Shown here: piece after piece, positions 1 to 64,000 of the stretch
Numbering within the stretch: the first letter of the stretch is position 1
How the letters are laid out: the number at the start of each line of letters is the position of its first letter
From: Sphaerochaetaceae bacterium
Lineage (GTDB): Bacteria; Spirochaetota; Spirochaetia; Sphaerochaetales; Sphaerochaetaceae
DNA length: 64,000 bases
Direction: 5' to 3'
Assembly: GCA_028532765.1 (NCBI GenBank)
Contig: JAQQAR010000026.1
Span: 1-64,000, forward strand
Made by a program: the position numbers and the translations under genes
The notes under the pieces: model-generated
What the model was told of the DNA's origin: nothing
Seen by the model: the letters and a program-made list of their open reading frames with translations, nothing else
The model's database searches: none

Positions 1-116
1 GCCCCAAATATTTTGGGAAAAGCCGAGGCTACTCCCTTCATCATTGTAGAGAGGGAATCCATAGCTATAGTTTTCCAATTATTAATAGTCTCCATGTTTT
101 TATGATTTTATAGTGT

Positions 117-2333
117 ATGAGTGAGATGGTGCAGGAGATACAAACACTTAGTCCAAATGTTCTTTACATCTCAGACATTCTCCCCCAAGATGAAGGAAAT
201 CCCATACTTACCCTGGCACTTCCCGTGTATCAGGGATCTAAAATGACAGGTATTATTGCCATCGATTATGATGCTTGCTATCTTCTCTCATTTCTTTCAG
301 TGTATCAGACTTCGCTGATGAAGGACCTGCAGTTTAGCATCATTGACAACCAGGGGAATGTTATCATCGATGGTACATCAGCGTGCAGTGACATCTATGT
401 AGAAGGAATGAATCTGTTTTCACGTGAACCAGGGATGCGCAGTCAATTGACAGGTAATAGAATTGGTTCCTATGTTTCTGAGGATATGGCATATACCTTT
501 CAAGCCATCTATCCAGCAAGCAATGAGAGGTTGTTCTTCTCTACATCGAGCAAATGGCTCTGGGCGGTTGTCAGCAGCTATGAATATGATCAGTTGCCGG
601 TTTTGACACAGGATTTCTTGTTGTCGCACCCTTCGGTAAAATTCCTGCTTTCCTTCCTGGTTCTCTTCGTTGGTTCCGCTGCCGTAGTCATCCTCCAGAT
701 CAGGGCAGATGATAAGCAGCAACTACGTATCAGTTCCTTGATTGCAGATTATGCCTCCAACGGTGTGGTGGTATATGACCCCGAAGGGCGGGTAACCTTT
801 TGCAACAAGGCATTTGAGGAACTATGTGGTTATACACAGGAGGAGTTGCAAGGAAAGAAGGAAGTGGCTCTGCGATACGACCTGTTTATCTCCCGTGAAT
901 CAGATGGAGGAGCACTTCGTCCTGTATGGGTGTATCATGAGAGCAAACACAGAGTACTCTGCTCCTTGGACATTATCCAAGTAGAGGGGAAACGGGGGCA
1001 GGGAAATCATGCAATAGAGATCTACAGCCCATCCCGGTGGAATACGATGGAGCTGCTTCAGCTATGCAAGAAGAATCAAATTGACTACCATCAGTGTTTT
1101 GCAAAATCCATACTGATTCCTGAAGGTACTGGTTCGTTTGTCTGTCTGCAGATACAACTCTTGAACAGTAAGGAGATTGGGATGCGTCTCAATCAACGGG
1201 AGCGAGTGCTCTTCTCGAATAAGTTCTCTACAACACTTGAGAAAGTCCTCGATACGATCTTTCCTATCCTTTCCACAGCGTTTGATTCATACCTGCTCTT
1301 CTTTGAAACGAAAAGCAGTGCAACTGAAATCGAGGGAAGGGTAGCATCACTTCTCTCCGGTTTTCATCTTCCCTATCTTTTCGGGCAGTCCTCCCTTGCC
1401 TTGCAGCTCTCTGTAGGTATTTCTCTTTACCCAAAACCAAGTGCCAGCCTCTATGCTCTTGTAAAGAATGCTGCAATCGCCATGCATATGGTTAGTTCAG
1501 GTACTGAACATGGATATCTTTTTTACGATAAACAGGTTGCAATGCGCTATGCCAGGAGAATAGCAATCAAGGATGCACTTGCCTCTGTGTTTGAAACGGA
1601 CCAGCTTTATCTGGCCTATCAAGCACTTGTCTCGGTCAAGGAAGAGAAGATCATAGGGGCAGAAGCACTTATCAGGTGGAATCATCCAAAGTTAGGGCCC
1701 ATCTATCCGGATGAGTTCCTTCCCCTTATCAGAGAGCTCCAATTGACCGAATTGTTGGGTAGATTCGTGATTGAGAGCGCGATCTGCTTCCTTCATTCAC
1801 ACTGGAAGGAGTTTGCTACCTCCATACCAGATTTTACCTTATCCATCAATCTGAGTGCTGAGGAACTCTCCAATGTACATCTAACCGACCTATTGGTCAG
1901 TGAACTGAACAGGCAAAAGATCCCACACTCCATGTTGGAAGTTGAATTGACCGAGCATACTGCAGTGGAGAGTCTCAGTAATACGAATGCAATCATGGAC
2001 CGGTTACACACAAATGGAGTCTCATTGGCAATTGATGATTTTGGTACTGGATTCAGCTCGCTTTCCTACTTGCTTGAATTGCCAGCAGATATGATCAAGA
2101 TTGACCGTTCATTTATCTCCCGATATCCCGATTTCGAGTCCATCACCATTTACAGGACTGTCTTGCTCATGGCAAAGAAAATGGGAGCTATGGTACTCGC
2201 GGAGGGAGTGGAGACAGCCGAACAGCTTGAATTCCTCAAGATCATTGGTTGTGATTACTATCAGGGGTATCTCTTCAGCAAGCCGGTGGATGAGGCTACC
2301 TTCATGAGGCAGGTATTCAGGGCAGCCGAATAA
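117..2333 (+). CDS. Membrane EAL-domain cyclic-di-GMP phosphodiesterase, N-terminus apparently missing
   Basis: The 738-residue product has a periplasmic Cache-like sensor remnant (about 1-165), one membrane helix (about 175-195), a PAS domain (about 205-290), a degenerate GGDEF-like region without the signature, and a C-terminal EAL domain (about 485-735). The EAL domain keeps AEALIRW, the DDFGTGFSS motif and AEGVE, so c-di-GMP hydrolysis is expected. Family members normally start with a membrane helix before the Cache domain. Here the first ATG begins inside what looks like the second half of the sensor, an in-frame TAG lies two codons upstream and no good ribosome site is visible, so the 5' end may be decayed or an upstream start was lost. 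It converges on trpF with only 5 bp between stops. Confidence 0.8.
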   Translation: MSEMVQEIQTLSPNVLYISDILPQDEGNPILTLALPVYQGSKMTGIIAIDYDACYLLSFLSVYQTSLMKDLQFSIIDNQGNVIIDGTSACSDIYVEGMNLFSREPGMRSQLTGNRIGSYVSEDMAYTFQAIYPASNERLFFSTSSKWLWAVVSSYEYDQLPVLTQDFLLSHPSVKFLLSFLVLFVGSAAVVILQIRADDKQQLRISSLIADYASNGVVVYDPEGRVTFCNKAFEELCGYTQEELQGKKEVALRYDLFISRESDGGALRPVWVYHESKHRVLCSLDIIQVEGKRGQGNHAIEIYSPSRWNTMELLQLCKKNQIDYHQCFAKSILIPEGTGSFVCLQIQLLNSKEIGMRLNQRERVLFSNKFSTTLEKVLDTIFPILSTAFDSYLLFFETKSSATEIEGRVASLLSGFHLPYLFGQSSLALQLSVGISLYPKPSASLYALVKNAAIAMHMVSSGTEHGYLFYDKQVAMRYARRIAIKDALASVFETDQLYLAYQALVSVKEEKIIGAEALIRWNHPKLGPIYPDEFLPLIRELQLTELLGRFVIESAICFLHSHWKEFATSIPDFTLSINLSAEELSNVHLTDLLVSELNRQKIPHSMLEVELTEHTAVESLSNTNAIMDRLHTNGVSLAIDDFGTGFSSLSYLLELPADMIKIDRSFISRYPDFESITIYRTVLLMAKKMGAMVLAEGVETAEQLEFLKIIGCDYYQGYLFSKPVDEATFMRQVFRAAE

Positions 2334-2338
2334 TCGAG

Positions 2339-2929
2339 TTATAAGGCATGAGCGATTGCGGTTGCCTGTACCATGAGATGTCGTTGCTTTCCCCCGTTTT
2401 CTTCCAAGCCACTGCTCATATCGACCGCATAAGGACAGACAGTTCTGATTGCTTCCTCCAGATTGCCGGCGTGTAATCCGCCTGCGAGAAATATTGGCTT
2501 GTCATAACCAGAGGCTTGCCTCCAGTCGAACACCTTTCCACTCCCTCCTTTTGCGCCATCGAGCAAGAAGTAATCTGCTGTACTGGATTCAACCGCAGTA
2601 GTATGAGGATTACAGACCGCTTTGATGATGGGAAGCGAACAGACTGAGCGAAGGGTCCAGATGTATGCCTCGTTTTCGCGGCCATGCAGTTGTATGAGAT
2701 CGATGATTCCTTCTTCAGCGATGCGAATGATGTGTTCAACCGGCTCGTCAACAAACACCCCAACAACAGCAATAGCTGGATTCACCCGTTTGCGTAAATC
2801 AGCTGCAACCTCTCTGCTTATCTGCCTCCGGCTTGGGGCAAAGACAAAGCCTATATAGTCACATCCTGCTTCATTGGCCCACTCTATGTGTTCTTCCCTT
2901 TGCATGCCGCAGAGTTTGATTTTTGTCAT
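2339..2929 (-). CDS. trpF: Phosphoribosylanthranilate isomerase
   Basis: TrpF converts phosphoribosylanthranilate to CdRP by an Amadori rearrangement in the cytoplasm, the third committed step of tryptophan synthesis. The 196-residue product is typical in length and starts with the family signature KLCGM (catalytic Cys near residue 8). Asp in DYFLLDGAKGGSGK (near residue 125) is the expected general acid, and the C-terminal half has the phosphate-binding LAGGL. It is the last gene of the trp operon; its ATG overlaps the trpC stop by 4 bases (ATGA), which implies translational coupling. Confidence 0.95.
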   Translation of the reverse strand: MTKIKLCGMQREEHIEWANEAGCDYIGFVFAPSRRQISREVAADLRKRVNPAIAVVGVFVDEPVEHIIRIAEEGIIDLIQLHGRENEAYIWTLRSVCSLPIIKAVCNPHTTAVESSTADYFLLDGAKGGSGKVFDWRQASGYDKPIFLAGGLHAGNLEEAIRTVCPYAVDMSSGLEENGGKQRHLMVQATAIAHAL

Positions 2930-3690
2930 ACTTTCAATTCCTGTACGGCCTGTGCTCGGTCGACTCTTCTCATCAGCTGTTCACCTACCAATATTGCGGA
3001 GAATCCAGCTTGCTTGAGCAGAATCGCATCCTCTCTTCCCCTGATACCGCTCTCACTGACAGCCGTTACAGAGGATGGGATTGAGTGAATCAGGCGAAGG
3101 CTGGTTTCAAGATCGACTGAAAAATTTCGGAGGTTGCGATTATTCACTCCTATAATCGTTGCTCCGGCTCCCAGCGCAAGATCCAGCTCCACTTTATCAT
3201 GTACTTCCACCAATGCATCCATCCCAAGGCTCTTGGCGAGGGAGAGAAAGGAAGACAAGGTGTTATGGTCTAGAAGGGCGGCGATGAGCAAAATTGCAGA
3301 GGCTCCCAGAATCCGTGATTCCAGGATCTGGTAGGCAGTTATGATGAAATCCTTCCTGAGGAGAGGCAGGGAGACACTCTCTCCAATACTGGTCAGATAT
3401 GCATCATCACCCAAAAAACGGGTAGGTTCAGTAAGAACACTCAATGCAGAAGCGCCTCCCGCTTCATACTCTTTTGCGATTGCCAGTGGATCAAAGGAAG
3501 ATGCAATGACTCCTTTTGAAGGGGATGCCTTTTTCACTTCAGCAATTACCGCAAGGTGGTCACTCTTCAAAGCGTGTTTGAATGGATGGCCGTCCAGTAC
3601 ACAAGAATACGCACGAGTTTCAATATTCACGGTTTTCTTACCCTGGTACCGTTGGGCAGTACTTGCTGCAAGTGTTTGTAGGATATCCAT
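2926..3690 (-). CDS. trpC: Indole-3-glycerol phosphate synthase
   Basis: TrpC closes the indole ring, converting CdRP to indole-3-glycerol phosphate with loss of CO2 and water. The 254-residue TIM barrel carries EVKKASPSKG (catalytic Lys, residues about 51-60), the LLRKDF block and GVNNRNLRNF, all diagnostic. Its start lies 2 bp after the trpD stop and its stop overlaps trpF, so D, C and F form a tightly coupled block. TrpC and TrpF are separate proteins here, not fused as in enterobacteria. Confidence 0.96.
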   Translation of the reverse strand: MDILQTLAASTAQRYQGKKTVNIETRAYSCVLDGHPFKHALKSDHLAVIAEVKKASPSKGVIASSFDPLAIAKEYEAGGASALSVLTEPTRFLGDDAYLTSIGESVSLPLLRKDFIITAYQILESRILGASAILLIAALLDHNTLSSFLSLAKSLGMDALVEVHDKVELDLALGAGATIIGVNNRNLRNFSVDLETSLRLIHSIPSSVTAVSESGIRGREDAILLKQAGFSAILVGEQLMRRVDRAQAVQELKV

Positions 3691-3692
3691 GC

Positions 3693-4706
3693 TTACTCCC
3701 TGTTTGACAGTTGTACGAAGGCTTCAAGTTGCTGTAGTGCTTTTCCGCTATCAATTACTTCTCGAGCGAGTTCAATGCCTTTCCCAATGGTACTTGCTTT
3801 TCCTGCAATATAGAGCGCGCATCCACTATTAAGCAGCACAATATCCCGCTTTGGACCCTGCATCTCGCCACTGAGGATTGAACGGGTAATTTCAGCATTC
3901 TCCTCTGCATTACCTCCTGTGAGATCTTCCCCTTTGCATCGTTTCAAGGAGAATTGTTCAGGGGTGATAGTGTAGTGTGTAAAGGTATCATCCTGTACTT
4001 CACAGATATGTGTCTCTCCAGTCAAGGTGATTTCGTCCATACCATCTTCCCCACAGACAACCATTCCCCGTTTTACCCCAAGGTTGGTCATTACCTGGGC
4101 CAAGGGAACGATAAGACTCTCATCGTAAACACCCATAAGCTGCAAGGAAGCGCCTGCAGGATTGGCCAAGGGACCGAGAATATTGAATACGGTCCTGATT
4201 CCCAACTCCTTTCTTACCGGGGCAACATATTTCATACTGATGTGATAATTCTGGGCAAAGAGAAAGCAGAGCCCGATCTCATCCAGCATTGCTTTGCTTC
4301 TTTGTTCATTGACTTGGATGTTTACTCCCAGCCTTTCAAACACATCGGCAGCCCCACAATCTGAAGAGGCGGCGCGATTGCCATGTTTCGCGACCGGAAC
4401 TCCCATGCTGGAGATAACAATGCTGCTGGTGGATGAGATATTGAAGGTCTTAAGGTGGTCACCTCCAGTGCCAACAATCTCCAGGACCGGCAGGTCATGT
4501 AGGAGTCGGATACAGTGACTTCTCATGCTCTCTGCACATGCGGTAATCTCCTCGATTGTCTCCCCCTTCAGGGAGAGGGCAGTGAGGAAACTGCTCATCT
4601 GGACAGGGGTTGCCTTACCCTCCATGATTTCATGCATGACAGACAACGCTGTATCGTAGTCAAGGTTCTGCTTCATACTTAATTGCTTGATGGCTTCCCG
4701 TATCAT
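3693..4706 (-). CDS. trpD: Anthranilate phosphoribosyltransferase
   Basis: TrpD moves the phosphoribosyl group of PRPP onto anthranilate. The product from the ATG at 4706 is 337 residues, the usual size, and contains the PRPP-binding GTGGD loop, KHGNRAASS and the NILGPLANPA block. A longer open frame runs upstream to 5063, but that part lies inside trpG in another frame and has no TrpD homology. The chosen ATG overlaps the trpG stop as ATGA. TrpD and TrpG are separate chains, unlike the fused E. coli enzyme. Confidence 0.95.
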   Translation of the reverse strand: MIREAIKQLSMKQNLDYDTALSVMHEIMEGKATPVQMSSFLTALSLKGETIEEITACAESMRSHCIRLLHDLPVLEIVGTGGDHLKTFNISSTSSIVISSMGVPVAKHGNRAASSDCGAADVFERLGVNIQVNEQRSKAMLDEIGLCFLFAQNYHISMKYVAPVRKELGIRTVFNILGPLANPAGASLQLMGVYDESLIVPLAQVMTNLGVKRGMVVCGEDGMDEITLTGETHICEVQDDTFTHYTITPEQFSLKRCKGEDLTGGNAEENAEITRSILSGEMQGPKRDIVLLNSGCALYIAGKASTIGKGIELAREVIDSGKALQQLEAFVQLSNRE

Positions 4707-5296
4707 TGTATTGCTCCTTTGTTTGCGTTTGCCACCTCCAGAAAGTTTTTCAACAATGTTTCTCCTCTGGGGGTGAGGATGGATTCTGGGTGAAATTGCA
4801 CTCCATAGATGGGATACTGTGTGTGCTGTATGGCCATTACCTGTCCATCCTCTGTCCATCCAGTCAAGGTCAGGGAAGGGGGAAGGCTGTCGGCCTTTAC
4901 TGTCAGGGAGTGGTATCGACCTACCTTTTCTTCCCTTTCCAGGTTGTGGAAGAGGGGGGATGAGGTATCCAATACACATGTTGATTGTTTGCCATGGTAG
5001 AGTGTTTCTGCATAAGAGACTGTGGCTCCAAATGCGGTAGCAATCGCCTGATGACCTAGGCACACACCAAGGGTGGGAACTGTTGGACCAAGCTGCTGTA
5101 TAAGGCTGATGATGATCCCCGCTTCTTGGCAGGTTCCGGGGCCTGGGGAGATGATGATGGCCTGCATACCAAGTGATGCAATCTCCTCTACGGTCATGAC
5201 ATCATTACGGACTACCTGGATATCCGGTTCCAATGCCCCTATCATCTGGTAGAGGTTGTAGGAAAAACTGTCGTAGTTATCAATCAATAGGATCAT
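4703..5296 (-). CDS. trpG: Anthranilate synthase glutamine amidotransferase subunit
   Basis: This class I amidotransferase hydrolyses glutamine and passes ammonia to TrpE. The 197-residue chain begins with the LLIDNYDSFSYN signature, has the oxyanion PGPG loop, the nucleophile in GVCLGHQ (Cys about 79) and the HPES His-Glu pair near residue 169. The start overlaps the trpE stop by 4 bp and the stop overlaps trpD by 4 bp. It could also serve p-aminobenzoate synthase, as some TrpG/PabA proteins do, but no pab gene is nearby. Confidence 0.95.
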   Translation of the reverse strand: MILLIDNYDSFSYNLYQMIGALEPDIQVVRNDVMTVEEIASLGMQAIIISPGPGTCQEAGIIISLIQQLGPTVPTLGVCLGHQAIATAFGATVSYAETLYHGKQSTCVLDTSSPLFHNLEREEKVGRYHSLTVKADSLPPSLTLTGWTEDGQVMAIQHTQYPIYGVQFHPESILTPRGETLLKNFLEVANANKGAIQ

Positions 5297-6765
5297 AGGA
5301 TGCCTCCTGAGGCTCTTTGCAACGCTTCCTCTACCGCCTTTGCTTTCCGTTCACACTCTGCATACTCACTCTCTGCTACGCTGTCGGCTACAATACCCGC
5401 ACCGCTACGTACATACACTCTATTCCCTTTCCGGTAGGCCAAGCGAATGGCAATACAGGTGTCCATGTTCTGGTTGCTGCCGATGTAACCGACAGCACCG
5501 CCATAGATACCTCGCTGGGTATGCTCCAGTTCTTCGATGATCTGACAGGCGCGTAGCTTGGGAGCCCCACTCAGTGTCCCTGCAGGGAGAACAGAGGCAA
5601 TGGCGGAGAGCGCGTCCTGGTCCTCCCGTATGGATCCCTTTACCGTTGAGCCGATATGCATTACATGGCTGTAACGCTGGATTTGGAGATAGGATTCAAC
5701 TTCAACACTGCCGAACTTGCTTATCTTTCCAAGGTCATTGCGACCAAGGTCAACCAGCATATTATGCTCTGCAAGCTCCTTCTCATCGCTAAGAAGGTCT
5801 TTTTCATTTGCTAAGTCTTCTTCCTCTGTTTCTCCCCGTCTTCGGGTGCCCGCCAAAGGAAAGGTATGCAGTATGCCATCCTTGAGATTGACCAAGGTCT
5901 CTGGTGATGCCCCGGCAATCTCAATCTCGCTGCCGGAAAAGTAGAACATATACGGGGAAGGGTTGATGGTTCTCAAGACTCGGTAGGTATCCATCAGACT
6001 CCCCTCGAATGCAGCTTCCCAACGATTGGAAAGTACCACCTGGAAGATGTCTCCTTCCTTGATATAGCCTTTAGCCTTCTCTACCATGGAGCAGTAGGAC
6101 TCCTTGTTGAAGAGTGGTTTTAGTGGATCTTTCATGACACCGGGAAATCGCTTAAGAGGATGCTCATTCTGCAGGATCCTGTGCATTGCAAGCAAACGCT
6201 GCTGTGCTTTCTCATATCCTCTCGCACCATCCTTAGCCTGATAGGTAACAATAAGGGTCAACACCTGGCGATAGTGATCGAAACAGATCACCTGGTCAAA
6301 GAACATAAGGTCTAGGTCCTTGAAAGCCTCATCCTTTCTGTAGTCGATGAGTAGATGGGGCTCCTGGTATTTGATGTAGTCATAGCTGAAGTATCCTACA
6401 AGGCCTCCCGTGAATGGGGGAAGCTTTTCAATGGGAATGCTTTTGTATGCTTTCAGGATGCTTCTGATTACATTCTCAGGGTGTCCCTGTGATGTTTCTT
6501 TGCTCCCATCCCGGTGTTGAACAGTGGTTGTGTGGTCTTGGGTCGAAAGGGCCAGCAAGGGGTCATATCCGAGAAAGGAGTATCGTCCCCATCTCTGTCT
6601 GTCATCGACGCTCTCAAGTAAAAAACAGTGGGAACTCTCTGCCTTTAATCGGGATAGCACGGTGATAGGGGTGTGTTGGTCACAAAGCATTTCGAGGGTG
6701 AGAGGGAGATAACCCCCATCATCCTGGTAGGCCAACGCCGCTTCTTTTGTTGGATAGTACTGCAT
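5293..6765 (-). CDS. trpE: Anthranilate synthase component I
   Basis: TrpE converts chorismate and ammonia to anthranilate and is normally the feedback-inhibited step. The 490-residue chain has the N-terminal regulatory half with an LLES segment of the tryptophan-binding type, and the C-terminal chorismate-binding domain with GASPE, LAGTRRRG and the AGTLSGAPK block. It starts 51 bp after trpA, the widest gap inside the operon, which leaves room for its own ribosome site. Confidence 0.95.
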   Translation of the reverse strand: MQYYPTKEAALAYQDDGGYLPLTLEMLCDQHTPITVLSRLKAESSHCFLLESVDDRQRWGRYSFLGYDPLLALSTQDHTTTVQHRDGSKETSQGHPENVIRSILKAYKSIPIEKLPPFTGGLVGYFSYDYIKYQEPHLLIDYRKDEAFKDLDLMFFDQVICFDHYRQVLTLIVTYQAKDGARGYEKAQQRLLAMHRILQNEHPLKRFPGVMKDPLKPLFNKESYCSMVEKAKGYIKEGDIFQVVLSNRWEAAFEGSLMDTYRVLRTINPSPYMFYFSGSEIEIAGASPETLVNLKDGILHTFPLAGTRRRGETEEEDLANEKDLLSDEKELAEHNMLVDLGRNDLGKISKFGSVEVESYLQIQRYSHVMHIGSTVKGSIREDQDALSAIASVLPAGTLSGAPKLRACQIIEELEHTQRGIYGGAVGYIGSNQNMDTCIAIRLAYRKGNRVYVRSGAGIVADSVAESEYAECERKAKAVEEALQRASGGIL

Positions 6766-6816
6766 GTATGCTCCTCATGTTTCTGTAAGAAGAAACTATC
6801 TGGGTAAAAAAAGATA

Positions 6817-7593
6817 TCACACCGTGATGGCCCTCTTCATCTCCCTCACGTATCCTGATACCGCTTCTAAACTGCCTCTTCCTTTTTCAGCAATGATATT
6901 CATAATCGCAGAACCTACGATGATACCGTCCGCGAAGGTAGCGATATGACGAGCTTGCTTCGGTGTATGGATGCCAAATCCAACGGCACAGGGAGTGTCG
7001 CTGTTCGCTTTTGCAAGTTCCACCATCTTCCTGGCACTGTCATTCAGATTGCTTCTCATGCCGGTAACACCCAATGAGCTTACACAGTAGAGAAATCCCT
7101 CACTATGCTTGGAGACCGTGATGACCCGTTGCCTGCTGGTTGGGGCGATCATGCTGATCAGCTTGATACCCTCCTTTTTGCAGGAGCCTTTAATCTCACC
7201 CTGTTCCTCATAGGGAAGGTCTGGAATAATCAGACCGTCGAGGCCTGCCTGCTTTGCGCTGGAAAGGAACCGGCCCTTCTGATACTTATACACCGGGTTG
7301 AAGTAGGTCATACAGACCAAGGGGATCTGGGTGTGTTTTCTCAGTCGTTCAATCAGGGTGAATAGATCATGGATCTTGAATCCTGATGCAAGGGCTCGTT
7401 CATCAGCCTGTTGTATTACAGGTCCTTCCGCAATAGGGTCAGAGAAGGGAAGGCCCAGTTCAACGAGGTCAGCTCCTGCATCTGCCATAGCGAGTACCAA
7501 CTCTTCAGTCATCGATATGTCTGGATCAGCGCAGGTTACGAAGGGGATGAATGCGGTGCCTCCTGAGAATGCATGCTGGATTCGGTCATTCAT
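6817..7593 (-). CDS. trpA: Tryptophan synthase alpha chain
   Basis: TrpA cleaves indole-3-glycerol phosphate to indole and glyceraldehyde 3-phosphate and channels indole to TrpB. The 258-residue product from ATG 7593 has the catalytic Glu in [11 protein letters not shown] and Asp in [10 protein letters not shown], plus the conserved VGFGI phosphate loop. The frame stays open 27 codons further upstream, inside trpB, but family alignment begins with MNDRI. The start overlaps the trpB stop by 8 bp. Confidence 0.95.
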
Positions 7594-8770
7594 AGAGTGT
7601 TTCTCCTTGGTAGCGGGCAATTGCTGCCACATCCTTGTCTCCCCGTCCGGAGAGATTGACCACGATGATTGCATCCTTCTCCAAAGTAGGAGCGAGCTTC
7701 ATGGCGTAGGCGAGTGCATGGGCACTTTCAATGGCGCAGATAATTCCCTCTTTTCGACTGAGGTATGTGAATGCATCAACTGCCTCAGCATCGGTGATTG
7801 GCACGTATGTTGCTCGTTTGGTTGCAAACAGCTGAGCATGCTCTGGGCCGATACCAGGATAGTCGAGTCCTGCACTGATGGAATAGACCTCATCTATTTG
7901 TCCATCATCATTCTGGCAGAAGATACTCTTCATCCCATGGAACACTCCCTCGCTGCCCTTGCTTAGCGTTGCTGCATGTTCGTTGGTATCGATGCCCTTT
8001 CCTGCTGCTTCACAACCGATTAAATGCACTGAAGGTTCTCCTATGAATTCATGGAAGATACCGATTGCATTCGATCCTCCTCCTACACAGGCAATGATGT
8101 AGTCCGGCAATTTGCCTTCAGCTGCAAGTATCTGGGTCCTCACTTCCTGTCCGATAATTTTCTGGAAGTCCCTCACCATGGTGGGGAAGGGGTGTGGTCC
8201 CATAACAGAGCCCAGGACATAGTGAGTATCATCTATTCTCTTGGTCCATTCCCTCATGGTCTCATTCACTGCGTCCTTGAGTGTTTTTGTACCGCTTTGT
8301 ACGGGGTGAACCGTGGCACCGAGCAGGCGCATACGGTAGACGTTGAGTGCTTGCCTCTGGCAATCTACCTCTCCCATGAAAATCTCACACTCAAGTCCCA
8401 TCAGTGCAGCTACTGTGGCCGTGGCAACACCATGTTGGCCAGCTCCGGTCTCTGCGATCACCCGTGTTTTTCCCATATGCTTGGCGAGCAAGCACTGACC
8501 AAGAACATTATTGATCTTATGGGAGCCTGTATGGTTGAGGTCTTCTCGCTTGAGATAGACCTTGGCCCCGGCTAGGTCCTTTGTCATATTCTCGGCATAG
8601 GTCAAGAGGCTTGGCCTGGAAGCATAGTTCTGGTAGAGGGCCTTAAGCTCACCCTGGAAGGTTGCATCATCCTTGAGTGAGGTATACGCAACTTCAAGTT
8701 CCTGGATGGCACTCATCAGGATCTCTGGTATGTACTTGCCTCCATAGGGACCGAATCGTCCTGGTTCCAT
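7586..8770 (-). CDS. trpB: Tryptophan synthase beta chain
   Basis: The PLP enzyme condenses indole and serine to tryptophan. The 394-residue chain is of the TrpB1 type, with the PLP lysine in HTGSHKINN (near residue 86), the GAGQHG stretch and the glycine-rich [10 protein letters not shown] phosphate loop. It is the first gene of the operon, preceded by an AGGAG ribosome site (8777-8781). Having trpB-trpA ahead of trpE-G-D-C-F is the reverse of the common order. Confidence 0.96.
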
Positions 8771-8790
8771 AGGTGACTCCTTGGAATAGG

Positions 8791-8819
8791 AGCATATATG
8801 TTTCTATTGATAGAATCAA
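8791..8819 (-). promoter_or_regulatory. Probable trp operon promoter with overlapping inverted repeat
   Basis: Read on the minus strand there is TTGATT (8819-8814), a 17-bp spacer and TATGCT (8796-8791). The transcript would start about 14-15 nt before the trpB ATG, which leaves no room for a leader peptide, attenuator or T-box. The -35 hexamer lies in the inverted repeat TTGAT-TCT-ATCAA, a possible repressor operator. The boxes are only 4/6 matches each. Confidence 0.45.
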
Positions 8820-8879
8820 GGTTTTTAAGCAAGAATTTTGAATTTTTGAAGAAATATTTCGTAATTACTTACATGAAAA

Positions 8880-8908
8880 CAAAAAAAAAGGAACCCCGAA
8901 GGGTTCCT
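8880..8908 (-). terminator. Intrinsic terminator of the RRM-protein gene
   Basis: A perfect 8-bp stem (AGGAACCC / GGGTTCCT, 8889-8908) with a 4-nt loop is followed on the minus strand by nine T residues. It sits between the RRM gene and the trp promoter. Confidence 0.9.
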
Positions 8909-8928
8909 GATTATTACAAAGCAATAGC

Positions 8929-9201
8929 TTAGTAACGGTTGTAGCTCGGGCGTGGCTTTGCAATAGCCTCGTTTACACGAAGGTTGCGGCCGCCGAAATC
9001 CTGACCGTCAAGCTGGCTGATAGCAGCAACTGCAGCAGAATCGTCTTCCATCTCTACGAAACCAAAGCCCTTGGGGCGACGGGTTTCACGGTCAATGATG
9101 ATGTTTGCACTCAATACAGTGCCGTACTGTGCGAACAGGTCACGAAGTTCCTCTTCGCTGGTGTTGTAACTCATGTTACCAACATAAATTTTCTTTGCCA
9201 T
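8929..9201 (-). CDS. Single-RRM RNA-binding protein
   Basis: The 90-residue protein is one RNA-recognition motif: RNP2 is IYVGNM (residues 5-10) and RNP1 is KGFGFVEM (about 44-51), with a short basic, Tyr-rich tail ending SYNRY. Such small RRM proteins in bacteria bind single-stranded RNA and are often cold- or stress-induced chaperones. It is monocistronic: its own terminator follows, and a hairpin lies just before its ribosome site. The RNA targets cannot be seen from sequence. Confidence 0.9.
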   Translation of the reverse strand: MAKKIYVGNMSYNTSEEELRDLFAQYGTVLSANIIIDRETRRPKGFGFVEMEDDSAAVAAISQLDGQDFGGRNLRVNEAIAKPRPSYNRY

Positions 9202-9521
9202 TCAAAGCATCCTTTACAGGCCTTTAGCCTGTCTCAAAAAAGTATTTGCTCATTTTGGCGCAGTTTCGAACGTTTAACCTGTCTGCTGATGGAATTCAAA
9301 TGAAGAACACGAACATAGAGAGGGTAAGGGACTAGCTGCAACGCAAAAAATCAAAGCAACTGCAGGCTAGCATGGCCAAGGCCGAATGTCAATCGAGGAG
9401 TCACTGCAATTGAACATTTTTTGCAAATTTGTAAGAGAAAATTCGCACAATGGGTGAACAGCCTCTACTGAAAGTACATTTTCCCCTGGTCAAGAACCCA
9501 CTCGGCTGCTAGGATGATCTC
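9202..9521. other. Intergenic region between the divergent RRM gene and mutT-like gene
   Basis: No open frame is supported here. Next to the RRM gene, 9216-9232 is an inverted repeat (ACAGGC-CTTTA-GCCTGT) that would fold in its mRNA leader, directly before the AAGGATG ribosome site. A second imperfect inverted repeat (CTAGCTGCA ... TGCAGGCTAG, about 9332-9370) lies further out. TTGAAC (about 9412) followed 16 bp later by TAAGAG is a weak promoter candidate for the plus-strand genes. Confidence 0.4.
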
Positions 9522-9914
9522 ATGAAACAGATTGAAGTAGCCGCACTCGTGTTGATCAATAATAACCGGGTATTCGCTGCCCAAAGGAAAGACAAAGGCT
9601 CTCTTGGGGGCATGTGGGAGTTTCCTGGAGGGAAGTTGGAAATCGGTGAGACTGGGCGGGAAGCGCTCGTGAGAGAGATTCAGGAAGAGCTTGGGGTCAC
9701 TATAGAAATACAACGCTACCTTATGAGAGTAGAACACCAATACCCAGGCTTTTTTGTCATCATGCACGCCTATTTAGGGATTATACAGGAAGGTTCCATC
9801 CAGTTGCATGAGCATCAGGCAAGTCGCTGGTTGAAGAAACATGAGTTATGGCAGATTGATTGGGCTGAGGCAGATATCCCCATCGTACAGAACGTAGAGC
9901 ACTTATTGTCATGA
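9522..9914 (+). CDS. MutT-type Nudix hydrolase ((deoxy)nucleoside triphosphate pyrophosphohydrolase)
   Basis: The 130-residue protein carries a complete Nudix box beginning GGKLEIGE and ending REIQEELG (residues about 37-59), and starts with the MutT-like strand VAALVLI. MutT relatives hydrolyse 8-oxo-dGTP or other damaged nucleotides to the monophosphate. Its stop overlaps the start of the helicase gene (ATGA, 9911-9914), so the two are translated together. An AGGA ribosome site lies 9 nt before the ATG. Substrate specificity is not determined by the motif. Confidence 0.88.
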   Translation: MKQIEVAALVLINNNRVFAAQRKDKGSLGGMWEFPGGKLEIGETGREALVREIQEELGVTIEIQRYLMRVEHQYPGFFVIMHAYLGIIQEGSIQLHEHQASRWLKKHELWQIDWAEADIPIVQNVEHLLS

Positions 9915-12862
9915 GAGGGATGCAAGATGAGCGGCTGCTGGCAAGCCTTGAGACAAGTTTTTTTGATGCACGCATTCCCTCTGCAATGAGTCTGCGTCCT
10001 CATTTGGTGCTCAATGAACCACCAAGGACAAAAGTGATGGAGACACTCGTTCGTGAGCTTGCCTCTTGTACTTCATTCTCGTTCAGCGTTGCATTCATTA
10101 CCAAAGGTGGGTTGGCAATGCTTTTGCAGCCACTTTACGAGGCACAGAGGAGGGGAGTGAAAGGGAAAATTCTCACCTCTGACTACCTTACCTTCACCGA
10201 TCCCGATGCGCTTGCTTTCTTGCTTGAATACTTTCCATCGATAGAGCTCAGGGTGTATACGGAAAAAGCATTTCATACCAAGGGCTATCTCTTCACTCGC
10301 GAGGAAGATTATGCCACCTTGGTGGTAGGAAGCTCAAACTTGACCCATGAGGCTCTTGCCACCAATCAGGAGTGGAACTTGTTTTTGGTTAGCTCGTGTT
10401 CCGGCAGTCTCGTCCAAGAGACCCAGGAAACGTTTCAAGAGGCTTGGGACAAAGCTGTAGAGGTCAGCCCTGCGTGGATTGCTCACTATCGTGAAGTGTA
10501 TGCTGCTCTCCATACCCATAAGCGATTTGAGCCGCTGCCGCTTCCCTCCCTTCCAATAGCCCAGAGGCAAGAAAAGAGAGAACAGCTGGTGCTTAATGCC
10601 ATGCAGGTCCAGGCATTGGATGGTCTTGAACGGCTCAGGGAACAAGGCAAGGACAAGGCGCTGTTGATATCCGCGACCGGTACAGGAAAGACCATACTCC
10701 TGATCAAGGATGTGGAACGCCAGCGCCCTAAACGGTTCCTTTTCGTCGTACATCGTCAGCAAATTGCAGAAGAAGCCCTTGCACGGTTCAAGGAACACCT
10801 CGGTGATGACTTGGAGTGTGGTCTTCTCTGCGGGGAAACCAAGGAAGCAGACGCTCCCTACCTTTTTGCAACTGTTCAGACGCTGTCAAAGGATGAAGTG
10901 CTGCATACGTTTCCAAAAACCTGGTTTGATTATCTGGTTATTGATGAAGTGCATCATGCGGGAGCTGCATCATACCAGAAAATCTTGAACCATTTTCAAC
11001 CGGCCTTTCTGATGGGGATGACGGCAACGCCATACCGAAATGATGACAAAGACATCTTCCAGCGATTTGATTATGCTGTTGCCTGTGAAATCCAACTCAA
11101 CCAAGCGCTGGATGCTGGAATGCTTTGTCCTTTTCACTACTACGGGGTAACTGAATTCTCCATCCAAGGTCATGAACAGGTTCAGTACAAGGATTTTGCC
11201 CGTCTGGAGAAAGTTGAACAGGTGAAGCATATCAACCAGATGCTCAAACGATACAGTATTGGCAATAGGCGGGTACGTGGTCTGATTTTCTGCAGCCGAA
11301 ACAAGGATGCCGCTTTTCTTGCACAGGCTTTGTCTGATTTGGGAAGAAGGGCGATGGCCCTCTCGGGTGCGGATTCGCAGGAGGCGAGGGAAGCGGCCTT
11401 TCTCCGATTGGAGAAGGAGAGTGGTAAGGATGCACTGGAGTATCTGGTGACGGTGGATATTTTCAATGAAGGAGTTGATATTCCTTCCTTGAATCAGGTG
11501 GTGATGCTCCGACCGACGGAGTCGGCAATCATTTTTGTCCAGCAACTTGGCAGAGGACTCAGAAAGTACCCAGGAAAAGAGTTCCTTACAGTAATAGATT
11601 TTATTGGAAACCATGCCAACAATTACATGATACCCATTGCTCTCTTTGGCGATAGGACCTATCGCAAGGATACGCTTAGAAAACTATTAAGTGAAGGTTC
11701 TACCGCCCTAAGTGGTCCATCGACCATACAGTTTGATGCAGTGGCCAGGGGGAAGATCTTTGAAGCAATCAATCGTGTTTCCTTCAAGAACAAAACCTTG
11801 CTTGGACAGGAGTATGCAAGCCTCAAGCAGAGGCTGGGCAGAACACCCAACCTTATTGATTTCATCACGATGGGCTCTCTCTCACCTGTTGTCATCCTGG
11901 AGTATGCTAGGACGTATATTCAGTTCAAGGAAAGAGTTGAGAAGCACTTTGTACACACACTTACCGACTTGCATCTGAAGAGCTTGTACTATCTTGGGAA
12001 GATACTGGCAAGAGGAGTACGGATTCAGGAGACTTGCATGATCAGATCCCTTTTGGAAAATGATGGAGAGATTGAATACGCATCTATTCCCAAGCTTATA
12101 CAGGAATCCTATGGATATATCCCTACAGACCAGTCGATCGAATCGGCGCTTAGGATCCTATCCAACCAATTTTTCCAGGAAAAACACAAGAATTCTTTTG
12201 GCTCACTCTCCTATGTGACCTTGACAAAGACAGGGATCAGAAAGAGTCCGTCTTTTTCAACGTTGCTGGAAAATGAGGAGTATCGCATTGAGCTAGATGA
12301 CCTTCTGGAGGTTAGTAAGTATTCGTATCTCAATGATTTTGCTGAGCGTCGTGGTTCGTATGATCTGGTGCTTTACCAGAAGTACACTCGCCAAGAAGTG
12401 TGTAGGCTTCTGGGTTGGGAACATGATGAGGCAAATACCATCTATGGATACAAGGTTGACTACGAGCACCACCAGTGCCCAATCTTTGTTACGTATCACA
12501 AGGATTCCCAAACTATTGATCCTGGTATTGATTATCGGGATAAGTTTCTCTCTCCTGAACAGTTTGTCTGGGAAACCCGTACCAATGTACGTCTCGAGTC
12601 AAAGGAAGCGAGAGCAATACGGGGAGAAATGGGGCCCATGGAAGTGCTGCTCTTTGTGCAGAAAAGCAATGATGAGGGGCGTTCATTCTACTACCTTGGA
12701 CCTCTTTCCTTCCTCCGTAATGCACCTAGTTCAAAGATCAACGGGAAAGGAAAGCACCTACCAGTGGTAATGATGCGGTTTATGCTTTCTCACCCTGTCC
12801 CACAAAGTCTATACAACTACATCCTGGAATTGGTGGACAACTCATCCCAAACCACTGCTTAG
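9911..12862 (+). CDS. PLD-nuclease / superfamily 2 helicase / DUF3427 protein
   Basis: The 983-residue protein has an N-terminal phospholipase-D-like nuclease domain with a single HxK motif (FHTKGYLF, about 117-124, followed by VGSSN), then an SF2 helicase core: Walker A GTGKT (about 256-260), DEVH box (about 345-348), TAT motif, and motif VI QQLGRGLRK (about 547-555). The remaining 400 residues match the DUF3427 C-terminal region in character. Family members are thought to act on damaged or foreign DNA, but the substrate is not established. Coupling to a Nudix enzyme suggests repair of oxidised DNA or defence. Confidence 0.85.
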   Translation: MRGMQDERLLASLETSFFDARIPSAMSLRPHLVLNEPPRTKVMETLVRELASCTSFSFSVAFITKGGLAMLLQPLYEAQRRGVKGKILTSDYLTFTDPDALAFLLEYFPSIELRVYTEKAFHTKGYLFTREEDYATLVVGSSNLTHEALATNQEWNLFLVSSCSGSLVQETQETFQEAWDKAVEVSPAWIAHYREVYAALHTHKRFEPLPLPSLPIAQRQEKREQLVLNAMQVQALDGLERLREQGKDKALLISATGTGKTILLIKDVERQRPKRFLFVVHRQQIAEEALARFKEHLGDDLECGLLCGETKEADAPYLFATVQTLSKDEVLHTFPKTWFDYLVIDEVHHAGAASYQKILNHFQPAFLMGMTATPYRNDDKDIFQRFDYAVACEIQLNQALDAGMLCPFHYYGVTEFSIQGHEQVQYKDFARLEKVEQVKHINQMLKRYSIGNRRVRGLIFCSRNKDAAFLAQALSDLGRRAMALSGADSQEAREAAFLRLEKESGKDALEYLVTVDIFNEGVDIPSLNQVVMLRPTESAIIFVQQLGRGLRKYPGKEFLTVIDFIGNHANNYMIPIALFGDRTYRKDTLRKLLSEGSTALSGPSTIQFDAVARGKIFEAINRVSFKNKTLLGQEYASLKQRLGRTPNLIDFITMGSLSPVVILEYARTYIQFKERVEKHFVHTLTDLHLKSLYYLGKILARGVRIQETCMIRSLLENDGEIEYASIPKLIQESYGYIPTDQSIESALRILSNQFFQEKHKNSFGSLSYVTLTKTGIRKSPSFSTLLENEEYRIELDDLLEVSKYSYLNDFAERRGSYDLVLYQKYTRQEVCRLLGWEHDEANTIYGYKVDYEHHQCPIFVTYHKDSQTIDPGIDYRDKFLSPEQFVWETRTNVRLESKEARAIRGEMGPMEVLLFVQKSNDEGRSFYYLGPLSFLRNAPSSKINGKGKHLPVVMMRFMLSHPVPQSLYNYILELVDNSSQTTA

Positions 12863-12883
12863 CGAATATTTCCGCTTGTTTTC

Positions 12884-13795
12884 ATGATGCTCTTGGATAA
12901 TACTATTCTCATGGAACCAACGCTTGTCCCCTCATTTGATGGATTCTTCATCTCATGTGTCTTATACCGACCTGCTTCCCCCGTGGGGATCGTACAGATC
13001 ATCCATGGTGCAGCTGAGGTGAAAAGCCGCTATGAACAAGTGGCTCTGTTTCTTCAGGAAGCTGGCTACTGTGTTCTGGTGAGTGACCAGAGAGGACATG
13101 GGGATTCAGTCGATGCCCACTTTGTCAGGGGGTATATGCCGAGTGTGGATGTTCTGGTGGAAGATCAACATATCATCACCCGTTTCCTGAAGGACCTCTA
13201 TCCAGATTTGCCGCTTTTCTTACTTGGTCACTCGTTCGGTTCCATGATTGCAAGGCTCTACCTCGGTTCCTATGACCATGAGATTGCCGGCCTGATTATG
13301 ACAGGTACCCCTTGCTATGTTAGGGGAATAGCACTGGGAAAAGCATTTGTCCGGCTTTTGATGTTGCTTCTCACCCCTCATGGTTATGGTATGATTTCTA
13401 CCAAACTAACCACTTCAGCCAACCTGAAATGGGTCTGTTCCGATCCTGAGGTGGTCAGGGAGCGACTGCATGATCCGTACCGGAGACACTTCAAATACCA
13501 ACTGCAATCAATTTATACTATCTTTGATGCCTTGCAACGGCTTCATGACTGGTCCTTTTTTCACCCAACCAAGGGTGATCTTCCCATCCTCTCGATCACT
13601 GGAGAGGATGATCCCATCCCTGGAGGGGAGCGTGGCCTCTCTGATACGGAACGATCCCTGAATCGGATCGGGTATCATCGCTTCAGTTATACGGTCTATG
13701 AAGGAATGAGACATGAGGTGCTGATGGAGAGGGAGAAGGAGTTGGTATTCAACCAGATCAAGGAGTTTCTCATCTCAGGGGCTGAACAGACTTGA
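12884..13795 (+). CDS. Alpha/beta hydrolase of the monoacylglycerol lipase / lysophospholipase type
   Basis: The 303-residue protein has the serine-hydrolase nucleophile elbow GHSFGS (near residue 112), an upstream oxyanion HGAAE, a SITGEDDP acid segment and the histidine in GMRHEVL. QRGHGDS is typical of lysophospholipase L2/monoglyceride lipase relatives. There is no signal peptide, so it is probably cytoplasmic. The start is uncertain: no clear ribosome site precedes the ATG at 12884, 12887 or the one 10 codons in. It follows the helicase gene by 21 bp and may share its transcript. Confidence 0.8.
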   Translation: MMLLDNTILMEPTLVPSFDGFFISCVLYRPASPVGIVQIIHGAAEVKSRYEQVALFLQEAGYCVLVSDQRGHGDSVDAHFVRGYMPSVDVLVEDQHIITRFLKDLYPDLPLFLLGHSFGSMIARLYLGSYDHEIAGLIMTGTPCYVRGIALGKAFVRLLMLLLTPHGYGMISTKLTTSANLKWVCSDPEVVRERLHDPYRRHFKYQLQSIYTIFDALQRLHDWSFFHPTKGDLPILSITGEDDPIPGGERGLSDTERSLNRIGYHRFSYTVYEGMRHEVLMEREKELVFNQIKEFLISGAEQT

Positions 13796-13880
13796 CGATT
13801 CCACTCATTAGCATGATGGTAATAGATGAGGGATTGATTGTACCTCAATTGGTTTTTCGTTGAGAAAGAAGCGATTGACT

Positions 13881-14048
13881 ATGAGAAGGCATGCACGGGA
13901 AACAATCAGAAGACCCAAAGAGATTGAAACAAACTATGATTGGGACCTTGATGAGAAAACAATGCCAAAGAAGATGGCACAAAAGCCCAAGGATGATGAT
14001 TTTGACGAAGATGATCTCTTTGAAAGCGAAGAGGATGAGGAGTTATAA
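13881..14048 (+). CDS. Small charged protein with acidic C-terminus
   Basis: A 55-residue product starts at the ATG 13881, with purine-rich AGAAAGAAG about 10 nt upstream; a TTG at 13860 would add seven residues but lacks a ribosome site. The N-terminal half is basic (RRHARETIRR) and the C-terminal half is very acidic (DDDFDEDD, ESEEDEE). I do not recognise the family. The split charge suggests nucleic-acid or protein binding, but this is only a guess. Confidence 0.45.
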   Translation: MRRHARETIRRPKEIETNYDWDLDEKTMPKKMAQKPKDDDFDEDDLFESEEDEEL

Positions 14049-14102
14049 ATATCCTCAATTGCATGTTCAATTATACTCTTTCTTTCATCAGGAGGAGTGT
14101 TT

Positions 14103-15434
14103 TTAATGAGGGCAAAAGGCTTCTGCGAGATGCAAGGACCCTGCCTGGATTTGTATCGGTTTTCCAGGGCTGCGGTGTATTACTTGGTTTGAAGCGTTTA
14201 GAAACTCTGTGGTAATGGTGTAGGTCCCTTCAGGTAGATCCACGTAGCCAACCCAGGCCTCGGAAGGGAGGAAGTGGGTACTGCGTACATCAGCACTCTC
14301 TGTTACATCTCGAGCAATACGGAAGATCATACCCAGGAGTTCTTCTCCTGCTGTTACCTTGTTGTCCTTTGCCGCATACTCGTCATAGAGAGCAATCCCT
14401 ACTGCCTTGGCCATCGCACGGGTTATTGCTTTCATTTTAATCAACTCACTCTTCGCTCTAAAGGTATCGATGGCAATGTTGCTGATCGACTCAATCCGCT
14501 GTAGTGGGATCATCGGCTGTCCCTCGATGGAGACCCTGACAGCCTGTACCTGCGAGGATCCACCAACAAGGACAGGATAGGCAATCTTTGCCCTATTGTA
14601 TGAGGATACATACACCCTCTCTACACGTTCTTCCTTCAACGGGGATTGCCCACTGAAGGAGACCATCTGAAGCCTGCCCTTGTCTTGTGGGAAGGGATCT
14701 TCTTCAAGTGCCACTACGGAGGGGAGCGGGAAGGGGTAAAGGGATGGCTGGGATGAGAAGGCATGGCGGACCTGGTCGATGGCAAAGTGCAAAGTATTGT
14801 CCTCACCGAGAGCCTGAGCAACCGAAGCACTCAGGTAATTGGAGAGAGCACTGGTGGAGAAAGCTGTTGCATAGGTTTGGACTGCAGGGGCATCCAAGCC
14901 TTCCTCTCTCGCATATTCAGTCATCTGCTGCTCATATTGTTCATACTTTTGCTTGAGGAATGTTTGTTTCTCTATGCTTCGATTAAGTTCCACCAATGCA
15001 GCTTCGGTTTCTCCCAGATGCATATAGTTCAAAGCCTTGAATACATTGAGATACATGTCCTCGTACTCTTCACCTTGGTAGGCTTTTGTGTTGTCATTGA
15101 CGAGAAATGAGGCAATATTGCCTGAAACACTCTCCGTATATGCTTCCCATATAAGCCGCTCTGATTCACTGAGATAGTTGTTGGAATCCGAGTAGTTTCC
15201 ACCCAGACGAGAGAGGATTCCAAGGTCATAGTTGACAATGATGGGCCCCTGTTTCTTGAGCAGGGAAGGGGCTTCCAGGAGGAGGCTTTCATATGCTCCC
15301 TGGTACTTGGCGCCCTTATAGAGGGATTGGGTTGCTGACATGTCCATGAAGGACGTACACCCACTCATCAACACAATGAGCATAAGAAGGAGGACGAAAA
15401 ACAACCCGTTTGCTACACTCTTGCGGTATTTCAT
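14103..15434 (-). CDS. Lipoprotein of the COG3014 type with TPR-like helices
   Basis: From the ATG at 15434 (AGGA ribosome site), the 443-residue protein has a lipoprotein signal ending in LMSGC. The N-terminal 200 residues are helical and repeat-like (alternating Tyr/Leu/Glu, ALNYMHLGETEAALVELN), resembling TPR helices; the C-terminal half is predicted mixed and ends in a beta-rich domain. I assign it tentatively to COG3014. It is divergent from the LpoB-type operon, and COG3014 and LpoB-like proteins tend to be neighbours, so it may belong to the same envelope complex. Confidence 0.65.
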   Translation of the reverse strand: MKYRKSVANGLFFVLLLMLIVLMSGCTSFMDMSATQSLYKGAKYQGAYESLLLEAPSLLKKQGPIIVNYDLGILSRLGGNYSDSNNYLSESERLIWEAYTESVSGNIASFLVNDNTKAYQGEEYEDMYLNVFKALNYMHLGETEAALVELNRSIEKQTFLKQKYEQYEQQMTEYAREEGLDAPAVQTYATAFSTSALSNYLSASVAQALGEDNTLHFAIDQVRHAFSSQPSLYPFPLPSVVALEEDPFPQDKGRLQMVSFSGQSPLKEERVERVYVSSYNRAKIAYPVLVGGSSQVQAVRVSIEGQPMIPLQRIESISNIAIDTFRAKSELIKMKAITRAMAKAVGIALYDEYAAKDNKVTAGEELLGMIFRIARDVTESADVRSTHFLPSEAWVGYVDLPEGTYTITTEFLNASNQVIHRSPGKPIQIQAGSLHLAEAFCPH

Positions 15435-15611
15435 TACATCCTTCCTCATTCTGTATGGGCACAATGTAGCATTGGGTTATGCGTGGCGCAATAATGAATC
15501 GCTAAAAAAATGTAGAATGTCTCATTTTTCGTACCAATGATTCCTACACAAGTGATGATGAGTCTGTTACACTGTGGCGTATACCGAAGCGAAATGTGAA
15601 GGAGATTTGTA

Positions 15612-16223
15612 ATGAAACGTCTAAGCCTCTACGGCCTCTTTATAGTGCTGGTATCTGTACTCTTGATCTCATGTCAGTCTCCCGTGTCAGTTAGCCGCAT
15701 AAGTGCTGATACCGATATTGACTTGAGCGGGAATTGGAACGACACCGATATTCGTATTGTGGCAGAGGCACTGGTTGATTCCAGTCTATCCTCTCCATGG
15801 ATCACGCAGTATAAGATGGCTCATCCTGGGGACAATCCAGTGGTCATCGTAGGAACGTTCCTTAACCGTAGCAGTGAGCATATCGATACCTCGATTATAT
15901 CCAAACGGTATGAGATGGCTCTCATCAATTCAGGAAAGGTCGATATGGTAGCTGATCAGAGCTTCCGTGCTTCAGTGAGAGAGGAGCGTGAGGAACAACA
16001 GTTCTTTGCGAGCGAGGAAACGGCCAAAGCACTTGGAAAGGAAATTGGAGCAGATTACCTATTGCAAGGATCGGTGAGAACCAATCTTGACCAGAGTGGT
16101 GGCCAGATGGTGAGAACCTACTATGTTTCAGCGGAATTGATCGATATCGAGACCAATAGGAAAGTGTGGGTTGGAGAAGAGACAATCAAGAAGCTCATCA
16201 AGCAAAGTAAATATAAGCTGTAG
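15612..16223 (+). CDS. LpoB-like lipoprotein, putative penicillin-binding-protein activator
   Basis: The 203-residue protein has a lipoprotein signal with lipobox LLISC, then the LpoB (COG3417) fold: the strand-turn VVIVGTFLNRSSEHID, an ALINSGKVDMV helix-strand and GADYLLQGSV. In proteobacteria LpoB activates the class A synthase PBP1b from the outer membrane. It opens a run of five plus-strand lipoprotein genes separated by 2-15 bp, with a GGAG ribosome site before its ATG. Partners in spirochaetes are not established. Confidence 0.8.
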   Translation: MKRLSLYGLFIVLVSVLLISCQSPVSVSRISADTDIDLSGNWNDTDIRIVAEALVDSSLSSPWITQYKMAHPGDNPVVIVGTFLNRSSEHIDTSIISKRYEMALINSGKVDMVADQSFRASVREEREEQQFFASEETAKALGKEIGADYLLQGSVRTNLDQSGGQMVRTYYVSAELIDIETNRKVWVGEETIKKLIKQSKYKL

Positions 16224-16231
16224 GAGGGTAC

Positions 16232-17248
16232 ATGAGAAAATATCTTGTGGTGCCTGTATTGCTCTTCCTGGTCCTGGGATTTTCCTGTACCTCCTTAGGA
16301 TCCTCCAAGGTTCCCTCCTGGATCGACCACCCCTATGACAATGCCTATGACGAAGATACCTACCTCTGTGCCGTTGGTTCTGGATCATCACGACAAAAGG
16401 CTGTTGATGCAGCACTTGCCAGCCTGTCACAGGTTTTCAATGCCCAGGTTCGCTCAGTTACTGAAGTCAGCAGTCTCTCTACCGCTGCAACCGATACAAT
16501 GGGAAATGTGACGTTTACCGAATCCTCTGAGATGATGGATTTTGGCAGTGTCACCAGCGAGACTGACCAGATCATCGGCTCTGAAGTGGTCAATGTCTAT
16601 ACTGATGAACTAGGCAGGGTCCATGCCCGCGTTGCATTGCACCGAGAGCGGACTGCCTCACTGTATCAGAAACAAATAGCTGAATTGGGTAGCTCAATCG
16701 CACAATTGAATATGCGAAAAGCAACTGCAGATACCCTGCTCGCAGAGTATGTGCTCCTTCGTGAAACACGGGAGTTGGCAAAGCAACAACAAGCTCTCTA
16801 TAACCAGTTACAGGTGTTGCTTAAGCAGCCCCAGATGCAAGTGCTGGCTCCGATTGACCGAGCCCTATCAGCACTGGCACAGCAGATAACCATTGCAGTA
16901 GAGGTTTCTGAGAATGTAAATGCCTCTCCTGTACTCAGGGCAGCCTTTGAACAGGGCCTGCAGGAGAGAGGTTTTGCGACCGGTGCACAGGACCCCTATG
17001 CAATATTGGATGTCTGGTACACCGTAGAGCCGATTACTATGGAGGGCAGTCCATATGCCTATGCTCGATATACCCTGTCTGTTCAATTAAAGGATAGCAA
17101 GCAGGTCTATGTCTCCTATGAGAAGGCGGACAGAGAGGCGGCCATGAGTGAGAGGGATGCTCTTGCAAAGGCGTTGAAAGCTGCAAGTTCATCTGGTGTT
17201 GATGGATTCTTTACCCTGATGCTGGAAACGCTTGGGGATGAAACATAG
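16232..17248 (+). CDS. LPP20-family lipoprotein
   Basis: The 338-residue protein has a lipoprotein signal (LGFSC, Cys near 19), then PSWIDHP and a YLCAVGSGSSRQKAVDAA block, the LPP20-type N-terminal signature in which a short helix bundle follows a Gly-Ser turn. A helical mid part (about 145-200) and a second domain near 215-330 follow. It overlaps nothing and lies 8 bp after the LpoB-like gene with an AGGAGG ribosome site. LPP20 proteins are surface or outer-membrane associated; their biochemical role is unknown. Confidence 0.7.
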   Translation: MRKYLVVPVLLFLVLGFSCTSLGSSKVPSWIDHPYDNAYDEDTYLCAVGSGSSRQKAVDAALASLSQVFNAQVRSVTEVSSLSTAATDTMGNVTFTESSEMMDFGSVTSETDQIIGSEVVNVYTDELGRVHARVALHRERTASLYQKQIAELGSSIAQLNMRKATADTLLAEYVLLRETRELAKQQQALYNQLQVLLKQPQMQVLAPIDRALSALAQQITIAVEVSENVNASPVLRAAFEQGLQERGFATGAQDPYAILDVWYTVEPITMEGSPYAYARYTLSVQLKDSKQVYVSYEKADREAAMSERDALAKALKAASSSGVDGFFTLMLETLGDET

Positions 17249-17260
17249 TTGGAGGATGAT

Positions 17261-17845
17261 ATGAAAAAGTTGTTAACGATTCTGGTACTCGCATTACTCG
17301 CACTTGCAATGACCGGTTGTGCTACCGCCAAGGTTGCCGAGCCTGTCGAACCTACTCGTCCAGTCATCATTGGCGCTGAGGGTATTCCCCAGCCGGATTG
17401 GGTCTACAAGACTGTTTCCACCCAGGACATGCACTTTGAGACCGGATACGGCAAGATGAGTGACAAACAGAACTCAATCAAGCGTGCCACCGTTGAAGCA
17501 AAGAACAAGATTGCCGCTTGGATCAGTACTCAGGTCAAGGAAGTAGTGGTCACCTACATCAACGATGCCGGTAGCGGCGACAATCGTCAGGCTCTTGATG
17601 CCATGGAAGTGATCAGCCAGCAGGTAGCAGAGGCAACCCTCTCTGGTGTAAGTACAGAAGAAGTCTGGGTCGATGCTGAGAATGGGGTATGGGTACTTTG
17701 CTCAATTCCCATTGCCAATATCGAGCAGAACTTTGAACCAGCTTCAGAAGCTGTTGCAGAGGCTTTTGTCGAGAGTGAGGCAGCTGAGGCAGCCAACACC
17801 AAGATGAAAGAAGCATTCGCCAACTTGTTGAAGGGAGCTAACTGA
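17261..17845 (+). CDS. LPP20-family lipoprotein
   Basis: The start is the ATG at 17261, directly after GGAGGATGAT; the frame opens four codons earlier at a TTG. The 194-residue product has a lipoprotein signal ending AMTGC and the LPP20 pattern PDWVYKT ... FETGYGKMSDKQNSIKRAT, then a helix leading to the strand GVWVLCSIP. Its tail is Ala/Glu-rich and helical. It is paralogous in layout to the genes at 16232 and 18624, suggesting local duplication. Confidence 0.7.
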   Translation: MKKLLTILVLALLALAMTGCATAKVAEPVEPTRPVIIGAEGIPQPDWVYKTVSTQDMHFETGYGKMSDKQNSIKRATVEAKNKIAAWISTQVKEVVVTYINDAGSGDNRQALDAMEVISQQVAEATLSGVSTEEVWVDAENGVWVLCSIPIANIEQNFEPASEAVAEAFVESEAAEAANTKMKEAFANLLKGAN

Positions 17846-17847
17846 GT

Positions 17848-18612
17848 TTGTCAGTACGCAAATATGTAGTTGCCATCAGTTTGCTGGTGGTGATGCTTGC
17901 CATAGGTTGCACCACCACCAGTGCCCCCATTGCAGAGGAGGATGCTCTATCCCGTCTTGATGTGAGCAAATATCCCTCCAATGTGTATGTGGGTCTATCT
18001 GGGCCATATTCCACCCAAGAGAGAATGGTGAGTGAGGCAATCCTATCTGCGGCAAGATCCATACATATTAAGCAGGCACTTGCGCTGGATAGCAGGCTTG
18101 TTACTTCCTATCGTTCAGACAAGGGTTTGCAGTCCTTTGCAAAGGATGAAGCAGCCTTCTTTGACGATACAGCCATGGCCGAGACCATCAACCAACTTGC
18201 AATCCTGGAAGTCCATTTCGATCCCGAAGCCGGTGCTGTCGTAATCGTGGAGAATACCCAGGAGGATGGGGAAGACCGTATATACGAGAGTGAGTACAAC
18301 AAGGAGGGTAAGCCGACTTGGCTTGCTGTCTACCCCAAGAGGGAAGGGTATCGATTTGGTATTGGGTCAGCTAAACGCCATTACTTCCTTAACAATTCAT
18401 TGGAGGCGGCGGATTTTGCCGCTGCTCAGAATCTTCTCGATCTGAAGACAGAACATGCCTATTCAATCGAGAACGTGACCACAAAGAACGAGCTAATGGA
18501 GCGCTCGCTCTACCAGGCTCAGCGTGGCTTGCTCAAGGGGTTTACCATCATAGCTCGTTACTATGAAAAGGAAACCGATACCTACTGGAGTCTTGCTGCC
18601 AGTCTGGAATAA
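17848..18612 (+). CDS. Lipoprotein of the LPP20-containing operon
   Basis: The 254-residue protein starts at a TTG two bases after the preceding stop; GGGAG lies about 12 nt upstream. The signal peptide ends in the lipobox LAIGC. The body has a repeat of the operon's theme (YRFGIGSAKRHYF, like the YEVGSAKQ of the last gene), so it is probably a divergent two-domain LPP20 relative. Coupling with its neighbours suggests a hetero-oligomer in the envelope. No enzymatic motif is visible. Confidence 0.6.
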   Translation: MSVRKYVVAISLLVVMLAIGCTTTSAPIAEEDALSRLDVSKYPSNVYVGLSGPYSTQERMVSEAILSAARSIHIKQALALDSRLVTSYRSDKGLQSFAKDEAAFFDDTAMAETINQLAILEVHFDPEAGAVVIVENTQEDGEDRIYESEYNKEGKPTWLAVYPKREGYRFGIGSAKRHYFLNNSLEAADFAAAQNLLDLKTEHAYSIENVTTKNELMERSLYQAQRGLLKGFTIIARYYEKETDTYWSLAASLE

Positions 18613-18623
18613 GGAACATTGCT

Positions 18624-19190
18624 ATGAAACGAATCATGTTGGTGAGTCTTCTGTGCATTCTGCTTGTATCATCGTGCGCGATAACCCCAAAAGCCAATGC
18701 AGATGGCTCTCCGTACTGGACAACGCACCCTCCCAAGAGTTCCCGTTCATTGCACTATGAGGTGGGGTCGGCAAAGCAATCAACTGCCCAACTCAGTAAG
18801 ATGCGAGCCGAGTCGGCTGCACGCGATGCGATCGGCCGATGGGCATCCACCAGCGTGGATAATGCACTGGTTACTTTCGTTGAGGAGTCTGGGGAGGTCT
18901 TGAGGACCAAGCAGATGCTGGAAGTGCTGCAGAACCTCAGTGTACAGACAGTGAGTATCGCCTTGCGTGGTGTATCCATTGAAGAGTATTACAATGCTCC
19001 TGATGGGACGGTCTATGTCCTTGCCTCCTATCCAGTGAAGAATCTCAAGGATGCTTATAAGCAACAGGCAGAGGAGCTGGAACGCCAGTTTGAACTGGAT
19101 AAGGCCAGTGCTGAAGCAGATCTGATCAAGGCAGAGGTATTGCTCTCCTATCTTGACGCGCTTTTGGAAGAGGAAATTTCAGAAGAGTAA
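18624..19190 (+). CDS. LPP20-family lipoprotein, last gene of operon
   Basis: The 188-residue protein has a lipoprotein signal ending VSSC, then SPYWTTHPP, YEVGSAKQSTAQLSKMRAE and a helix-strand GTVYVLASYP, the same order as the protein encoded at 17261. The C-terminus (about 150-188) is a charged helix rich in Glu. A perfect palindrome that may act as terminator follows 21 bp after the stop. Confidence 0.7.
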   Translation: MKRIMLVSLLCILLVSSCAITPKANADGSPYWTTHPPKSSRSLHYEVGSAKQSTAQLSKMRAESAARDAIGRWASTSVDNALVTFVEESGEVLRTKQMLEVLQNLSVQTVSIALRGVSIEEYYNAPDGTVYVLASYPVKNLKDAYKQQAEELERQFELDKASAEADLIKAEVLLSYLDALLEEEISEE

Positions 19191-19211
19191 TTTCAGAGAC
19201 TAACAATTGGG

Positions 19212-19235
19212 GCCGGAGGGAATATTCCCTCCGGC
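19212..19235 (+). terminator. Perfect 24-bp palindrome after the lipoprotein operon
   Basis: GCCGGAGGGAAT is followed directly by its reverse complement (12-bp arms, no spacer). The sequence after it is T-rich but not a pure T run (CTCTCGCTTTGTCTT), so termination is likely but not certain. Confidence 0.6.
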
Positions 19236-19297
19236 TCTCGCTTTGTCTTGACGCTTCGATGCGTTTTCGCCATCTTGGATATAGGAGAACCTAGTAA

Positions 19298-19690
19298 ATG
19301 AGTAAGATATTAATTATAGTCCTTATCCTCATTGCCCTGGTGGGTGGAGTGATTTGGAAAACAAGACAGCCAGAGAGTGGCACATATGAAAAGATTTCTG
19401 CTGAAACTGCCTTTTCCATGATGCAGGAGAAGCAGGATATTCTCATTGTTGATGTTCGTACCCCAGGTGAGTATGCTGAAGGACACGTCCAAGGTGCCAT
19501 CAATGTTCCCTTGCAGTCGATTGAAGCGGGAGATCTCTCCCTGCTTCCAGACAGGGACCAAAGACTGCTTATCTACTGCAGAAGTGGATCTCGTAGTGCC
19601 AGTGCATCCAAATCCCTAGTCAGACAGGGGTACACTTCGGTGTATGATTTTGGTGGAATCATCAATTGGCCATATGGTACTGTCAGGTAG
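19298..19690 (+). CDS. Membrane-anchored rhodanese-like protein
   Basis: The 130-residue protein has an N-terminal membrane anchor (about 4-20, ILIIVLILIALVGGV) and one rhodanese domain. The active-site loop is CRSGSRS (Cys near 92), a six-residue loop of the size used for sulfur transfer, and VDVRTPGEYAEGH is the usual CH2A motif. The domain probably faces the periplasm. It precedes the C39-like gene by 11 bp, so they are likely co-transcribed. Confidence 0.85.
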   Translation: MSKILIIVLILIALVGGVIWKTRQPESGTYEKISAETAFSMMQEKQDILIVDVRTPGEYAEGHVQGAINVPLQSIEAGDLSLLPDRDQRLLIYCRSGSRSASASKSLVRQGYTSVYDFGGIINWPYGTVR

Positions 19691-19701
19691 GAGGAATCGT
19701 G

Positions 19702-20316
19702 GTGAAGGCATCTTTGCTGTCTCTGAAGCATCCAGAGTATCTACATATTCGTACGGATGAAACAGTATATTATGGAGCTGACCAGGAGTGGTTTCCACAA
19801 TCTTGGCAGAGACGGGCAGGATGTGGGCCTACCACTGCAAGCCATCTCGTGTTGTACAACCTTGGGAAAAGACATGGAGTATCTGCAGTAACAGAGAAGA
19901 AGCAGATGGTCACCTTGATGCAACAGCTCTGGAATCATGTGACCCCAACCTTGATGGGAGTGCATTTGGTCAGTCAATTTACCAAGGGTCTGATTTCTGC
20001 ACTACCTGAGCAAGAAATCGATGGGGAAGTGGAGAGTCTGTCACTCCCCAAATCTAGAGAGGTGAGACCTTCTTTTTCGATGGTTGTGGAATTCATTCAG
20101 GAGAGCTTGTTGCGTGACCAACCTGTGGCATTCCTTAATCTCCACCATGGGGAAGTCCTGAACCTTGACTCCTGGCACTGGGTTACCATTGTTGCCCTGG
20201 ATGCTGAATCGGGGAGGATACGGGTGTATGATGGGGGAAAAGAGTGGGATATTGATCTTCATCTCTGGTACAGAACCACTCCAAGATCTGGTGGTTTTGC
20301 TGCTATAAGGAGCTGA
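19702..20316 (+). CDS. C39-like (papain-fold) putative peptidase
   Basis: Two GTG codons at 19699 and 19702 follow AGGAGG; the second has the better spacing and gives 204 residues. CGPTTA (Cys about 41) and a later DSWHWVTI with His are the Cys-His signature of the peptidase C39-like family. No signal peptide is visible, so location and substrate are open. Its last 14 bp overlap the 3' end of the opposing GGDEF/HD-GYP gene, an antisense overlap of the two stops. Confidence 0.65.
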   Translation: MKASLLSLKHPEYLHIRTDETVYYGADQEWFPQSWQRRAGCGPTTASHLVLYNLGKRHGVSAVTEKKQMVTLMQQLWNHVTPTLMGVHLVSQFTKGLISALPEQEIDGEVESLSLPKSREVRPSFSMVVEFIQESLLRDQPVAFLNLHHGEVLNLDSWHWVTIVALDAESGRIRVYDGGKEWDIDLHLWYRTTPRSGGFAAIRS

Positions 20317-23074
20317 GTATTCGCTCAACTAGGTGTGGATCGACCTCGATTCCAGCGAGCTTAGTAAGGGTTTTTTCAATCTGTTTATTTGTTGCTTGAT
20401 CCAGATGTTCCCGCTCCCAGACTTCCGCCAATCGCAAGAGCCTGGAAAAATAGGGGATTTCCGTGCCCCGTAATCCCTTCATGTAGCCGCTACCATCCCA
20501 CCACTCATGGTGATGGAGAATCATGGGGGCCAAATCTACTGTCTCCTCAAACATATTGAGGATGCGATAACCTGCACTGACGTGTTCTCTGTAAAGCTCT
20601 TGGATCAGAGTATCTCGGTTCTTTGAGGTGATTATCTCAGGTGCCAGTACGACTTTTCCGATATCATGATAGAATCCTGCACGCTGAAGTTTGCTTGCTT
20701 CTTCATCGTTGAGATGCAGCAAGGTAGCCAAATGGGCAGCGTGCTGTTGTACTTTCTTTGCATGAAGGCGTTCAACAGGAGCCTTCTCATAGAGCATTTC
20801 ACACAGATCCTGTAGTTGCTGTTTCTGGGTTTCAGCTCTACGAAGTGTTTTCCTGCGATACATCTGATCTTCTGCCCGGTCAAACGTTCCTTGGATGGCG
20901 TCCTCTGTGGAATTTTTGGTTGCACTTCCAAGAGCAATGCTGCGTTTTCCTGCGCGTATCCCATCTTCTTCCAGATGTTCCTCGATTCTTTTGACAATCT
21001 GGTTCGCTTCATTTCCATCAGTATAGGGGAGCAAGATCAGGAATTCATCACCTCCAATTCTGCTCACCACATCACTGGTCCTACATGACAATCGTAGACT
21101 TCTGGCAATACGCTGTAGGAGCTTGTCTCCCATGGCGTGTCCAAAAATATCATTGGTCAGTTTCAGCCCATTCACATCCCCTATGATGATGGAAAGTGGG
21201 AGTTGGTCTTCTGTATCGAGTCTTACCATAGCCTGGTCAGCATAGGTGCGGTTATGGAGACCGGTCAGCTGGTCGTGTAGAGAGAGGAATGCAATCTTCT
21301 CTTGATTCCTCTTTCTCTCAGTATTGTCCAGGAAGGTGATAACAGACCCAATGATTGTGCCATTCTCCAGCTGCGGATAGGCATAGCACAGAACATCGAG
21401 ACAGGTCCCATCCTTTCTCCAGAATACCTCACTCTCCATAGCCACTCCATCACTGCTGGAAAGGCAGGACCTGATCGGACAGGTCCCTTCATCAATGGGC
21501 AGGCCTTCCCTGGTACTGTGATGGATCAACCGATGCATGTTTTTTCCCAGTAGTTCCTGTTCATCCTCGTATCCAAGCAAACGAAGGCAACTTGCATTGC
21601 AAAAGGTGCAGCGTCCCTTGCCATCCGTACCAAAAATACCTTCGGCTGTGGAATCAAGTATCAGTCTAAGGTCCCGTTTGCTTGCTTCCAAAGCCGCTGC
21701 ATTCTGTGCCTTATGCATGTTTGCCCAAATACCAGAGAAGAGTAATTGGATCTGAAATCCCTCTGTTTCATTATAGCCTTCCTTGCTGTTTGCAAGCAGG
21801 AGGATGCCTGAGAGCGTGGTGCCGGTCATGCAGGTACAAACAAGAAGGTTCATGACACTGATCTCTTCTCCCGTAATGAAGGAGAGTATCGGTTCCTGAT
21901 CAACTTGCTCATTGATGATTGAGAATGATGCATCGCTCTTTTCGGTAAGATAGCAGTCCGTAACGGAGGAGGGGATTACCATTCCTTGTTTTTGAGGTAG
22001 ATCATAGAGAGGCTTGGCCTCTTTTGCAGCTCCCATGGTTATCGTCCTGGTTTCCTCATCAATAATGAGCAATACCCCAATCTTGCTTCCGTTGATTGCA
22101 CATACCTCTTCAAGAGTATTGGTCAGTTGATTATCTGGGTTCTTGATCGAAGAGGAGAGGAGATGGGAGAATGCTGCAGCACGTCGTGCATTTTCCCTGA
22201 GGGTTCGCTCAAGATGTCTTTGTTCAGTAATATCTTCAGCAAATGCTCCAAGGCCAATGGTTCCTCCCGGAAGTAATAAGGGGAATTTTGTTGTCTTGTA
22301 AAGCCTTTCTCTCCAGGTCGTTTCCTTTTCCACAGTCTTCAGCTCATTCAATGCTTCCCGGTCGCTCTCCACCATCAAGCTTGCAAGATCATGATGGGCT
22401 ACCTCTTCGATTTGCTTACCAAGGAGGGAGTCTTCATCACAGGAGAGAAGCCGGCAAAGGTTATCATTTACGGTCAGGAATCGACCTTCACCATCTTTTA
22501 TATAACTATATCGGTTATCAGCATTGAGAAATTGCTTGAGCAATGAGAGGTTGTCAGCATGTTGCTGGTTCACTTTCTGTAATTGTTTATTCTGACGAGA
22601 TTGAAAAACCAAGAAAAGTGTGAGGAAGAGGATGGTAAGTAATGATGTTGCGACCAAGGCATAACTTATTCGTCTATTACGGACCAGCAGCCTCTGTTCA
22701 GCACTTTTATCTTGCAGTAAAACCATGAAATATGGAGATCCGGTCGCTCCGACCTGTTGGATTCCTACCAGAAAATAGAGCTCTCTTTCCTCGTCGGTTT
22801 CAAGGAAAATTATCTGGTTATGCAAATCAGTAAGAGAGTGAATGGTTTTTCCCATTAGAGCTGGGAAATTTCTTCCGATGAGTCTTTCCTTGGGTATTGA
22901 AAAATATTCGGCACAGGCTGGATTTGCATAGCGTATGGAGTTGTCTCGCTCATCTATCAGAAGCATGGGGTTTCTGGCGTTCTCAACTCCCCTGTCCAGA
23001 GCAGGAAGTGTTTCAGCAGCCAAGGAAACAAGAGAGAAGAACATCAATAGCGTAAGAAATAATACGTTACGCAT
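20303..23074 (-). CDS. PAS-GAF-GGDEF-HD-GYP cyclic-di-GMP signalling protein
   Basis: From ATG 23074 the 923-residue protein has a signal peptide, a PAS domain (about 30-125), a membrane helix (about 140-160), another PAS, a GAF-like region and a third PAS, a GGDEF domain with intact RIGGDEF, and a C-terminal HD-GYP domain with FYHDIGK and HHHEWWDGSGY. The GYP part reads GYM, an unusual variant. Both synthesis and hydrolysis of c-di-GMP are possible. The frame opens 33 codons earlier inside the upstream gene; the chosen start overlaps that gene's stop by 8 bp. Confidence 0.88.
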   Translation of the reverse strand: MRNVLFLTLLMFFSLVSLAAETLPALDRGVENARNPMLLIDERDNSIRYANPACAEYFSIPKERLIGRNFPALMGKTIHSLTDLHNQIIFLETDEERELYFLVGIQQVGATGSPYFMVLLQDKSAEQRLLVRNRRISYALVATSLLTILFLTLFLVFQSRQNKQLQKVNQQHADNLSLLKQFLNADNRYSYIKDGEGRFLTVNDNLCRLLSCDEDSLLGKQIEEVAHHDLASLMVESDREALNELKTVEKETTWRERLYKTTKFPLLLPGGTIGLGAFAEDITEQRHLERTLRENARRAAAFSHLLSSSIKNPDNQLTNTLEEVCAINGSKIGVLLIIDEETRTITMGAAKEAKPLYDLPQKQGMVIPSSVTDCYLTEKSDASFSIINEQVDQEPILSFITGEEISVMNLLVCTCMTGTTLSGILLLANSKEGYNETEGFQIQLLFSGIWANMHKAQNAAALEASKRDLRLILDSTAEGIFGTDGKGRCTFCNASCLRLLGYEDEQELLGKNMHRLIHHSTREGLPIDEGTCPIRSCLSSSDGVAMESEVFWRKDGTCLDVLCYAYPQLENGTIIGSVITFLDNTERKRNQEKIAFLSLHDQLTGLHNRTYADQAMVRLDTEDQLPLSIIIGDVNGLKLTNDIFGHAMGDKLLQRIARSLRLSCRTSDVVSRIGGDEFLILLPYTDGNEANQIVKRIEEHLEEDGIRAGKRSIALGSATKNSTEDAIQGTFDRAEDQMYRRKTLRRAETQKQQLQDLCEMLYEKAPVERLHAKKVQQHAAHLATLLHLNDEEASKLQRAGFYHDIGKVVLAPEIITSKNRDTLIQELYREHVSAGYRILNMFEETVDLAPMILHHHEWWDGSGYMKGLRGTEIPYFSRLLRLAEVWEREHLDQATNKQIEKTLTKLAGIEVDPHLVERILSSL

Positions 23075-25301
23075 GATGGGTTTTCTCCTGTTCAAGATGG
23101 AGGATTGCCTCAGATGGAGCCAGTGGCTTATTGAAAAGGTAACCTTGAAGCAAGTCACATTGTGCATTCTCAAGCCATTGTTTTTGTTCTGTTGTTTCCA
23201 CTCCCTCTGCTACGACTTTTTTCCCAAGATGATGCGCCATGGAGATGATGTCCGAAACGAGATCACGTTCCGATTCTTCTGAGAGAGCCATGACAAAGAG
23301 TCTATCCAGTTTCAGTATGTCGATTTCCAGTGAGCCCAATCGGGAGAGGGAAGAGAAGCCTGTTCCGAAGTCGTCGATGGAGATACTTATTCCAAGCTGG
23401 CGTAGCTCCTTCAGCCTTTTGGCAATAAGGTTGAGGTCTTGCGAGAAGATCGATTCTGTCAGTTCCAACTCAACTTGGTAGAGATTGATTTGTTTTCTTT
23501 CAGCCAACTCCTGGAGTTTGCTCGTAAAATTCTCTCCAATCATCTGCAGTGCCGATACATTTATTGCTACATTAACATTCCCGTCAAAACGTTCCTGGAT
23601 GGTTTGGAGGAAATCTGTGGCAAGGTCAATGATCTTGTCCCCTAGGGGGACCATGAGTCCTCTTTGTTCTGCCAAAGTGATGAACTCCATAGGTGAGATC
23701 ACCCCCAGGTTCTGGCTCTTCATTCTCGCGAGTGCCTCGAAACCATGGATCCTTGAGTCTCTTGCCTCAACAATTGGTTGGAAGGCGAGCGAGAGTATTC
23801 CCTCCTCTCCCCTGATGGCCCGTTTAAGTTCCTGCTCAATGGTATCCTTCCGTAAGAGCGACTCTTCCATGCTGTTGTCATATTGTTGGATGAAGATTTC
23901 ATCAGTGGTGGCATGCAAAGCAATGGATGCTTGTTTGATGAGCAAGGAAGGATCATGTCCAGCGGTATCGGTTGTTGCAATACCAATGGAGAACTCCAAG
24001 GAACTGACATCCTGGTATTGGGTGGCAAGCAGACGTAATGAACCGATAAGTGTATCTATCTGCTTCTCGCTTGATTGGGAATGCATCAAGATAATAAAAC
24101 GATCATCGGAGATGCGGAAGGCCTGAAGACTTGCTTGCCTATGCTGGAGCGCTGAGAGTACATCAGCTATATGAATCAACACTTCGTTACCATAGGAATA
24201 CCCATACAGGATATTTATCGCCTTGAAATTTCTCGGGTTAAGCATAAGACACGTCAATGACGTGCCTTGTGACTCGCTTATGAACTCATTGAAATACCGG
24301 TGGTTTGGAAGTCCTGTCAATTCATCATGGTAAGCGATGGTGACGATATGCTTGTTCTTGCGGTAGGTGTGCAAGATGGAGTAGCAGAAGAGGAGAAAGA
24401 ACAATCCCAGTGTTATGCTGATAACAAGCACAAGTCCAGCTAACAGGTTCTCTGCCATGCGCATATCGTAAAAGAGTAACAAGGAACCACTCAGTACCTC
24501 CTTCACATGTATAGGCATGCGAAATACAAGATAGGGAGTTCCTGCCCACTCAATATTCCGGTATTCACCAAAGAGGACCGGCAAGGAATGTTTGGTTGCA
24601 TTGATCATGATCTCATTATAGTCAGGCAAGGAGGAGGCGATGATCTTCCCCTCATTATCAACATATACAATTTGTGTGTGGTTGTCATACTTCATCAGTT
24701 CGTTTATCAAGTACTGTGGATCAAACTGGGCGTACAACTCGCTGATATTCTCTGCTCGCAGTCCAACTTGTACCATCCTGTTGTCGGGAAACCGGTAATA
24801 ACCATATTTATACAAGATTCCGGAAACAGTATCTTGCCTGATACCCTCTACGAAATTTCGCATCCCACTCTTATGGAAGTTTTGAATCGGATGTCCTTCC
24901 TCCGCTTTCCATCCAATATAGGTGTTGTCACTGGAGTGGGTAAGTAAAAGGTCTTGATTGTAGAGATAGATGACGTCCACATCTAGATCCTCGGCAAACT
25001 CTGCAAGAACATCATTGGTAAAGGGTTCTGAATATTTACTGAGCCGCACCCCAGCAACATTCAGGGTGCTCCTCATCTGTTGGTCAAGCTGGTACTCCGC
25101 ATCGATGACAATGCCGAGGCTCTCCGCATAGCTTCTTGCAAGCAGGGAAGCTTCCTTGACTTTCTCTTGGAAGTAGAATTGCCTCGCAATGGAGGTCATG
25201 TACAGGCCAGCGGCAAAAAAAAGTACCAGAATGAGAATAATTGGTATGATGACGGAGCGTTTAGAAATTCCACCCCTCTTTTCCAGGAATGAGCCTTGCA
25301 C
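23067..25301 (-). CDS. Cache-GGDEF(degenerate)-EAL transmembrane phosphodiesterase
   Basis: The 744-residue protein has a membrane helix (about 17-36), a periplasmic Cache-type sensor (about 40-275), a second helix (about 283-305), a GGDEF domain whose signature is degenerate (SDDRF), and an EAL domain with FEALARM, ELTES, DDFGTGFSS and AEGVE all intact. It therefore should hydrolyse c-di-GMP, with the GGDEF part possibly regulatory. It is translated in tandem with the GGDEF/HD-GYP gene (8-bp overlap), so the two opposing or redundant activities are made together. Confidence 0.88.
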   Translation of the reverse strand: MQGSFLEKRGGISKRSVIIPIILILVLFFAAGLYMTSIARQFYFQEKVKEASLLARSYAESLGIVIDAEYQLDQQMRSTLNVAGVRLSKYSEPFTNDVLAEFAEDLDVDVIYLYNQDLLLTHSSDNTYIGWKAEEGHPIQNFHKSGMRNFVEGIRQDTVSGILYKYGYYRFPDNRMVQVGLRAENISELYAQFDPQYLINELMKYDNHTQIVYVDNEGKIIASSLPDYNEIMINATKHSLPVLFGEYRNIEWAGTPYLVFRMPIHVKEVLSGSLLLFYDMRMAENLLAGLVLVISITLGLFFLLFCYSILHTYRKNKHIVTIAYHDELTGLPNHRYFNEFISESQGTSLTCLMLNPRNFKAINILYGYSYGNEVLIHIADVLSALQHRQASLQAFRISDDRFIILMHSQSSEKQIDTLIGSLRLLATQYQDVSSLEFSIGIATTDTAGHDPSLLIKQASIALHATTDEIFIQQYDNSMEESLLRKDTIEQELKRAIRGEEGILSLAFQPIVEARDSRIHGFEALARMKSQNLGVISPMEFITLAEQRGLMVPLGDKIIDLATDFLQTIQERFDGNVNVAINVSALQMIGENFTSKLQELAERKQINLYQVELELTESIFSQDLNLIAKRLKELRQLGISISIDDFGTGFSSLSRLGSLEIDILKLDRLFVMALSEESERDLVSDIISMAHHLGKKVVAEGVETTEQKQWLENAQCDLLQGYLFNKPLAPSEAILHLEQEKTHHA

Positions 25302-25369
25302 ACTTCCTCCTCATTGGTCTCATAAAGGTACCACCAGCGATGATACGAGTCAACAAAACAGATCTCCTC

Positions 25370-26425
25370 TCAGTGCGCTTTTCCAATACAATGGAGAAAT
25401 GCCGTGGTATAGGAGAGGGTCCCCGTAGGGCAGGCATCCACGCAGTGCCCACAGCCAACACATTGGTCACTGATAATCGGCTCACCGTGGATTGCCCGTT
25501 CCTTGATGGAAATCGAAAGTGGGCAGGCCTTGTCACATCCACCACAACCAATACAATGTGTCTTTCCTGATTCAATGCGCATTCTTCCAAGTCGGGAAAG
25601 AAATGACAATACTGTTCCCAATGGACAGAGATGGCAGTATAATCGTCCAACGGAAACAACCCAGAAAGCCATGGCAAGTATTAGGTTTGCCAATAGATAC
25701 CAGAAGAGTTCCAACACTCTTACTGTCTGCATGGTGGTACTGGAGAACCCAATAGTGGGGACAACCAGCCAGAAGCCGGTAAAGAAGAGAGCAATAAGGA
25801 GATACACAATCCTGATGGAACGAAGGGGTTTGAGTGTTCTCTTTTTGAGAGGATGGTGGACCTTGGTCAAGAGAGGAATCGCGGGGTCAAATACCTCGGC
25901 AGCAAAGCCGTTGAACAGACAGAGATGGGAACAATGGAGACGTCGACCAAAGAGGACTGTGCTTATACCGATGAGCGTGCTGTAGACCCAAAAGAAGGTA
26001 ATTGCCCACCCAATCCCATCCAAACCCAGGGTCGCCTGATGGCTTTGGGCAAATGAAGAGCTGGGAATACCTGCCTGCAATGGTATGGTTGTCCAGGGGA
26101 GGGGCATGGCAAAAAAATAGAGTTCAGGATTGCCGGTGAACAAGGGCAGGAGTATATGGATCATGAGGGCACTAAGGGTGAATCCGATGAAATTTTTCAA
26201 CCTCATACCCGCTCTCCCTTTTCGCTTGGCAATACGATAGGTGAGGAAGCCGCATACTACGATGAGAAATGTCTTGAACTGGTTCTCATAGAAATGCCAC
26301 CAGGGAGCGACCCGTTCTGCTACCTCGGGAGATCCCCCTTGGTTTAGTGAGGCCAGTACCAGAGAGAACAGTATATAGAGGGCCAATACTATCTGAAGAG
26401 CCCTGACTTCCCTGGACTGCTTCAT
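25370..26425 (-). CDS. Membrane polyferredoxin (NapH/YccM-like 4Fe-4S protein)
   Basis: The 351-residue protein has about five membrane helices, a juxtamembrane CSHLC and CHLCP pair, and a C-terminal two-cluster ferredoxin: CIGCGGCDKACP and CVGCGHCVDACP. Such proteins pass electrons between the membrane quinone pool and periplasmic or cytoplasmic oxidoreductases. The first codon overlaps the stop of the upstream gene by 4 bp (ATGA). Which enzyme it serves is not visible here. Confidence 0.82.
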   Translation of the reverse strand: MKQSREVRALQIVLALYILFSLVLASLNQGGSPEVAERVAPWWHFYENQFKTFLIVVCGFLTYRIAKRKGRAGMRLKNFIGFTLSALMIHILLPLFTGNPELYFFAMPLPWTTIPLQAGIPSSSFAQSHQATLGLDGIGWAITFFWVYSTLIGISTVLFGRRLHCSHLCLFNGFAAEVFDPAIPLLTKVHHPLKKRTLKPLRSIRIVYLLIALFFTGFWLVVPTIGFSSTTMQTVRVLELFWYLLANLILAMAFWVVSVGRLYCHLCPLGTVLSFLSRLGRMRIESGKTHCIGCGGCDKACPLSISIKERAIHGEPIISDQCVGCGHCVDACPTGTLSYTTAFLHCIGKAH

Positions 26426-27183
26426 GCCACAGGTTGCCTCTTACGAAGGAGAAATACCCCGAAAGAGATGGCAAAAGCTGCAATTGCAATTGCTGTCACC
26501 GTCAGGATCAAGGGATATTCACCATTGAATCCTTCCTTGGATGTATGTTTGATCATGATGCCGGTGTATGCCCAGACCAAGGTAAGCAGGTATGCTGGAT
26601 CACGACGGCGGAATGCCCAAGAGAGAGCGATCAATACTCCTACCACGAGGATTATTGCTGTCCATGTCATCTCGCTGATCCCCCATCCCGACCAACCGAT
26701 GGAGACAAGGAAGGTAGTGACGTTTGCAATGGTGGCTACGGTAATCCAACCAAGGTACACAGAGAAAGGAACCGAGAGAGCCCAATAAGAGTATCTATCC
26801 ATGGATGTATGGTCGATCAAGTCATTGATCCTGATCAAACAGACAAGCAGTATCAGCATCAAGAGCAGTGAGAGTCCAATCATTTGATAGTGCCAGGAGA
26901 AAAGCCATGCAATGTTGACCACACTTGAGACCGAGAAAATGATTTGAATGCTCTCATCTCCCTTCCTGAACTGGTAGAACGTATGCAGGGCGAGCAGCAT
27001 GTAAATGACTCCCCAGATGGAGAATGTGATTCCTGCAGGTGCAAACAGATTGGGATAGGAATCAGAAACCTCACCGGTGCCCATGCCACCAATGGGGAGG
27101 ATGTTTGCCAATGCATTTACCGTAATCATTGCAAGATACGTGAGTGCAACAAGAAAAGCCAAGCCTTTTGCCCGTTTGTTCAT
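26422..27183 (-). CDS. TspO/tryptophan-rich-sensory-like integral membrane protein
   Basis: The 253-residue protein has six to seven hydrophobic segments and no soluble domain. The motif SDSYPNLFAPAGITFSIWG and the pattern of Trp and Tyr in the loops resemble bacterial proteins annotated as tryptophan-rich sensory (TspO/MBR-related), though it is longer than classical five-helix TspO. It overlaps the polyferredoxin gene by 4 bp, implying a shared membrane function. I am unsure of the family. Confidence 0.5.
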   Translation of the reverse strand: MNKRAKGLAFLVALTYLAMITVNALANILPIGGMGTGEVSDSYPNLFAPAGITFSIWGVIYMLLALHTFYQFRKGDESIQIIFSVSSVVNIAWLFSWHYQMIGLSLLLMLILLVCLIRINDLIDHTSMDRYSYWALSVPFSVYLGWITVATIANVTTFLVSIGWSGWGISEMTWTAIILVVGVLIALSWAFRRRDPAYLLTLVWAYTGIMIKHTSKEGFNGEYPLILTVTAIAIAAFAISFGVFLLRKRQPVA

Positions 27184-27299
27184 AGAAGCCTCCTATGGGA
27201 TCATCTGCCATTAGTGTAGGGTAAGGAAGTGCATCCGTCAAAAGAAATGGAGATTTATAGTCAATTAGGTTATACTGATAGGCAAGTTAGGAGGTATGT

Positions 27300-28325
27300 A
27301 TGTATACACCGAAAACAGAACGATATGATTCAATGAAATACAACCGCTGTGGAAAGAGCGGATTGCAGCTACCTGCCATCTCTTTGGGGCTCTGGCATAA
27401 CTTCGGAGACCAGACGTCCCTCTCTAATGCAAGAAAGATGCTTCATACAGCATTTGATCTTGGCATCACACACTTTGACCTGGCAAATAACTATGGGCCA
27501 CCTCCGGGGTCTGCTGAGCTGAATTTCGGCAAGTTGCTTGCCCAGGATTTTCGCTCTCACCGTGACGAACTCATCATTTCCAGTAAGGCAGGGTATTTGA
27601 TGTGGCCCGGTCCCTACGGGGAGTGGGGGAGCAGGAAATACCTTCTCAGCAGCCTTGACGCTTCCTTGAAGAGAATGGGGCTGGACTATGTCGATATCTT
27701 CTATAGTCACCGTTACGATCCTGATACTCCACTTGAAGAGACCATGGGAGCTCTTGCTTCCGCATATAAGATGGGCAAGTGCCTGTATGTCGGGATCTCT
27801 TCCTATTCCGCAGAGAAGACGAGAGAGGCACATGCTATCCTGAAGGATATGGGAGTTCCTCTCTTGATTCATCAACCGTCCTATTCAATGCTGAACCGTT
27901 GGGTGGAAGAGTCATTGCTTTCCACACTGGATGAGTTGGGAGTAGGGACCATCTGTTTCTCTCCACTTGCACAAGGCATGTTAACCGATAAGTATCTGGG
28001 AGAAATTCCTGAAGATAGCAGAGCGGCAAGAAAGGGTAGTTCTCTGAGTGAGCAAATGCTGACAAAGGAAAACCTTGAGAATATCCGGTCACTTAATGCA
28101 ATCGCACAGGAACGTGGACAAAGCCTCGCTCAGATGGCGCTTGCATGGTGCATGAGACGTAAAGAGATCACCAGTGTGCTTATTGGTGCCAGTTCGCCTG
28201 AACAGATTAAGGAAAATGTCGCAACCCTCGAGAACCTGGATTTCAGTGATGAGGAACTTAAGCGGATTGATTCCTTTGCAAAGGAAGGAAATATAAACCT
28301 TTGGGCAAGGTCAAGCAATAATTGA
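27300..28325 (+). CDS. Aldo/keto reductase, YghZ-like
   Basis: The 341-residue TIM-barrel enzyme has the family catalytic residues: Asp in HFDLANNYG, Lys in ISSKAG and His in FYSHRYDP, and ends with the NADPH-binding IGASSPEQIKENV. The sequence GPPPGSAE and the loop lengths place it with YghZ/Gpr, which reduces L-glyceraldehyde 3-phosphate and methylglyoxal. The start is supported by AGGAGG 6 nt upstream. It is followed 55 bp later by the peroxidase operon. Confidence 0.85.
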   Translation: MYTPKTERYDSMKYNRCGKSGLQLPAISLGLWHNFGDQTSLSNARKMLHTAFDLGITHFDLANNYGPPPGSAELNFGKLLAQDFRSHRDELIISSKAGYLMWPGPYGEWGSRKYLLSSLDASLKRMGLDYVDIFYSHRYDPDTPLEETMGALASAYKMGKCLYVGISSYSAEKTREAHAILKDMGVPLLIHQPSYSMLNRWVEESLLSTLDELGVGTICFSPLAQGMLTDKYLGEIPEDSRAARKGSSLSEQMLTKENLENIRSLNAIAQERGQSLAQMALAWCMRRKEITSVLIGASSPEQIKENVATLENLDFSDEELKRIDSFAKEGNINLWARSSNN

Positions 28326-28380
28326 CATTTGTATCGGCTTCTGTTATATTGTACCCAACTTAATTAGGAGAAACAAGCCT

Positions 28381-28857
28381 ATGGCGACAGTATACGATTT
28401 CAAAGCCGTGAAGAATGATCAGGTTGAATTGGATTTTTCCTCTCTGAAGGGGAAGACCCTGCTGATTGTGAACACCGCAAGTAAGTGTGGGTTTACTCCT
28501 CAGTATGAGGAGCTCGAGAAACTGCATCAACAGTATAAGGACCGTTCACTGGTAGTGATCGGATTTCCTTGCGACCAATTTGCACACCAAGAGCCGGGTA
28601 GTGATGCAGATATCAAGGAATTCTGTTCAATCAACTATGGGGTGACTTTTCCCCTTATGAGCAAGGTGAAGGTGAATGGAAAGGAAGCCCATCCCCTCTT
28701 TGTTTGGCTGAAAAAGCAAGCTCCAGGAGCTCTTGGAGGGACGGTTAAATGGAATTTTACCAAATTCCTGGTGGAGAAGGATGGGGTAACGGTACATCGT
28801 TACGCCCCAAAAGATTCTCCTCTTGCCATTATCCCGAAGCTTGAGGAGGTGCTGTGA
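28381..28857 (+). CDS. Glutathione peroxidase family thiol peroxidase
   Basis: The 158-residue protein has NTASKCGFT with a Cys (residue 36) in place of selenocysteine, FPCDQF and the WNFTKF motif, and resembles the BtuE/Gpx group that often uses thioredoxin rather than glutathione. It detoxifies hydroperoxides in the cytoplasm. Its stop shares a base with the start of the MarR-family gene, so oxidant sensing and defence are encoded as one unit. Confidence 0.9.
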   Translation: MATVYDFKAVKNDQVELDFSSLKGKTLLIVNTASKCGFTPQYEELEKLHQQYKDRSLVVIGFPCDQFAHQEPGSDADIKEFCSINYGVTFPLMSKVKVNGKEAHPLFVWLKKQAPGALGGTVKWNFTKFLVEKDGVTVHRYAPKDSPLAIIPKLEEVL

Positions 28858-29330
28858 TGGCTTATCCACAACTACTGCTTTCAAACCAACTCTGTTTCCG
28901 ATTCTATGCCTTGGAACGGGAACTGATGGCTGCTTACCGCCCACTACTCAATCACCTGGGACTGACCTATGCCCAGTACATCACCATGCTCTACCTCTGG
29001 GAACATGAAGAGGGTACGGTAGGTGAACTCTGTACTGCACTCAGCCTGGATACAGGGACGATGAGTCCGCTTTTAAAGAGGTTGGAGAGCTCAGGTATGA
29101 TCGAGAGACATAGACTGCCAAGTGATGAGCGAACCGTGATGGTCCAACTTACTGACAAAGGAAGGGAACTGGAGCAGAAAGCTATCTCTGTCCCTGAGCA
29201 TATTGCCTCCTGCTTACTCTCAAACGACAAGAGTGAACAGGGAAGAAAGTATCAGGCACTGAAAGAGATGCTTGATGAGACACTCACTCAACTGAAGGAT
29301 TCCCGCAATGAACGGGAACAAGAAAGGTAG
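28857..29330 (+). CDS. OhrR-like MarR-family regulator
   Basis: The start at ATG 28857 has AGGAGG 7 nt upstream; a GTG three bases earlier is less likely. The 157-residue protein begins with the OhrR pattern LSNQLCFRFYALER, where Cys13 matches the peroxide-reactive cysteine, and has a MarR winged helix with GELCTALSLDTGTMSPLLKRLESSG. OhrR proteins lose DNA binding when that Cys is oxidised. Linkage with the peroxidase supports a peroxide-sensing, autoregulating role. Confidence 0.85.
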   Translation: MAYPQLLLSNQLCFRFYALERELMAAYRPLLNHLGLTYAQYITMLYLWEHEEGTVGELCTALSLDTGTMSPLLKRLESSGMIERHRLPSDERTVMVQLTDKGRELEQKAISVPEHIASCLLSNDKSEQGRKYQALKEMLDETLTQLKDSRNEREQER

Positions 29331-29334
29331 GGCG

Positions 29335-29880
29335 ATGAAACGGAAATGCTTGCTCTCCATTGGCGGTATTCTGGCTATGCTTGTCATGCTTACTTCCTGT
29401 GCTACAACGGGAAAGTACCCTCCTTTGGATACTGTCAGCTCTCTGAATCTTGACCGATATCTGGGTTCCTGGTATGAGATTGCTCGATATCAGCATCGTT
29501 TTGAGAAGAACCTGGTGGGGGCAAAAGCTGATTATTCCCTCAGGGATGATGGCAGAATACAAGTGGTCAATAGCGGTATCAAGGGAGACCTGGAGGGAAA
29601 GATCACATCAGTCAAGGCAGTAGCATGGAGACCTGATGAGGGAGTTCCAGGCCGCTTGAAGGTGCGATTCTTTGGCCTCTTCACCTCCGATTATCTTGTC
29701 TTTGGATTGGATGAGAATTACCAGTGGGCACTGGTTGGCAGTGATGACCGTGATTTCTTGTGGTTCCTTTCACGTACACCTGAGGTGAATGATGCTACAC
29801 TCGATGCCATGAAGGCGATTGCCGTAGAACAGGGATATGATATGGAAAAGCTCTTCCTGGTTCCCCAGAAAGAGCGTTGA
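29335..29880 (+). CDS. blc: Bacterial lipocalin (Blc-like) lipoprotein
   Basis: The ATG at 29335 follows an AAGG site and gives a 181-residue lipoprotein with lipobox LTSC. The lipocalin signature LGSWYEIARYQHRFEKNL and the conserved YLVFGLDENYQWALVG and LSRTPE blocks place it in the Blc family, which binds fatty acids or lysophospholipids at the outer membrane and is often stress-induced. It follows the regulator gene by 4 bp, so it may be part of the peroxide-response transcript. Confidence 0.88.
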   Translation: MKRKCLLSIGGILAMLVMLTSCATTGKYPPLDTVSSLNLDRYLGSWYEIARYQHRFEKNLVGAKADYSLRDDGRIQVVNSGIKGDLEGKITSVKAVAWRPDEGVPGRLKVRFFGLFTSDYLVFGLDENYQWALVGSDDRDFLWFLSRTPEVNDATLDAMKAIAVEQGYDMEKLFLVPQKER

Positions 29881-29902
29881 TTATTGATAATTCGTTTTCG
29901 TT

Positions 29903-29939
29903 GGGAAGGTGCTTCTTGTGAGGTGCCTTCCCGTTTTTT
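29903..29939 (+). terminator. Intrinsic terminator after the gpx/ohrR/blc operon
   Basis: GGGAAGG (29903-29909) pairs with CCTTCCC (29926-29932), followed by G and six T residues. It lies between the convergent lipocalin and pflA genes. Confidence 0.8.
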
Positions 29940-30705
29940 AGCCAACCTTTGTCTGTGAATCTTCATCCTTGTAAGAGGTCATCAGAACATGAAGGCCTTG
30001 CTTCTCAAAAATGGAACGTGCCATTGACAGTTCTTCTCTGGTGGGTTCCTGTACATCTGCCAATGAGTAGGTGAGATGCAATTGCTCCCATTTGTACTGT
30101 CCCATGCGATGGTAGGGAAGCAGCTCTACCTGCTCAATGCAGCTGAAGGAGGTGAGGAAAGAAGCCAAGTCTTCCAACTTTTTTTCTACCAGCGTCCAGG
30201 AAGGGACAAGTACATGACGCAGCCAGACCCGCTTCTTGATTTTCTGCAGGTAGGAGAGAGTTGCAAGCGTATTGGCATTGCCCATACCGGTAAGGCTGAA
30301 GCAGAGTTTATCATCCAGGCTCTTGATATCGAGCAAGACCATATCCACTGCATCCAGTACCGGTTTTGAGATTTCCAAGGGAACGCTTCCTGCTGTATCC
30401 AATGCCGTGTGGATCCCCTCTCTCTTCAGACGGCCTATGAGCTCCAGGGCAAACTCTGGTTGTCTCAGTGGCTCTCCGCCACTGATAGTAACCCCTCCAT
30501 CCTTGATGAAGTTCTTGTAGCTGAGGATGTCATGGACCACTTCATCGACACTTTGAGAAGTGCCACCTTTCATGTTCCACGTGTCTGGATTGTGGCAGTA
30601 TCGACAACGCAGGGAGCATCCCTGCAGAAAGACGACATACCTGAGTCCCGGTCCGTCCAATGTCCCAAAACTCTCAACACTATGAATGTTTCCCTGTACG
30701 CTCAT
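29938..30705 (-). CDS. pflA: Pyruvate formate-lyase activating enzyme
   Basis: The radical-SAM enzyme installs the glycyl radical on PflB. The 255-residue protein from ATG 30705 (AAGGAGG 6 nt upstream) has the SAM/iron-sulfur motif CSLRCRYCHNPDTW (Cys triad CX3CX2C), and the GGEP motif. The frame is open 20 codons further upstream but the family starts near MSVQGNIHS. It follows pflB on the minus strand by 10 bp. Confidence 0.95.
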   Translation of the reverse strand: MSVQGNIHSVESFGTLDGPGLRYVVFLQGCSLRCRYCHNPDTWNMKGGTSQSVDEVVHDILSYKNFIKDGGVTISGGEPLRQPEFALELIGRLKREGIHTALDTAGSVPLEISKPVLDAVDMVLLDIKSLDDKLCFSLTGMGNANTLATLSYLQKIKKRVWLRHVLVPSWTLVEKKLEDLASFLTSFSCIEQVELLPYHRMGQYKWEQLHLTYSLADVQEPTREELSMARSIFEKQGLHVLMTSYKDEDSQTKVG

Positions 30706-30715
30706 ACATACCTCC

Positions 30716-32920
30716 TTACAGGCTTCCGTGGAAGGTGCGGTTGATGACATCAAGCTGTTGTTCACGGGTGAGCTTGATGAAGTTCACTGCATATCCACTT
30801 ACCCTGATCGTTAGTTGGGGATATTTTTCTGGGTGGTCCATGGCATCGAGCAATGTCTCCTTCTCCATGACATTCACGTTGATATGGTGTCCTTCCTCGA
30901 TAAAATATCCATCCAGGAGTGTGACCAGGTTTGCCACCTGCATCTGCTTATCCTTTCCAAGGGTCTGCGGGATGATCGAGAAGGTGTAACTGATTCCATC
31001 CTGCGCATCGTCATAGGAGAGTTTCGCCACACTCTTCATACTCGCAACACACCCCTTCTTGTCCCGTCCGTGCATCGGGTTTGCACCCGGAGCAAACGGC
31101 TCGCCAGCCTTTCTTCCATCCGGGGTACTCCCTGTCTTCTTCCCATAGACCACGTTGCTGGTGATGGTAAGGACAGAGAGGGTGGGGATACTCTTGCGGT
31201 AGGTCGTATGCCGCCTCATCTTGGTAATGAAACCTCTTACCAGATCCTTGGCAATTGCATCAACCTGCTCGTCATTGTTTCCGTAGGTGGGGAAGTCTCC
31301 TTCAATCTCAAAATCGACAGCAAGTCCCCGCTCATCCCTGATAGGTCTTACCTTTGCATACTTGATGGCTGAGAGGCTGTCGGCAACGACACTCAATCCA
31401 GCGATTCCCCCTGCCATGGTACGCATTACCTGTACATCATGCAGGGCCATTTCAAGTCTTTCATAGCTGTACTTGTCATGCATGTAGTGGATGACATTCA
31501 AGGTATCGATATACAGTTTTGCAAGCCAGCTGCTCATCGCCTCATAGCGGTCCATAACGGTGTCATAGTCAAGAACATCATCACCCACTGGAGCCAGTTT
31601 AGGTCCAATCTGTTCCCCGCTCTTCTCATCCCTTCCCCCGTTGATTGCGTAGAGCAAGGTCTTTGCCAGATTCACCCGAGCACCAAAGAATTGCATCTGC
31701 TTGCCCAACTCCATGGCTGAGACACAGCAGGCAATGCCGTAGTCATCACCGTAATCCTTCCTCATCAGGTCATCGTTTTCATACTGGATCGAGGAGGTCT
31801 CGATGGAGAGACGGGCACAGAACTTCTTGAAGGACTGTGGAAGACGGTCACTCCAGAGTACAGTCAGGTTTGGTTCAGGGGCAGGACCAAGATTGGTAAG
31901 GCTGTGCAGGAACCGGTAGCTCATTTTGGTAACCAGATGACGTCCATCGTGGCCAACACCGCCAATGGATTCAGTAACCCAGGTGGGGTCGCCACTGAAC
32001 AGCTCATCATAGGAGGGGGTCCTGAGGAATCGAATGATTCGGAGCTTCATGATGAAATGATCCACCAATTCCTGGATTTCCGATTCACTGAAACGGCCGC
32101 TCCCCAGATCTTTCTCTGCATAGATGTCAAGGAAGGTGGAGACCCTTCCCAGGCTCATAGCAGCTCCGTTCTGTTCCTTGGTTGCTGCAAGGAAGGCAAA
32201 ATACAACCACTGGATGGCTTCCTTTGTATCGGTTGCGGGCTTTGAGATATCATAGCCATAGGTGGCTGCCATCTCTTTCAGCTCCAGAAGGCTGCGGATT
32301 TGCTCACTGAGTTCCTCACGGTCGCGGATAACCTCCTCAGTCATTGCATCAAAGTGGAAATTATCCTTTGCTCGCTGCTTTTCCTTGATCAGGTAATCGA
32401 TACCATAGAGGGGAACTCTTCGATAGTCACCGATGATCCTTCCCCTCCCATATGCATCGGGAAGTCCTGTGATGATGCCGCTGTGACGCACCTTACGCAT
32501 CTGTTCTGTGTATACATCGAAGACTCCGTCATTGTGTGTCTTGCGATACTTGAATACTTCATCGATGGACTCTGGAAGGGTACGATCGTAGGCTTTCAAC
32601 TCGGTATGTACCAGTCTGATACCTCCAAATGGCATGATGGCACGCTTGAGGGGCTCATCGGTCTGCAAGCCGACAATTTGCTCAAGATCTCGGTTGATGT
32701 ATCCATCCTTGTGGCTGACAATAGTGGATATGGTATGTTCATCGATGTCATACATGCCGCCACGCCGGCGCTCGACCTCGAGTAGTTCCTTGAGTTCTCC
32801 CCACAGTTTCTCTGTCCGTTCAGTGGGCCCTGCAAGGAAAGATTCGTCCCCGTCATAGGGGGTGTAGTGCTCTGTGATGTACTTTCTTGTATTGATTTCG
32901 TAATATGTATCTTCACTCAT
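30716..32920 (-). CDS. pflB: Formate C-acetyltransferase (pyruvate formate-lyase)
   Basis: PflB cleaves pyruvate with CoA to acetyl-CoA and formate under anaerobic conditions. The 734-residue protein has the adjacent catalytic cysteines in [12 protein letters not shown] and the glycyl-radical loop RVSGYAVNF near the C-terminus, so it is a true PFL and not a glycerol dehydratase paralogue. The gene is divergent from an FNR-like regulator gene with an FNR/CRP-type palindrome between. Confidence 0.97.
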
Positions 32921-32992
32921 GGTGTTTCCCCTTTCAATAAGTTTTCGTATACTTCAGATACGTTAGATGTACCATGATGACGATTTTTGTTC

Positions 32993-33008
32993 TGTGATTG
33001 AAATCACA
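32993..33008. promoter_or_regulatory. FNR/CRP-type palindrome between pflB and its divergent regulator
   Basis: The 16-bp sequence TGTGATTGAAATCACA is a perfect palindrome apart from the central four bases. It lies about 73 bp upstream of the pflB ATG and 33 bp upstream of the regulator start, so one bound dimer could activate pflB and autorepress the regulator. Its TGTGA half-sites fit Crp; TGAT-N4-ATCA also fits FNR. Confidence 0.75.
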
Positions 33009-33040
33009 AACCAAGTAAAAAAGTAGGAGTTAGAAATACT

Positions 33041-33754
33041 GTGTCCAATGTATGTGATGGTTGTAGTAATGATCTCTGCCTGAGAAATGTACCACTCTTC
33101 TCTTCTTTGCAACGTGATGCCGTGCATGCGCTCACCAGTGAGATGGAACACCGTCGCTACAAGAAGGGAGAGATTATTGTACGGGAAGGAGAGAAGGCCT
33201 CTGCTTTTACTGTTATCAGGGAGGGGAGTGCCAAGGCATATCGCATCACACCGGACGGAAGAGAACAAATCCTCTATATCTTTCCTGCAAACGACTATTT
33301 TGGTGCCAGATTCCTGTTCACAGAAGAGCGGGTTCCCTATACGGTGGAAGCTTTGGAGCCAACAACGGTTTGTATCCTGAACAAGACCAATTTCGCCAAT
33401 CTACTGGCTGAACACAGTCAAGTTGCCATCGAGATCATTGAGGCCATGGCAAACCGGATGAGCCGGCTTGAGAGTGCCATGCAAAGTATGGGGGGGCGCA
33501 ATGCCGATATGAGGATTGCCAGCCTCCTTCTGGAGTTCAAGGAATCGTATGGTCACTATAATGGCAATTTCCTTGAAATAACCCTCCCATTGAGTAGGGA
33601 GGGCCTTGCCAATTATCTGGGGATTGCACGGGAGACGCTGAGCCGGAAACTCACACAATTCGAGGAAGAAGGGATCATTCTAGCCGTGGGGAACCGTGTG
33701 ATCCGGATATTGGATATTGAAAGACTCACAGAACTCTCATTCTTTGTTGACTAA
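33041..33754 (+). CDS. FNR-like Crp/Fnr-family regulator with cysteine cluster
   Basis: The 237-residue protein (GTG start, AGGAG about 11 nt upstream) has Cys5, Cys8 and Cys13 at the N-terminus and a further Cys111 in the cyclic-nucleotide-binding fold, the layout of an FNR 4Fe-4S oxygen sensor (four ligands in E. coli). The C-terminal Crp helix-turn-helix has RETLSR in the recognition helix, carrying the Glu-Ser-Arg set of FNR. It probably controls pflB through the box at 32993-33008. Iron-sulfur content is inferred, not shown. Confidence 0.82.
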   Translation: MSNVCDGCSNDLCLRNVPLFSSLQRDAVHALTSEMEHRRYKKGEIIVREGEKASAFTVIREGSAKAYRITPDGREQILYIFPANDYFGARFLFTEERVPYTVEALEPTTVCILNKTNFANLLAEHSQVAIEIIEAMANRMSRLESAMQSMGGRNADMRIASLLLEFKESYGHYNGNFLEITLPLSREGLANYLGIARETLSRKLTQFEEEGIILAVGNRVIRILDIERLTELSFFVD

Positions 33755-33761
33755 GTATCGG

Positions 33762-34295
33762 TTACTGCTTGCTTGCTCTCTCATAGATAGCCTCAATCTC
33801 TTCCTTGCCCATCATTTTAGAGAGAAGGAATGCTATGATGATGATGCCTGGAATATCGATAAGCAACCGGGTAAGTGCAAATGGTGCTCCCAAGGCTGAG
33901 AATTCGAAGAGAATCATTGGTATCTTGGTTGTGGACCATGCCCCGATGAAGATAAGGATATTGGAGAATGTCACTCCCTTTTTCATAAACACCGCTGCCA
34001 CAGGGAAAGCTCCGTACAGGGGGCCTGCAGCAGCAGAACCAATGAAAAGGGAGAGTAGTATACCTTTCAATCCACTCCCTTTCCCCATATATCTTACCAT
34101 TGTCTGTTTGGGGACCCATACATCAAGCAGACCAAGCAGAATGAAGATTGGGGGTATGACCAATAACATTTCCTTTAATTGCATGACCGTAATATTGAAT
34201 ACGCCTGTTCCCAACTCTTTATTGAATAGGCTGACAATCCCCAACAGTACCAGAACAAGCAGGAATGCGCTGTAGCGTTTTACCAGAGTTGTCAT
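33762..34295 (-). CDS. YraQ/DUF318-like permease half (second ORF)
   Basis: The 177-residue membrane protein has about four helices and an AAAGPLYGAFPVAAVFMKKG segment that resembles the repeated core of YraQ-type (DUF318, ArsP-related) permeases. Usual YraQ proteins are one chain of about 330 residues with two such halves; here each half is a separate ORF and the two overlap by 4 bp. It converges with the FNR-like gene with 7 bp between stops. The transported compound is unknown. Confidence 0.65.
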   Translation of the reverse strand: MTTLVKRYSAFLLVLVLLGIVSLFNKELGTGVFNITVMQLKEMLLVIPPIFILLGLLDVWVPKQTMVRYMGKGSGLKGILLSLFIGSAAAGPLYGAFPVAAVFMKKGVTFSNILIFIGAWSTTKIPMILFEFSALGAPFALTRLLIDIPGIIIIAFLLSKMMGKEEIEAIYERASKQ

Positions 34296-34777
34296 AACAC
34301 CACCTCCAGAACTGTTCCGATTGCAAAGGCAACAATAAATGAGAATATGAATGCAAGTGTATTTCTATAAAGCGTCAAGCGCTTTCCAAAGTACTGTATC
34401 TCTATGGGTAGGGTTACTACACCCACCATCATCAGCGTTGAGATGAAGGCTGCGATCTGCATATAGCCAGCCCCTCCCTCAAGAAGCAAGGCAGCGGTGG
34501 GGAATGCCACAAAACCTGGTATGAGGGTAACTGAGCCTACAATGGCAGCAAGGACAACACCAATCCATCCAGAGTCCTTGCCAATAATCCTTACAATGGT
34601 CTCATGGTCGAGGATGCTGAGCAGGAGACTGACGAATAGAATAACGACAAGAAATTGGGGAAGAATATTCTCAAATGCTCTCCACGCTTTTAAAAGCGCT
34701 TTCTTTGTCTTTTCCCTGTCCTTGAGAAATGAGAGTACCAATAAAAGTGCTGTAACACTATAGAGTATCAAGTTCAT
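34292..34777 (-). CDS. YraQ/DUF318-like permease half (first ORF)
   Basis: The start at ATG 34777 (AAGGA upstream) gives 161 residues with about four helices and IVGSVTLIPGFVAFPTAALLLEGG, the same core motif as in the downstream half. The open frame extends ten codons upstream without a ribosome site. Together the two chains match one YraQ permease in length, so they probably assemble as a heterodimer or result from a fixed split of the ancestral gene. Confidence 0.65.
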   Translation of the reverse strand: MNLILYSVTALLLVLSFLKDREKTKKALLKAWRAFENILPQFLVVILFVSLLLSILDHETIVRIIGKDSGWIGVVLAAIVGSVTLIPGFVAFPTAALLLEGGAGYMQIAAFISTLMMVGVVTLPIEIQYFGKRLTLYRNTLAFIFSFIVAFAIGTVLEVVL

Positions 34778-34807
34778 GTGAAGGTCCTTACAGTAAAGAT
34801 AGAACAA

Positions 34808-34836
34808 TGTATAGCAAATTTACTTGCTATTGACAA
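34808..34836 (-). promoter_or_regulatory. Sigma-70-type promoter with operator-like inverted repeat in the spacer
   Basis: On the minus strand TTGTCA (34836-34831), a 17-bp spacer and TATACA (34813-34808) make a strong promoter for the split permease. The repeat ATAGCAA-N6-TTGCTAT (34811-34830) has perfect 7-bp arms and fills the spacer, so a bound repressor would block RNA polymerase. Confidence 0.7.
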
Positions 34837-34992
34837 TCATATGTGCATATATTATGGGTATAACACATGAATAAGGGCATTGACGTCCCTTCGATGTAGA
34901 TAGGTCTCCCATTATTTCCTTGCGAAATTGCTACTGGTGGAGTACGCTTGTGATAGAAGGGAGCTAGATAATATACGAAATGGAGGTTATGT

Positions 34993-35436
34993 ATGGCAAA
35001 CGTACAATCAATTCTGGACCAAAAGGGAAGCACCGTTTACAGTATCACACCTGAGGATACCTTGGCTCATGCCCTTTTGAAACTTACCGAGCATAAGATT
35101 GGTGCACTGTTGGTACTTAATGAGAATGGGGATATCAAGGGTATTCTTTCAGAGCGTGATATCATCCGCCATTTTTCTCGCAGGCTGGAGCATTTGAACA
35201 CTGCATCCATTCCGGTGAAGGAAGTGATGACCGTTGGTGTTACCTGCATAAAGCCAGAGCAGAATCTTGATGATTGCTTGCAGCTAATGACTGCTGGCAG
35301 ATTCCGCCACCTTCCTGTGGTGAATGAAGACAAGGTGGTTGGTATGGTGTCAATTGGCGATGTTGTCAAGGCAGCTCTTGAGGAGCGTGACTTTGAGATC
35401 GGCGAATTGGAGCACTATATCACGAATGCCTACTAA
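34993..35436 (+). CDS. Tandem CBS-domain protein
   Basis: The 147-residue protein is one CBS pair (about 10-65 and 75-130), with GALLVLNENGDIKGILSERDI and RHLPVVNEDKVVGMVSIGDVV as the two halves of the Bateman fold. It has no attached effector domain, so it probably binds an adenine nucleotide and acts on a partner protein. AGGT-rich sequence lies before the ATG. It is a single gene with its own terminator; similar stand-alone CBS proteins respond to hypoxia or growth state. Confidence 0.85.
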   Translation: MANVQSILDQKGSTVYSITPEDTLAHALLKLTEHKIGALLVLNENGDIKGILSERDIIRHFSRRLEHLNTASIPVKEVMTVGVTCIKPEQNLDDCLQLMTAGRFRHLPVVNEDKVVGMVSIGDVVKAALEERDFEIGELEHYITNAY

Positions 35437-35464
35437 AAGAGGGCATATTATAAATCTTTTTCAT

Positions 35465-35493
35465 AAAAGCGCTTCACTTTCGGGGCGCTTTTT
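35465..35493 (+). terminator. Intrinsic terminator after the CBS gene
   Basis: AAAAGCGC (35465-35472) pairs with GCGCTTTT (35485-35492) around a 12-nt loop and ends in five T residues. Confidence 0.85.
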
Positions 35494-35533
35494 ATCATAC
35501 TATTTAAGTAGGAATTAAATTGAAGGAGTTTGT

Positions 35534-36757
35534 ATGGACGAGAAAAAGATCCAGCGCCTGAAAACCATAATTGAGAAATTACACGCTGGAGTTTCCAGTG
35601 ATTCGGTAAAACAGGAGTTCGAAGCAGAATTTGGAACCATCAGTGCAGAAGATTTGGCGGCAGCAGAAAAGAAACTGATCGAAGATGGTGAGATTCAAGT
35701 AGAGCAGGTACAGAAGCTCTGTGACGTACATGCTTCCATTTTTGGTGGCAGTGTGGAAGAGATTCATGGTGGAAAGACCATCGAACAAACCCCCGGCCAT
35801 CCCGCATTTGTGTTCCTGAAGGAAAATGAAGGCTTGCTCTCATTCCTCGATGGAGCGTTTTCAGCTGCAGTGAAGGCGTACAAACAAGAGAATAACGAAC
35901 GTACCAGGGCTGACCTTCTCTCAGCACTCAAGAGCCTCAGTAAGCTCGATAACCACTATTCCAGAAAGGAGAACCTTTTCTTCCCGTACTTGGAGAAGGC
36001 TGGGATAACTGCTCCTCCAAAGGTGATGTGGGGAGTTGATGACGAAATCAGGGACCTATACAAGCTCCTGATCCGTACCCTCGAATCCTCAGACAAGGTT
36101 CTCGAGACCGAACTAACCCATGTCGAAGAGCAAGTGAGAAGCATGATCGACAAGGAGAACAACATTCTTATGCCTATGCTTCAGGGTTGCATGGATAAAG
36201 ATGCCTGGTTGATTGTTGCTCGAGATAGTGCTGACATCGGATACTGCTTTAATGGTGGGATAGAAGGTGCAAGCCCCTCAGATGCAACCACGTGGTACCG
36301 CTGGAATGCAACCATGAGTGGAAAGGATGATTTTGCCTCCAAACAGGAGACAAGTGGAGAGGTTACGCTCCCTAGTGGTCATTTTACCCTGGAAGAGCTG
36401 ACATGGATGCTGAATACCATGCCTGCTGATATCACCTTTGTTGGTGCCGATGACAAGGTCCGTTTCTTCAGTGAGGGAAAGGAACGTGTATTCCCAAGAA
36501 CTCGAAGCATCATCGGACGTGATGTTGAACATTGTCATCCACCAAAGAGTCTTGCTGTTGTAGAGAAGCTGGTTTCTGACTTCAAGGCAGGAATCAAGGA
36601 CAGTGAGTCTTTCTGGATTCAGAAAGGTTCCAAGTTCATTTTGATCCGCTATTATGCAGTGAGAAACAACAACCAGGAGTACCTGGGTGTGCTAGAGGTG
36701 ACGGAAGAGATTTCTGAGCTGAGAAGCCTGGATGGTCAGAAGACATTGCTTGGTTGA
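35534..36757 (+). CDS. DUF438 / hemerythrin-like / PAS protein (COG2461)
   Basis: The 407-residue protein has an N-terminal DUF438 domain (about 5-75), a hemerythrin HHE domain (about 80-225; histidines in VHAS, GHPAF and NHYSRKENLFFP with a Glu ligand) and a C-terminal PAS domain (about 285-400). COG2461 proteins are thought to sense oxygen or redox state through the di-iron or haem site. It is cytoplasmic, monocistronic, and sits among other redox genes. Confidence 0.82.
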   Translation: MDEKKIQRLKTIIEKLHAGVSSDSVKQEFEAEFGTISAEDLAAAEKKLIEDGEIQVEQVQKLCDVHASIFGGSVEEIHGGKTIEQTPGHPAFVFLKENEGLLSFLDGAFSAAVKAYKQENNERTRADLLSALKSLSKLDNHYSRKENLFFPYLEKAGITAPPKVMWGVDDEIRDLYKLLIRTLESSDKVLETELTHVEEQVRSMIDKENNILMPMLQGCMDKDAWLIVARDSADIGYCFNGGIEGASPSDATTWYRWNATMSGKDDFASKQETSGEVTLPSGHFTLEELTWMLNTMPADITFVGADDKVRFFSEGKERVFPRTRSIIGRDVEHCHPPKSLAVVEKLVSDFKAGIKDSESFWIQKGSKFILIRYYAVRNNNQEYLGVLEVTEEISELRSLDGQKTLLG

Positions 36758-36776
36758 TCATGCAATCTGCATTTGA

Positions 36777-36816
36777 AGAGCTACAGGGCGATTACTTGTT
36801 CTGTAGCTCTTTCTTC
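36777..36816. terminator. Bidirectional hairpin between convergent genes
   Basis: A perfect 10-bp stem (AGAGCTACAG 36777-36786, CTGTAGCTCT 36801-36810) has a 14-nt loop and is followed by TTCTTCATCTT on the plus strand. The right arm lies inside the last codons of the opposing gene, so the terminator is partly coding. Confidence 0.6.
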
Positions 36817-37064
36817 ATCTTGTCGATGAATGCAATGTAGGCATAGATCTGCCCTTGGATCTCGCTGTTCTTCAATTCTCCACGTCCAACCCAATCCTGT
36901 CCTTCATAGACCGTGAGATGGTGAAGCTCTCCTTCAATATCGATGAGAGACAGGGGAGCCATCTTCTGTCGATTCTCCAGGTACAACATTGTCCTATCAT
37001 ATGATTCGTGGAATACTCTCTCTTCTCCAGTGAGGTCGGGATCAAGATTATGGGTAGTGTTCAT
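36792..37064 (-). CDS. Small conserved-looking protein of unknown function
   Basis: The 90-residue protein is hydrophilic, with EERVFHESYDRTMLYLENR in the N-terminal half and a helical, Lys-rich C-terminus. I do not recognise a family. It lies 8 bp downstream of the polyprenyl synthase gene on the same strand and is probably co-transcribed with it. Good codon usage and the operon position support it as a real gene. Confidence 0.55.
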   Translation of the reverse strand: MNTTHNLDPDLTGEERVFHESYDRTMLYLENRQKMAPLSLIDIEGELHHLTVYEGQDWVGRGELKNSEIQGQIYAYIAFIDKMKKELQNK

Positions 37065-37072
37065 AGCAATTC

Positions 37073-38059
37073 CTATACTGAGCGAGCAGATAATTTTTCA
37101 AACAGGGAAGTCAACATACGCACAACCTCAGGATTGCCGAGGCGGTGTATTTCTTCCAAGGCTCGCTTTCTATAGGATTCTGCAAGAAATTGCGCTTTTT
37201 GTATACCACCCAGTTTCTCAACCAATGTAAGAACGTTTGTTGTGGTACGCTGGTCCAGTGGGATTTTCTTGTCGCTGAGCATACTCTTCAGCTCATGTTT
37301 GCCCAACTCGTTCTCTATCTCCAGGGCACAGATGAGTGGGAGGGTAGGGATTCCACTCTTTACGTCCCCACCGGTATGTTTGCCGAGTTTCTTGCTGCTT
37401 CCGATATAATCAAGAATATCATCCTGGATCTGGAAAGCCATTCCCATGCAATAACCGATATGGTGCGCGAGTTTACTGGTTGCATCATTGATTTCCTGTA
37501 GCGCCGCTCCGCTGTAACAGCTGAGCGCAAACAGACTGGCGGTCTTACCCCCAATACGGCGCAAATACGTACTTCGGTCAATGAAGAAGTCCCCCTGCCC
37601 AGCATCCTGGTCAAGTTCACTTTCACACAGTCGCGTCAGTGCTCGTGATACAACCTGACTATCCATCCCTCGCTCTTTCCCACTGGTCAGCATCAATGCT
37701 CGCGCCAAGAGAAAATCTCCTGCCAAAACAGCTTGCTTTGCTCCAACCTTGGCAAAGACCGAGGCTCTTCCCCGTCGTTTTTGGGCACCGTCGATGATAT
37801 CATCATGTACCAAAGATGCAAGATGAATGAGTTCAATAACTGACCCCACCCTGATTGCATCCTCACTGCGATCCTCATCGCCGATCTTGCTGGTGATGAG
37901 GACCAAGGCAGGACGAAGCATCTTGCCGGTGCTGTTCACATGGTCTTCCAGGATTGGCCTGATAAAACCATGTGCTGTAGCAACAGTCTGTTCAATGGTG
38001 TTGCGGACTACCTGAAGTTGTGCTTGGATATGAGGCTCATCGTCCCAAAACTCTGACAT
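37073..38059 (-). CDS. Polyprenyl (long-chain isoprenyl) diphosphate synthase
   Basis: The 328-residue enzyme has both Asp-rich motifs, LVHDDIIDGAQKRRG (first) and FQIQDDILDYIG (second), of trans-prenyl transferases and matches the IspB/HepT group that makes the side chain of menaquinone. It starts 6 bp after the NDH-2 gene, so quinone tail synthesis and quinone reduction appear in one operon. The chain length cannot be read from the sequence with confidence. Confidence 0.88.
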   Translation of the reverse strand: MSEFWDDEPHIQAQLQVVRNTIEQTVATAHGFIRPILEDHVNSTGKMLRPALVLITSKIGDEDRSEDAIRVGSVIELIHLASLVHDDIIDGAQKRRGRASVFAKVGAKQAVLAGDFLLARALMLTSGKERGMDSQVVSRALTRLCESELDQDAGQGDFFIDRSTYLRRIGGKTASLFALSCYSGAALQEINDATSKLAHHIGYCMGMAFQIQDDILDYIGSSKKLGKHTGGDVKSGIPTLPLICALEIENELGKHELKSMLSDKKIPLDQRTTTNVLTLVEKLGGIQKAQFLAESYRKRALEEIHRLGNPEVVRMLTSLFEKLSARSV

Positions 38060-38065
38060 GATTGC

Positions 38066-40024
38066 CTACTTCCTGCCCAACTTTCTTTCCATTTGCTTCT
38101 TCGTGAATTCTGGTTCATCGAGGTAGAAATAAGTTTTTTTTGCAAGTGGGGTCTTGTTCCAAAGCTTCTTGATATACGGCATGACCCAGTAGTCCAACCC
38201 GAAAGCCTTTCCAGCTCCACCGAGCATTACAATGGATACAGCCATATACCAGAGAATCTCCTTGCCTGCCAGAGCTCCGATGAGGAACATGACAGAGAGT
38301 CCAAGCGAGACAATGGCCGCTGGGAAGGTAAAGAGACCAGCTAGGAACAACAGTCCAATACCGAGCTCTGCGAGGACGATCATAATCTGGAAGAAGTAAG
38401 GAGCCTGGGCCACGAAGGTATCGTTTATCCAGGTGAAGATTGCGAGAGGCTCAGAGAGAAGTGGTGGTGCAAACTGTTCAACTGCACCAGCAGCTGCATC
38501 TCCTGCCGCTTGGCTAGCAGAGGCTACGGTCTCTACTGCCGCCTGACTGGCTGATGCTACCGTCTCTACCGCTGCCTGGCTGGCTGATGCCCAGCTGTCA
38601 GCTGATTCTGCCCCAGCTGGAGCGCCCCAATATACTTTCGATCCAGTGGTGTCGGTGAGCCATCCTTTGTTGATTTTCCCGATGCCTTCAATAAGCCACA
38701 TGACTCCGAGATACATTCTCAGGAACACAGTCCAGTAGGAAGGAACTTTATAGGTAGCCATCCCTCCAATGAGAGAACGTCTGTCCTTGACCTCAAGAAT
38801 CTCATGTTTGAGGTATCCCCAGATTGCGTTGACACCGCATACTCCGCTCTGATAATACAGGTTCACCAGATGCTTGAGTGCCATGGCGAAGAATCCTGAG
38901 AGAGAGATCCCAGCAGTATGGCTAACCGCGTATGTTCCACCGATGGACACCATATACCCATGGAAATTTGACTTATAGGGCTTTGGAGGAGTTGCTTTCA
39001 ACCCAAGTTCCTGCTTGATGGTATAGACAATCCCGTCGGCAGCGGTCTTTGCGGTCTGCTCTGCAGCCTCGACTATCTGAGGTACTGCTCTATTATCCTC
39101 GATGAACCACATGCCATCCCCAGCGATATAGACATTCTTGTAGTCTGGGCTCTGCATGAACTCATTGACTGCCTTCCTTCCGATCTTGCCATCGGTAAGG
39201 GGAAGTCTTTCGCAGAATTCAGTACCACGAACACCACATGTCCATACCAGTGTTTCTGTCTTGATGACATCTCCGTTCTTGGTGGTGAATCTATCTGCTT
39301 CAACATTGGTGATCAGGCTGTTGAGCATAATCTCAACACCCTTCTTTTCCATACGTTTGACTGCCTTCTCTCGGGGTTTCTCAGGAAGCATGTTGAGGAT
39401 GTTTCCCAGTCCCTCACAGTTGATCAAGCGTACTTCTTTCTTAAAGTCGATACCGTGCTTCTTGCACAGGATGGGAAGCCACTCGGTCAGCTCGCCAATA
39501 AGCTCTACACCGGTAAAACCACCGCCTGCAACTACAAAAGTGAGCATCTGCTTGCGCTTTTCCTCATCAGCTTCCTTGACAGCCTTACGTACAGTGCATT
39601 CAATATGGGTGCGGAGCTTCAATGCATCCTCAAGACTCCAGAGATAGAAAGCGTGTTCCTTGACTCCTGGAATATTGAAATCGGCAGTCTGAGCACCAGT
39701 GCTGATAAGAAGCTGATCATAGGAGTAGGTGGATCTTTCTCCAGCTAGCACCTGCTTCTCGAAATCAATGCTGGTAATTTTGTCTTGTACCACCCTAACC
39801 ATCTTGCCGGAAAAAATACGGTCAAAGGAGATCTTTACCGATGCTTCATCAACACGATTTCCTGCAACTTCATGCAGCTCGGTCATGAGAATATGGTGGC
39901 GGTTCTTGTCGATCAAGGTAATCTCAACCTTGTCTTTCTGTTTCTTGAATGCCTTGTGCAGTGCTTTTGCTGCATGCACACCTGCATAGCCTCCACCTAA
40001 AATAACAATCTGTTTCTTATCCAT
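38066..40024 (-). CDS. NDH-2 NADH:quinone oxidoreductase fused to a DoxX-like membrane domain
   Basis: From ATG 40024 (or 40027, both after AAGGA) the 652-residue protein starts with the FAD-binding GGGYAGVHAA, has an NAD-binding GGGFTG (about 165), and the FAD segment IAGDGMW. After about 420 a DoxX-like region with four membrane helices follows, ending near 630. Between them (about 478-513) is an Ala/Ser linker of repeated 11-residue units. NDH-2 normally has one C-terminal membrane anchor, so the DoxX fusion is unusual. An upstream 32-codon extension has no homology and is rejected. Confidence 0.88.
   Translation of the reverse strand: MDKKQIVILGGGYAGVHAAKALHKAFKKQKDKVEITLIDKNRHHILMTELHEVAGNRVDEASVKISFDRIFSGKMVRVVQDKITSIDFEKQVLAGERSTYSYDQLLISTGAQTADFNIPGVKEHAFYLWSLEDALKLRTHIECTVRKAVKEADEEKRKQMLTFVVAGGGFTGVELIGELTEWLPILCKKHGIDFKKEVRLINCEGLGNILNMLPEKPREKAVKRMEKKGVEIMLNSLITNVEADRFTTKNGDVIKTETLVWTCGVRGTEFCERLPLTDGKIGRKAVNEFMQSPDYKNVYIAGDGMWFIEDNRAVPQIVEAAEQTAKTAADGIVYTIKQELGLKATPPKPYKSNFHGYMVSIGGTYAVSHTAGISLSGFFAMALKHLVNLYYQSGVCGVNAIWGYLKHEILEVKDRRSLIGGMATYKVPSYWTVFLRMYLGVMWLIEGIGKINKGWLTDTTGSKVYWGAPAGAESADSWASASQAAVETVASASQAAVETVASASQAAGDAAAGAVEQFAPPLLSEPLAIFTWINDTFVAQAPYFFQIMIVLAELGIGLLFLAGLFTFPAAIVSLGLSVMFLIGALAGKEILWYMAVSIVMLGGAGKAFGLDYWVMPYIKKLWNKTPLAKKTYFYLDEPEFTKKQMERKLGRK
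38492..38590 (-). repeat. Three tandem 33-bp repeats coding for an Ala/Ser-rich linker
   Basis: Units at 38558-38590, 38525-38557 and (diverged at its end) 38492-38524 code for ASASQAAVETV, ASASQAAVETV and ASASQAAGDAA in the middle of the NDH-2/DoxX protein. Copy number may vary between strains. Confidence 0.85.
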
Positions 40025-40482
40025 CATCACGTTCCTTGTTGGCCCTGTACGGGTACAGCGAGAATTATTTGGAAGGTGGGAACTATCATTTTCATCCCAC
40101 CAAGTCTCACAAGAAGGCACTCTAGCATAAAACTAAGAATTAATGCAATTATACCATGTTTTTATCGATACAAAATACACATATCCTTGAATATTCTTGT
40201 GCTACAAACCTCTCCACTCTGTAAGGTAATTCTCCTGTAAGCGTTACTTACAGTAAAGAAAATTTGAAAATTTTTTTGTGCACATTTTTGATATCAGAGT
40301 AAAACAATGGGTATGCTATTACTAATAAGTTTATTCTTTGTAAGTAATTAATAACACTTTATCGTTACTGAAAATTTATATTGATAATTTTATGACGATA
40401 TTGCATGAGTGTCAAAAATCAGTATATGATTATATATAAATAATGTTTGAACGATTTTCAAGTATTTGAGGAGTATCTTACG
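40025..40482. other. Intergenic region between the divergent NDH-2 and FMN-domain lipoprotein genes
   Basis: The middle is very AT-rich. Toward NDH-2, minus-strand TATAAT (40148-40153) is preceded by TGG, an extended -10. The resulting leader of about 115 nt contains a hairpin (GGTGGGA 40075-40081 with TCCCACC 40095-40101) and the palindrome CTGTAC-GG-GTACAG (about 40045-40058). Toward the lipoprotein, GTGTCA (40409-40414), a 16-bp spacer and TATATA (40431-40436) are a candidate promoter. No gene is seen. Confidence 0.5.
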
Positions 40483-41781
40483 ATGAAGAAACATCTATTG
40501 CTGGTTCTGACCGTCTTGGCTATCATGCTTGCCTTTGTTGGCTGCGCCAAGTCAGAGAGTGAAGAGACCCAGGCAGCTGTTGCTGCACCGAAAGCTGAGC
40601 CGACTGTTTCCACACCGGCACCTGCAGCACCTGCAGCAACCGAAACGTATGCTGATGGCGTGTATTTCGCCGCAGGTGACACCTTTGCTTCTTCCGGTTG
40701 GAAGGAGACAGTAACCCTTACTGTCGAAGGTGGGAAGATCACTGATGCTGACTGGAATGCAGTTAACATCAATGCTGGCGCTGACAAGAAGAGCTATGAC
40801 CAGGCTGGCAAGTACAACATGGTCAAGTTCGGTAGTGCCCAGGCTGAGTGGTATGAACAGGCTGAGAAGGCTGAGGCTTACTTGCTTGAGACCCAAGATC
40901 CTTCCGCCATCACCTACAAGGATGATGAAGGTCACACCGATGCAATCGCCGGAGTATCCGTCCATGTTGATGCCTTCTTCGACCTCGCAAGCGAAGCACT
41001 CGCTGCTGGTCCTGTTGGCCGTGGTCCATACGAGGATGGTGCATACTTCGCCATTGCAGATTCCTATCCTTCCTCTGGTTGGAAAGAATATGTCTCCTTG
41101 ACCGTACTCAATGGCCGCATTGCTGCTGTCAACTGGAGTGCAGTCAATAGGGCAGGCGATGACAAGAAGCCGTACGACAAGGCCGGTAACTATAATATGG
41201 TCAAGTTCGGTGGAGCACAGGCAGAGTGGTATGAGCAGGCTGCCAAGGCAGAAGCATACTTGCTTGAGACCCAGGACCTTGATGGTATCACCTACAAGGA
41301 TGATGATGGTCACACCGATGACATCGCGGGTGTCTCCATCCATGTTGATGCTCTCTACAACCTTGCCAAGGAAGCTCTTGCAGCTGGCCCAACTGAGATC
41401 GGTCCCTTCAAGGATGGTTCCTACTATGCGAGCGAAGAGGCTTTCAGTTCCTCCGGTTGGAAAGGCTATGTCTCCTTGTTGGTAAACAACGGCAACATTG
41501 AGAATGTGTACTGGAGTGCAGTGGACAAAGACGGCCGTGACAAGAAGCAGGTTGCTGCTGATGGTGAATATGGCATGTTGGCACGTAGTGCGATCGGTAA
41601 GGAGTGGCATGAACAGGCTGCTGCTGTCGAGGCATACCTGCTCTCCACCCAGGATCCAAAAGAGATCACCTATAAGGACGAGGACGGTCACACCGATGAT
41701 ATCGCCGGTGCATCCATCCACGTCAACGATTTCTATGCTTTGGTTGAGGCAGCACTTGCTGCAGGACCAAAGAAGTATTAA
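40483..41781 (+). CDS. Lipoprotein with three FMN-binding-like domains (PplA/COG4939-like)
   Basis: The ATG at 40483 (GAGGAG 11 nt before it) gives 432 residues with lipobox AFVGC (Cys21), an Ala/Pro-rich spacer and three tandem domains (about 58-176, 185-301 and 310-427). Each has DG.Y, SSGWK, KITDADW-type and LLETQD blocks, and ends in DAIAGVS, DDIAGVS or DDIAGAS, where the Ser (about 159, 285, 411) sits at the usual flavin-acceptor position of FMN_bind motifs (normally SGAT/S). This resembles the electron-carrying lipoprotein PplA. Flavinylation is inferred only. Confidence 0.8.
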   Translation: MKKHLLLVLTVLAIMLAFVGCAKSESEETQAAVAAPKAEPTVSTPAPAAPAATETYADGVYFAAGDTFASSGWKETVTLTVEGGKITDADWNAVNINAGADKKSYDQAGKYNMVKFGSAQAEWYEQAEKAEAYLLETQDPSAITYKDDEGHTDAIAGVSVHVDAFFDLASEALAAGPVGRGPYEDGAYFAIADSYPSSGWKEYVSLTVLNGRIAAVNWSAVNRAGDDKKPYDKAGNYNMVKFGGAQAEWYEQAAKAEAYLLETQDLDGITYKDDDGHTDDIAGVSIHVDALYNLAKEALAAGPTEIGPFKDGSYYASEEAFSSSGWKGYVSLLVNNGNIENVYWSAVDKDGRDKKQVAADGEYGMLARSAIGKEWHEQAAAVEAYLLSTQDPKEITYKDEDGHTDDIAGASIHVNDFYALVEAALAAGPKKY

Positions 41782-41801
41782 TCGAACATTTCATGATTTT
41801 C

Positions 41802-41828
41802 TCCCCGGGATCTTCCCGGGGATTTTTT
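41802..41828 (+). terminator. Intrinsic terminator after the FMN-domain lipoprotein
   Basis: TCCCCGGGA, a 3-nt loop and TCCCGGGGA (41802-41822) are followed by six T residues. Confidence 0.9.
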
Positions 41829-41874
41829 CTCTCTATCCTGTGCAATTCTGCTATAATCAACGCTGGAGAATTTC

Positions 41875-42468
41875 ATGGAGATTGACTATGTCTCGGTATT
41901 CATTTTTACCTTTGTGACCACGTTTACCCCAGGTCCAAATACCATCAGTAGTGCAATGATAGGGATACAGGTGGGTTATAGGCGTAGCATCCCATATTTC
42001 TTGGGAATAGCAACCGGCTTTTTCTCCATCATGCTCCTTGGTGGGCTCTTTGCTTCCCTTCTAGTTCGCGTGCTTCCTAAGGTGATGCAGGTGTTCTCTT
42101 ATATAGGGGCAGCGTACATCCTCTATCTTGCCTACCGTGTCCTGCATGCTGATTATGCACTTTCCGAGCAGAGCACAAAACTGCTGGGCTACAAGGATGG
42201 GTTGTTGTTGCAGCTCTTCAATCCAAAGGTACTGGTCCTTGCCCTTACCATCTATACAACATTTCTTGGTTCCATGGACCGGAGTATACCAGCCTTGTTC
42301 TTGAGTGCTCTCTTTCTTACAACGATGAGTTTCTCTGCAATCTCACTCTGGGCTTCCTTTGGTGCTGCGTTCTCGCAATTCCTTACCACACAGAAGACCA
42401 GGCGATTGGTGAATGGCCTGCTGGCACTGCTGCTTGTCTATAGTGCAATCACGTTGTTAGTTTCCTGA
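41875..42468 (+). CDS. LysE/RhtB-family amino acid exporter
   Basis: The 197-residue protein has five to six membrane helices and the family start pattern TFTPGPNTISSAMIG followed by GYRRSIPYFLGIATG, which is typical of LysE/RhtB. Substrates of this family range from basic to neutral amino acids. It is monocistronic, between two terminators. Confidence 0.85.
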   Translation: MEIDYVSVFIFTFVTTFTPGPNTISSAMIGIQVGYRRSIPYFLGIATGFFSIMLLGGLFASLLVRVLPKVMQVFSYIGAAYILYLAYRVLHADYALSEQSTKLLGYKDGLLLQLFNPKVLVLALTIYTTFLGSMDRSIPALFLSALFLTTMSFSAISLWASFGAAFSQFLTTQKTRRLVNGLLALLLVYSAITLLVS

Positions 42469-42473
42469 GTAAA

Positions 42474-42508
42474 GAAAGAAAAACCCCCTGCCGTTTAGGG
42501 CAAGGGGT
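42474..42508 (-). terminator. Terminator of the glutamine-type ABC operon
   Basis: On the minus strand ACCCC-(mismatch)-TGCC type arms (42483-42508) form a 9-pair stem with one C/A mismatch and a 6-nt loop, followed by GTTTTTCTTTCTTT. Confidence 0.75.
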
Positions 42509-42534
42509 CTGGGTATTAGAATAAACGTACGGTC

Positions 42535-43314
42535 CTATTCATCATCCTGTGGGGGAAGTACCTGTTTCAGGAAGGCGAGGGTTCGTTCTTCCTTTGGAGA
42601 GCTGAACATCTCCTCAGGGGGAGCTTCCTCAAGAATGACTCCTTCATCCATGAAGATGACACGGTCTGCAACCTCCTTGGCGAACCACATCTCATGGGTT
42701 ACCACCAACATTGTCATGCCCTTGTTTGCAAGGTCAGTCATGACTGAGAGTACCTCACCAACCAGCTCGGGATCGAGTGCGCTGGTAGGTTCGTCGAAGA
42801 GCATGATCTCGGGCTCCATGGCAAGCGCACGGGCAATGGCGACACGTTGTTTCTGCCCGCCGCTAAGCATGGCTGGGTAGACATCTGCTTTGTCGCTCAG
42901 TCCAACCTGCTCAAGAATCTCGAGGCCTTTCTTCCTTGCTTTGTCCTTGGGCATCTTCTTGACATGTACCATTCCTTCCATCACATTCCCGATTACCGTC
43001 ATGTGGGGGAAGAGGTTGAAGTGCTGGAAGACCATCCCAAGACCCTGACGGACCTTGTTCAGTTGCTTTTCCTGTTGCTTTACTCGCTTGCCATCTACGT
43101 ATATCTTCCCTTTCTGGGCTTTCTCCAGAAAGTTTACACAGCGCAGCAGCGTACTTTTGCCACTTCCCGAGGCGCCGATGATTACCACCACTTCGCCCCG
43201 CTTAACTTCAAGGTTTATGTCCTTAAGAACTTCCAGGTCACCGAACCACTTCTTGAGATGTTCTATCTTCAGGATTGTTTCATCTGTCTTATGTGTTTGT
43301 TTAGTCATGGTCAC
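42535..43314 (-). CDS. Polar amino acid ABC transporter ATP-binding protein
   Basis: The 259-residue ATPase has Walker [10 protein letters not shown], the ABC signature LSGGQKQR, Walker B ILFDEPTS (here [11 protein letters not shown]) and the H-loop VVTHEMW, and is of the GlnQ/ArtP group. Its start overlaps the permease gene by 14 bp (an ATG at 43308 is an alternative). It energises the import system with the permease and binding protein upstream. Confidence 0.92.
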
Positions 43315-43969
43315 TCACCTTCAATCTTTGTTCGATGCGATGCATCACGAATGAGAGCAGGCTCGTCATGATCAGGTACCAGATGCCGACAATAAGGAAC
43401 ATCTCCATGTACATGAAGGAGGAAGAGCCCATCTGCCTTCCCTTGAGCATGAGCTCTGGAACGGCAATGGTGGATGCAAGGCTGCTGTCCTTCAATGCGA
43501 TGATCAACTGGTTGCCCAATGGGGGGACAGCTCGCTTGAAAGCTTGTGGGAGCACAATACGTTGCATTGCCTTTCCCTGGGTCATGCCCAAGCTTCGGGC
43601 AGCTTCCATCTGCCCATAATCGATGGACTGGATGGACCCACGGAAAATCTCAGCAATGTACGCACCATTATGTACACCAAGAGCAATGATCGCAGAGGGG
43701 ATGGGGTCGATGGTTACAATGCTGGTAAGTCCGTAGTAAATGATGAACAACTGCACCAGCAGAGGTGTTCCTCTGATGAGGAAGATGTAAGCTCTACTGA
43801 TGGCACTTATCCATTGACGTTTGGAAAGGCGGCCGAGAGCGGCCACCAATCCAATAATAAGACCAAGTAGAATCCCGAAAAAGGTGATCTGTAGCGTATA
43901 GAGTGCTGCATCAGCGAATTGGAAAAAACGCTGGGGAATCACCGTTAGATCCCATGGTAATATACTCAT
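43301..43969 (-). CDS. Polar amino acid ABC transporter permease
   Basis: The 222-residue protein has about five membrane helices and the EAA-loop region ([24 protein letters not shown], Glu-Ala-Ala followed by Gly), typical of HisM/GlnP permeases. Only one permease gene is present, so it probably forms a homodimer. It lies 14 bp after the binding-protein gene. Confidence 0.9.
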
Positions 43970-43983
43970 TCTAGGATTCTCCC

Positions 43984-44769
43984 TTACTCTACGGTAATGT
44001 CTTCACCGTTGAACCACTTTTCACTAATCTGTTTCATGGTGCCATCGGCAAACATATCGCTGAGTGCGGCATTGACCTGCTCCCGGAGCTCATCGTCATC
44101 CTCATGGAAACCTATGCCCATGACTTCACTACGGAGTACCGATCCTACGAGCGTAAGCTTGTCTCCATCCTTCAACTGGTTGATGGCATTCAGTCCAACA
44201 ATCCTGTCAGTCAGGACGCCGTCCACACGACCGTTGAGCAGTTCAATCAAAGTCTGGTTGTCATCTTCATAGAGTTTAACCTTGGTGCCAAGTTTCTTTG
44301 CATCATTCTCAAAGGTGGTACCAGTTACCAGCCCAAGGGTATTATCACTGGTAAGGTCCTCAACAGAATTGATACCGCCGTCCTTCATGGCTATCAACTG
44401 TGGGCCACTGTAATAGTAAGGGATGGAGAAGTCGATGACTGCCTCGCGTTCTTCTGTGATTCCCATACTGCCCAGAATTCCGTCATAGCGTTTTGCCCTG
44501 AGGCCTTCAACAATTCCGTCCCATGCAGTGGCTACGTATTCCAGTTCCATATCCAGACGGTTGGCGATCTCAGCAGCAACATCAACATCAAAGCCGATGA
44601 TGTCTCCATCTTCCGTCATGTAGTTGAATGGAGGGTATCCACCGGAACCAGCGAAGGTGATGGTATTTGTAGTTTCCATTTGACCTTGGGCAACCAAGGC
44701 AGGAAGCGAAATCAGTAACATCAATCCAATAATAAGCAACTTTCGATACAATTTGTTCGTATTTTTCAA
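43984..44769 (-). CDS. Amino acid ABC transporter substrate-binding protein
   Basis: A TTG at 44769 preceded by AAAGGAG gives 261 residues with a signal peptide (KLLIIGLMLLISLPALVAQG) and a class 3 solute-binding fold: GGYPPFNYM, DVDVAAEIANRL and VIDFSIPYY segments, as in GlnH and HisJ. The substrate is probably a polar amino acid. An upstream ATG at 44829 would add 20 residues with no ribosome site. The operon is binding protein, permease, ATPase. Confidence 0.88.
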   Translation of the reverse strand: MKNTNKLYRKLLIIGLMLLISLPALVAQGQMETTNTITFAGSGGYPPFNYMTEDGDIIGFDVDVAAEIANRLDMELEYVATAWDGIVEGLRAKRYDGILGSMGITEEREAVIDFSIPYYYSGPQLIAMKDGGINSVEDLTSDNTLGLVTGTTFENDAKKLGTKVKLYEDDNQTLIELLNGRVDGVLTDRIVGLNAINQLKDGDKLTLVGSVLRSEVMGIGFHEDDDELREQVNAALSDMFADGTMKQISEKWFNGEDITVE

Positions 44770-44961
44770 AATAAACTCCTTTGAAAAAATTGATATAGAA
44801 TTGTAACAATGAATAGCTATTACATACAACTGTAAAACAGCTATTTCTTTACCCTTAATGCTTTGTGTGCTTTTACTGTTTATAACATGGTCAGGTATAA
44901 ATAGTTTACTAGGGGTACTTTACCCTTGATTAAACAAAAAAAGAATGCTATAAATTATAAC

Positions 44962-46521
44962 ATGGTTTCGAGATTATCACGCCCAAAAGTCATTGAAATT
45001 GTCAATAAGAAGAATCATGTCACCTATTTATACGAGGACCAGTACTACTGGGACCCTGATAAAAAACAGACACGGCATAAACGTCGATGCATCGGTAAAC
45101 TCGATGGAGTAACGGGAGAGCCAATCTATAACCCTACATATCAGCAGGAGCTGGAGAGTCAGGGAACGGAGACGGTGAAAGCGATTCCTTCATTCCGGTC
45201 CTATGCATTTGAGCAGTTGCAGGAAGTCATTGAAAAGGAGCTCAGCCTGAGAGAGTGGATGCAGCCACTCATGAGTGAGGAGAAGGTGGAGAAAATCCTG
45301 CATCTTGCTTGGTACCTTATCTGTTCAAACAATCCCATCTCCTATGCTACCCATTGGAAACAAGGAATCTATACGAGTGTGGAGAGTTTGGTAGAACTGC
45401 AGGGAATCCTTCGCTCCCTGGACGCTGAGTTTCTCCGAATCTGGGGACAACGTTGTCTGGAAAATTTTAATGAGAATTCCAGCGAAATCATATTTGACCT
45501 TTGCAGTACTGCCAGTTATCAGAACCATAACCCATTTCTCCAATATGGTTACAACCGTGATATAGAGGCCTTGGAACAGAATACCATCATCTTACTAGCT
45601 CATGGTGATAGTCACCTCCCATACTCGTTCCAGATTCTCGATGGGACGATGCTCAGCAGCAAGACCATTGCGAATGTGATGGATACGCTGGAAGTCGATA
45701 CCGATACAGTATTGATGCTCAATCGCAGATACTTCTCAATCCCCAGGATTCAGGAGTTGGTGGAACTGGGGTACCAGTTCATTATCCGCATCCCAACTCG
45801 AAAGCGATGGTTGGAGCAATTCATTGAAAAACATCGTGATGAGATTGTTGTGGGGACAACGCTCTATGACTGCAAGGGTAGGGAGCTGAGGAGTCTGAGT
45901 CTCTCTGCACCCTTCCTGGAGGAGGAGTCTCTTACCATTCATCTCTATTATGATGAGCAGTGGAGAGAGAGCCAGCGGAGCAATCTCCTTTCCTTGTTGG
46001 GGAGATGTAAACGAGAACTGGAGTTTGAAGTACCGCTTGAGGAGCATGCCCGATTATATGAAACCTATTTCAAGGTACGAAAACGCCCCAATGGAAGTAA
46101 TAGGGTCAGCCTAAGCCGTGACCCACTGAGAACCTTTGAGGCCTCCCAGGCAGGTTTCTGGGCAGTGATCACAAACACAGGGCTCTCGGCAGAACAAGCC
46201 CTTGCCAAGTATGAACAGCGCAATGACTTTGAACATCGATTCAATAACCTTATGAACCAAGAGGACTGCAGGTTGTTGCATGTCCAGTCTCCCCAGAATT
46301 TTCCCGGTAGGGTATTTCTCCAACTCATCTCTGAGATCATCCGGCAGAAATTGTTGGAAAAGTTGGAAGATACCGATTACAGCCTGAGCCAGGCACTCTT
46401 TACAGTTATGGATATCCAGGAAGTTACATTCAGAGAAAATGATACTCCTTATAGGAGTGAGCTGAATGAACGAGACAAGGAAATCCTTGGGAAGCTTGGC
46501 ATTGTGGTAGAAGAAGCATAG
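44962..46521 (+). CDS. IS4/IS1634-type DDE transposase relative, probably not active
   Basis: The 519-residue protein (ATG 44962; a TTG at 44926 has AGGGG upstream and would add 12 residues) has the N-terminal domain of IS1634-type transposases, an RNase-H-like core beginning IIFDLCSTASY (first Asp) and a terminal YEQRNDFEHRF, the YREK-like Glu region. The second catalytic Asp is expected in VVAD but reads LMLNRRYFS, with Asn. I find no terminal inverted repeat. It could be domesticated or decaying. Confidence 0.6.
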   Translation: MVSRLSRPKVIEIVNKKNHVTYLYEDQYYWDPDKKQTRHKRRCIGKLDGVTGEPIYNPTYQQELESQGTETVKAIPSFRSYAFEQLQEVIEKELSLREWMQPLMSEEKVEKILHLAWYLICSNNPISYATHWKQGIYTSVESLVELQGILRSLDAEFLRIWGQRCLENFNENSSEIIFDLCSTASYQNHNPFLQYGYNRDIEALEQNTIILLAHGDSHLPYSFQILDGTMLSSKTIANVMDTLEVDTDTVLMLNRRYFSIPRIQELVELGYQFIIRIPTRKRWLEQFIEKHRDEIVVGTTLYDCKGRELRSLSLSAPFLEEESLTIHLYYDEQWRESQRSNLLSLLGRCKRELEFEVPLEEHARLYETYFKVRKRPNGSNRVSLSRDPLRTFEASQAGFWAVITNTGLSAEQALAKYEQRNDFEHRFNNLMNQEDCRLLHVQSPQNFPGRVFLQLISEIIRQKLLEKLEDTDYSLSQALFTVMDIQEVTFRENDTPYRSELNERDKEILGKLGIVVEEA

Positions 46522-46532
46522 GGAGAGTCCTG

Positions 46533-46694
46533 CTAATCTTCTGCATACACAAACAGATCGCCTGGTTGGCATGCCAGATGCCTGCAGATGGCTTCCATGG
46601 TTGCCAACCTGACAGCACTGATTTTTCCTGTCTTGAGGTTTGAAAGGTTTGCCATGGTATTACCAACCTTCTCTGATAATTCAGTAAGTGACAT
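46533..46694 (-). pseudogene. 5'-truncated XRE-family regulator remnant
   Basis: A 53-codon frame begins MSLTELSEKVG and continues with NLKTGK and CQPGDLF, matching small Cro/C1-type (YozG-like) regulators of about 70 residues from roughly the middle of the first helix on. An in-frame TGA lies directly before the ATG. The N-terminal strand and helix that normally precede MSLTEL are absent or out of frame, so the gene is probably broken. Confidence 0.55.
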
Positions 46695-46978
46695 TCATAT
46701 ATCTGATGCTTTCGTTCGATCTGTTTGGATTTTTCGTGTTTTGGTGATGAAATGTTTCCTGGAATACATCCAAAGTGAAAATCGTGACAGTGATTGCAGT
46801 ACAGTGGTGTTGACGTTAAGCGAAGTAGTGCCAAATTCCATTTAATCTTGTCAGTGTGAATGCTCCTTCCATTTTTCCTTTCTCCATAAACTGAGTAGAC
46901 TCATTCATAAGTTCCAAAGAAAGGATAAAAAAGAAAAATCCTTTCCTGCTTTTTCTTAAGCAGAAAAGGATTAGTAAG

Positions 46979-47035
46979 TGCGGTAGACTGGACTTGAACC
47001 AGCACAAGATTTCTCCCACTAGCACCTCAAGCTAA
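46979..47035 (-). other. attL: 3' fragment of tRNA-Leu(GAG)
   Basis: Read on the minus strand, an anticodon stem-loop (TTAGC, loop with anticodon GAG at 47028-47026, GCTAG), a long variable region, a T-arm (GCTGG, TTCAAGT, CCAGT) and an acceptor strand CTACCGC plus discriminator A are present. The 5' acceptor strand and D-arm are missing and replaced by repeat-rich DNA at about 47036. CCA is not encoded. This is the usual mark left by integration into the anticodon region of a tRNA gene. Confidence 0.8.
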
Positions 47036-47053
47036 TCTGCTTCTGTTTAAGCT

Positions 47054-47142
47054 TGTATCTGTCTGTATCATATTGTATCGTAACTTCGCTACGTGCAACA
47101 TGTTACTGTATCCTAGTGTATCACATTGTATCAGTTTGTATC
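47054..47142 (+). repeat. Two phased arrays of TGTATC hexamers
   Basis: TGTATC occurs at 47054, 47064 and 47074, and again at 47107, 47117, 47127 and 47137: seven copies at an exact 10-bp period in two groups. They lie next to the attL core and could be integrase arm sites, a partition site or a repressor array. The 33-bp gap between groups contains GTAAC ... GTTAC as an inverted repeat. TTGAGTAGA follows twice (47150, 47162) with a 12-bp period. Confidence 0.85.
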
Positions 47143-47271
47143 AACCAAATTGAGTAGAAATTTGAGTAGAGTAAAATTCGATTTTGTAGTTTTAGTTTAT
47201 GTCTTTATCACCAGTTGACGATGCCTCCTGTTTTTTATTACTTCCATCTTGGGGGTATGGGAACTCAAGGA

Positions 47272-47697
47272 CTATCCCTCCAGTTTGCTTAAGTTCCCAT
47301 TTGTATCATAAAAGCCAATTCCCCATGAGGTGAGCATTGTCCCGATTGTTCTTAACTGCAAGGCATTGCATTGGACAATTCTCCAGACCAATTCCTTTAG
47401 TGTCCGATTTGAAGAGAGAATCTCGAACAGCGAGTCAGGACTATATGCTGGTTCACGTTCAACTACAGGAGAGTGATTACTATTCCCACTGATCAATTCC
47501 TCAATCGTGATGCCTAACCCCTTCGACAATTTGTAAGTTGTAAGGACATTGGGGAATCCTCCGCGCATCTTCGAGGAAATTATTGATTCGTAATTGATGT
47601 TCTGTTCTGTACAGACATCTTTCAATGTTGCAGATCTTCTCAATACTGCAAGCTCCACCCTATGCCAAAATCCCACCGCTTCTTTCTTTGTTTTCAT
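47272..47697 (-). CDS. Prophage repressor-like helix-turn-helix protein
   Basis: The 141-residue protein has an N-terminal XRE-like fold (about 5-75: LRRSATLKDVCTEQNINYESIISS, a typical helix pair, and LSKGLGITIEELISG) and a short C-terminal region of unknown fold without a LexA-type protease domain. Divergent orientation from the early phage genes and flanking promoters indicate the lysogeny repressor. An in-frame ATG at 47697 is preceded by GGAGAT. Confidence 0.75.
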   Translation of the reverse strand: MKTKKEAVGFWHRVELAVLRRSATLKDVCTEQNINYESIISSKMRGGFPNVLTTYKLSKGLGITIEELISGNSNHSPVVEREPAYSPDSLFEILSSNRTLKELVWRIVQCNALQLRTIGTMLTSWGIGFYDTNGNLSKLEG

Positions 47698-47703
47698 ATC
47701 TCC

Positions 47704-47731
47704 ATTCTACACTGAACCTTATATTTGTCTA
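47704..47731 (-). promoter_or_regulatory. Putative repressor promoter
   Basis: Minus strand TAGACA (47731-47726), 16-bp spacer, TAGAAT (47709-47704). The start point would fall at or next to the ATG, so the transcript may be nearly leaderless, as for lambda PRM-type cI mRNA. Confidence 0.5.
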
Positions 47732-47763
47732 CCCAAGAAGTACCATAAAAATGGAATTTTTTA

Positions 47764-47792
47764 TTGACAACCTTATAAATATCGGGTAGGTT
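47764..47792 (+). promoter_or_regulatory. Early prophage promoter
   Basis: TTGACA (47764-47769), 17-bp spacer, TAGGTT (47787-47792). AACCTTATA appears both in the spacer and at 47715-47723, and CTACCC (about 47729) faces GGGTAG (about 47784), so repressor sites probably lie across this interval. Confidence 0.65.
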
Positions 47793-47798
47793 AGTGGC

Positions 47799-47978
47799 AT
47801 GAATCAGTCAAAACCCGATAAAACTAAGGTTGGGCACATAATTGTCAGCCGATTCTCTTCAGCAGAGAAAGAGGCAATCAGAAAGGCTGTAACCAAAGCC
47901 CAAGTACGTAGACCAGTATTTTACCATGATGCAATCGTGGTGTTCGCAACGCTTCTAAACAAGGAGGAGAAAACATGA
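47799..47978 (+). CDS. Small ribbon-helix-helix-like protein
   Basis: The 59-residue protein has HIIVSRFSSAEKEAIRKAV (strand then helix) and VFYHDAIVVFATLL (second helix), the pattern of CopG/Arc-type ribbon-helix-helix DNA-binding proteins. It is the first gene of the early operon and its stop overlaps the next start (ATGA). Proteins of this fold bind phased direct repeats, such as the nearby TGTATC array, but no link is shown. Confidence 0.6.
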   Translation: MNQSKPDKTKVGHIIVSRFSSAEKEAIRKAVTKAQVRRPVFYHDAIVVFATLLNKEEKT

Positions 47979-48172
47979 TCCTTCTAACCCCAAAGCAAAC
48001 TGCCGAATACTTGCAGCTCTCCGAGATCCAGGTGCGACGTCTCCTTGCCGCCAATAAGATCCCCCACTTCAAGATCGGTAGGGTGAATCGGGTAAACCAG
48101 GAGGAGCTTGATGCATGGTTGATGAAACGAGCACGGCAAGAAGCCGTTGGATCTTTTAAACAGAAAAGGTAA
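47975..48172 (+). CDS. Excisionase-like helix-turn-helix protein (HTH_17)
   Basis: The 65-residue protein has the MerR-type winged-helix pattern LTPKQTAEYLQLSEIQVRRLLAANKIPHFKIGR, then NQEELDAWLMK, as in phage excisionases and small helix-turn-helix activators. An AGGAGG site precedes the ATG. In a prophage this protein could direct excision or early transcription. A second family member is encoded at 58251. Confidence 0.75.
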   Translation: MILLTPKQTAEYLQLSEIQVRRLLAANKIPHFKIGRVNRVNQEELDAWLMKRARQEAVGSFKQKR

Positions 48173-48273
48173 TACCACCACCACTCCTGCCGATGAGTCG
48201 ATCGGCATCAAAGGGCGAGGTTGTCTTTGACCTTCATTGACCGCGTGGCTCACGGGAGACCCGATAGAAGCTG

Positions 48274-48322
48274 TTGGGTGAAAGGGAATGGCTTCCCCGT
48301 GGTTCGATTCCACGGCACCCAA
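48274..48322 (+). ncRNA. tRNA-like element 1, compact
   Basis: TTGGGTG (48274-48280) pairs perfectly with CACCCAA (48316-48322). The T-arm is canonical in its loop (TTCGATT, 48303-48309) but has a 6-bp stem CCGTGG/CCACGG. Between are only a GGAA-TGGC-TTCC hairpin and AAA: D and anticodon arms are reduced or missing. An alternative reading as a class II tRNA starting near 48239 would need three central acceptor mismatches and lacks U33. A functional tRNA is unlikely. Confidence 0.5.
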
Positions 48323-48433
48323 TACCTGCCCCGTATGGGGAGGACACCCAAAGACAGCCGGAAAGACGGCAGAAAATTAATTCACAATCTGTTTCTGGAA
48401 TCTTCTCGATAGACGTTGTCTGTCGAGAAGGCT

Positions 48434-48537
48434 TGGGACTATCCGGTACGGGACCCGGTAACGGATTACATATGAGGGAGAGAAGGTCTGGACAGACCAA
48501 CCGTTCGCCCTGTGGGTTCGAGTCCCACAAGTCCCAA
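48434..48537 (+). ncRNA. tRNA-like element 2 with enlarged anticodon loop
   Basis: Acceptor TGGGACT (48434-48440) pairs with AGTCCCA (48530-48536), followed by A. The D-arm is CCGG, loop with GGG, CCGG (48443-48458). The anticodon stem AACGG (48460-48464) pairs with CCGTT (48501-48505) around a 36-nt loop that contains the hairpin GGTCT-GGAC-AGACC. The T-arm has loop TTCGAGT and stem TGTGGG/CCCACA (6 bp). A stable hairpin lies just upstream. A normal tRNA loop has 7 nt. Confidence 0.55.
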
Positions 48538-48593
48538 TAATCGCATCCTGCCTTTTCGGAGGAGGAAGGGTATTGCCCACCATAGAAGGGCTC

Positions 48594-48717
48594 GGGACCG
48601 TGGCGCAGGAACGCTGGGGATGCACGGTAGACAAGGATTAACGGAGGTGACCGGTTGAGCCCGCTAGCAACTGTCGTATCCGTCACTGATGCAGGGTTCG
48701 AATCCCTGCCGGTCCCA
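48594..48717 (+). ncRNA. tRNA-like element 3 with enlarged anticodon loop
   Basis: Acceptor GGGACCG (48594-48600) pairs with CGGTCCC (48710-48716), discriminator A. T8, a 3-bp D-stem (GCG/CGC) and CAGGAA loop are present. GGATGC (48618-48623) pairs with GTATCC (48676-48681, one G-T pair) as anticodon stem around a 52-nt loop. The T-stem is 6 bp (GCAGGG/CCCTGC) with loop TTCGAAT. The 13-bp acceptor-plus-T helix exceeds the canonical 12. Confidence 0.55.
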
Positions 48718-48742
48718 ACCAAATTTTTAGGAGGCATCAAGA

Positions 48743-49105
48743 ATGCAAGACAAAAGTGACGTGATGATGCAGGAGCTCTTCGGGACGATTGCATCAAAGG
48801 CTGTCGAAATCTATCAGCAGTCGACACGGGAGAAGCTGGAGAATGAAGACGACTCCAGAATGGAAATCGAACTTCTCATGCAACAGGTTGAGGACAAGGA
48901 TGAGGAAATCTCATCTCTGAACAGGAAAATCTCAGAGTTGCAGGGAGTGATTGAAAGGCATGAGAGTGAGACCGATGGCCTGAAGTCGGAAATCAAGGAG
49001 CTCCGAATCTTGAGGGACCAATATCGTGGTTGGTGGCTGGAAGAAGTAACGGAAAAAAACACAAGGCCGGACGCGGCAACGTCCGACCAGGAGGCATCCA
49101 AATGA
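48743..49105 (+). CDS. Coiled-coil protein, prophage early gene
   Basis: The 120-residue protein has a long coiled-coil-like region (about 25-95) with heptads of Leu/Ile, Glu and Lys. No family is recognised. AGGAGG precedes the ATG, and its stop overlaps the Sak4-like gene by 4 bp. Position suggests a recombination or replication accessory protein. Confidence 0.6.
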   Translation: MQDKSDVMMQELFGTIASKAVEIYQQSTREKLENEDDSRMEIELLMQQVEDKDEEISSLNRKISELQGVIERHESETDGLKSEIKELRILRDQYRGWWLEEVTEKNTRPDAATSDQEASK

Positions 49106-49800
49106 CTATTGAAAAAACCAAATCAATCAAGGCCGAGGACAACCTCGTGATCATTGTATATGGGAAGGGTGGTGTCGGCAAGACCACCTTTGCCGCTTCA
49201 TCACCGAGACCTCTCATCCTCGATTTCGAGAATGGGACGAAGTATCTGGGTACCCGTGGATTCGATGTTGATGTAATCAGGATGAAGAAATGGCTTACCG
49301 GGAAGGACAAAACCGACTTGGTAGAGATCATTGCCGATCATGAGACCATTGTCATCGACCCACTTGGGGAGGCAATGGAAAAGCTCATTGATTCCCCTGA
49401 GATAAAGGGGGTGAAATACCGTACTGGTGATGGAGGCCTCACTATGGCCGGTTGGGGAGAGGTGAAGAAGCAAATGCGCTCCTTCATCAAGTTCCTCCGT
49501 GATACCGGGAAGAATGTGATCATCGTAAGCCACGTGAGTGAGATACAGACAGAGCAGGGCCTTGAGCACAGGATACAGGTTGCTACCAAGCTGTCCGATG
49601 AGATTCCCAACATGGTTGATGTCATTGCATACATGGGGGTCATTCGGAACGACAACGAGATCAAGCGGGTACTGTACATCCCCCAGCAGGGTGGTGGCTT
49701 TGATTCCAAGGACAGGACAGGCAGGTTCCCCCAGACAATCCACATCGGGGAACAGACTGGATGGTCCGATTTCATCTCTTCCATGAAGGAGGTGAAGTGA
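49102..49800 (+). CDS. Sak4-like phage RecA/RadB-type ATPase (AAA_24)
   Basis: The 232-residue ATPase has Walker A GKGGVGKTT (about 26-34), a Walker B-like TIVIDPLG and a VSHV sensor segment, and matches the AAA_24 nucleotide-binding proteins seen next to phage exonucleases and SSB. Sak4 relatives promote single-strand annealing. The start at 49102 follows CCAGGAGG and overlaps the previous stop. Downstream it meets the nuclease gene with a one-base overlap. Confidence 0.82.
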   Translation: MTIEKTKSIKAEDNLVIIVYGKGGVGKTTFAASSPRPLILDFENGTKYLGTRGFDVDVIRMKKWLTGKDKTDLVEIIADHETIVIDPLGEAMEKLIDSPEIKGVKYRTGDGGLTMAGWGEVKKQMRSFIKFLRDTGKNVIIVSHVSEIQTEQGLEHRIQVATKLSDEIPNMVDVIAYMGVIRNDNEIKRVLYIPQQGGGFDSKDRTGRFPQTIHIGEQTGWSDFISSMKEVK

Positions 49801-50549
49801 TGGCATACGAACTCAATGGGGTGGAGTACCCCAGCGTAACGACAATCACAGGGATTCTCGACAAGCCTGCCTTGTTGGGATGGGCAAGCAATTGTGCCGT
49901 GGACTTCATCAAGGAACGGTTGGATGACATCAAGGACCCCACGGATGTCCACAAGGGTGAAGACATCCTTGAGCAAGCAAGAAAGGCTTACACAATCAAG
50001 CGGGATTCAGCTGCTGATGCAGGGACCCAGTGCCACCATGCCATACAGATGTACATCGAGGGTCATGACCCATATCCATCGCTCAAATGCAAGGAGGCGA
50101 GAAACGGTTTTGAGGCTTTCCTTGCATGGGAGAAGATGAACCATGTGGAATGGCTCCAGAGCGAGGTGGCCGTATTCTCTGAGGCACACGGGTATGCGGG
50201 CAGATTCGATGCCATAGCGATGGTAAATGGCCATCGATACCTGATTGACTTCAAGACATCCAAGGGCGTCTGGGATGAGCATAGATACCAGATCTGTGCC
50301 TACCGACAGGCATACAACGAGATGCTTGAGGAAGGGCAGGAGCCTATCGAGCATCTTGCAGTCCTGCATCTGGACAAGATCTCCGGAGAACCATCTTTCA
50401 TCCCTGTAATGAAGAATATTGAGCGGTATACGAACCTGTTCAACACCCTCTGCATGGTTTATTACCTGCTGAAGGATAGACGCCTCAAGAACAATCCATT
50501 TGTGGCCTTGGCAAAAGGTGAGCCAACAAAAATGGAGGTACCGTTTTGA
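49800..50549 (+). CDS. PD-(D/E)XK exonuclease (RecB/Cas4-like fold)
   Basis: The 249-residue protein starts at ATG 49800 and has the nuclease motifs AGRFDAI (Asp), YLIDFKTSKG (Asp-X-Lys) and QICAYRQAY (QxxxY), the signature of RecB-type exonucleases in phage recombination modules. With the Sak4-like ATPase it is expected to process double-strand ends. The start overlaps the ATPase stop by one base, the end overlaps the next gene by 4. Confidence 0.85.
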   Translation: MAYELNGVEYPSVTTITGILDKPALLGWASNCAVDFIKERLDDIKDPTDVHKGEDILEQARKAYTIKRDSAADAGTQCHHAIQMYIEGHDPYPSLKCKEARNGFEAFLAWEKMNHVEWLQSEVAVFSEAHGYAGRFDAIAMVNGHRYLIDFKTSKGVWDEHRYQICAYRQAYNEMLEEGQEPIEHLAVLHLDKISGEPSFIPVMKNIERYTNLFNTLCMVYYLLKDRRLKNNPFVALAKGEPTKMEVPF

Positions 50550-50986
50550 AGGTTGAATGGACAGCGGACAGATCCACCTTGGCGCTTCTGGTGCCAAGGA
50601 GGTTCAGGGAGGCCATCCACAAGATTTATGACATTGCTGACCGAAGGGACAATGGCTACATCAACATCACAATCAGCAATGTCCATAAGCCACGGTCCAC
50701 TGGGTGGAAATCCCAGAACCATGCCATCAACGGGTACATCCAATTGATTGCCACCGAGACCGGGGAAGATTTCGGGGTCATCAAGATGTATTGCAAACGA
50801 CGTGCACTGGCCAGGGGGTACCCGCTCATGGAAAGGGAAGGGAAGCTGGTGTATTCGAAGGTAACCGGTGAAGTGCTTCCAGAAAGTGAGGCCAACCTCT
50901 CCACCGTGGAAGCAGGATACCTCATCGACGAGATCCAGCAACTTGCAAGTGAGTTGGGAATCAATCTGGGGGATGACCATGCATAA
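50546..50986 (+). CDS. Phage protein, possibly NinB-like
   Basis: The 146-residue protein contains KPRSTGWKSQNHAINGYIQL and a following MYCKRRALARGYP, a layout (Ser-x-x-Gln-Asn helix, basic segment) loosely like NinB, which acts in phage recombination. This is a weak match. It sits between the nuclease and the RuvC-like genes and overlaps both by a few bases. Confidence 0.45.
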   Translation: MKVEWTADRSTLALLVPRRFREAIHKIYDIADRRDNGYINITISNVHKPRSTGWKSQNHAINGYIQLIATETGEDFGVIKMYCKRRALARGYPLMEREGKLVYSKVTGEVLPESEANLSTVEAGYLIDEIQQLASELGINLGDDHA

Positions 50987-51473
50987 TCTGATTGCCATCG
51001 ACCCGGGTCCAAGGATGAGCGGGGTGTGTGTCATCGACTCTGATTCATACATACCAATCATTGCCAGGAAAATTGAGAATCCCTCTGTCTATGAGACCGT
51101 AGCCCCTTTAGCTGGGGGAAGCAATGTAGTCATTGAGATGGTTGCCCACTATGGGACCGGGATGCCAGCTGGCAGGGATGTCTTCGATACCTGTGTTTGG
51201 ATAGGGCGTTTTTACGAGATCTTTGCCGGTAGGGGGTCCACTGTGACCACGCTCCCGAGAAAGACAGTGAAGATGCATTTATGCGGAAGCATGAGAGCAA
51301 AGGATTCAAACATACGTCAATCTCTCGTAGATCGTTTTGCTCCGGGTGAAAGGAACTATGGGAAGGGAACAAAGGCGAAACCAGGATTCTTCTATGGGTT
51401 CGCCGCAGATGCGTGGCAGGCCTATGCGTTGGGTGTCACGTATCTGGATATAAGGAGAGACAAGGATGAATGA
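50979..51473 (+). CDS. RuvC-like Holliday-junction resolvase
   Basis: The start is ATG 50979 after GGGGGAT (50973 is an alternative). The 164-residue protein has the RNase-H-fold motifs AIDPG (first Asp), VVIEMV (Glu) and FAADAWQAYALG (last Asp), in the order and spacing of RuvC. It probably resolves recombination or replication junctions before packaging. It overlaps the SSB gene by 8 bp. Confidence 0.75.
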   Translation: MHNLIAIDPGPRMSGVCVIDSDSYIPIIARKIENPSVYETVAPLAGGSNVVIEMVAHYGTGMPAGRDVFDTCVWIGRFYEIFAGRGSTVTTLPRKTVKMHLCGSMRAKDSNIRQSLVDRFAPGERNYGKGTKAKPGFFYGFAADAWQAYALGVTYLDIRRDKDE

Positions 51474-51981
51474 TCTTAACAATGTTGTCCTTACCGGTCG
51501 CGTGACCCGCGACGTGGAACTGAAATATACGACAAACGGTTCAGCAGTTGCCAATTTTTCCATTGCAGTCAATGAGGGAGTGAAACAACCAAACGGGCAA
51601 TGGGAAGACAAAGGGAATTTCTTTGATGTAAGCCTCTGGGGAAAGTCAGCAGAAACGCTTACAAGGTTTCTCACAAAGGGAAAGAGAATCACTGTACAAG
51701 GCAGACTCCGCCAGCAGACATGGCAGGACCAAGAGGGGCGGAGCAGGAGCAAGGTGATTGTCAATGCACAATTTGTTCAATTGCTCTCACCGATAGAAGG
51801 GAGAGAGTCCCAAGGATCTGACAGGAGACCCACTAATGAGGATCCCCCCAGAAGGCGACATGCATCTCCCCCGAAGGGAGGTCCCCAATCGGCGGCCGCG
51901 ATGTATGCATCATCCATAGACCCGGAAGAGGATGCAGGGATGATGGGCCCTGAATTCTTCGGTGGTGACATACCGTTCTAA
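51466..51981 (+). CDS. ssb: Single-stranded DNA-binding protein
   Basis: The 171-residue protein is a bacterial-type SSB: OB fold (about 1-110, beginning NNVVLTGRVTRD), a flexible Pro/Arg-rich linker and the acidic tail ending GGDIPF that recruits partner proteins. It is encoded in the recombination module. Confidence 0.92.
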   Translation: MNDLNNVVLTGRVTRDVELKYTTNGSAVANFSIAVNEGVKQPNGQWEDKGNFFDVSLWGKSAETLTRFLTKGKRITVQGRLRQQTWQDQEGRSRSKVIVNAQFVQLLSPIEGRESQGSDRRPTNEDPPRRRHASPPKGGPQSAAAMYASSIDPEEDAGMMGPEFFGGDIPF

Positions 51982-51992
51982 AGGGGGGAGGC

Positions 51993-52376
51993 ATGAATTA
52001 TCGAAACAAGGCAATCTCAGCCTTCTGCAAGCTCCGTAGGCTCCAGGAGGCAGATTACAACGGTATGGTCAGATGCGTAACGTGTGGTCGTCCTGTGAAG
52101 TGGAACGAGTGTGACGGAGGGCATTTCATTGACCGCCGTCATAGGGGAACGGAGATCGAACCGGACAATGTATGGCCGCAATGTGTCGTCTGCAATCGAT
52201 TTCTCTCCGGGGATAAGGAAATGTACCGCGAAGTGCTGGACAACCGTCTAGGCAAGGAACGTGTGGAGCAGCTGGAAGCGATGGCAGAGGGAGATCATAT
52301 CCACAAGGATTATGAGTCGCTCTACAAGAGCTTTTTGTCACAGATCAGGCGAATACGGAAGTTGAAGGGGCTATAG
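51993..52376 (+). CDS. NinG-like recombination protein
   Basis: The 127-residue protein has a zinc-type CVTCGRP, the DGGHFIDRRHRGTEIEPDNVWPQ-type block of which GGHFI and the HNH-like HRGTE are typical of NinG (Rap), and CVVCNRF. In lambda, NinG acts with the RecF-type pathway. Its TAG is 2 bp before the methyltransferase gene. Confidence 0.8.
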   Translation: MNYRNKAISAFCKLRRLQEADYNGMVRCVTCGRPVKWNECDGGHFIDRRHRGTEIEPDNVWPQCVVCNRFLSGDKEMYREVLDNRLGKERVEQLEAMAEGDHIHKDYESLYKSFLSQIRRIRKLKGL

Positions 52377-52378
52377 AT

Positions 52379-53311
52379 ATGTCAAAAAAACATATGCGAT
52401 ATCTATCCCTTTTCAGTGGGATTGAAGCCGCTACTGTGGCATGGGAACCACTCGGATGGGAACCTGTGGCGTTTGCAGAAATTGATGAGTTCCCGAAGGC
52501 AGTTCTTGCCCATCACTATCCGAACATTCCTGATTTAGGGGATGTGACCAAAATCACCGAGGAACAGATAAAGGCCCTTGGTCCGATAGATCTTGTGGTA
52601 GGGGGGTCCCCCTGCCAAGACCTTTCCATTGCAGGGAAACGTACCGGTTTGAGGGACAAGGATGGGTCGGTTACCCGAAGCGGGTTATTCGACGAACAGA
52701 TGAGGATATTTGAGACAGCAAGGAAGAATAATGGATGCAGATACTTACTCTGGGAGAATGTCCCAGGAGCCTTCAGTTCAAACAAAGGGCATGACTTTGC
52801 CTATGTTATTGACTCTATGGTCGGCGGGGATATTCAGGTCCCCGAAGGGGGATGGAAGAACAGTGGAATCGGCATTTCGCTTGATGGGAGCAGATGTGTC
52901 GAATGGCGCGTGTTGGACGCACAATACTTCGGAGTGCCCCAAAGACGCAGAAGAATCTTCGCTCTCCTCGATACTGGAGCATGGTGGAGTAGAGAACCGA
53001 TTCTATTTGAGCGAGAAAGCCTGCAGGGGAATCCTCCGACGGGCACGTGGACGGAAGAGGAAGCTTCCCCCGGAGCTGGAAGGAGCACTGATTGCGAAAT
53101 TATCATCTACGAAAACCATGCAAATGACAGCCGGGTTACCAGATGTGAAGATGGTATAGCCCCTACCTTGAGCAGTCGCATGGGGACCGGGGGGGGGAAT
53201 GTCCCACTGGTGATGGCTTCCGGACAGGCAAATGCCGAGATCCTCAAGGACCAATGCCCCACACTCAATTGCACAGATGAACAGCCAATTTATTGCGGGG
53301 TGGAACCATGA
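52379..53311 (+). CDS. DNA cytosine-5 methyltransferase, large (N-terminal) chain
   Basis: The 310-residue chain has C5-methyltransferase motifs I (LSLFSGIEAA), IV (GSPCQDLS, catalytic Cys near 78), VI (LWENVPGA), VIII (QRRRRIFAL) and a target-recognition region, but motifs IX and X are missing and its stop overlaps the next start as ATGA. It contains an uninterrupted run of nine G (53189-53197) coding Gly-Gly-Gly. No restriction nuclease is nearby, so it is probably an orphan protecting phage DNA. Confidence 0.88.
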   Translation: MSKKHMRYLSLFSGIEAATVAWEPLGWEPVAFAEIDEFPKAVLAHHYPNIPDLGDVTKITEEQIKALGPIDLVVGGSPCQDLSIAGKRTGLRDKDGSVTRSGLFDEQMRIFETARKNNGCRYLLWENVPGAFSSNKGHDFAYVIDSMVGGDIQVPEGGWKNSGIGISLDGSRCVEWRVLDAQYFGVPQRRRRIFALLDTGAWWSREPILFERESLQGNPPTGTWTEEEASPGAGRSTDCEIIIYENHANDSRVTRCEDGIAPTLSSRMGTGGGNVPLVMASGQANAEILKDQCPTLNCTDEQPIYCGVEP

Positions 53312-53574
53312 ACATAGTAAGGAGGTTAACCCCAAAGGAGTGTGAGAGGCTCCAAGGCTTCCCAGATGGCTACACAAACATCGCATGGAGAGGCAAGGAT
53401 ACATCACCCGACGGAAGACGATACAAGGCTCTTGGGAACAGCATGGCTGTACCTGTGATGCGATGGATAGGAAGGCGTATACAGGATTCCTCTCTTGTTG
53501 AGAGAAACGAGCAGGACATAGAGAGAGTGCTGTATGTGTCTCCTGGGGACGAGGACCAGATTTCTCTGTTTTAA
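53308..53574 (+). CDS. DNA cytosine-5 methyltransferase, small (C-terminal) chain
   Basis: The 88-residue chain holds motif IX (RRLTPKECERLQGFPDGY) and motif X (RYKALGNSMAVPVM) of C5-methyltransferases. Its ATG overlaps the large chain's stop in a different frame. A TTG at 53293 is another start. Both chains together match one enzyme in length, as in the two-subunit M.AquI, so they may complement each other. Confidence 0.82.
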   Translation: MNIVRRLTPKECERLQGFPDGYTNIAWRGKDTSPDGRRYKALGNSMAVPVMRWIGRRIQDSSLVERNEQDIERVLYVSPGDEDQISLF

Positions 53575-53578
53575 GGGT

Positions 53579-53878
53579 ATGTCAATTATGGATAAGAGAG
53601 AAAAAATGACCATAAAACAAGCAGTTATCAATGTGTGCAATGCAATGTATCCGGGAGAAAAGATACTTGGATACGAATTATACGAGAGGGTTCTCGCTGA
53701 GTTGTGGCGCTCGGGGAACTTCAACAGACCGTTGAGTGATACCGTGTTGAGACGATTCAGGGAGGTACGGGACCTGTGTGGGATGGAGAGCCACCCATCA
53801 ATCAGCGAGTACACAAAAAAAATTCAGTCGGAGGAACAAGATGGCAAAAAGACGTATGTTCAGTATGGACATCATTGA
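53579..53878 (+). CDS. Prophage protein of unknown function
   Basis: The 99-residue product (start at ATG 53579 by position after the previous stop; 53588 and 53606 are also possible) has a helical N-terminus and WRSGNFNRPLSDTVLRRFREVRDLCGMES, which looks like a small helix-turn-helix or DNA-binding protein. It overlaps the DnaD-like gene by 38 bp. Confidence 0.5.
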   Translation: MSIMDKREKMTIKQAVINVCNAMYPGEKILGYELYERVLAELWRSGNFNRPLSDTVLRRFREVRDLCGMESHPSISEYTKKIQSEEQDGKKTYVQYGHH

Positions 53879-54599
53879 TACGGATATGTTCTTGGAAATG
53901 CCCTCTACCACACAGCTCCTGTATTTCCATCTGTCAATGCGCGCTGATGATGATGGGTTTGTCTCATCACCGAAACGCATCATCAGATTGATCGGTGCAT
54001 CGGATGATGACCTGAGGATCTTATTCTCAAAACAATTCGTGATTCCCTTCGATTCAGGGGTCTGTGTGATCAAACATTGGAAGATCCACAACTACATCCA
54101 GAAGGACCGATACCATGAAACAATCTACAGGGAAGAAAAGCTTATGCTGGAAGAAGATATAAACGGTGCTTACAAAATGGATACAGAATGTATACACGAT
54201 GTGTCCAAAATGGATACCCAGGTTAGGTTAGGTAAGGTTAGTTTAGGTAAGAGTAAGAGTAATATTTCTGCCCAAACCGAAGAATCGGTTTCGGCTGTAT
54301 TCTCACTTCCCTCTCTCGGGGGAAAAGAGTTCCCGATCACAGAGGAACTGTTCCAGACATTCAAGGACGCGTACCCTGCTGTGGATGTCATGGCTGAATT
54401 GAGCAAGATGAAGGCTTGGCTACTCTCCAACAAGAAAAACCTCAAGAAGGATGTGACACGTTTTGCAAACAACTGGCTTTCACGCGCGCAGGACAAAGCA
54501 GAGCGGCCCAGTTTCGGGCAAGGGGGGAAGCCTTCCCAGCGAACACTGGGTAATGAAGACCGGTGGGATATGCCCAGACCCATGCAAAAGGAGCTTTGA
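53841..54599 (+). CDS. DnaD-like phage replication initiator (replisome organizer)
   Basis: The 252-residue protein (ATG 53841, GAGGAA upstream) has the start MAKRRMFSMDIIDTDMF and the N-terminal initiator domain LLYFHLSMRADDDGFVSS followed by IKHWKIHNYIQKDRYH, as in phage replisome organizers. Its middle is coded by a repeat-rich DNA segment (54222-54262), and its C-terminal part loads the partner helicase loader encoded next. Confidence 0.8.
   Translation: MAKRRMFSMDIIDTDMFLEMPSTTQLLYFHLSMRADDDGFVSSPKRIIRLIGASDDDLRILFSKQFVIPFDSGVCVIKHWKIHNYIQKDRYHETIYREEKLMLEEDINGAYKMDTECIHDVSKMDTQVRLGKVSLGKSKSNISAQTEESVSAVFSLPSLGGKEFPITEELFQTFKDAYPAVDVMAELSKMKAWLLSNKKNLKKDVTRFANNWLSRAQDKAERPSFGQGGKPSQRTLGNEDRWDMPRPMQKEL
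54222..54262 (+). repeat. Iteron-like repeats inside the replication gene
   Basis: Two 15-bp units, GTTAGGTTAGGTAAG and GTTAGTTTAGGTAAG (54222-54236, 54237-54251), differ at one base and are followed by AGTAAG AGTAAT. AAAATGGATAC occurs twice just upstream. Position in the linker of the initiator gene resembles lambda-type origins. Confidence 0.75.
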
Positions 54600-54603
54600 G
54601 AAT

Positions 54604-55392
54604 ATGGACATTGAATACACAAGAAAAATGATGCAGGAGAGGGGGCTCAGGATTGTTGAAACCCTTCACTTGGAATGTCCCAAGCACGGGCCATACGAGA
54701 ACAACCGCATATTGCGCTATTACGATGATGGCACCAGCGAGGAATTGCCCCTTTCCGGTTGCCCGGCATGCAGGGAAGAAGCTGCACGGCAGGAATTGGC
54801 AGAGAGTTATGAGAACATCCTGCTCGAAGGGAAGTTGGCCTCATCACGGATCCCTGCGAAGTTCCAGAACTGCATGGTCCGCAATTTCCAGGTCGAGGAT
54901 GCAGATAGTGCATTCTCCCAATCCAAGACGGAGGCACGGAACATGGCTATTGCATTCATCCGGGATGAGGTGAGGTCCTTGGTCCTGCTTGGTGGGACAG
55001 GGCGAGGCAAGAGCCATCTCATGGCCAGTATGCTCAAGGGTTGCATCTCGACAGGCAGGGACGCTCTCTATGTCGTGGAACGCAAGATCTATCGTGACAT
55101 ACACGAATCATATCTGGGGCGAAAGGACCTGATGACCGAGGGACAGGTGATCGACCTGTATTCAAAGGTTGATGTGCTCGGAATCGATGAATTGGGGAGG
55201 TCCTCATGGACCGAGCATGAGGCGCAGATACTCTACGAGATCATAGACAACCGTGATGTCTACAACCGAAAGACGGTCATGGCTGGCAATCTCATGCCTG
55301 ATGAGTTCAGGCAGAAGTTCGATGATTCATTCAGGAGAAAACTGGGTGCAACCACGATTGTGTGCACCTGGCCGAGATGGGAGGAAAGGTAA
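54604..55392 (+). CDS. DnaC-like helicase loader ATPase
   Basis: The 262-residue AAA+ protein has Walker A GGTGRGKSH (about 129-137), Walker B VLGIDELGR and a C-terminal DDSFRRKLG, and resembles DnaC and phage loaders that place DnaB on origin DNA. An N-terminal Cys-rich segment (ECPKHG ... CPACR) may bind zinc. AGGAG lies 9 nt before the ATG at 54604. No DnaB gene is in the window, so the host helicase is probably used. Confidence 0.85.
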   Translation: MDIEYTRKMMQERGLRIVETLHLECPKHGPYENNRILRYYDDGTSEELPLSGCPACREEAARQELAESYENILLEGKLASSRIPAKFQNCMVRNFQVEDADSAFSQSKTEARNMAIAFIRDEVRSLVLLGGTGRGKSHLMASMLKGCISTGRDALYVVERKIYRDIHESYLGRKDLMTEGQVIDLYSKVDVLGIDELGRSSWTEHEAQILYEIIDNRDVYNRKTVMAGNLMPDEFRQKFDDSFRRKLGATTIVCTWPRWEER

Positions 55393-55620
55393 ATGAACAA
55401 GAATGAATTGGTGAGGAAATTCGAAGCCGAAATGGATTGGTCACTGGAGCAAGCAAAGGAAGATAACAAGGTAGGTGTGTTTAAGAATGCATATATTAAG
55501 TGGCTTGAAGCCAAAGCCATCTCCTACGACAGGCTGATGAGTGGGTATATGACGTCTAAAGAGATGGAGGCGATGATTTCACGTATCCTCGAAAGCGAGG
55601 GTGAGTGTGACCGATCGTGA
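55393..55620 (+). CDS. Small prophage protein of unknown function
   Basis: The 75-residue protein is charged and helical, starting MNKNELVRKFEAEMDW, directly after the loader stop. I do not recognise it. Confidence 0.5.
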   Translation: MNKNELVRKFEAEMDWSLEQAKEDNKVGVFKNAYIKWLEAKAISYDRLMSGYMTSKEMEAMISRILESEGECDRS

Positions 55621-55641
55621 ACGTCAGAGAGGAGGCATTGC

Positions 55642-55971
55642 ATGAGGATACGGATCAGCAGGGGAGATGCGGTGATGGCCGAAGTAAACAGCCAAGCCGC
55701 TGTAGCTTCCTATCTTGGGTGGTCGAAAAAGCGGGTGGCGAAATGCCTGAAAACGGGAGACCCATATGACGGGGTGACCGTGGAAGCCGTAGGGAACGAT
55801 CGGAGAGGGTATGCAGTTGTTGCCTACACCCCAACATCATCGGAGCGGTACAACTCCAAGAGCGAATGTGCACGGGTGTATGGGATTTCCCGGTCAAAGC
55901 TGGAGCATCTCATCAGTACCGGGGGGACTGCAGAGGATGGGGTGACCACCTTCGATGAGCCGATATATTAA
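55642..55971 (+). CDS. Prophage DNA-binding-like protein (NUMOD-like)
   Basis: The 109-residue protein has two repeated helix-turn-helix-like units, AVASYLGWSKKRVAKCL and ECARVYGISRSKLEHLI, each typical of NUMOD-type or small DNA-binding motifs. AGGAGG precedes the ATG. The role is unknown. Confidence 0.5.
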   Translation: MRIRISRGDAVMAEVNSQAAVASYLGWSKKRVAKCLKTGDPYDGVTVEAVGNDRRGYAVVAYTPTSSERYNSKSECARVYGISRSKLEHLISTGGTAEDGVTTFDEPIY

Positions 55972-56019
55972 CTGCTCTGGATTGCAACACAAGGCACGGG
56001 AAATATGGGAGGATTTGGT

Positions 56020-56529
56020 ATGATCTGGGATAAACGAGAGGATGAGTCCAGCAAGGCTTATGAGTGGTTCTGTCGGTACCGTGACATGGGACCAGGCAGA
56101 TCGCATGAAAAGCTGAATCAGAAGTATGCAGGAAGTAGATCAAATAAATCACTAACCCTGAGATGGTCGAGCAAGTATGCGTGGGTCGAAAGGGCTGAGG
56201 CGTATGATGTGTATCTGGAGGGGAAGAAGCGGGAATCGAATGAGGAGCGTACCATCAAGGCAGCTGAGGAGCAGATAGACCTCTCGGACAGGGTAATGGA
56301 GATTCTGCTCCGAAAGCTTCCCCAGATGGAGTATGGGGAGATCAAACCTACCGAATGGAAAAACCTCGCCGAGTTCGCCGTGAAGACCAAGAGGGATGCC
56401 TTGGGGATTGCCGACAAGCACGAGGTATCCGGTGAGATCCATGTAGACCATGAGATCGGCAGGAAGCTGAGTAAGGAAATGATGGAAAGGACACGACGGT
56501 TGCTGGGGGGTCTGGATGGTGACGCGTGA
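56020..56529 (+). CDS. Terminase small subunit
   Basis: The start at ATG 56020 (GGGAGG 7-8 nt upstream; 56005 is an alternative) gives 169 residues. A helix-turn-helix-like N-terminus (NQKYAGSRSNKSLTLRWSSKYAWVERAEAYD) and a helical C-terminal part are usual for small terminases that recognise pac or cos DNA. The gene overlaps the large subunit by 14 bp. Confidence 0.75.
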   Translation: MIWDKREDESSKAYEWFCRYRDMGPGRSHEKLNQKYAGSRSNKSLTLRWSSKYAWVERAEAYDVYLEGKKRESNEERTIKAAEEQIDLSDRVMEILLRKLPQMEYGEIKPTEWKNLAEFAVKTKRDALGIADKHEVSGEIHVDHEIGRKLSKEMMERTRRLLGGLDGDA

Positions 56530-58084
56530 CCAGTTCATTGTGGAATGCCAACGGATCATAGATGGTTTCAACAGCAAAGATGACATGGAAGGGTTGAGGG
56601 AATGGATGCGTTACATGGTACGGCACAACATCTTTTTCCTTGCCCTTTTCGTATGTGAACGCGAGGATTTCAATCGTGATTGGCTCTATGATAGATGCCA
56701 AGAGGTACAGGCGCACCCGGACGGTTTCATAGACATATGGGCCAGGGAGCACTACAAAAGCTCGATCATCACATGGCTGAAGACCATGCAGGATATTCTG
56801 ATTGATCCCGAGGAAAGAATCTGCATCTACAGCTTCAACCAGACACTTGCCAAGAGTTTCGTGAACCAGGTGAAGACGGAGTTCGAGACGAACTGGAGAC
56901 TGAAATGGTTGTTCCCAGAGATTCTTTGGGATGATCCCTTGAAGGGTACCTATATCGATGAGAACGGCGTAAGACAAAGGATCCCATGGACAACCGACAG
57001 CATACGGGTGAAACGTAGGAACAGGGCCAAGGAAGATACCCTCACCGCTTCAGGGCTGGTGACCGGGCAGAAGACAGGTGGCCACTATACGATCCTTGTG
57101 TATGATGATGTCGTTACACTCGACAGTGTTACCACACCTGAGATGATTGACCGTACCACCAAGGCTTATGAGATGAGCTTGAACACCGGGGCCAGTTCAG
57201 GGGGAAAGCCTACAAAGGTGAGGATCATCGGTACCAGATACCATTACGCCGACACCTATTCCGTGATTCTCAAGAGAGGGTCTGCAAAGCCGAGAATTTA
57301 TCCATGCGTGGATGACCATGGGAATCCTGTATTGCTCTCCAGGGAAATCCTGGCAGGCAAGAAGAAGGATCTTGGGTCATGGGTCTACGCCTCGCAGATG
57401 ATGTGTGATCCCAGACAGGCTGGAAGCATGGGATTCCTGAGGGAGTGGATCAAGCCATGGACACCCGCAATCTGGGAAAATCTCAACCGGGTAATCATTG
57501 TGGACCCTGCAGACAAGATCAAGCGCAAGTCTGACTATACGGTCATGTGGGTGATTGGATTGGGGGCTGACAGGAACTACTATGTGATTGACATGATCAG
57601 GGACAAGCTGTCCCTTACGGGAAGGACGAATGCCCTCTTTGCCCTGCACCAGAAATACAGGCCCAACCTGGGTGTGTTTTATGAATCTGTCGGTATGCAG
57701 GCAGATACACAGCATATCGAGGAGCAGATGGAACTGAGGAATTACCGGTTCCCTCTGTATCCCGTGAAGGCTACCAGTGCGAAGGGGCTGCGTATCGAAT
57801 CCCTGGAGCCGTTGTTCAGCAATCACCGGATATATATGCCTGAGGTGATCTGGTGGAGGAACTGGGAAGGGGAGACCGTCAACCTCATGGAACAGTTCCT
57901 GCAGGATGAATATCTCGCGTATCCCTTCTGCAGCCATGACGACATGCTTGATGCGTTGAGTAAGCTGACCGATGAGCAAGTCACCCCAATGCTCACATAC
58001 CCTGATGTTGTTACAGCGGAAGAGCTTTTAAGAAGGAGATTGGGAGCGGACCTGGAGGAAGAGGAATTATACGAGCCGTTTTGA
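56516..58084 (+). CDS. Terminase large subunit
   Basis: The 522-residue motor has a Walker A-like AREHYKSS (about 82-89), Walker B ILVYDDVV (about 197-203), and an RNase-H-type nuclease with DPADK (about 331) and SHDDMLDAL (about 481). T7-like and BPP-1-like podophages have this type. It cuts and pumps DNA through the portal. The portal follows only after an 886-bp insert. Confidence 0.9.
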   Translation: MVTRDQFIVECQRIIDGFNSKDDMEGLREWMRYMVRHNIFFLALFVCEREDFNRDWLYDRCQEVQAHPDGFIDIWAREHYKSSIITWLKTMQDILIDPEERICIYSFNQTLAKSFVNQVKTEFETNWRLKWLFPEILWDDPLKGTYIDENGVRQRIPWTTDSIRVKRRNRAKEDTLTASGLVTGQKTGGHYTILVYDDVVTLDSVTTPEMIDRTTKAYEMSLNTGASSGGKPTKVRIIGTRYHYADTYSVILKRGSAKPRIYPCVDDHGNPVLLSREILAGKKKDLGSWVYASQMMCDPRQAGSMGFLREWIKPWTPAIWENLNRVIIVDPADKIKRKSDYTVMWVIGLGADRNYYVIDMIRDKLSLTGRTNALFALHQKYRPNLGVFYESVGMQADTQHIEEQMELRNYRFPLYPVKATSAKGLRIESLEPLFSNHRIYMPEVIWWRNWEGETVNLMEQFLQDEYLAYPFCSHDDMLDALSKLTDEQVTPMLTYPDVVTAEELLRRRLGADLEEEELYEPF

Positions 58085-58138
58085 TATGGAGAACCATTCT
58101 GATCGAAACAGTCCATCTCACAAATCTTTTAAACACAT

Positions 58139-58173
58139 GCAATGTAAAAGCAATGTAAAAGCAATGTTTTTGC
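58139..58173 (+). repeat. Three phased GCAATGT repeats upstream of the inserted HTH gene
   Basis: GCAATGTAAAA at 58139 and 58150, then GCAATGTTTTTGC at 58161: an 11-bp period, about one helical turn each. They lie some 80-110 bp upstream of the small HTH gene. Confidence 0.75.
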
Positions 58174-58250
58174 AACCTTTATAGTTCAATCATTAAGACC
58201 TATCATAGAGACAAACATAGCAATCGTAATCTAGTAAGGAGGAGATCTGT

Positions 58251-58487
58251 ATGAATAATCCAAAGCTACAGAAGCAGTACTACAACGTGAAGGAAATTGC
58301 CGAATTATTGGGCATAGCGGAAAAGACTGTTAGAAAGTATGTATGGAAAAGAACGATTCCGTATTTGAAAATCGGTGGCCATGTTCGATTCGACATCAAC
58401 AAGATTCAGGCATGGTTGGAACAACGAGAAGTACCTACATTGGATGAAATCAGATATGGGAGTTGGGAGAGGAAGACAGACAGATGA
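58251..58487 (+). CDS. Excisionase-like HTH protein in the terminase-portal insert
   Basis: The 78-residue protein has the HTH_17 pattern YNVKEIAELLGIAEKTVRKYVWKRTIPYLKIGGHVRF followed by KIQAWLEQR. AGGAGGAG precedes the ATG. It differs from the protein at 47975 in its N-terminus. The gene is out of place between terminase and portal, and was probably acquired with the following gene. Confidence 0.75.
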   Translation: MNNPKLQKQYYNVKEIAELLGIAEKTVRKYVWKRTIPYLKIGGHVRFDINKIQAWLEQREVPTLDEIRYGSWERKTDR

Positions 58488-58518
58488 ATAGGCTTCCAGA
58501 AGGCAGGAGGTTCTGAAA

Positions 58519-58827
58519 ATGGCAAAACAAACTAAACGATATATCATTCACGATGAAAATGCTCCCAGGGATGAGAAGGTCCTGAAGATGCGGGAGAAAT
58601 ACGGAGCTCGAGGATATGGCCTTTTCTGGGAAATAGTAGAATATCTGTTCTCTGCAGATGGTAAAGCTGAACTCAATGCCAAGGTAGTGAGTATGGCCAT
58701 AGGAGAAGATGTAAGAACTGTGAGGAATTTCCTGTCCGATTGCATCGAGGTTTACCATCTATTCGAGTCCGATGGTACATGCTTCTGGTCGAATAAACTC
58801 CTAATACAGATAGATCAAAGCAAATGA
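58519..58827 (+). CDS. DUF4373-like protein, probably shortened
   Basis: The 102-residue protein contains MREKYGARGYGLFWEIVEYL and SMAIGEDVRTVRNFLSDCI, the N-terminal part of Lin1244/Lin1753-type (DUF4373) phage replication proteins that normally extend further. It ends abruptly, so it may be a truncated initiator. Base composition is more AT-rich than the flanking head genes. Confidence 0.6.
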   Translation: MAKQTKRYIIHDENAPRDEKVLKMREKYGARGYGLFWEIVEYLFSADGKAELNAKVVSMAIGEDVRTVRNFLSDCIEVYHLFESDGTCFWSNKLLIQIDQSK

Positions 58828-58970
58828 AATAAATAATTGTTCCAGGGCAATACTCAACAATACTCAACTCACCTTCTTTCTGAAGAGAGTGGGGTCAACG
58901 TTTGTAAACAAGGGTCCTTATCCGTTGCTGATGAACACAATGTCCCCATGAATTGTGTTTCACTTGTGAT

Positions 58971-60647
58971 GTGGATACAAGAAAAAAGAGGCTGGAAGAC
59001 CTCAAGAAATCATTGCTGGAGACATTGTCGGAGATGGAAGATATCCGTCGGCCCACTGAGGAAATCAGATGGGAAGCTTGTGCATTTGCAAAGCACAGGA
59101 CCAATGCTTTCAATGTTGGACACAGCAAGATCAAGTCTGTAAAACTACACACCAATGTTCAGGTGGAGGCCATCAACACCAGCGTGAACGGGATCATGGG
59201 ATATCTGATCAGCCAGAATATCCGCTGGTTCAGCTTCACAACCCAGGGCAAGAACTTCCAGCGATCGGACAAGATCTACGGGGCGAAGGATTACCTCGAG
59301 CAGGTGATTTCCATGTTGCTCAATGTATTTGCACAGTGCAATTTCTATTCAGCAACACACCTCGCGACAAAGGACGCATTTGTACAGGGGACAAGCGCAG
59401 AGTTCATCATGGACAACCTCGATAAAGGGAGCATGGTGTATGACACCATCGACCCGCAGGAGTATTACATCGGGGAGGATGAGATGCGGAAAGTGGACAA
59501 GTTCTTCCGAGTCTACGAGATTCCGGTGAAGCTTGCCTATGAACGCTGGGGTGACCAACTCCCGAAGGAAGTCCTCAGGATGTACCACAATGGTGCAGGC
59601 CATCAGAGAATCAAGATGCTCCATGCAATCTATCCCCGTACCGATGCGTTGGACAAGAAAGGTAAGGCGATCATATCCACCGAGAAGCGCTTTGCCTCCG
59701 TTCACTACAGCTATGTGGGTGATGAGGTGTTTGCAGAGAGTGGCTACGACGAATTCCCTGTAGCGGTCCATAGGTGGACCCTCAACGGCACCAGTCCTTA
59801 CGGGAGCTCCCCGGTCATCGAATACCTTGAGGAAATCAAGAAGCTGGACAAGCTTGAATACCTGTATGCGACATCCGCCGCAAAACAGGCAGATCCTCCA
59901 ATCTTTGCCCCCGAGATACTCAAGGGAAGGCTCAACCTCAATCCAGGGGGAAGGAATTACGCAAACCTTGCACAGACTGGAGAACCAAAGCTGTTCCCGT
60001 CCTCCCTCGATCTCAATCATCTTGCAAATCAGATCCAGATTCTGACCCGTATGCTCCAGGCTGTATTGTACTCGGACCTGTTCAACATCCTGATGCGGCA
60101 GGACCAACAGAGGACTGCTACAGAGGTACGTGAGATCAAGGGGGAAGGTCTGGTATTGCTCTCCTCAATTATCGGGAACATGCAGGAAGAGAAAATCACC
60201 CCACTGATCATGCGGACGTACAGCATCCTCCGCAAGGGAGGCTACCTGCCCCCACCACCGGAGGAGCTCATCAAGGCTTCTGAGAATGGGGAGGTCAAGG
60301 TTGAGTTGGATGGGCCACTCGCGCAGAACATGAAGGCATATCACCAGACGACCGGTATCACACAAGGCATGCAGGCTCTCGCAGCTGTCATGCAATTGAA
60401 TCCGGATGCACAGGTGAATGTAGATTTCGATGAGCTGATTCGCCAGGCGATGAGTGCAAACGGGATGCCTCAGACAATCATCCGTGAGGTGGCGGAAGTG
60501 AAGAAAATCAAACAGAACCAGCAGAGATTGCTGGAAGCCCAAGCCGAGGCAGAGAGGCTCAAGATACAGGCTGATGCAGCCGGGAAGATGAACAGCCCAG
60601 AAGGGTCCTCTGCTCAGGAGATGATGCAAGGGGTGGTAGGCAGATGA
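58971..60647 (+). CDS. Portal (head-tail connector) protein
   Basis: The 558-residue protein is a podovirus-type portal: KKRLEDLKKSLLETLSEMED start, a long helical tail (about 495-540, Gln/Lys/Glu-rich) and a central wing with SSPVIEYLEEIKKLDKLE and QQRTATEVREIKGE. The start is uncertain (GTG 58971; a TTG at 58953 is possible) because the sequence before it has no good ribosome site, perhaps due to the insert upstream. Confidence 0.85.
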   Translation: MDTRKKRLEDLKKSLLETLSEMEDIRRPTEEIRWEACAFAKHRTNAFNVGHSKIKSVKLHTNVQVEAINTSVNGIMGYLISQNIRWFSFTTQGKNFQRSDKIYGAKDYLEQVISMLLNVFAQCNFYSATHLATKDAFVQGTSAEFIMDNLDKGSMVYDTIDPQEYYIGEDEMRKVDKFFRVYEIPVKLAYERWGDQLPKEVLRMYHNGAGHQRIKMLHAIYPRTDALDKKGKAIISTEKRFASVHYSYVGDEVFAESGYDEFPVAVHRWTLNGTSPYGSSPVIEYLEEIKKLDKLEYLYATSAAKQADPPIFAPEILKGRLNLNPGGRNYANLAQTGEPKLFPSSLDLNHLANQIQILTRMLQAVLYSDLFNILMRQDQQRTATEVREIKGEGLVLLSSIIGNMQEEKITPLIMRTYSILRKGGYLPPPPEELIKASENGEVKVELDGPLAQNMKAYHQTTGITQGMQALAAVMQLNPDAQVNVDFDELIRQAMSANGMPQTIIREVAEVKKIKQNQQRLLEAQAEAERLKIQADAAGKMNSPEGSSAQEMMQGVVGR

Positions 60648-60916
60648 TCAACAAGGAACAGGAGATAGACAGGGAAACCATCAGCATGCGCAATGCGTTG
60701 CGTAACGTCTATCGGACAGAGGAAGGCCTTTTCGAACTGGCAAGAACCCTGCGTGAATGCGGGGTGTTCGACCAGATTCCTTGTGAGCCCGGGGCTGTGG
60801 AACTGCACAACCACGGCATACGGAAGATGGAAGACCTGGGCCTTCTGGATGAGGAGTCCTTGATTGAGCTCCTGAGATGGATGCTCAGCCATGAATGGAA
60901 ACAACCGGTCGACTGA
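60644..60916 (+). CDS. Bbp19-like head-region protein
   Basis: The 90-residue protein has RNVYRTEEGLFELARTLRECGVFDQI and HNHGIRKMEDLGLLDEESL, a helical pattern seen in Bbp19-type proteins of BPP-1-like podophages. Its ATG overlaps the portal stop by 4 bp. The role, possibly scaffold or connector assembly, is not established. Confidence 0.6.
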   Translation: MINKEQEIDRETISMRNALRNVYRTEEGLFELARTLRECGVFDQIPCEPGAVELHNHGIRKMEDLGLLDEESLIELLRWMLSHEWKQPVD

Positions 60917-60935
60917 CCGGATGAAGGAGAACGCG

Positions 60936-61685
60936 ATGGATACGAACAATGGGACCAACACTGCTGTTGAACCTGAAGTCAACGGGGCGCCTGCGGCTGA
61001 TGGGATGGAACAACAGGGGTCTGGGAAACCTGAGGGAACCCAAAGCACTGGCAATTCCACCCCTGAGGGTGGGAAGGGTACGGCCAGCCCTGCGTGGATG
61101 GCACAGCTACCGAACGACCTGAAGAACGAGGCTGATCTCCAGCAATACGCAACGCTGGCGGATTATGTGCGGAGCACAAGAGCCAAGAATGATGGGAGCG
61201 AGGGACCTGGAAGCAACACAAGGGAAACAGAGCCCATACAATACGAGAATTTTGAGAAGAGTCTGGATGCAGATTCCGACCCGTTCGGAGTGATTTCCGA
61301 TTCCCTCAAGACGACATTGCAGGAAGCCGGTGTCCCAGAGGAGGTTGCAGAGAAGGTGTTCGATGCAGTTTCCGCCGGGCAGGAAGGTTCCACGAAGCAA
61401 CTGATCGAGAAGGGAAAGGATTGGTGTGAGGCGCAGCTGAAGAAGACATGGGGTGACAAGTACGACGAGAAGCGCAAGGCGATGAGCAGGGCGTATGTAG
61501 CGTTGGTACAACCCGATGAGAATCTTGCAAGCGCATTGGATCGTACAGGGGCAAGCATAAACCCGGCAGTGGCTGATTTGTTGGCGAGAATCGGGGAGTC
61601 CATCAGGGAAGATGGCTCATTCCCGAGCAACACCACAGCCTCACGGGGGAAGAACCCCAAGGTGCCGGTCCATTATCCAGACTGA
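60936..61685 (+). CDS. Scaffolding protein
   Basis: The 249-residue protein (ATG 60936 after GAAGGAG) has a low-complexity N-terminus rich in Asn, Thr, Gly and Pro, then helices with a Asp/Glu/Lys-rich mid region and a C-terminal basic segment. Position before the capsid gene and composition fit a head scaffold. Confidence 0.7.
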   Translation: MDTNNGTNTAVEPEVNGAPAADGMEQQGSGKPEGTQSTGNSTPEGGKGTASPAWMAQLPNDLKNEADLQQYATLADYVRSTRAKNDGSEGPGSNTRETEPIQYENFEKSLDADSDPFGVISDSLKTTLQEAGVPEEVAEKVFDAVSAGQEGSTKQLIEKGKDWCEAQLKKTWGDKYDEKRKAMSRAYVALVQPDENLASALDRTGASINPAVADLLARIGESIREDGSFPSNTTASRGKNPKVPVHYPD

Positions 61686-61694
61686 GGAGGGTAA

Positions 61695-62705
61695 ATGCCT
61701 GATTATTTAACATTCGCAGACGTTGCGGCCGCAACCCACAACGAGGATCTCGTCCCTGTAGTGGATGAGGTAGCCAAGCGCGTAACCATGTGGAACGATG
61801 CACCGTGGAAGGCCTCGAGCGACATGCTCAGGGATATCGGTGGCCGTGAGGGTGATCCCCCGCGTGGGACTTGGGTCGCCATCGATGAAGGGGCCAAGCC
61901 AAACAAGGGATCGCAGGAGAAGTATGCTGAGGAGCTCGGCATCATTGAGGCATGGTCGAGAAGCCTGAAGAAGACCATGGATATCAGCCCCCATGACAAG
62001 GAGCTTCGCTGGCGTGAGGATCGCAGGCACCTGCGTGGGCTCGGCTTGGATCTCGAGGAAGGATTGCTGTACGGCAACCGCAACCAGGACCCGAGAAAGT
62101 TCCTTGGCTTCATGCCCCGGTTCACGAAGGTGACAGACATTGACGGGGTGGCAGGAGATGAGCAACTGCCGTTCATCACGCTTGATGCAAAGGGTGACAA
62201 CGCAAATGGGATGTCTTCCATGCTTCTTGTCTATTGGGATGTGGACGAGGGAGCACACCTGTTGTATCCGAGCCACAAGAAGGACAACGGCATGGAGTTC
62301 ACAGCATATCCATATGTGGCGGAAACCCAGCCGGATGGAACCATCATCGAGGTTGCCAAGACCAAGTATGCATGTACTGCAGGTCTTGGGATTGCCAACA
62401 GGAAGAGTGTGATCAGGATTGCCAACATTGATACCTCAACAGAGAACATGACCACTACACTCACGAACCTTGAGGCGGCAATCTATGATGCCTTCGCGGC
62501 AATGCCCGTGGACTTCCAGAGCAGGGCGACACTCTATGCGAACAACAGGGTGATCAGCCTCATGCGCAAGGGATATGCGGGTCGTGTCTCCCCTGCAAAG
62601 TATGTCGATTCAATTCCCAAGAATGCCATCGGGGATGTCATGTTCGACTCGTTTGTAGTCCGCCGTTGTGATTCGATGCTTTCCACCGAATCCAAGCTGG
62701 TATGA
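61695..62705 (+). CDS. Major capsid protein
   Basis: The 336-residue protein follows the scaffold gene by 9 bp with GAGGAGG before its ATG. MPDYLTFADVAAAT and NRVISLMRKGYAGRVSPAKY fit BPP-1/Bbp17-like major head proteins of HK97-like fold. No cleavage site for a protease is obvious. Confidence 0.8.
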   Translation: MPDYLTFADVAAATHNEDLVPVVDEVAKRVTMWNDAPWKASSDMLRDIGGREGDPPRGTWVAIDEGAKPNKGSQEKYAEELGIIEAWSRSLKKTMDISPHDKELRWREDRRHLRGLGLDLEEGLLYGNRNQDPRKFLGFMPRFTKVTDIDGVAGDEQLPFITLDAKGDNANGMSSMLLVYWDVDEGAHLLYPSHKKDNGMEFTAYPYVAETQPDGTIIEVAKTKYACTAGLGIANRKSVIRIANIDTSTENMTTTLTNLEAAIYDAFAAMPVDFQSRATLYANNRVISLMRKGYAGRVSPAKYVDSIPKNAIGDVMFDSFVVRRCDSMLSTESKLV

Positions 62706-62716
62706 GGAGGTGCTAG

Positions 62717-63115
62717 ATGATTATTGAGAAGACTAGAACGGTATTCAGCCCGATCATGCTTCCATTGACCGAGGTGGGGGCAAATGCAACCTACAACGGG
62801 GTGGAGATTGATTTTGGTGCAAAGAACCAGACCGTGGAGACCAATGAGGTCCTGGAGGTGTATCTGGCCGAAGGAGCGACCTCTGCAGGTGCACCGACCT
62901 TGCAGGTGATTGTGGAGACCAAGGACCCCGAGGGTGCATTCAAGCAGGTGGCATCCGGTGAGGTGCTCTCCCTTGCAGACCTCGGTGAAGGGGCTGAGGT
63001 GTACAAGGCCGCTCTGCCAGACGGATGTGGTCAGATTGTACGGGTCAGTCTGAAGAACGCGACTGCAGATACCTTCACTGGAGGGTCCGCAGTCGGGGTT
63101 GTGAGGCCTTTGTGA
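62717..63115 (+). CDS. Head protein (Bbp16-like)
   Basis: The 132-residue protein is mostly beta-rich (PIMLPLTEVGANATYNG, VYKAALPDGCGQIVRVSL), typical of small decoration or head-tail proteins. It comes 11 bp after the capsid gene, with GAGGAGG before the ATG. Confidence 0.6.
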   Translation: MIIEKTRTVFSPIMLPLTEVGANATYNGVEIDFGAKNQTVETNEVLEVYLAEGATSAGAPTLQVIVETKDPEGAFKQVASGEVLSLADLGEGAEVYKAALPDGCGQIVRVSLKNATADTFTGGSAVGVVRPL

Positions 63116-63276
63116 TGGATACCTATGTAGCCAAGAGGGATTGCTACTGGAATGGTTTGTTCCTGAAGAAGGGGCAGACAATCAAGGTGGCAAAAGGGAC
63201 GGTCATCAGTTTCAACCTGCTTGAGAAGTTGGCCGAGGAAGAGCCTGCCCCCAAGAAGGCAGTCTCGAAAAAGTGA
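63115..63276 (+). CDS. Small head/tail-region protein
   Basis: The 53-residue protein, starting at the base shared with the previous TGA, has KRDCYWNGLFLKKGQTIKV (beta hairpin) and a Lys-rich C-terminal end. I do not recognise a family. Confidence 0.5.
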   Translation: MDTYVAKRDCYWNGLFLKKGQTIKVAKGTVISFNLLEKLAEEEPAPKKAVSKK

Positions 63277-63282
63277 ATGACA

Positions 63283-63298
63283 GGGGGCTTCGGCCCCC
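63283..63298 (+). terminator. GC-rich hairpin in the head-tail operon
   Basis: GGGGGC-TTCG-GCCCCC forms a very stable 6-bp stem with a UUCG tetraloop and no T run, so it may slow but not stop transcription, or protect the upstream mRNA. Confidence 0.55.
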
Positions 63299-63313
63299 GA
63301 ATTGTTGGAGCAT

Positions 63314-63844
63314 ATGATGACAGACCTTGAGCTTTACAGCATTGCACTTTCCCTGTTCGATCGCGAGGTCACCCAGGAAGACCTGGACAGCCCGAATCCC
63401 TCAAGGGAGGTGCGTTTGTGCAAGCTGTATCATAACCTGGCCCAACTCAGGGTGATGCGTGAGTTCGACTGGTCGTTTCTGATTGTCAGGCTCCAGCTTG
63501 ACTTGGAAGACGATGAACCTGGGAGGGGATATCTTCATGGGTTCCTTCTCCCGGAGGGTTTGCTCAAGGTTGTCCATGCATTCAGTGAATTCCCCTATGA
63601 GGTGGCAGGGGGGAGAATCTATACGGATATTGATGAGCCGGTGGTATACGGTATCATGGAAAGCCTGCCTGCAAGCCATGTGCCTGCAGATTTCTATGAG
63701 TTGATCGCCTATGCACTTGCCTACCAAATCGCACCTCTCCTGGCACCGGAAGGGAAGATAGACCAGATTACGCTTCAGAAGTACACATGGGCGCTCAATG
63801 GATTGATTTCCACTGAATGTCACAACAACAGCCGGGAGGGGTGA
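63314..63844 (+). CDS. Tail tubular protein A-like head-tail adaptor
   Basis: The start at ATG 63314 (GGAG upstream; 63317 and a TTG at 63302 are alternatives) gives 176 residues. ALSLFDREVTQEDLDSP and AYQIAPLLAPE with a C-terminal helix resemble T7-gp11-like connector proteins. Position after the capsid and before a tail-tube-like gene fits. Confidence 0.6.
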   Translation: MMTDLELYSIALSLFDREVTQEDLDSPNPSREVRLCKLYHNLAQLRVMREFDWSFLIVRLQLDLEDDEPGRGYLHGFLLPEGLLKVVHAFSEFPYEVAGGRIYTDIDEPVVYGIMESLPASHVPADFYELIAYALAYQIAPLLAPEGKIDQITLQKYTWALNGLISTECHNNSREG

Positions 63845-63845
63845 G

Positions 63846-64000
63846 ATGGCTGATGTGTTGATCAACAACTTCACGAGCGGGGAAGTGTCACCCAAGCTAG
63901 GGGGAAGACCGGACCTTGGGATCTATCACTCCGGTGTCAGTCGGCTTGAGAACTTCCTTGCCATGTTGCAGGGAGGTATAACAAGAAGGCCGGGTACTGA
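63846..64000 (+). CDS. Tail protein, partial (5' end only)
   Basis: The frame is open to the window edge (51 codons and two bases). It begins MADVLINNFTSGEVSPKLGG and continues with the GGITRRPGT motif, typical of the large podovirus tail tube or tail-stabilising proteins (for example Bbp14/gp12-like). It lies 1 bp after the preceding stop. Confidence 0.65.
   Translation, partial: MADVLINNFTSGEVSPKLGGRPDLGIYHSGVSRLENFLAMLQGGITRRPGT

Follow-up and report, generated by a model that had tools for sequence, protein, structure and literature searches.

Three tRNA-like elements in a prophage early region

The window, that is, the whole 64,000-nucleotide stretch of Sphaerochaetaceae bacterium DNA analysed here, carries part of a prophage of ~48 kb, which runs from 46977 to contig position 94927 and is bounded by 58-bp att repeats. 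We delimit it in this way because the 58-bp tRNA-Leu(GAG) repeat is present at both ends and a tyrosine integrase adjoins the right copy, a direct repeat at contig 94870-94927. A transposase-like ORF without a PHROG match (window 44926-46521) lies just beyond the left attachment repeat. Between the excisionase-like gene and the early recombination genes (Sak4, exonuclease, NinB/Orf, Holliday junction resolvase and SSB) sit three tRNA-like elements, E1-E3, all on the + strand. The element region is 100% identical in a second genome of the species. The local features are as follows:

46977..47034, - strand: attachment-site repeat at the left prophage end, a 58-bp copy that is part of tRNA-Leu(GAG)
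47975..48172, + strand: excisionase-like HTH_17 gene (PF12728, E=3e-13; phrog_66, phrog_1840)
48189..48206, + strand: leader hairpin GCCGATGAGTCGATCGGC, with the counterpart TCCGGTGAGTCGTCCGGA in L090-type phages
48208..48273, + strand: conserved leader RNA preceding E1 (model R1, 70.3 bits)
48274..48322, + strand: E1, tRNA-like element with acceptor, 5-bp hairpin and T-arm, without D-arm or anticodon arm
48329..48340, + strand: hairpin CCCCGTATGGGG; CCCGTATGGG recurs near the leader of L021, L090 and L252
48403..48429, + strand: long hairpin between E1 and E2
48434..48536, + strand: E2, tRNA-like element with a possible 5-bp anticodon stem and 36-nt loop
48594..48716, + strand: E3, tRNA-like element with D-arm, 6-bp anticodon-like stem, 52-nt loop and 13-bp acceptor+T stack
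48729..48734, + strand: Shine-Dalgarno-like AGGAGG of the next gene
48743..49105, + strand: coiled-coil-like protein gene
49102..49800, + strand: Sak4-like recombinase gene, the anchor for relatives (phrog_124, E=5e-36)

The leader RNA has no Rfam match; beyond this species, its model R1 matches 5 genomes of the same family, in one case weakly. Copies lie at 48208-48273 of the window, L021:4650-4717 and L127:11562-11630, and also in L090, L252, L258, L293 and L302; in spirochaete phages this RNA follows an excisionase-like gene and has two hairpins with the core CATTGACCGG...CCGGGAGAYC. The CCCGTATGGG hairpin around the leader of several phages is possibly a protein-binding site.

Each of the three elements combines a perfect 7-bp acceptor helix with a T-arm bearing a TTCRANN loop. 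In E1, TTGGGTG (48274-48280) pairs with CACCCAA (48316-48322). Base 48297 is common to the sixth T-stem pair and the GGGAATGGCTTCCC hairpin, and the T-stem reaches 6 bp only with that hairpin at 4 bp. In E2, the acceptor strands are TGGGACT (from 48434) and AGTCCCA (48530-48536), the T-stem is formed by TGTGGG (from 48511) and CCCACA (from 48524), and the anticodon stem AACGG/CCGTT (48460-48464/48501-48505) would enclose a loop that holds the hairpin GGTCTGGACAGACC at 48485-48498. In E3, GGGACCG (from 48594) pairs with CGGTCCC (48710-48716), followed by the discriminator A at 48717; the D-arm spans 48602-48615, the anticodon-like stem pairs GGATGC (48618-48623) with GTATCC (48676-48681), and the T-stem pairs GCAGGG (from 48691) with CCCTGC (from 48704).

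Most of this architecture had been noted in a preliminary description of the locus, and it proved accurate: the three elements lie where they were first placed with the pairings given, the two enlarged loops are exactly 36 and 52 nt long, and the fold of E1 consists of acceptor, small hairpin and T-arm, with no anticodon arm. The anticodon stems ascribed to E2 and E3 stand on different footings. In the minimum-energy fold of E3, the D-arm and the 6-bp stem around the 52 nt are both present, and the stability of the interior is no better than that of shuffles (z -0.8). The stem in E2, when forced, lies ~7.6 kcal/mol above the MFE, so that the interior fold of E2 is uncertain and the anticodon stem with its large loop is a possibility of the folding model.

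A strict descriptor, which admits neither mismatches nor G-U pairs in the acceptor, gave 3 matches in the 570-bp region and 0 in 5000 dinucleotide shuffles. ARAGORN did not find a tRNA in the region, and Rfam gave no gathering-level match there. The best sub-threshold Rfam matches at E1-E3 were mascRNA-menRNA (19.9 bits) and tRNA-Sec (14.6-18.5 bits), the latter being the best model of its clan there; RF00005 was not reported for the elements even at E=10. Compared with tRNA (RF00005), including phage-encoded tRNA, the elements share the 7-bp acceptor, the T-arm with its TTCRANN loop, usually the D-arm, and the discriminator A. They differ in lacking a usable 7-nt anticodon loop: in place of a 5-bp stem with a 7-nt loop, U33 and purine 37, E2 has 36 nt, E3 has 52 nt and E1 has no such arm. 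None of the host tRNAs examined has a GGGACYG acceptor; the attachment-site tRNA-Leu lacks an encoded CCA.

Several known RNAs resemble the elements in part. In tmRNA, a tRNA half has another structure in place of the anticodon arm (see PMC3929946). E1-E3 likewise keep a tRNA half with the anticodon arm replaced, whereas their insert is much shorter; no tmRNA match was found by Rfam in the window, nor in a 701-bp stretch at E up to 10, and the tmRNA identity pair G3:U70 is absent from E2 and E3, which have G3:C70 in canonical numbering (it is present in the relatives L002a, L258a and L302a). mascRNA/menRNA (RF01684) is described as a tRNA-like RNA without a normal anticodon arm that is released enzymatically from a long transcript (PMC9777231). 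E1-E3 share the tRNA-like structure without a normal anticodon arm, but their 19.9 bits fall below the cut-off of 42.5, and the likeness to this mammalian RNA does not imply a common origin. The 13-bp acceptor+T stack of E3 recalls tRNA-Sec (RF01852), whereas the scores lie far below its gathering threshold of 47 bits and the long variable arm is absent. tRNAs with group I introns also carry an insert in the anticodon region, but inserts of 36-52 nt are too short, their removal restores no tRNA, and Rfam detected no intron core of this kind in the window or the 701-bp stretch.

Conservation among related phages

Related phages carry arrays of one to five tRNA-like elements. The homologue search in related genomes, suggested at the outset, thus yielded further elements of this kind. 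DNA blast of the region against phage records returned short, weak pieces only, and relatives were reached by three routes: the Sak4 protein, the leader RNA R1, and a gapped pattern for the long type. A mismatch pattern, GGGACYGTGGYGSAR, run over 297 genomes, was discarded as too noisy.

By the first route, 28 viral loci (257 kb), chosen by protein and not by RNA, contained 8 non-canonical tRNA-like matches (one or two of them, L288 and L268, may be spurious), all on the operon strand, against 0.25 expected. The same loci contained just one ordinary tRNA. Together with the shuffles of the region, these counts lead us to reject a chance origin. The leader lies upstream of tRNA-like elements in L002/L127, L021, L090, L252, L258 and L302, and occurs without one in L293 and, as a weaker match, in L301. 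The gapped pattern for the long GGGACYG type matched two records in the GTDB collection, both from Spirochaetes, and four viral contigs. In L038, a putative excisionase-like reading frame is accompanied by a weak match to the leader (14 bits, E=0.12), and four T-arms lie within 1.1 kb. L270 packs four T-arms into 0.5 kb, with one more upstream. In another viral contig (L093:1105-1600), repeated CCCGGTG...CGCCGGG hairpins alternate with tRNA-like pieces.

Some relatives are much closer to tRNA. L090A, L021a, L007, L252B, L302b and L090B exceed the RF00005 gathering threshold; L090A scores 53.8 bits with a 5-bp anticodon stem and 30 nt in place of the 7-nt loop, and L252B is accepted though it has no anticodon arm. 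Ordinary 7-nt anticodon loops in homologues had been named as one observation that would speak against an unusual RNA class. Among the window-type homologues examined, no fully canonical loop was found: in L021a, a stem of 4 bp carries a 7-nt interval without U33, and L002a, L258a and L302a have an 8-nt loop or bulge. These last three near-canonical elements (L002:540-610, L258:1857-1927, L302:1592-1662) combine G3:U70 with a discriminator A, the alanine identity, and their 8-nt loop carries UCC or UCU. Within what seems to be a series derived from tRNA, E1-E3 would stand at the divergent end. The 6-bp T-stem, once taken as the hallmark of the elements, is found in E1-E3 and in the relatives L002b and L004, whereas a 5-bp stem prevails among the relatives, and we therefore rejected it as a class feature.

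Of the 12 acceptor/T pairs compared across 15 elements, hand-cut to their acceptor and T segments, 11 show two-sided changes, and pairing holds in 98.3% of cells; shuffles reach 74.6%, and slid pairings at most 52%. The test is partly circular, since most rows were selected by pairing. The rows free of this bias are L090A, L252A, L252B and L302b, which were reached via the leader or flanks. Between L090A and L252A, a C-G pair of the acceptor has changed to U-A (GGGACCG/CGGTCCC to GGGATCG/CGATCCC), a compensatory change. The check for covariation set out initially thus came out in favour of the stems, with the caveat on row selection just given.

Five pairs of corresponding loci show where the sequence is kept. 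Identity is 77-96% over the 100 bp upstream and 83-100% over the T-arm with the 3' acceptor. In three pairs (L090A/L252A, L090B/L252B and L002b/L302b) the middle is only 23-51% identical; in the two L002a-type comparisons it is 90% identical, with the change from UCC to UCU in the 8-nt loop. The comparison shows, as far as sequence can, that selection appears to keep the acceptor-T half, usually with the D-arm, and puts no such constraint on the anticodon domain, which can be lost, enlarged or swapped.

This pattern bears on the idea that the elements are ordinary phage tRNAs that have lost the anticodon arm and are drifting. A graded series from near-canonical (L002a, L021a) to very divergent (E1) and the two T-stem mismatches of L021b are what such decay might leave behind. 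However, the acceptor/T pairing is nearly complete, with two-sided changes, where the middle has been completely replaced, and the elements come several to a phage; under drift, one would expect broken stems as well. We consider decay of E1-E3 and their relatives unlikely, indeed decidedly improbable. The earlier suggestion of a common design rather than decay gains from the covarying acceptor/T stems and from the abnormal anticodon domains at corresponding loci in related phages, and the elements look less like broken tRNAs than like tRNA imitations maintained as a class.

Downstream of the elements, the flank is unrelated in all five pairs (56-62%, the background level), which we attribute to accessory genes having been inserted or exchanged there. 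Accessory genes differ at the element junctions, and one gene family follows different elements; the homologue of the coiled-coil-like gene in L021 likewise follows a tRNA-like element (L021b). These comparisons mark the junctions as places where genes are exchanged. The elements might be mainly recombination joints, DNA-level junctions for swapping accessory cassettes in which the RNA fold is a by-product of tRNA origin. The step from conserved upstream to unrelated downstream flanks, the recurrence of the same gene family after different elements, and the GGGACYG and T-arm sequences common to elements of different phages all point this way. But such joints explain neither the compensatory acceptor changes nor the perfect pairing in elements with other acceptors (E1, L004, L023), and we regard this explanation as improbable.

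Possible roles of the elements

We tentatively propose, with somewhat less than even confidence, that E1-E3 are phage-encoded, non-decoding tRNA-like RNAs cut by host enzymes, and that they form a processing module on the early transcript. They would be transcribed with the early operon, from the leader. RNase P, tRNase Z and the CCA-adding enzyme recognise the acceptor-T half, the part common to all elements, also those that lack a D-arm or anticodon arm. Because this half and the discriminator A are retained, we infer that the acceptor ends would be cut by host RNase P and tRNase Z and that CCA would be added. Processing of the early transcript at the elements is proposed because their common part is the one that these enzymes recognise and because the spirochaete elements examined have a discriminator-like A after the acceptor. 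The module would separate the leader and the downstream accessory genes on the early transcript; it is tempting to speculate that the released tRNA-shaped RNAs also engage a tRNA-binding host factor.

The position of the elements is consistent with such punctuation: most lie ~10-75 nt upstream of a candidate start codon, in many cases with a Shine-Dalgarno-like sequence between. Two features argue against punctuation pure and simple. One is the run of elements with no obvious gene between them, three for E1-E3 and two in L038; the other is that inserts of 30-60 nt in compact phage genomes call for more than processing. Tandem elements and the upkeep of enlarged loops would fit released RNAs with a role of their own, for example as decoys. 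An antisense role of the enlarged loops gained no support, since their matches to the prophage and nearby host DNA are no longer than in shuffles.

As decoys, the released RNAs would bind a host factor directed at tRNA, such as a defence RNase, a toxin, or a processing or modification enzyme, through the acceptor-elbow half, and the altered anticodon domain would avoid translation or anticodon nucleases. The tandem arrays without intervening genes and the combination of a hypervariable anticodon domain with a maintained fold speak for this possibility. According to one report, phage-encoded tRNAs counter tRNA-cleaving defences such as PARIS (PMC11455837), which points the same way. However, the conserved half is equally what RNase P needs, and we hold decoys as the main explanation to be possible, though rather unlikely. 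The elements may serve as punctuation, as decoys or as both.

Besides the processing module, a broader and more tentative proposal is that these elements may exemplify a so far undescribed class of small RNAs in phages. Its members would be non-decoding tRNA scaffolds in arrays, with the acceptor-elbow half kept and the anticodon side changing rapidly, and they would be used against or in place of the host tRNA-handling machinery. To our knowledge, no described family has these features. At the level of titles and listings, the open-licence literature on phage pseudo-tRNAs, tRNA decoys, prophage tRNA-like RNAs and short tRNA introns does not describe such elements. The elements are probably tRNA-derived, and part of their relatives score as tRNAs. 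Should the RNAs be produced and mature, phages would employ tRNA-shaped molecules beyond decoding. Such RNAs would be discarded or missed by standard annotation, as tRNA finders demand an anticodon loop. They would offer concrete elements on which to test whether phages exploit tRNA processing or evade defences directed at tRNA, and an example of a tRNA with its codon-reading half replaced and the other half kept by selection.

Inserts in tRNA genes of unrelated phages

In unrelated phages, we found 33 distinct candidate tRNA genes with inserts near the anticodon stem that share a hairpin and then a motif near CAGCAATTA; the genes were collected partly via this motif, and its conservation thus partly reflects selection. 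The insert (39-54 nt) lies mostly in the 5' strand of the anticodon stem, and its hairpin is followed by ACAGCAATTA. Examples are:

L141:10274-10386 and 10535-10648: insert-bearing tRNA genes
L150:3002-3113: insert-bearing tRNA gene
L152:5452-5563: insert-bearing tRNA gene
L169:7661-7776: insert-bearing tRNA gene
L188, L189, L198 and the L031-L057 group: further insert-bearing tRNA genes
MN695335.1:220408-220517 (L336:801-910): insert-bearing tRNA gene of a cultured phage
MT161459.1:11731-11844 (L338:612-725): insert-bearing tRNA gene of a cultured phage

In the two cultured phages, these genes are annotated as tRNA-Undet or tRNA-Pseudo. Aeromonas phage Ahp1 and Synechococcus phage B23 have tRNAs of this kind. 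Once ~39-54 nt are taken out, 18 of the 30 testable genes regain a canonical anticodon arm, against 0.5 by shuffling, a result independent of the motif; the restored tRNAs include Lys, Thr, Pro, Arg, Gly, Asp, Asn and others. The inserts look like an undescribed family of tRNA mini-introns.

E1-E3 and their relatives could likewise be functional tRNAs whose small introns are removed, as suggested for these other phages, where removal so often restores a tRNA. However, when the same removal was applied to the 15 window-type elements open to this test (E2, E3 and relatives), none gave a canonical tRNA (0.1 expected), and in E1 and L252B there is too little space for an anticodon arm. A hidden intron was therefore rejected for the 15 testable elements, and for the set as a whole we regard this explanation as very improbable. 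The preliminary description had treated bacterial tRNA introns as large group I introns only. That view needs revising in the light of the mini-intron-like inserts of 39-54 nt in other phages; what holds is that E2 and E3 stand outside that group. Inserts of another kind, ~80 nt long, occur in two tRNAs of L161 (3871-4022 and 5005-5158), which score 53.8 and 59.7 bits with the Rfam tRNA model.
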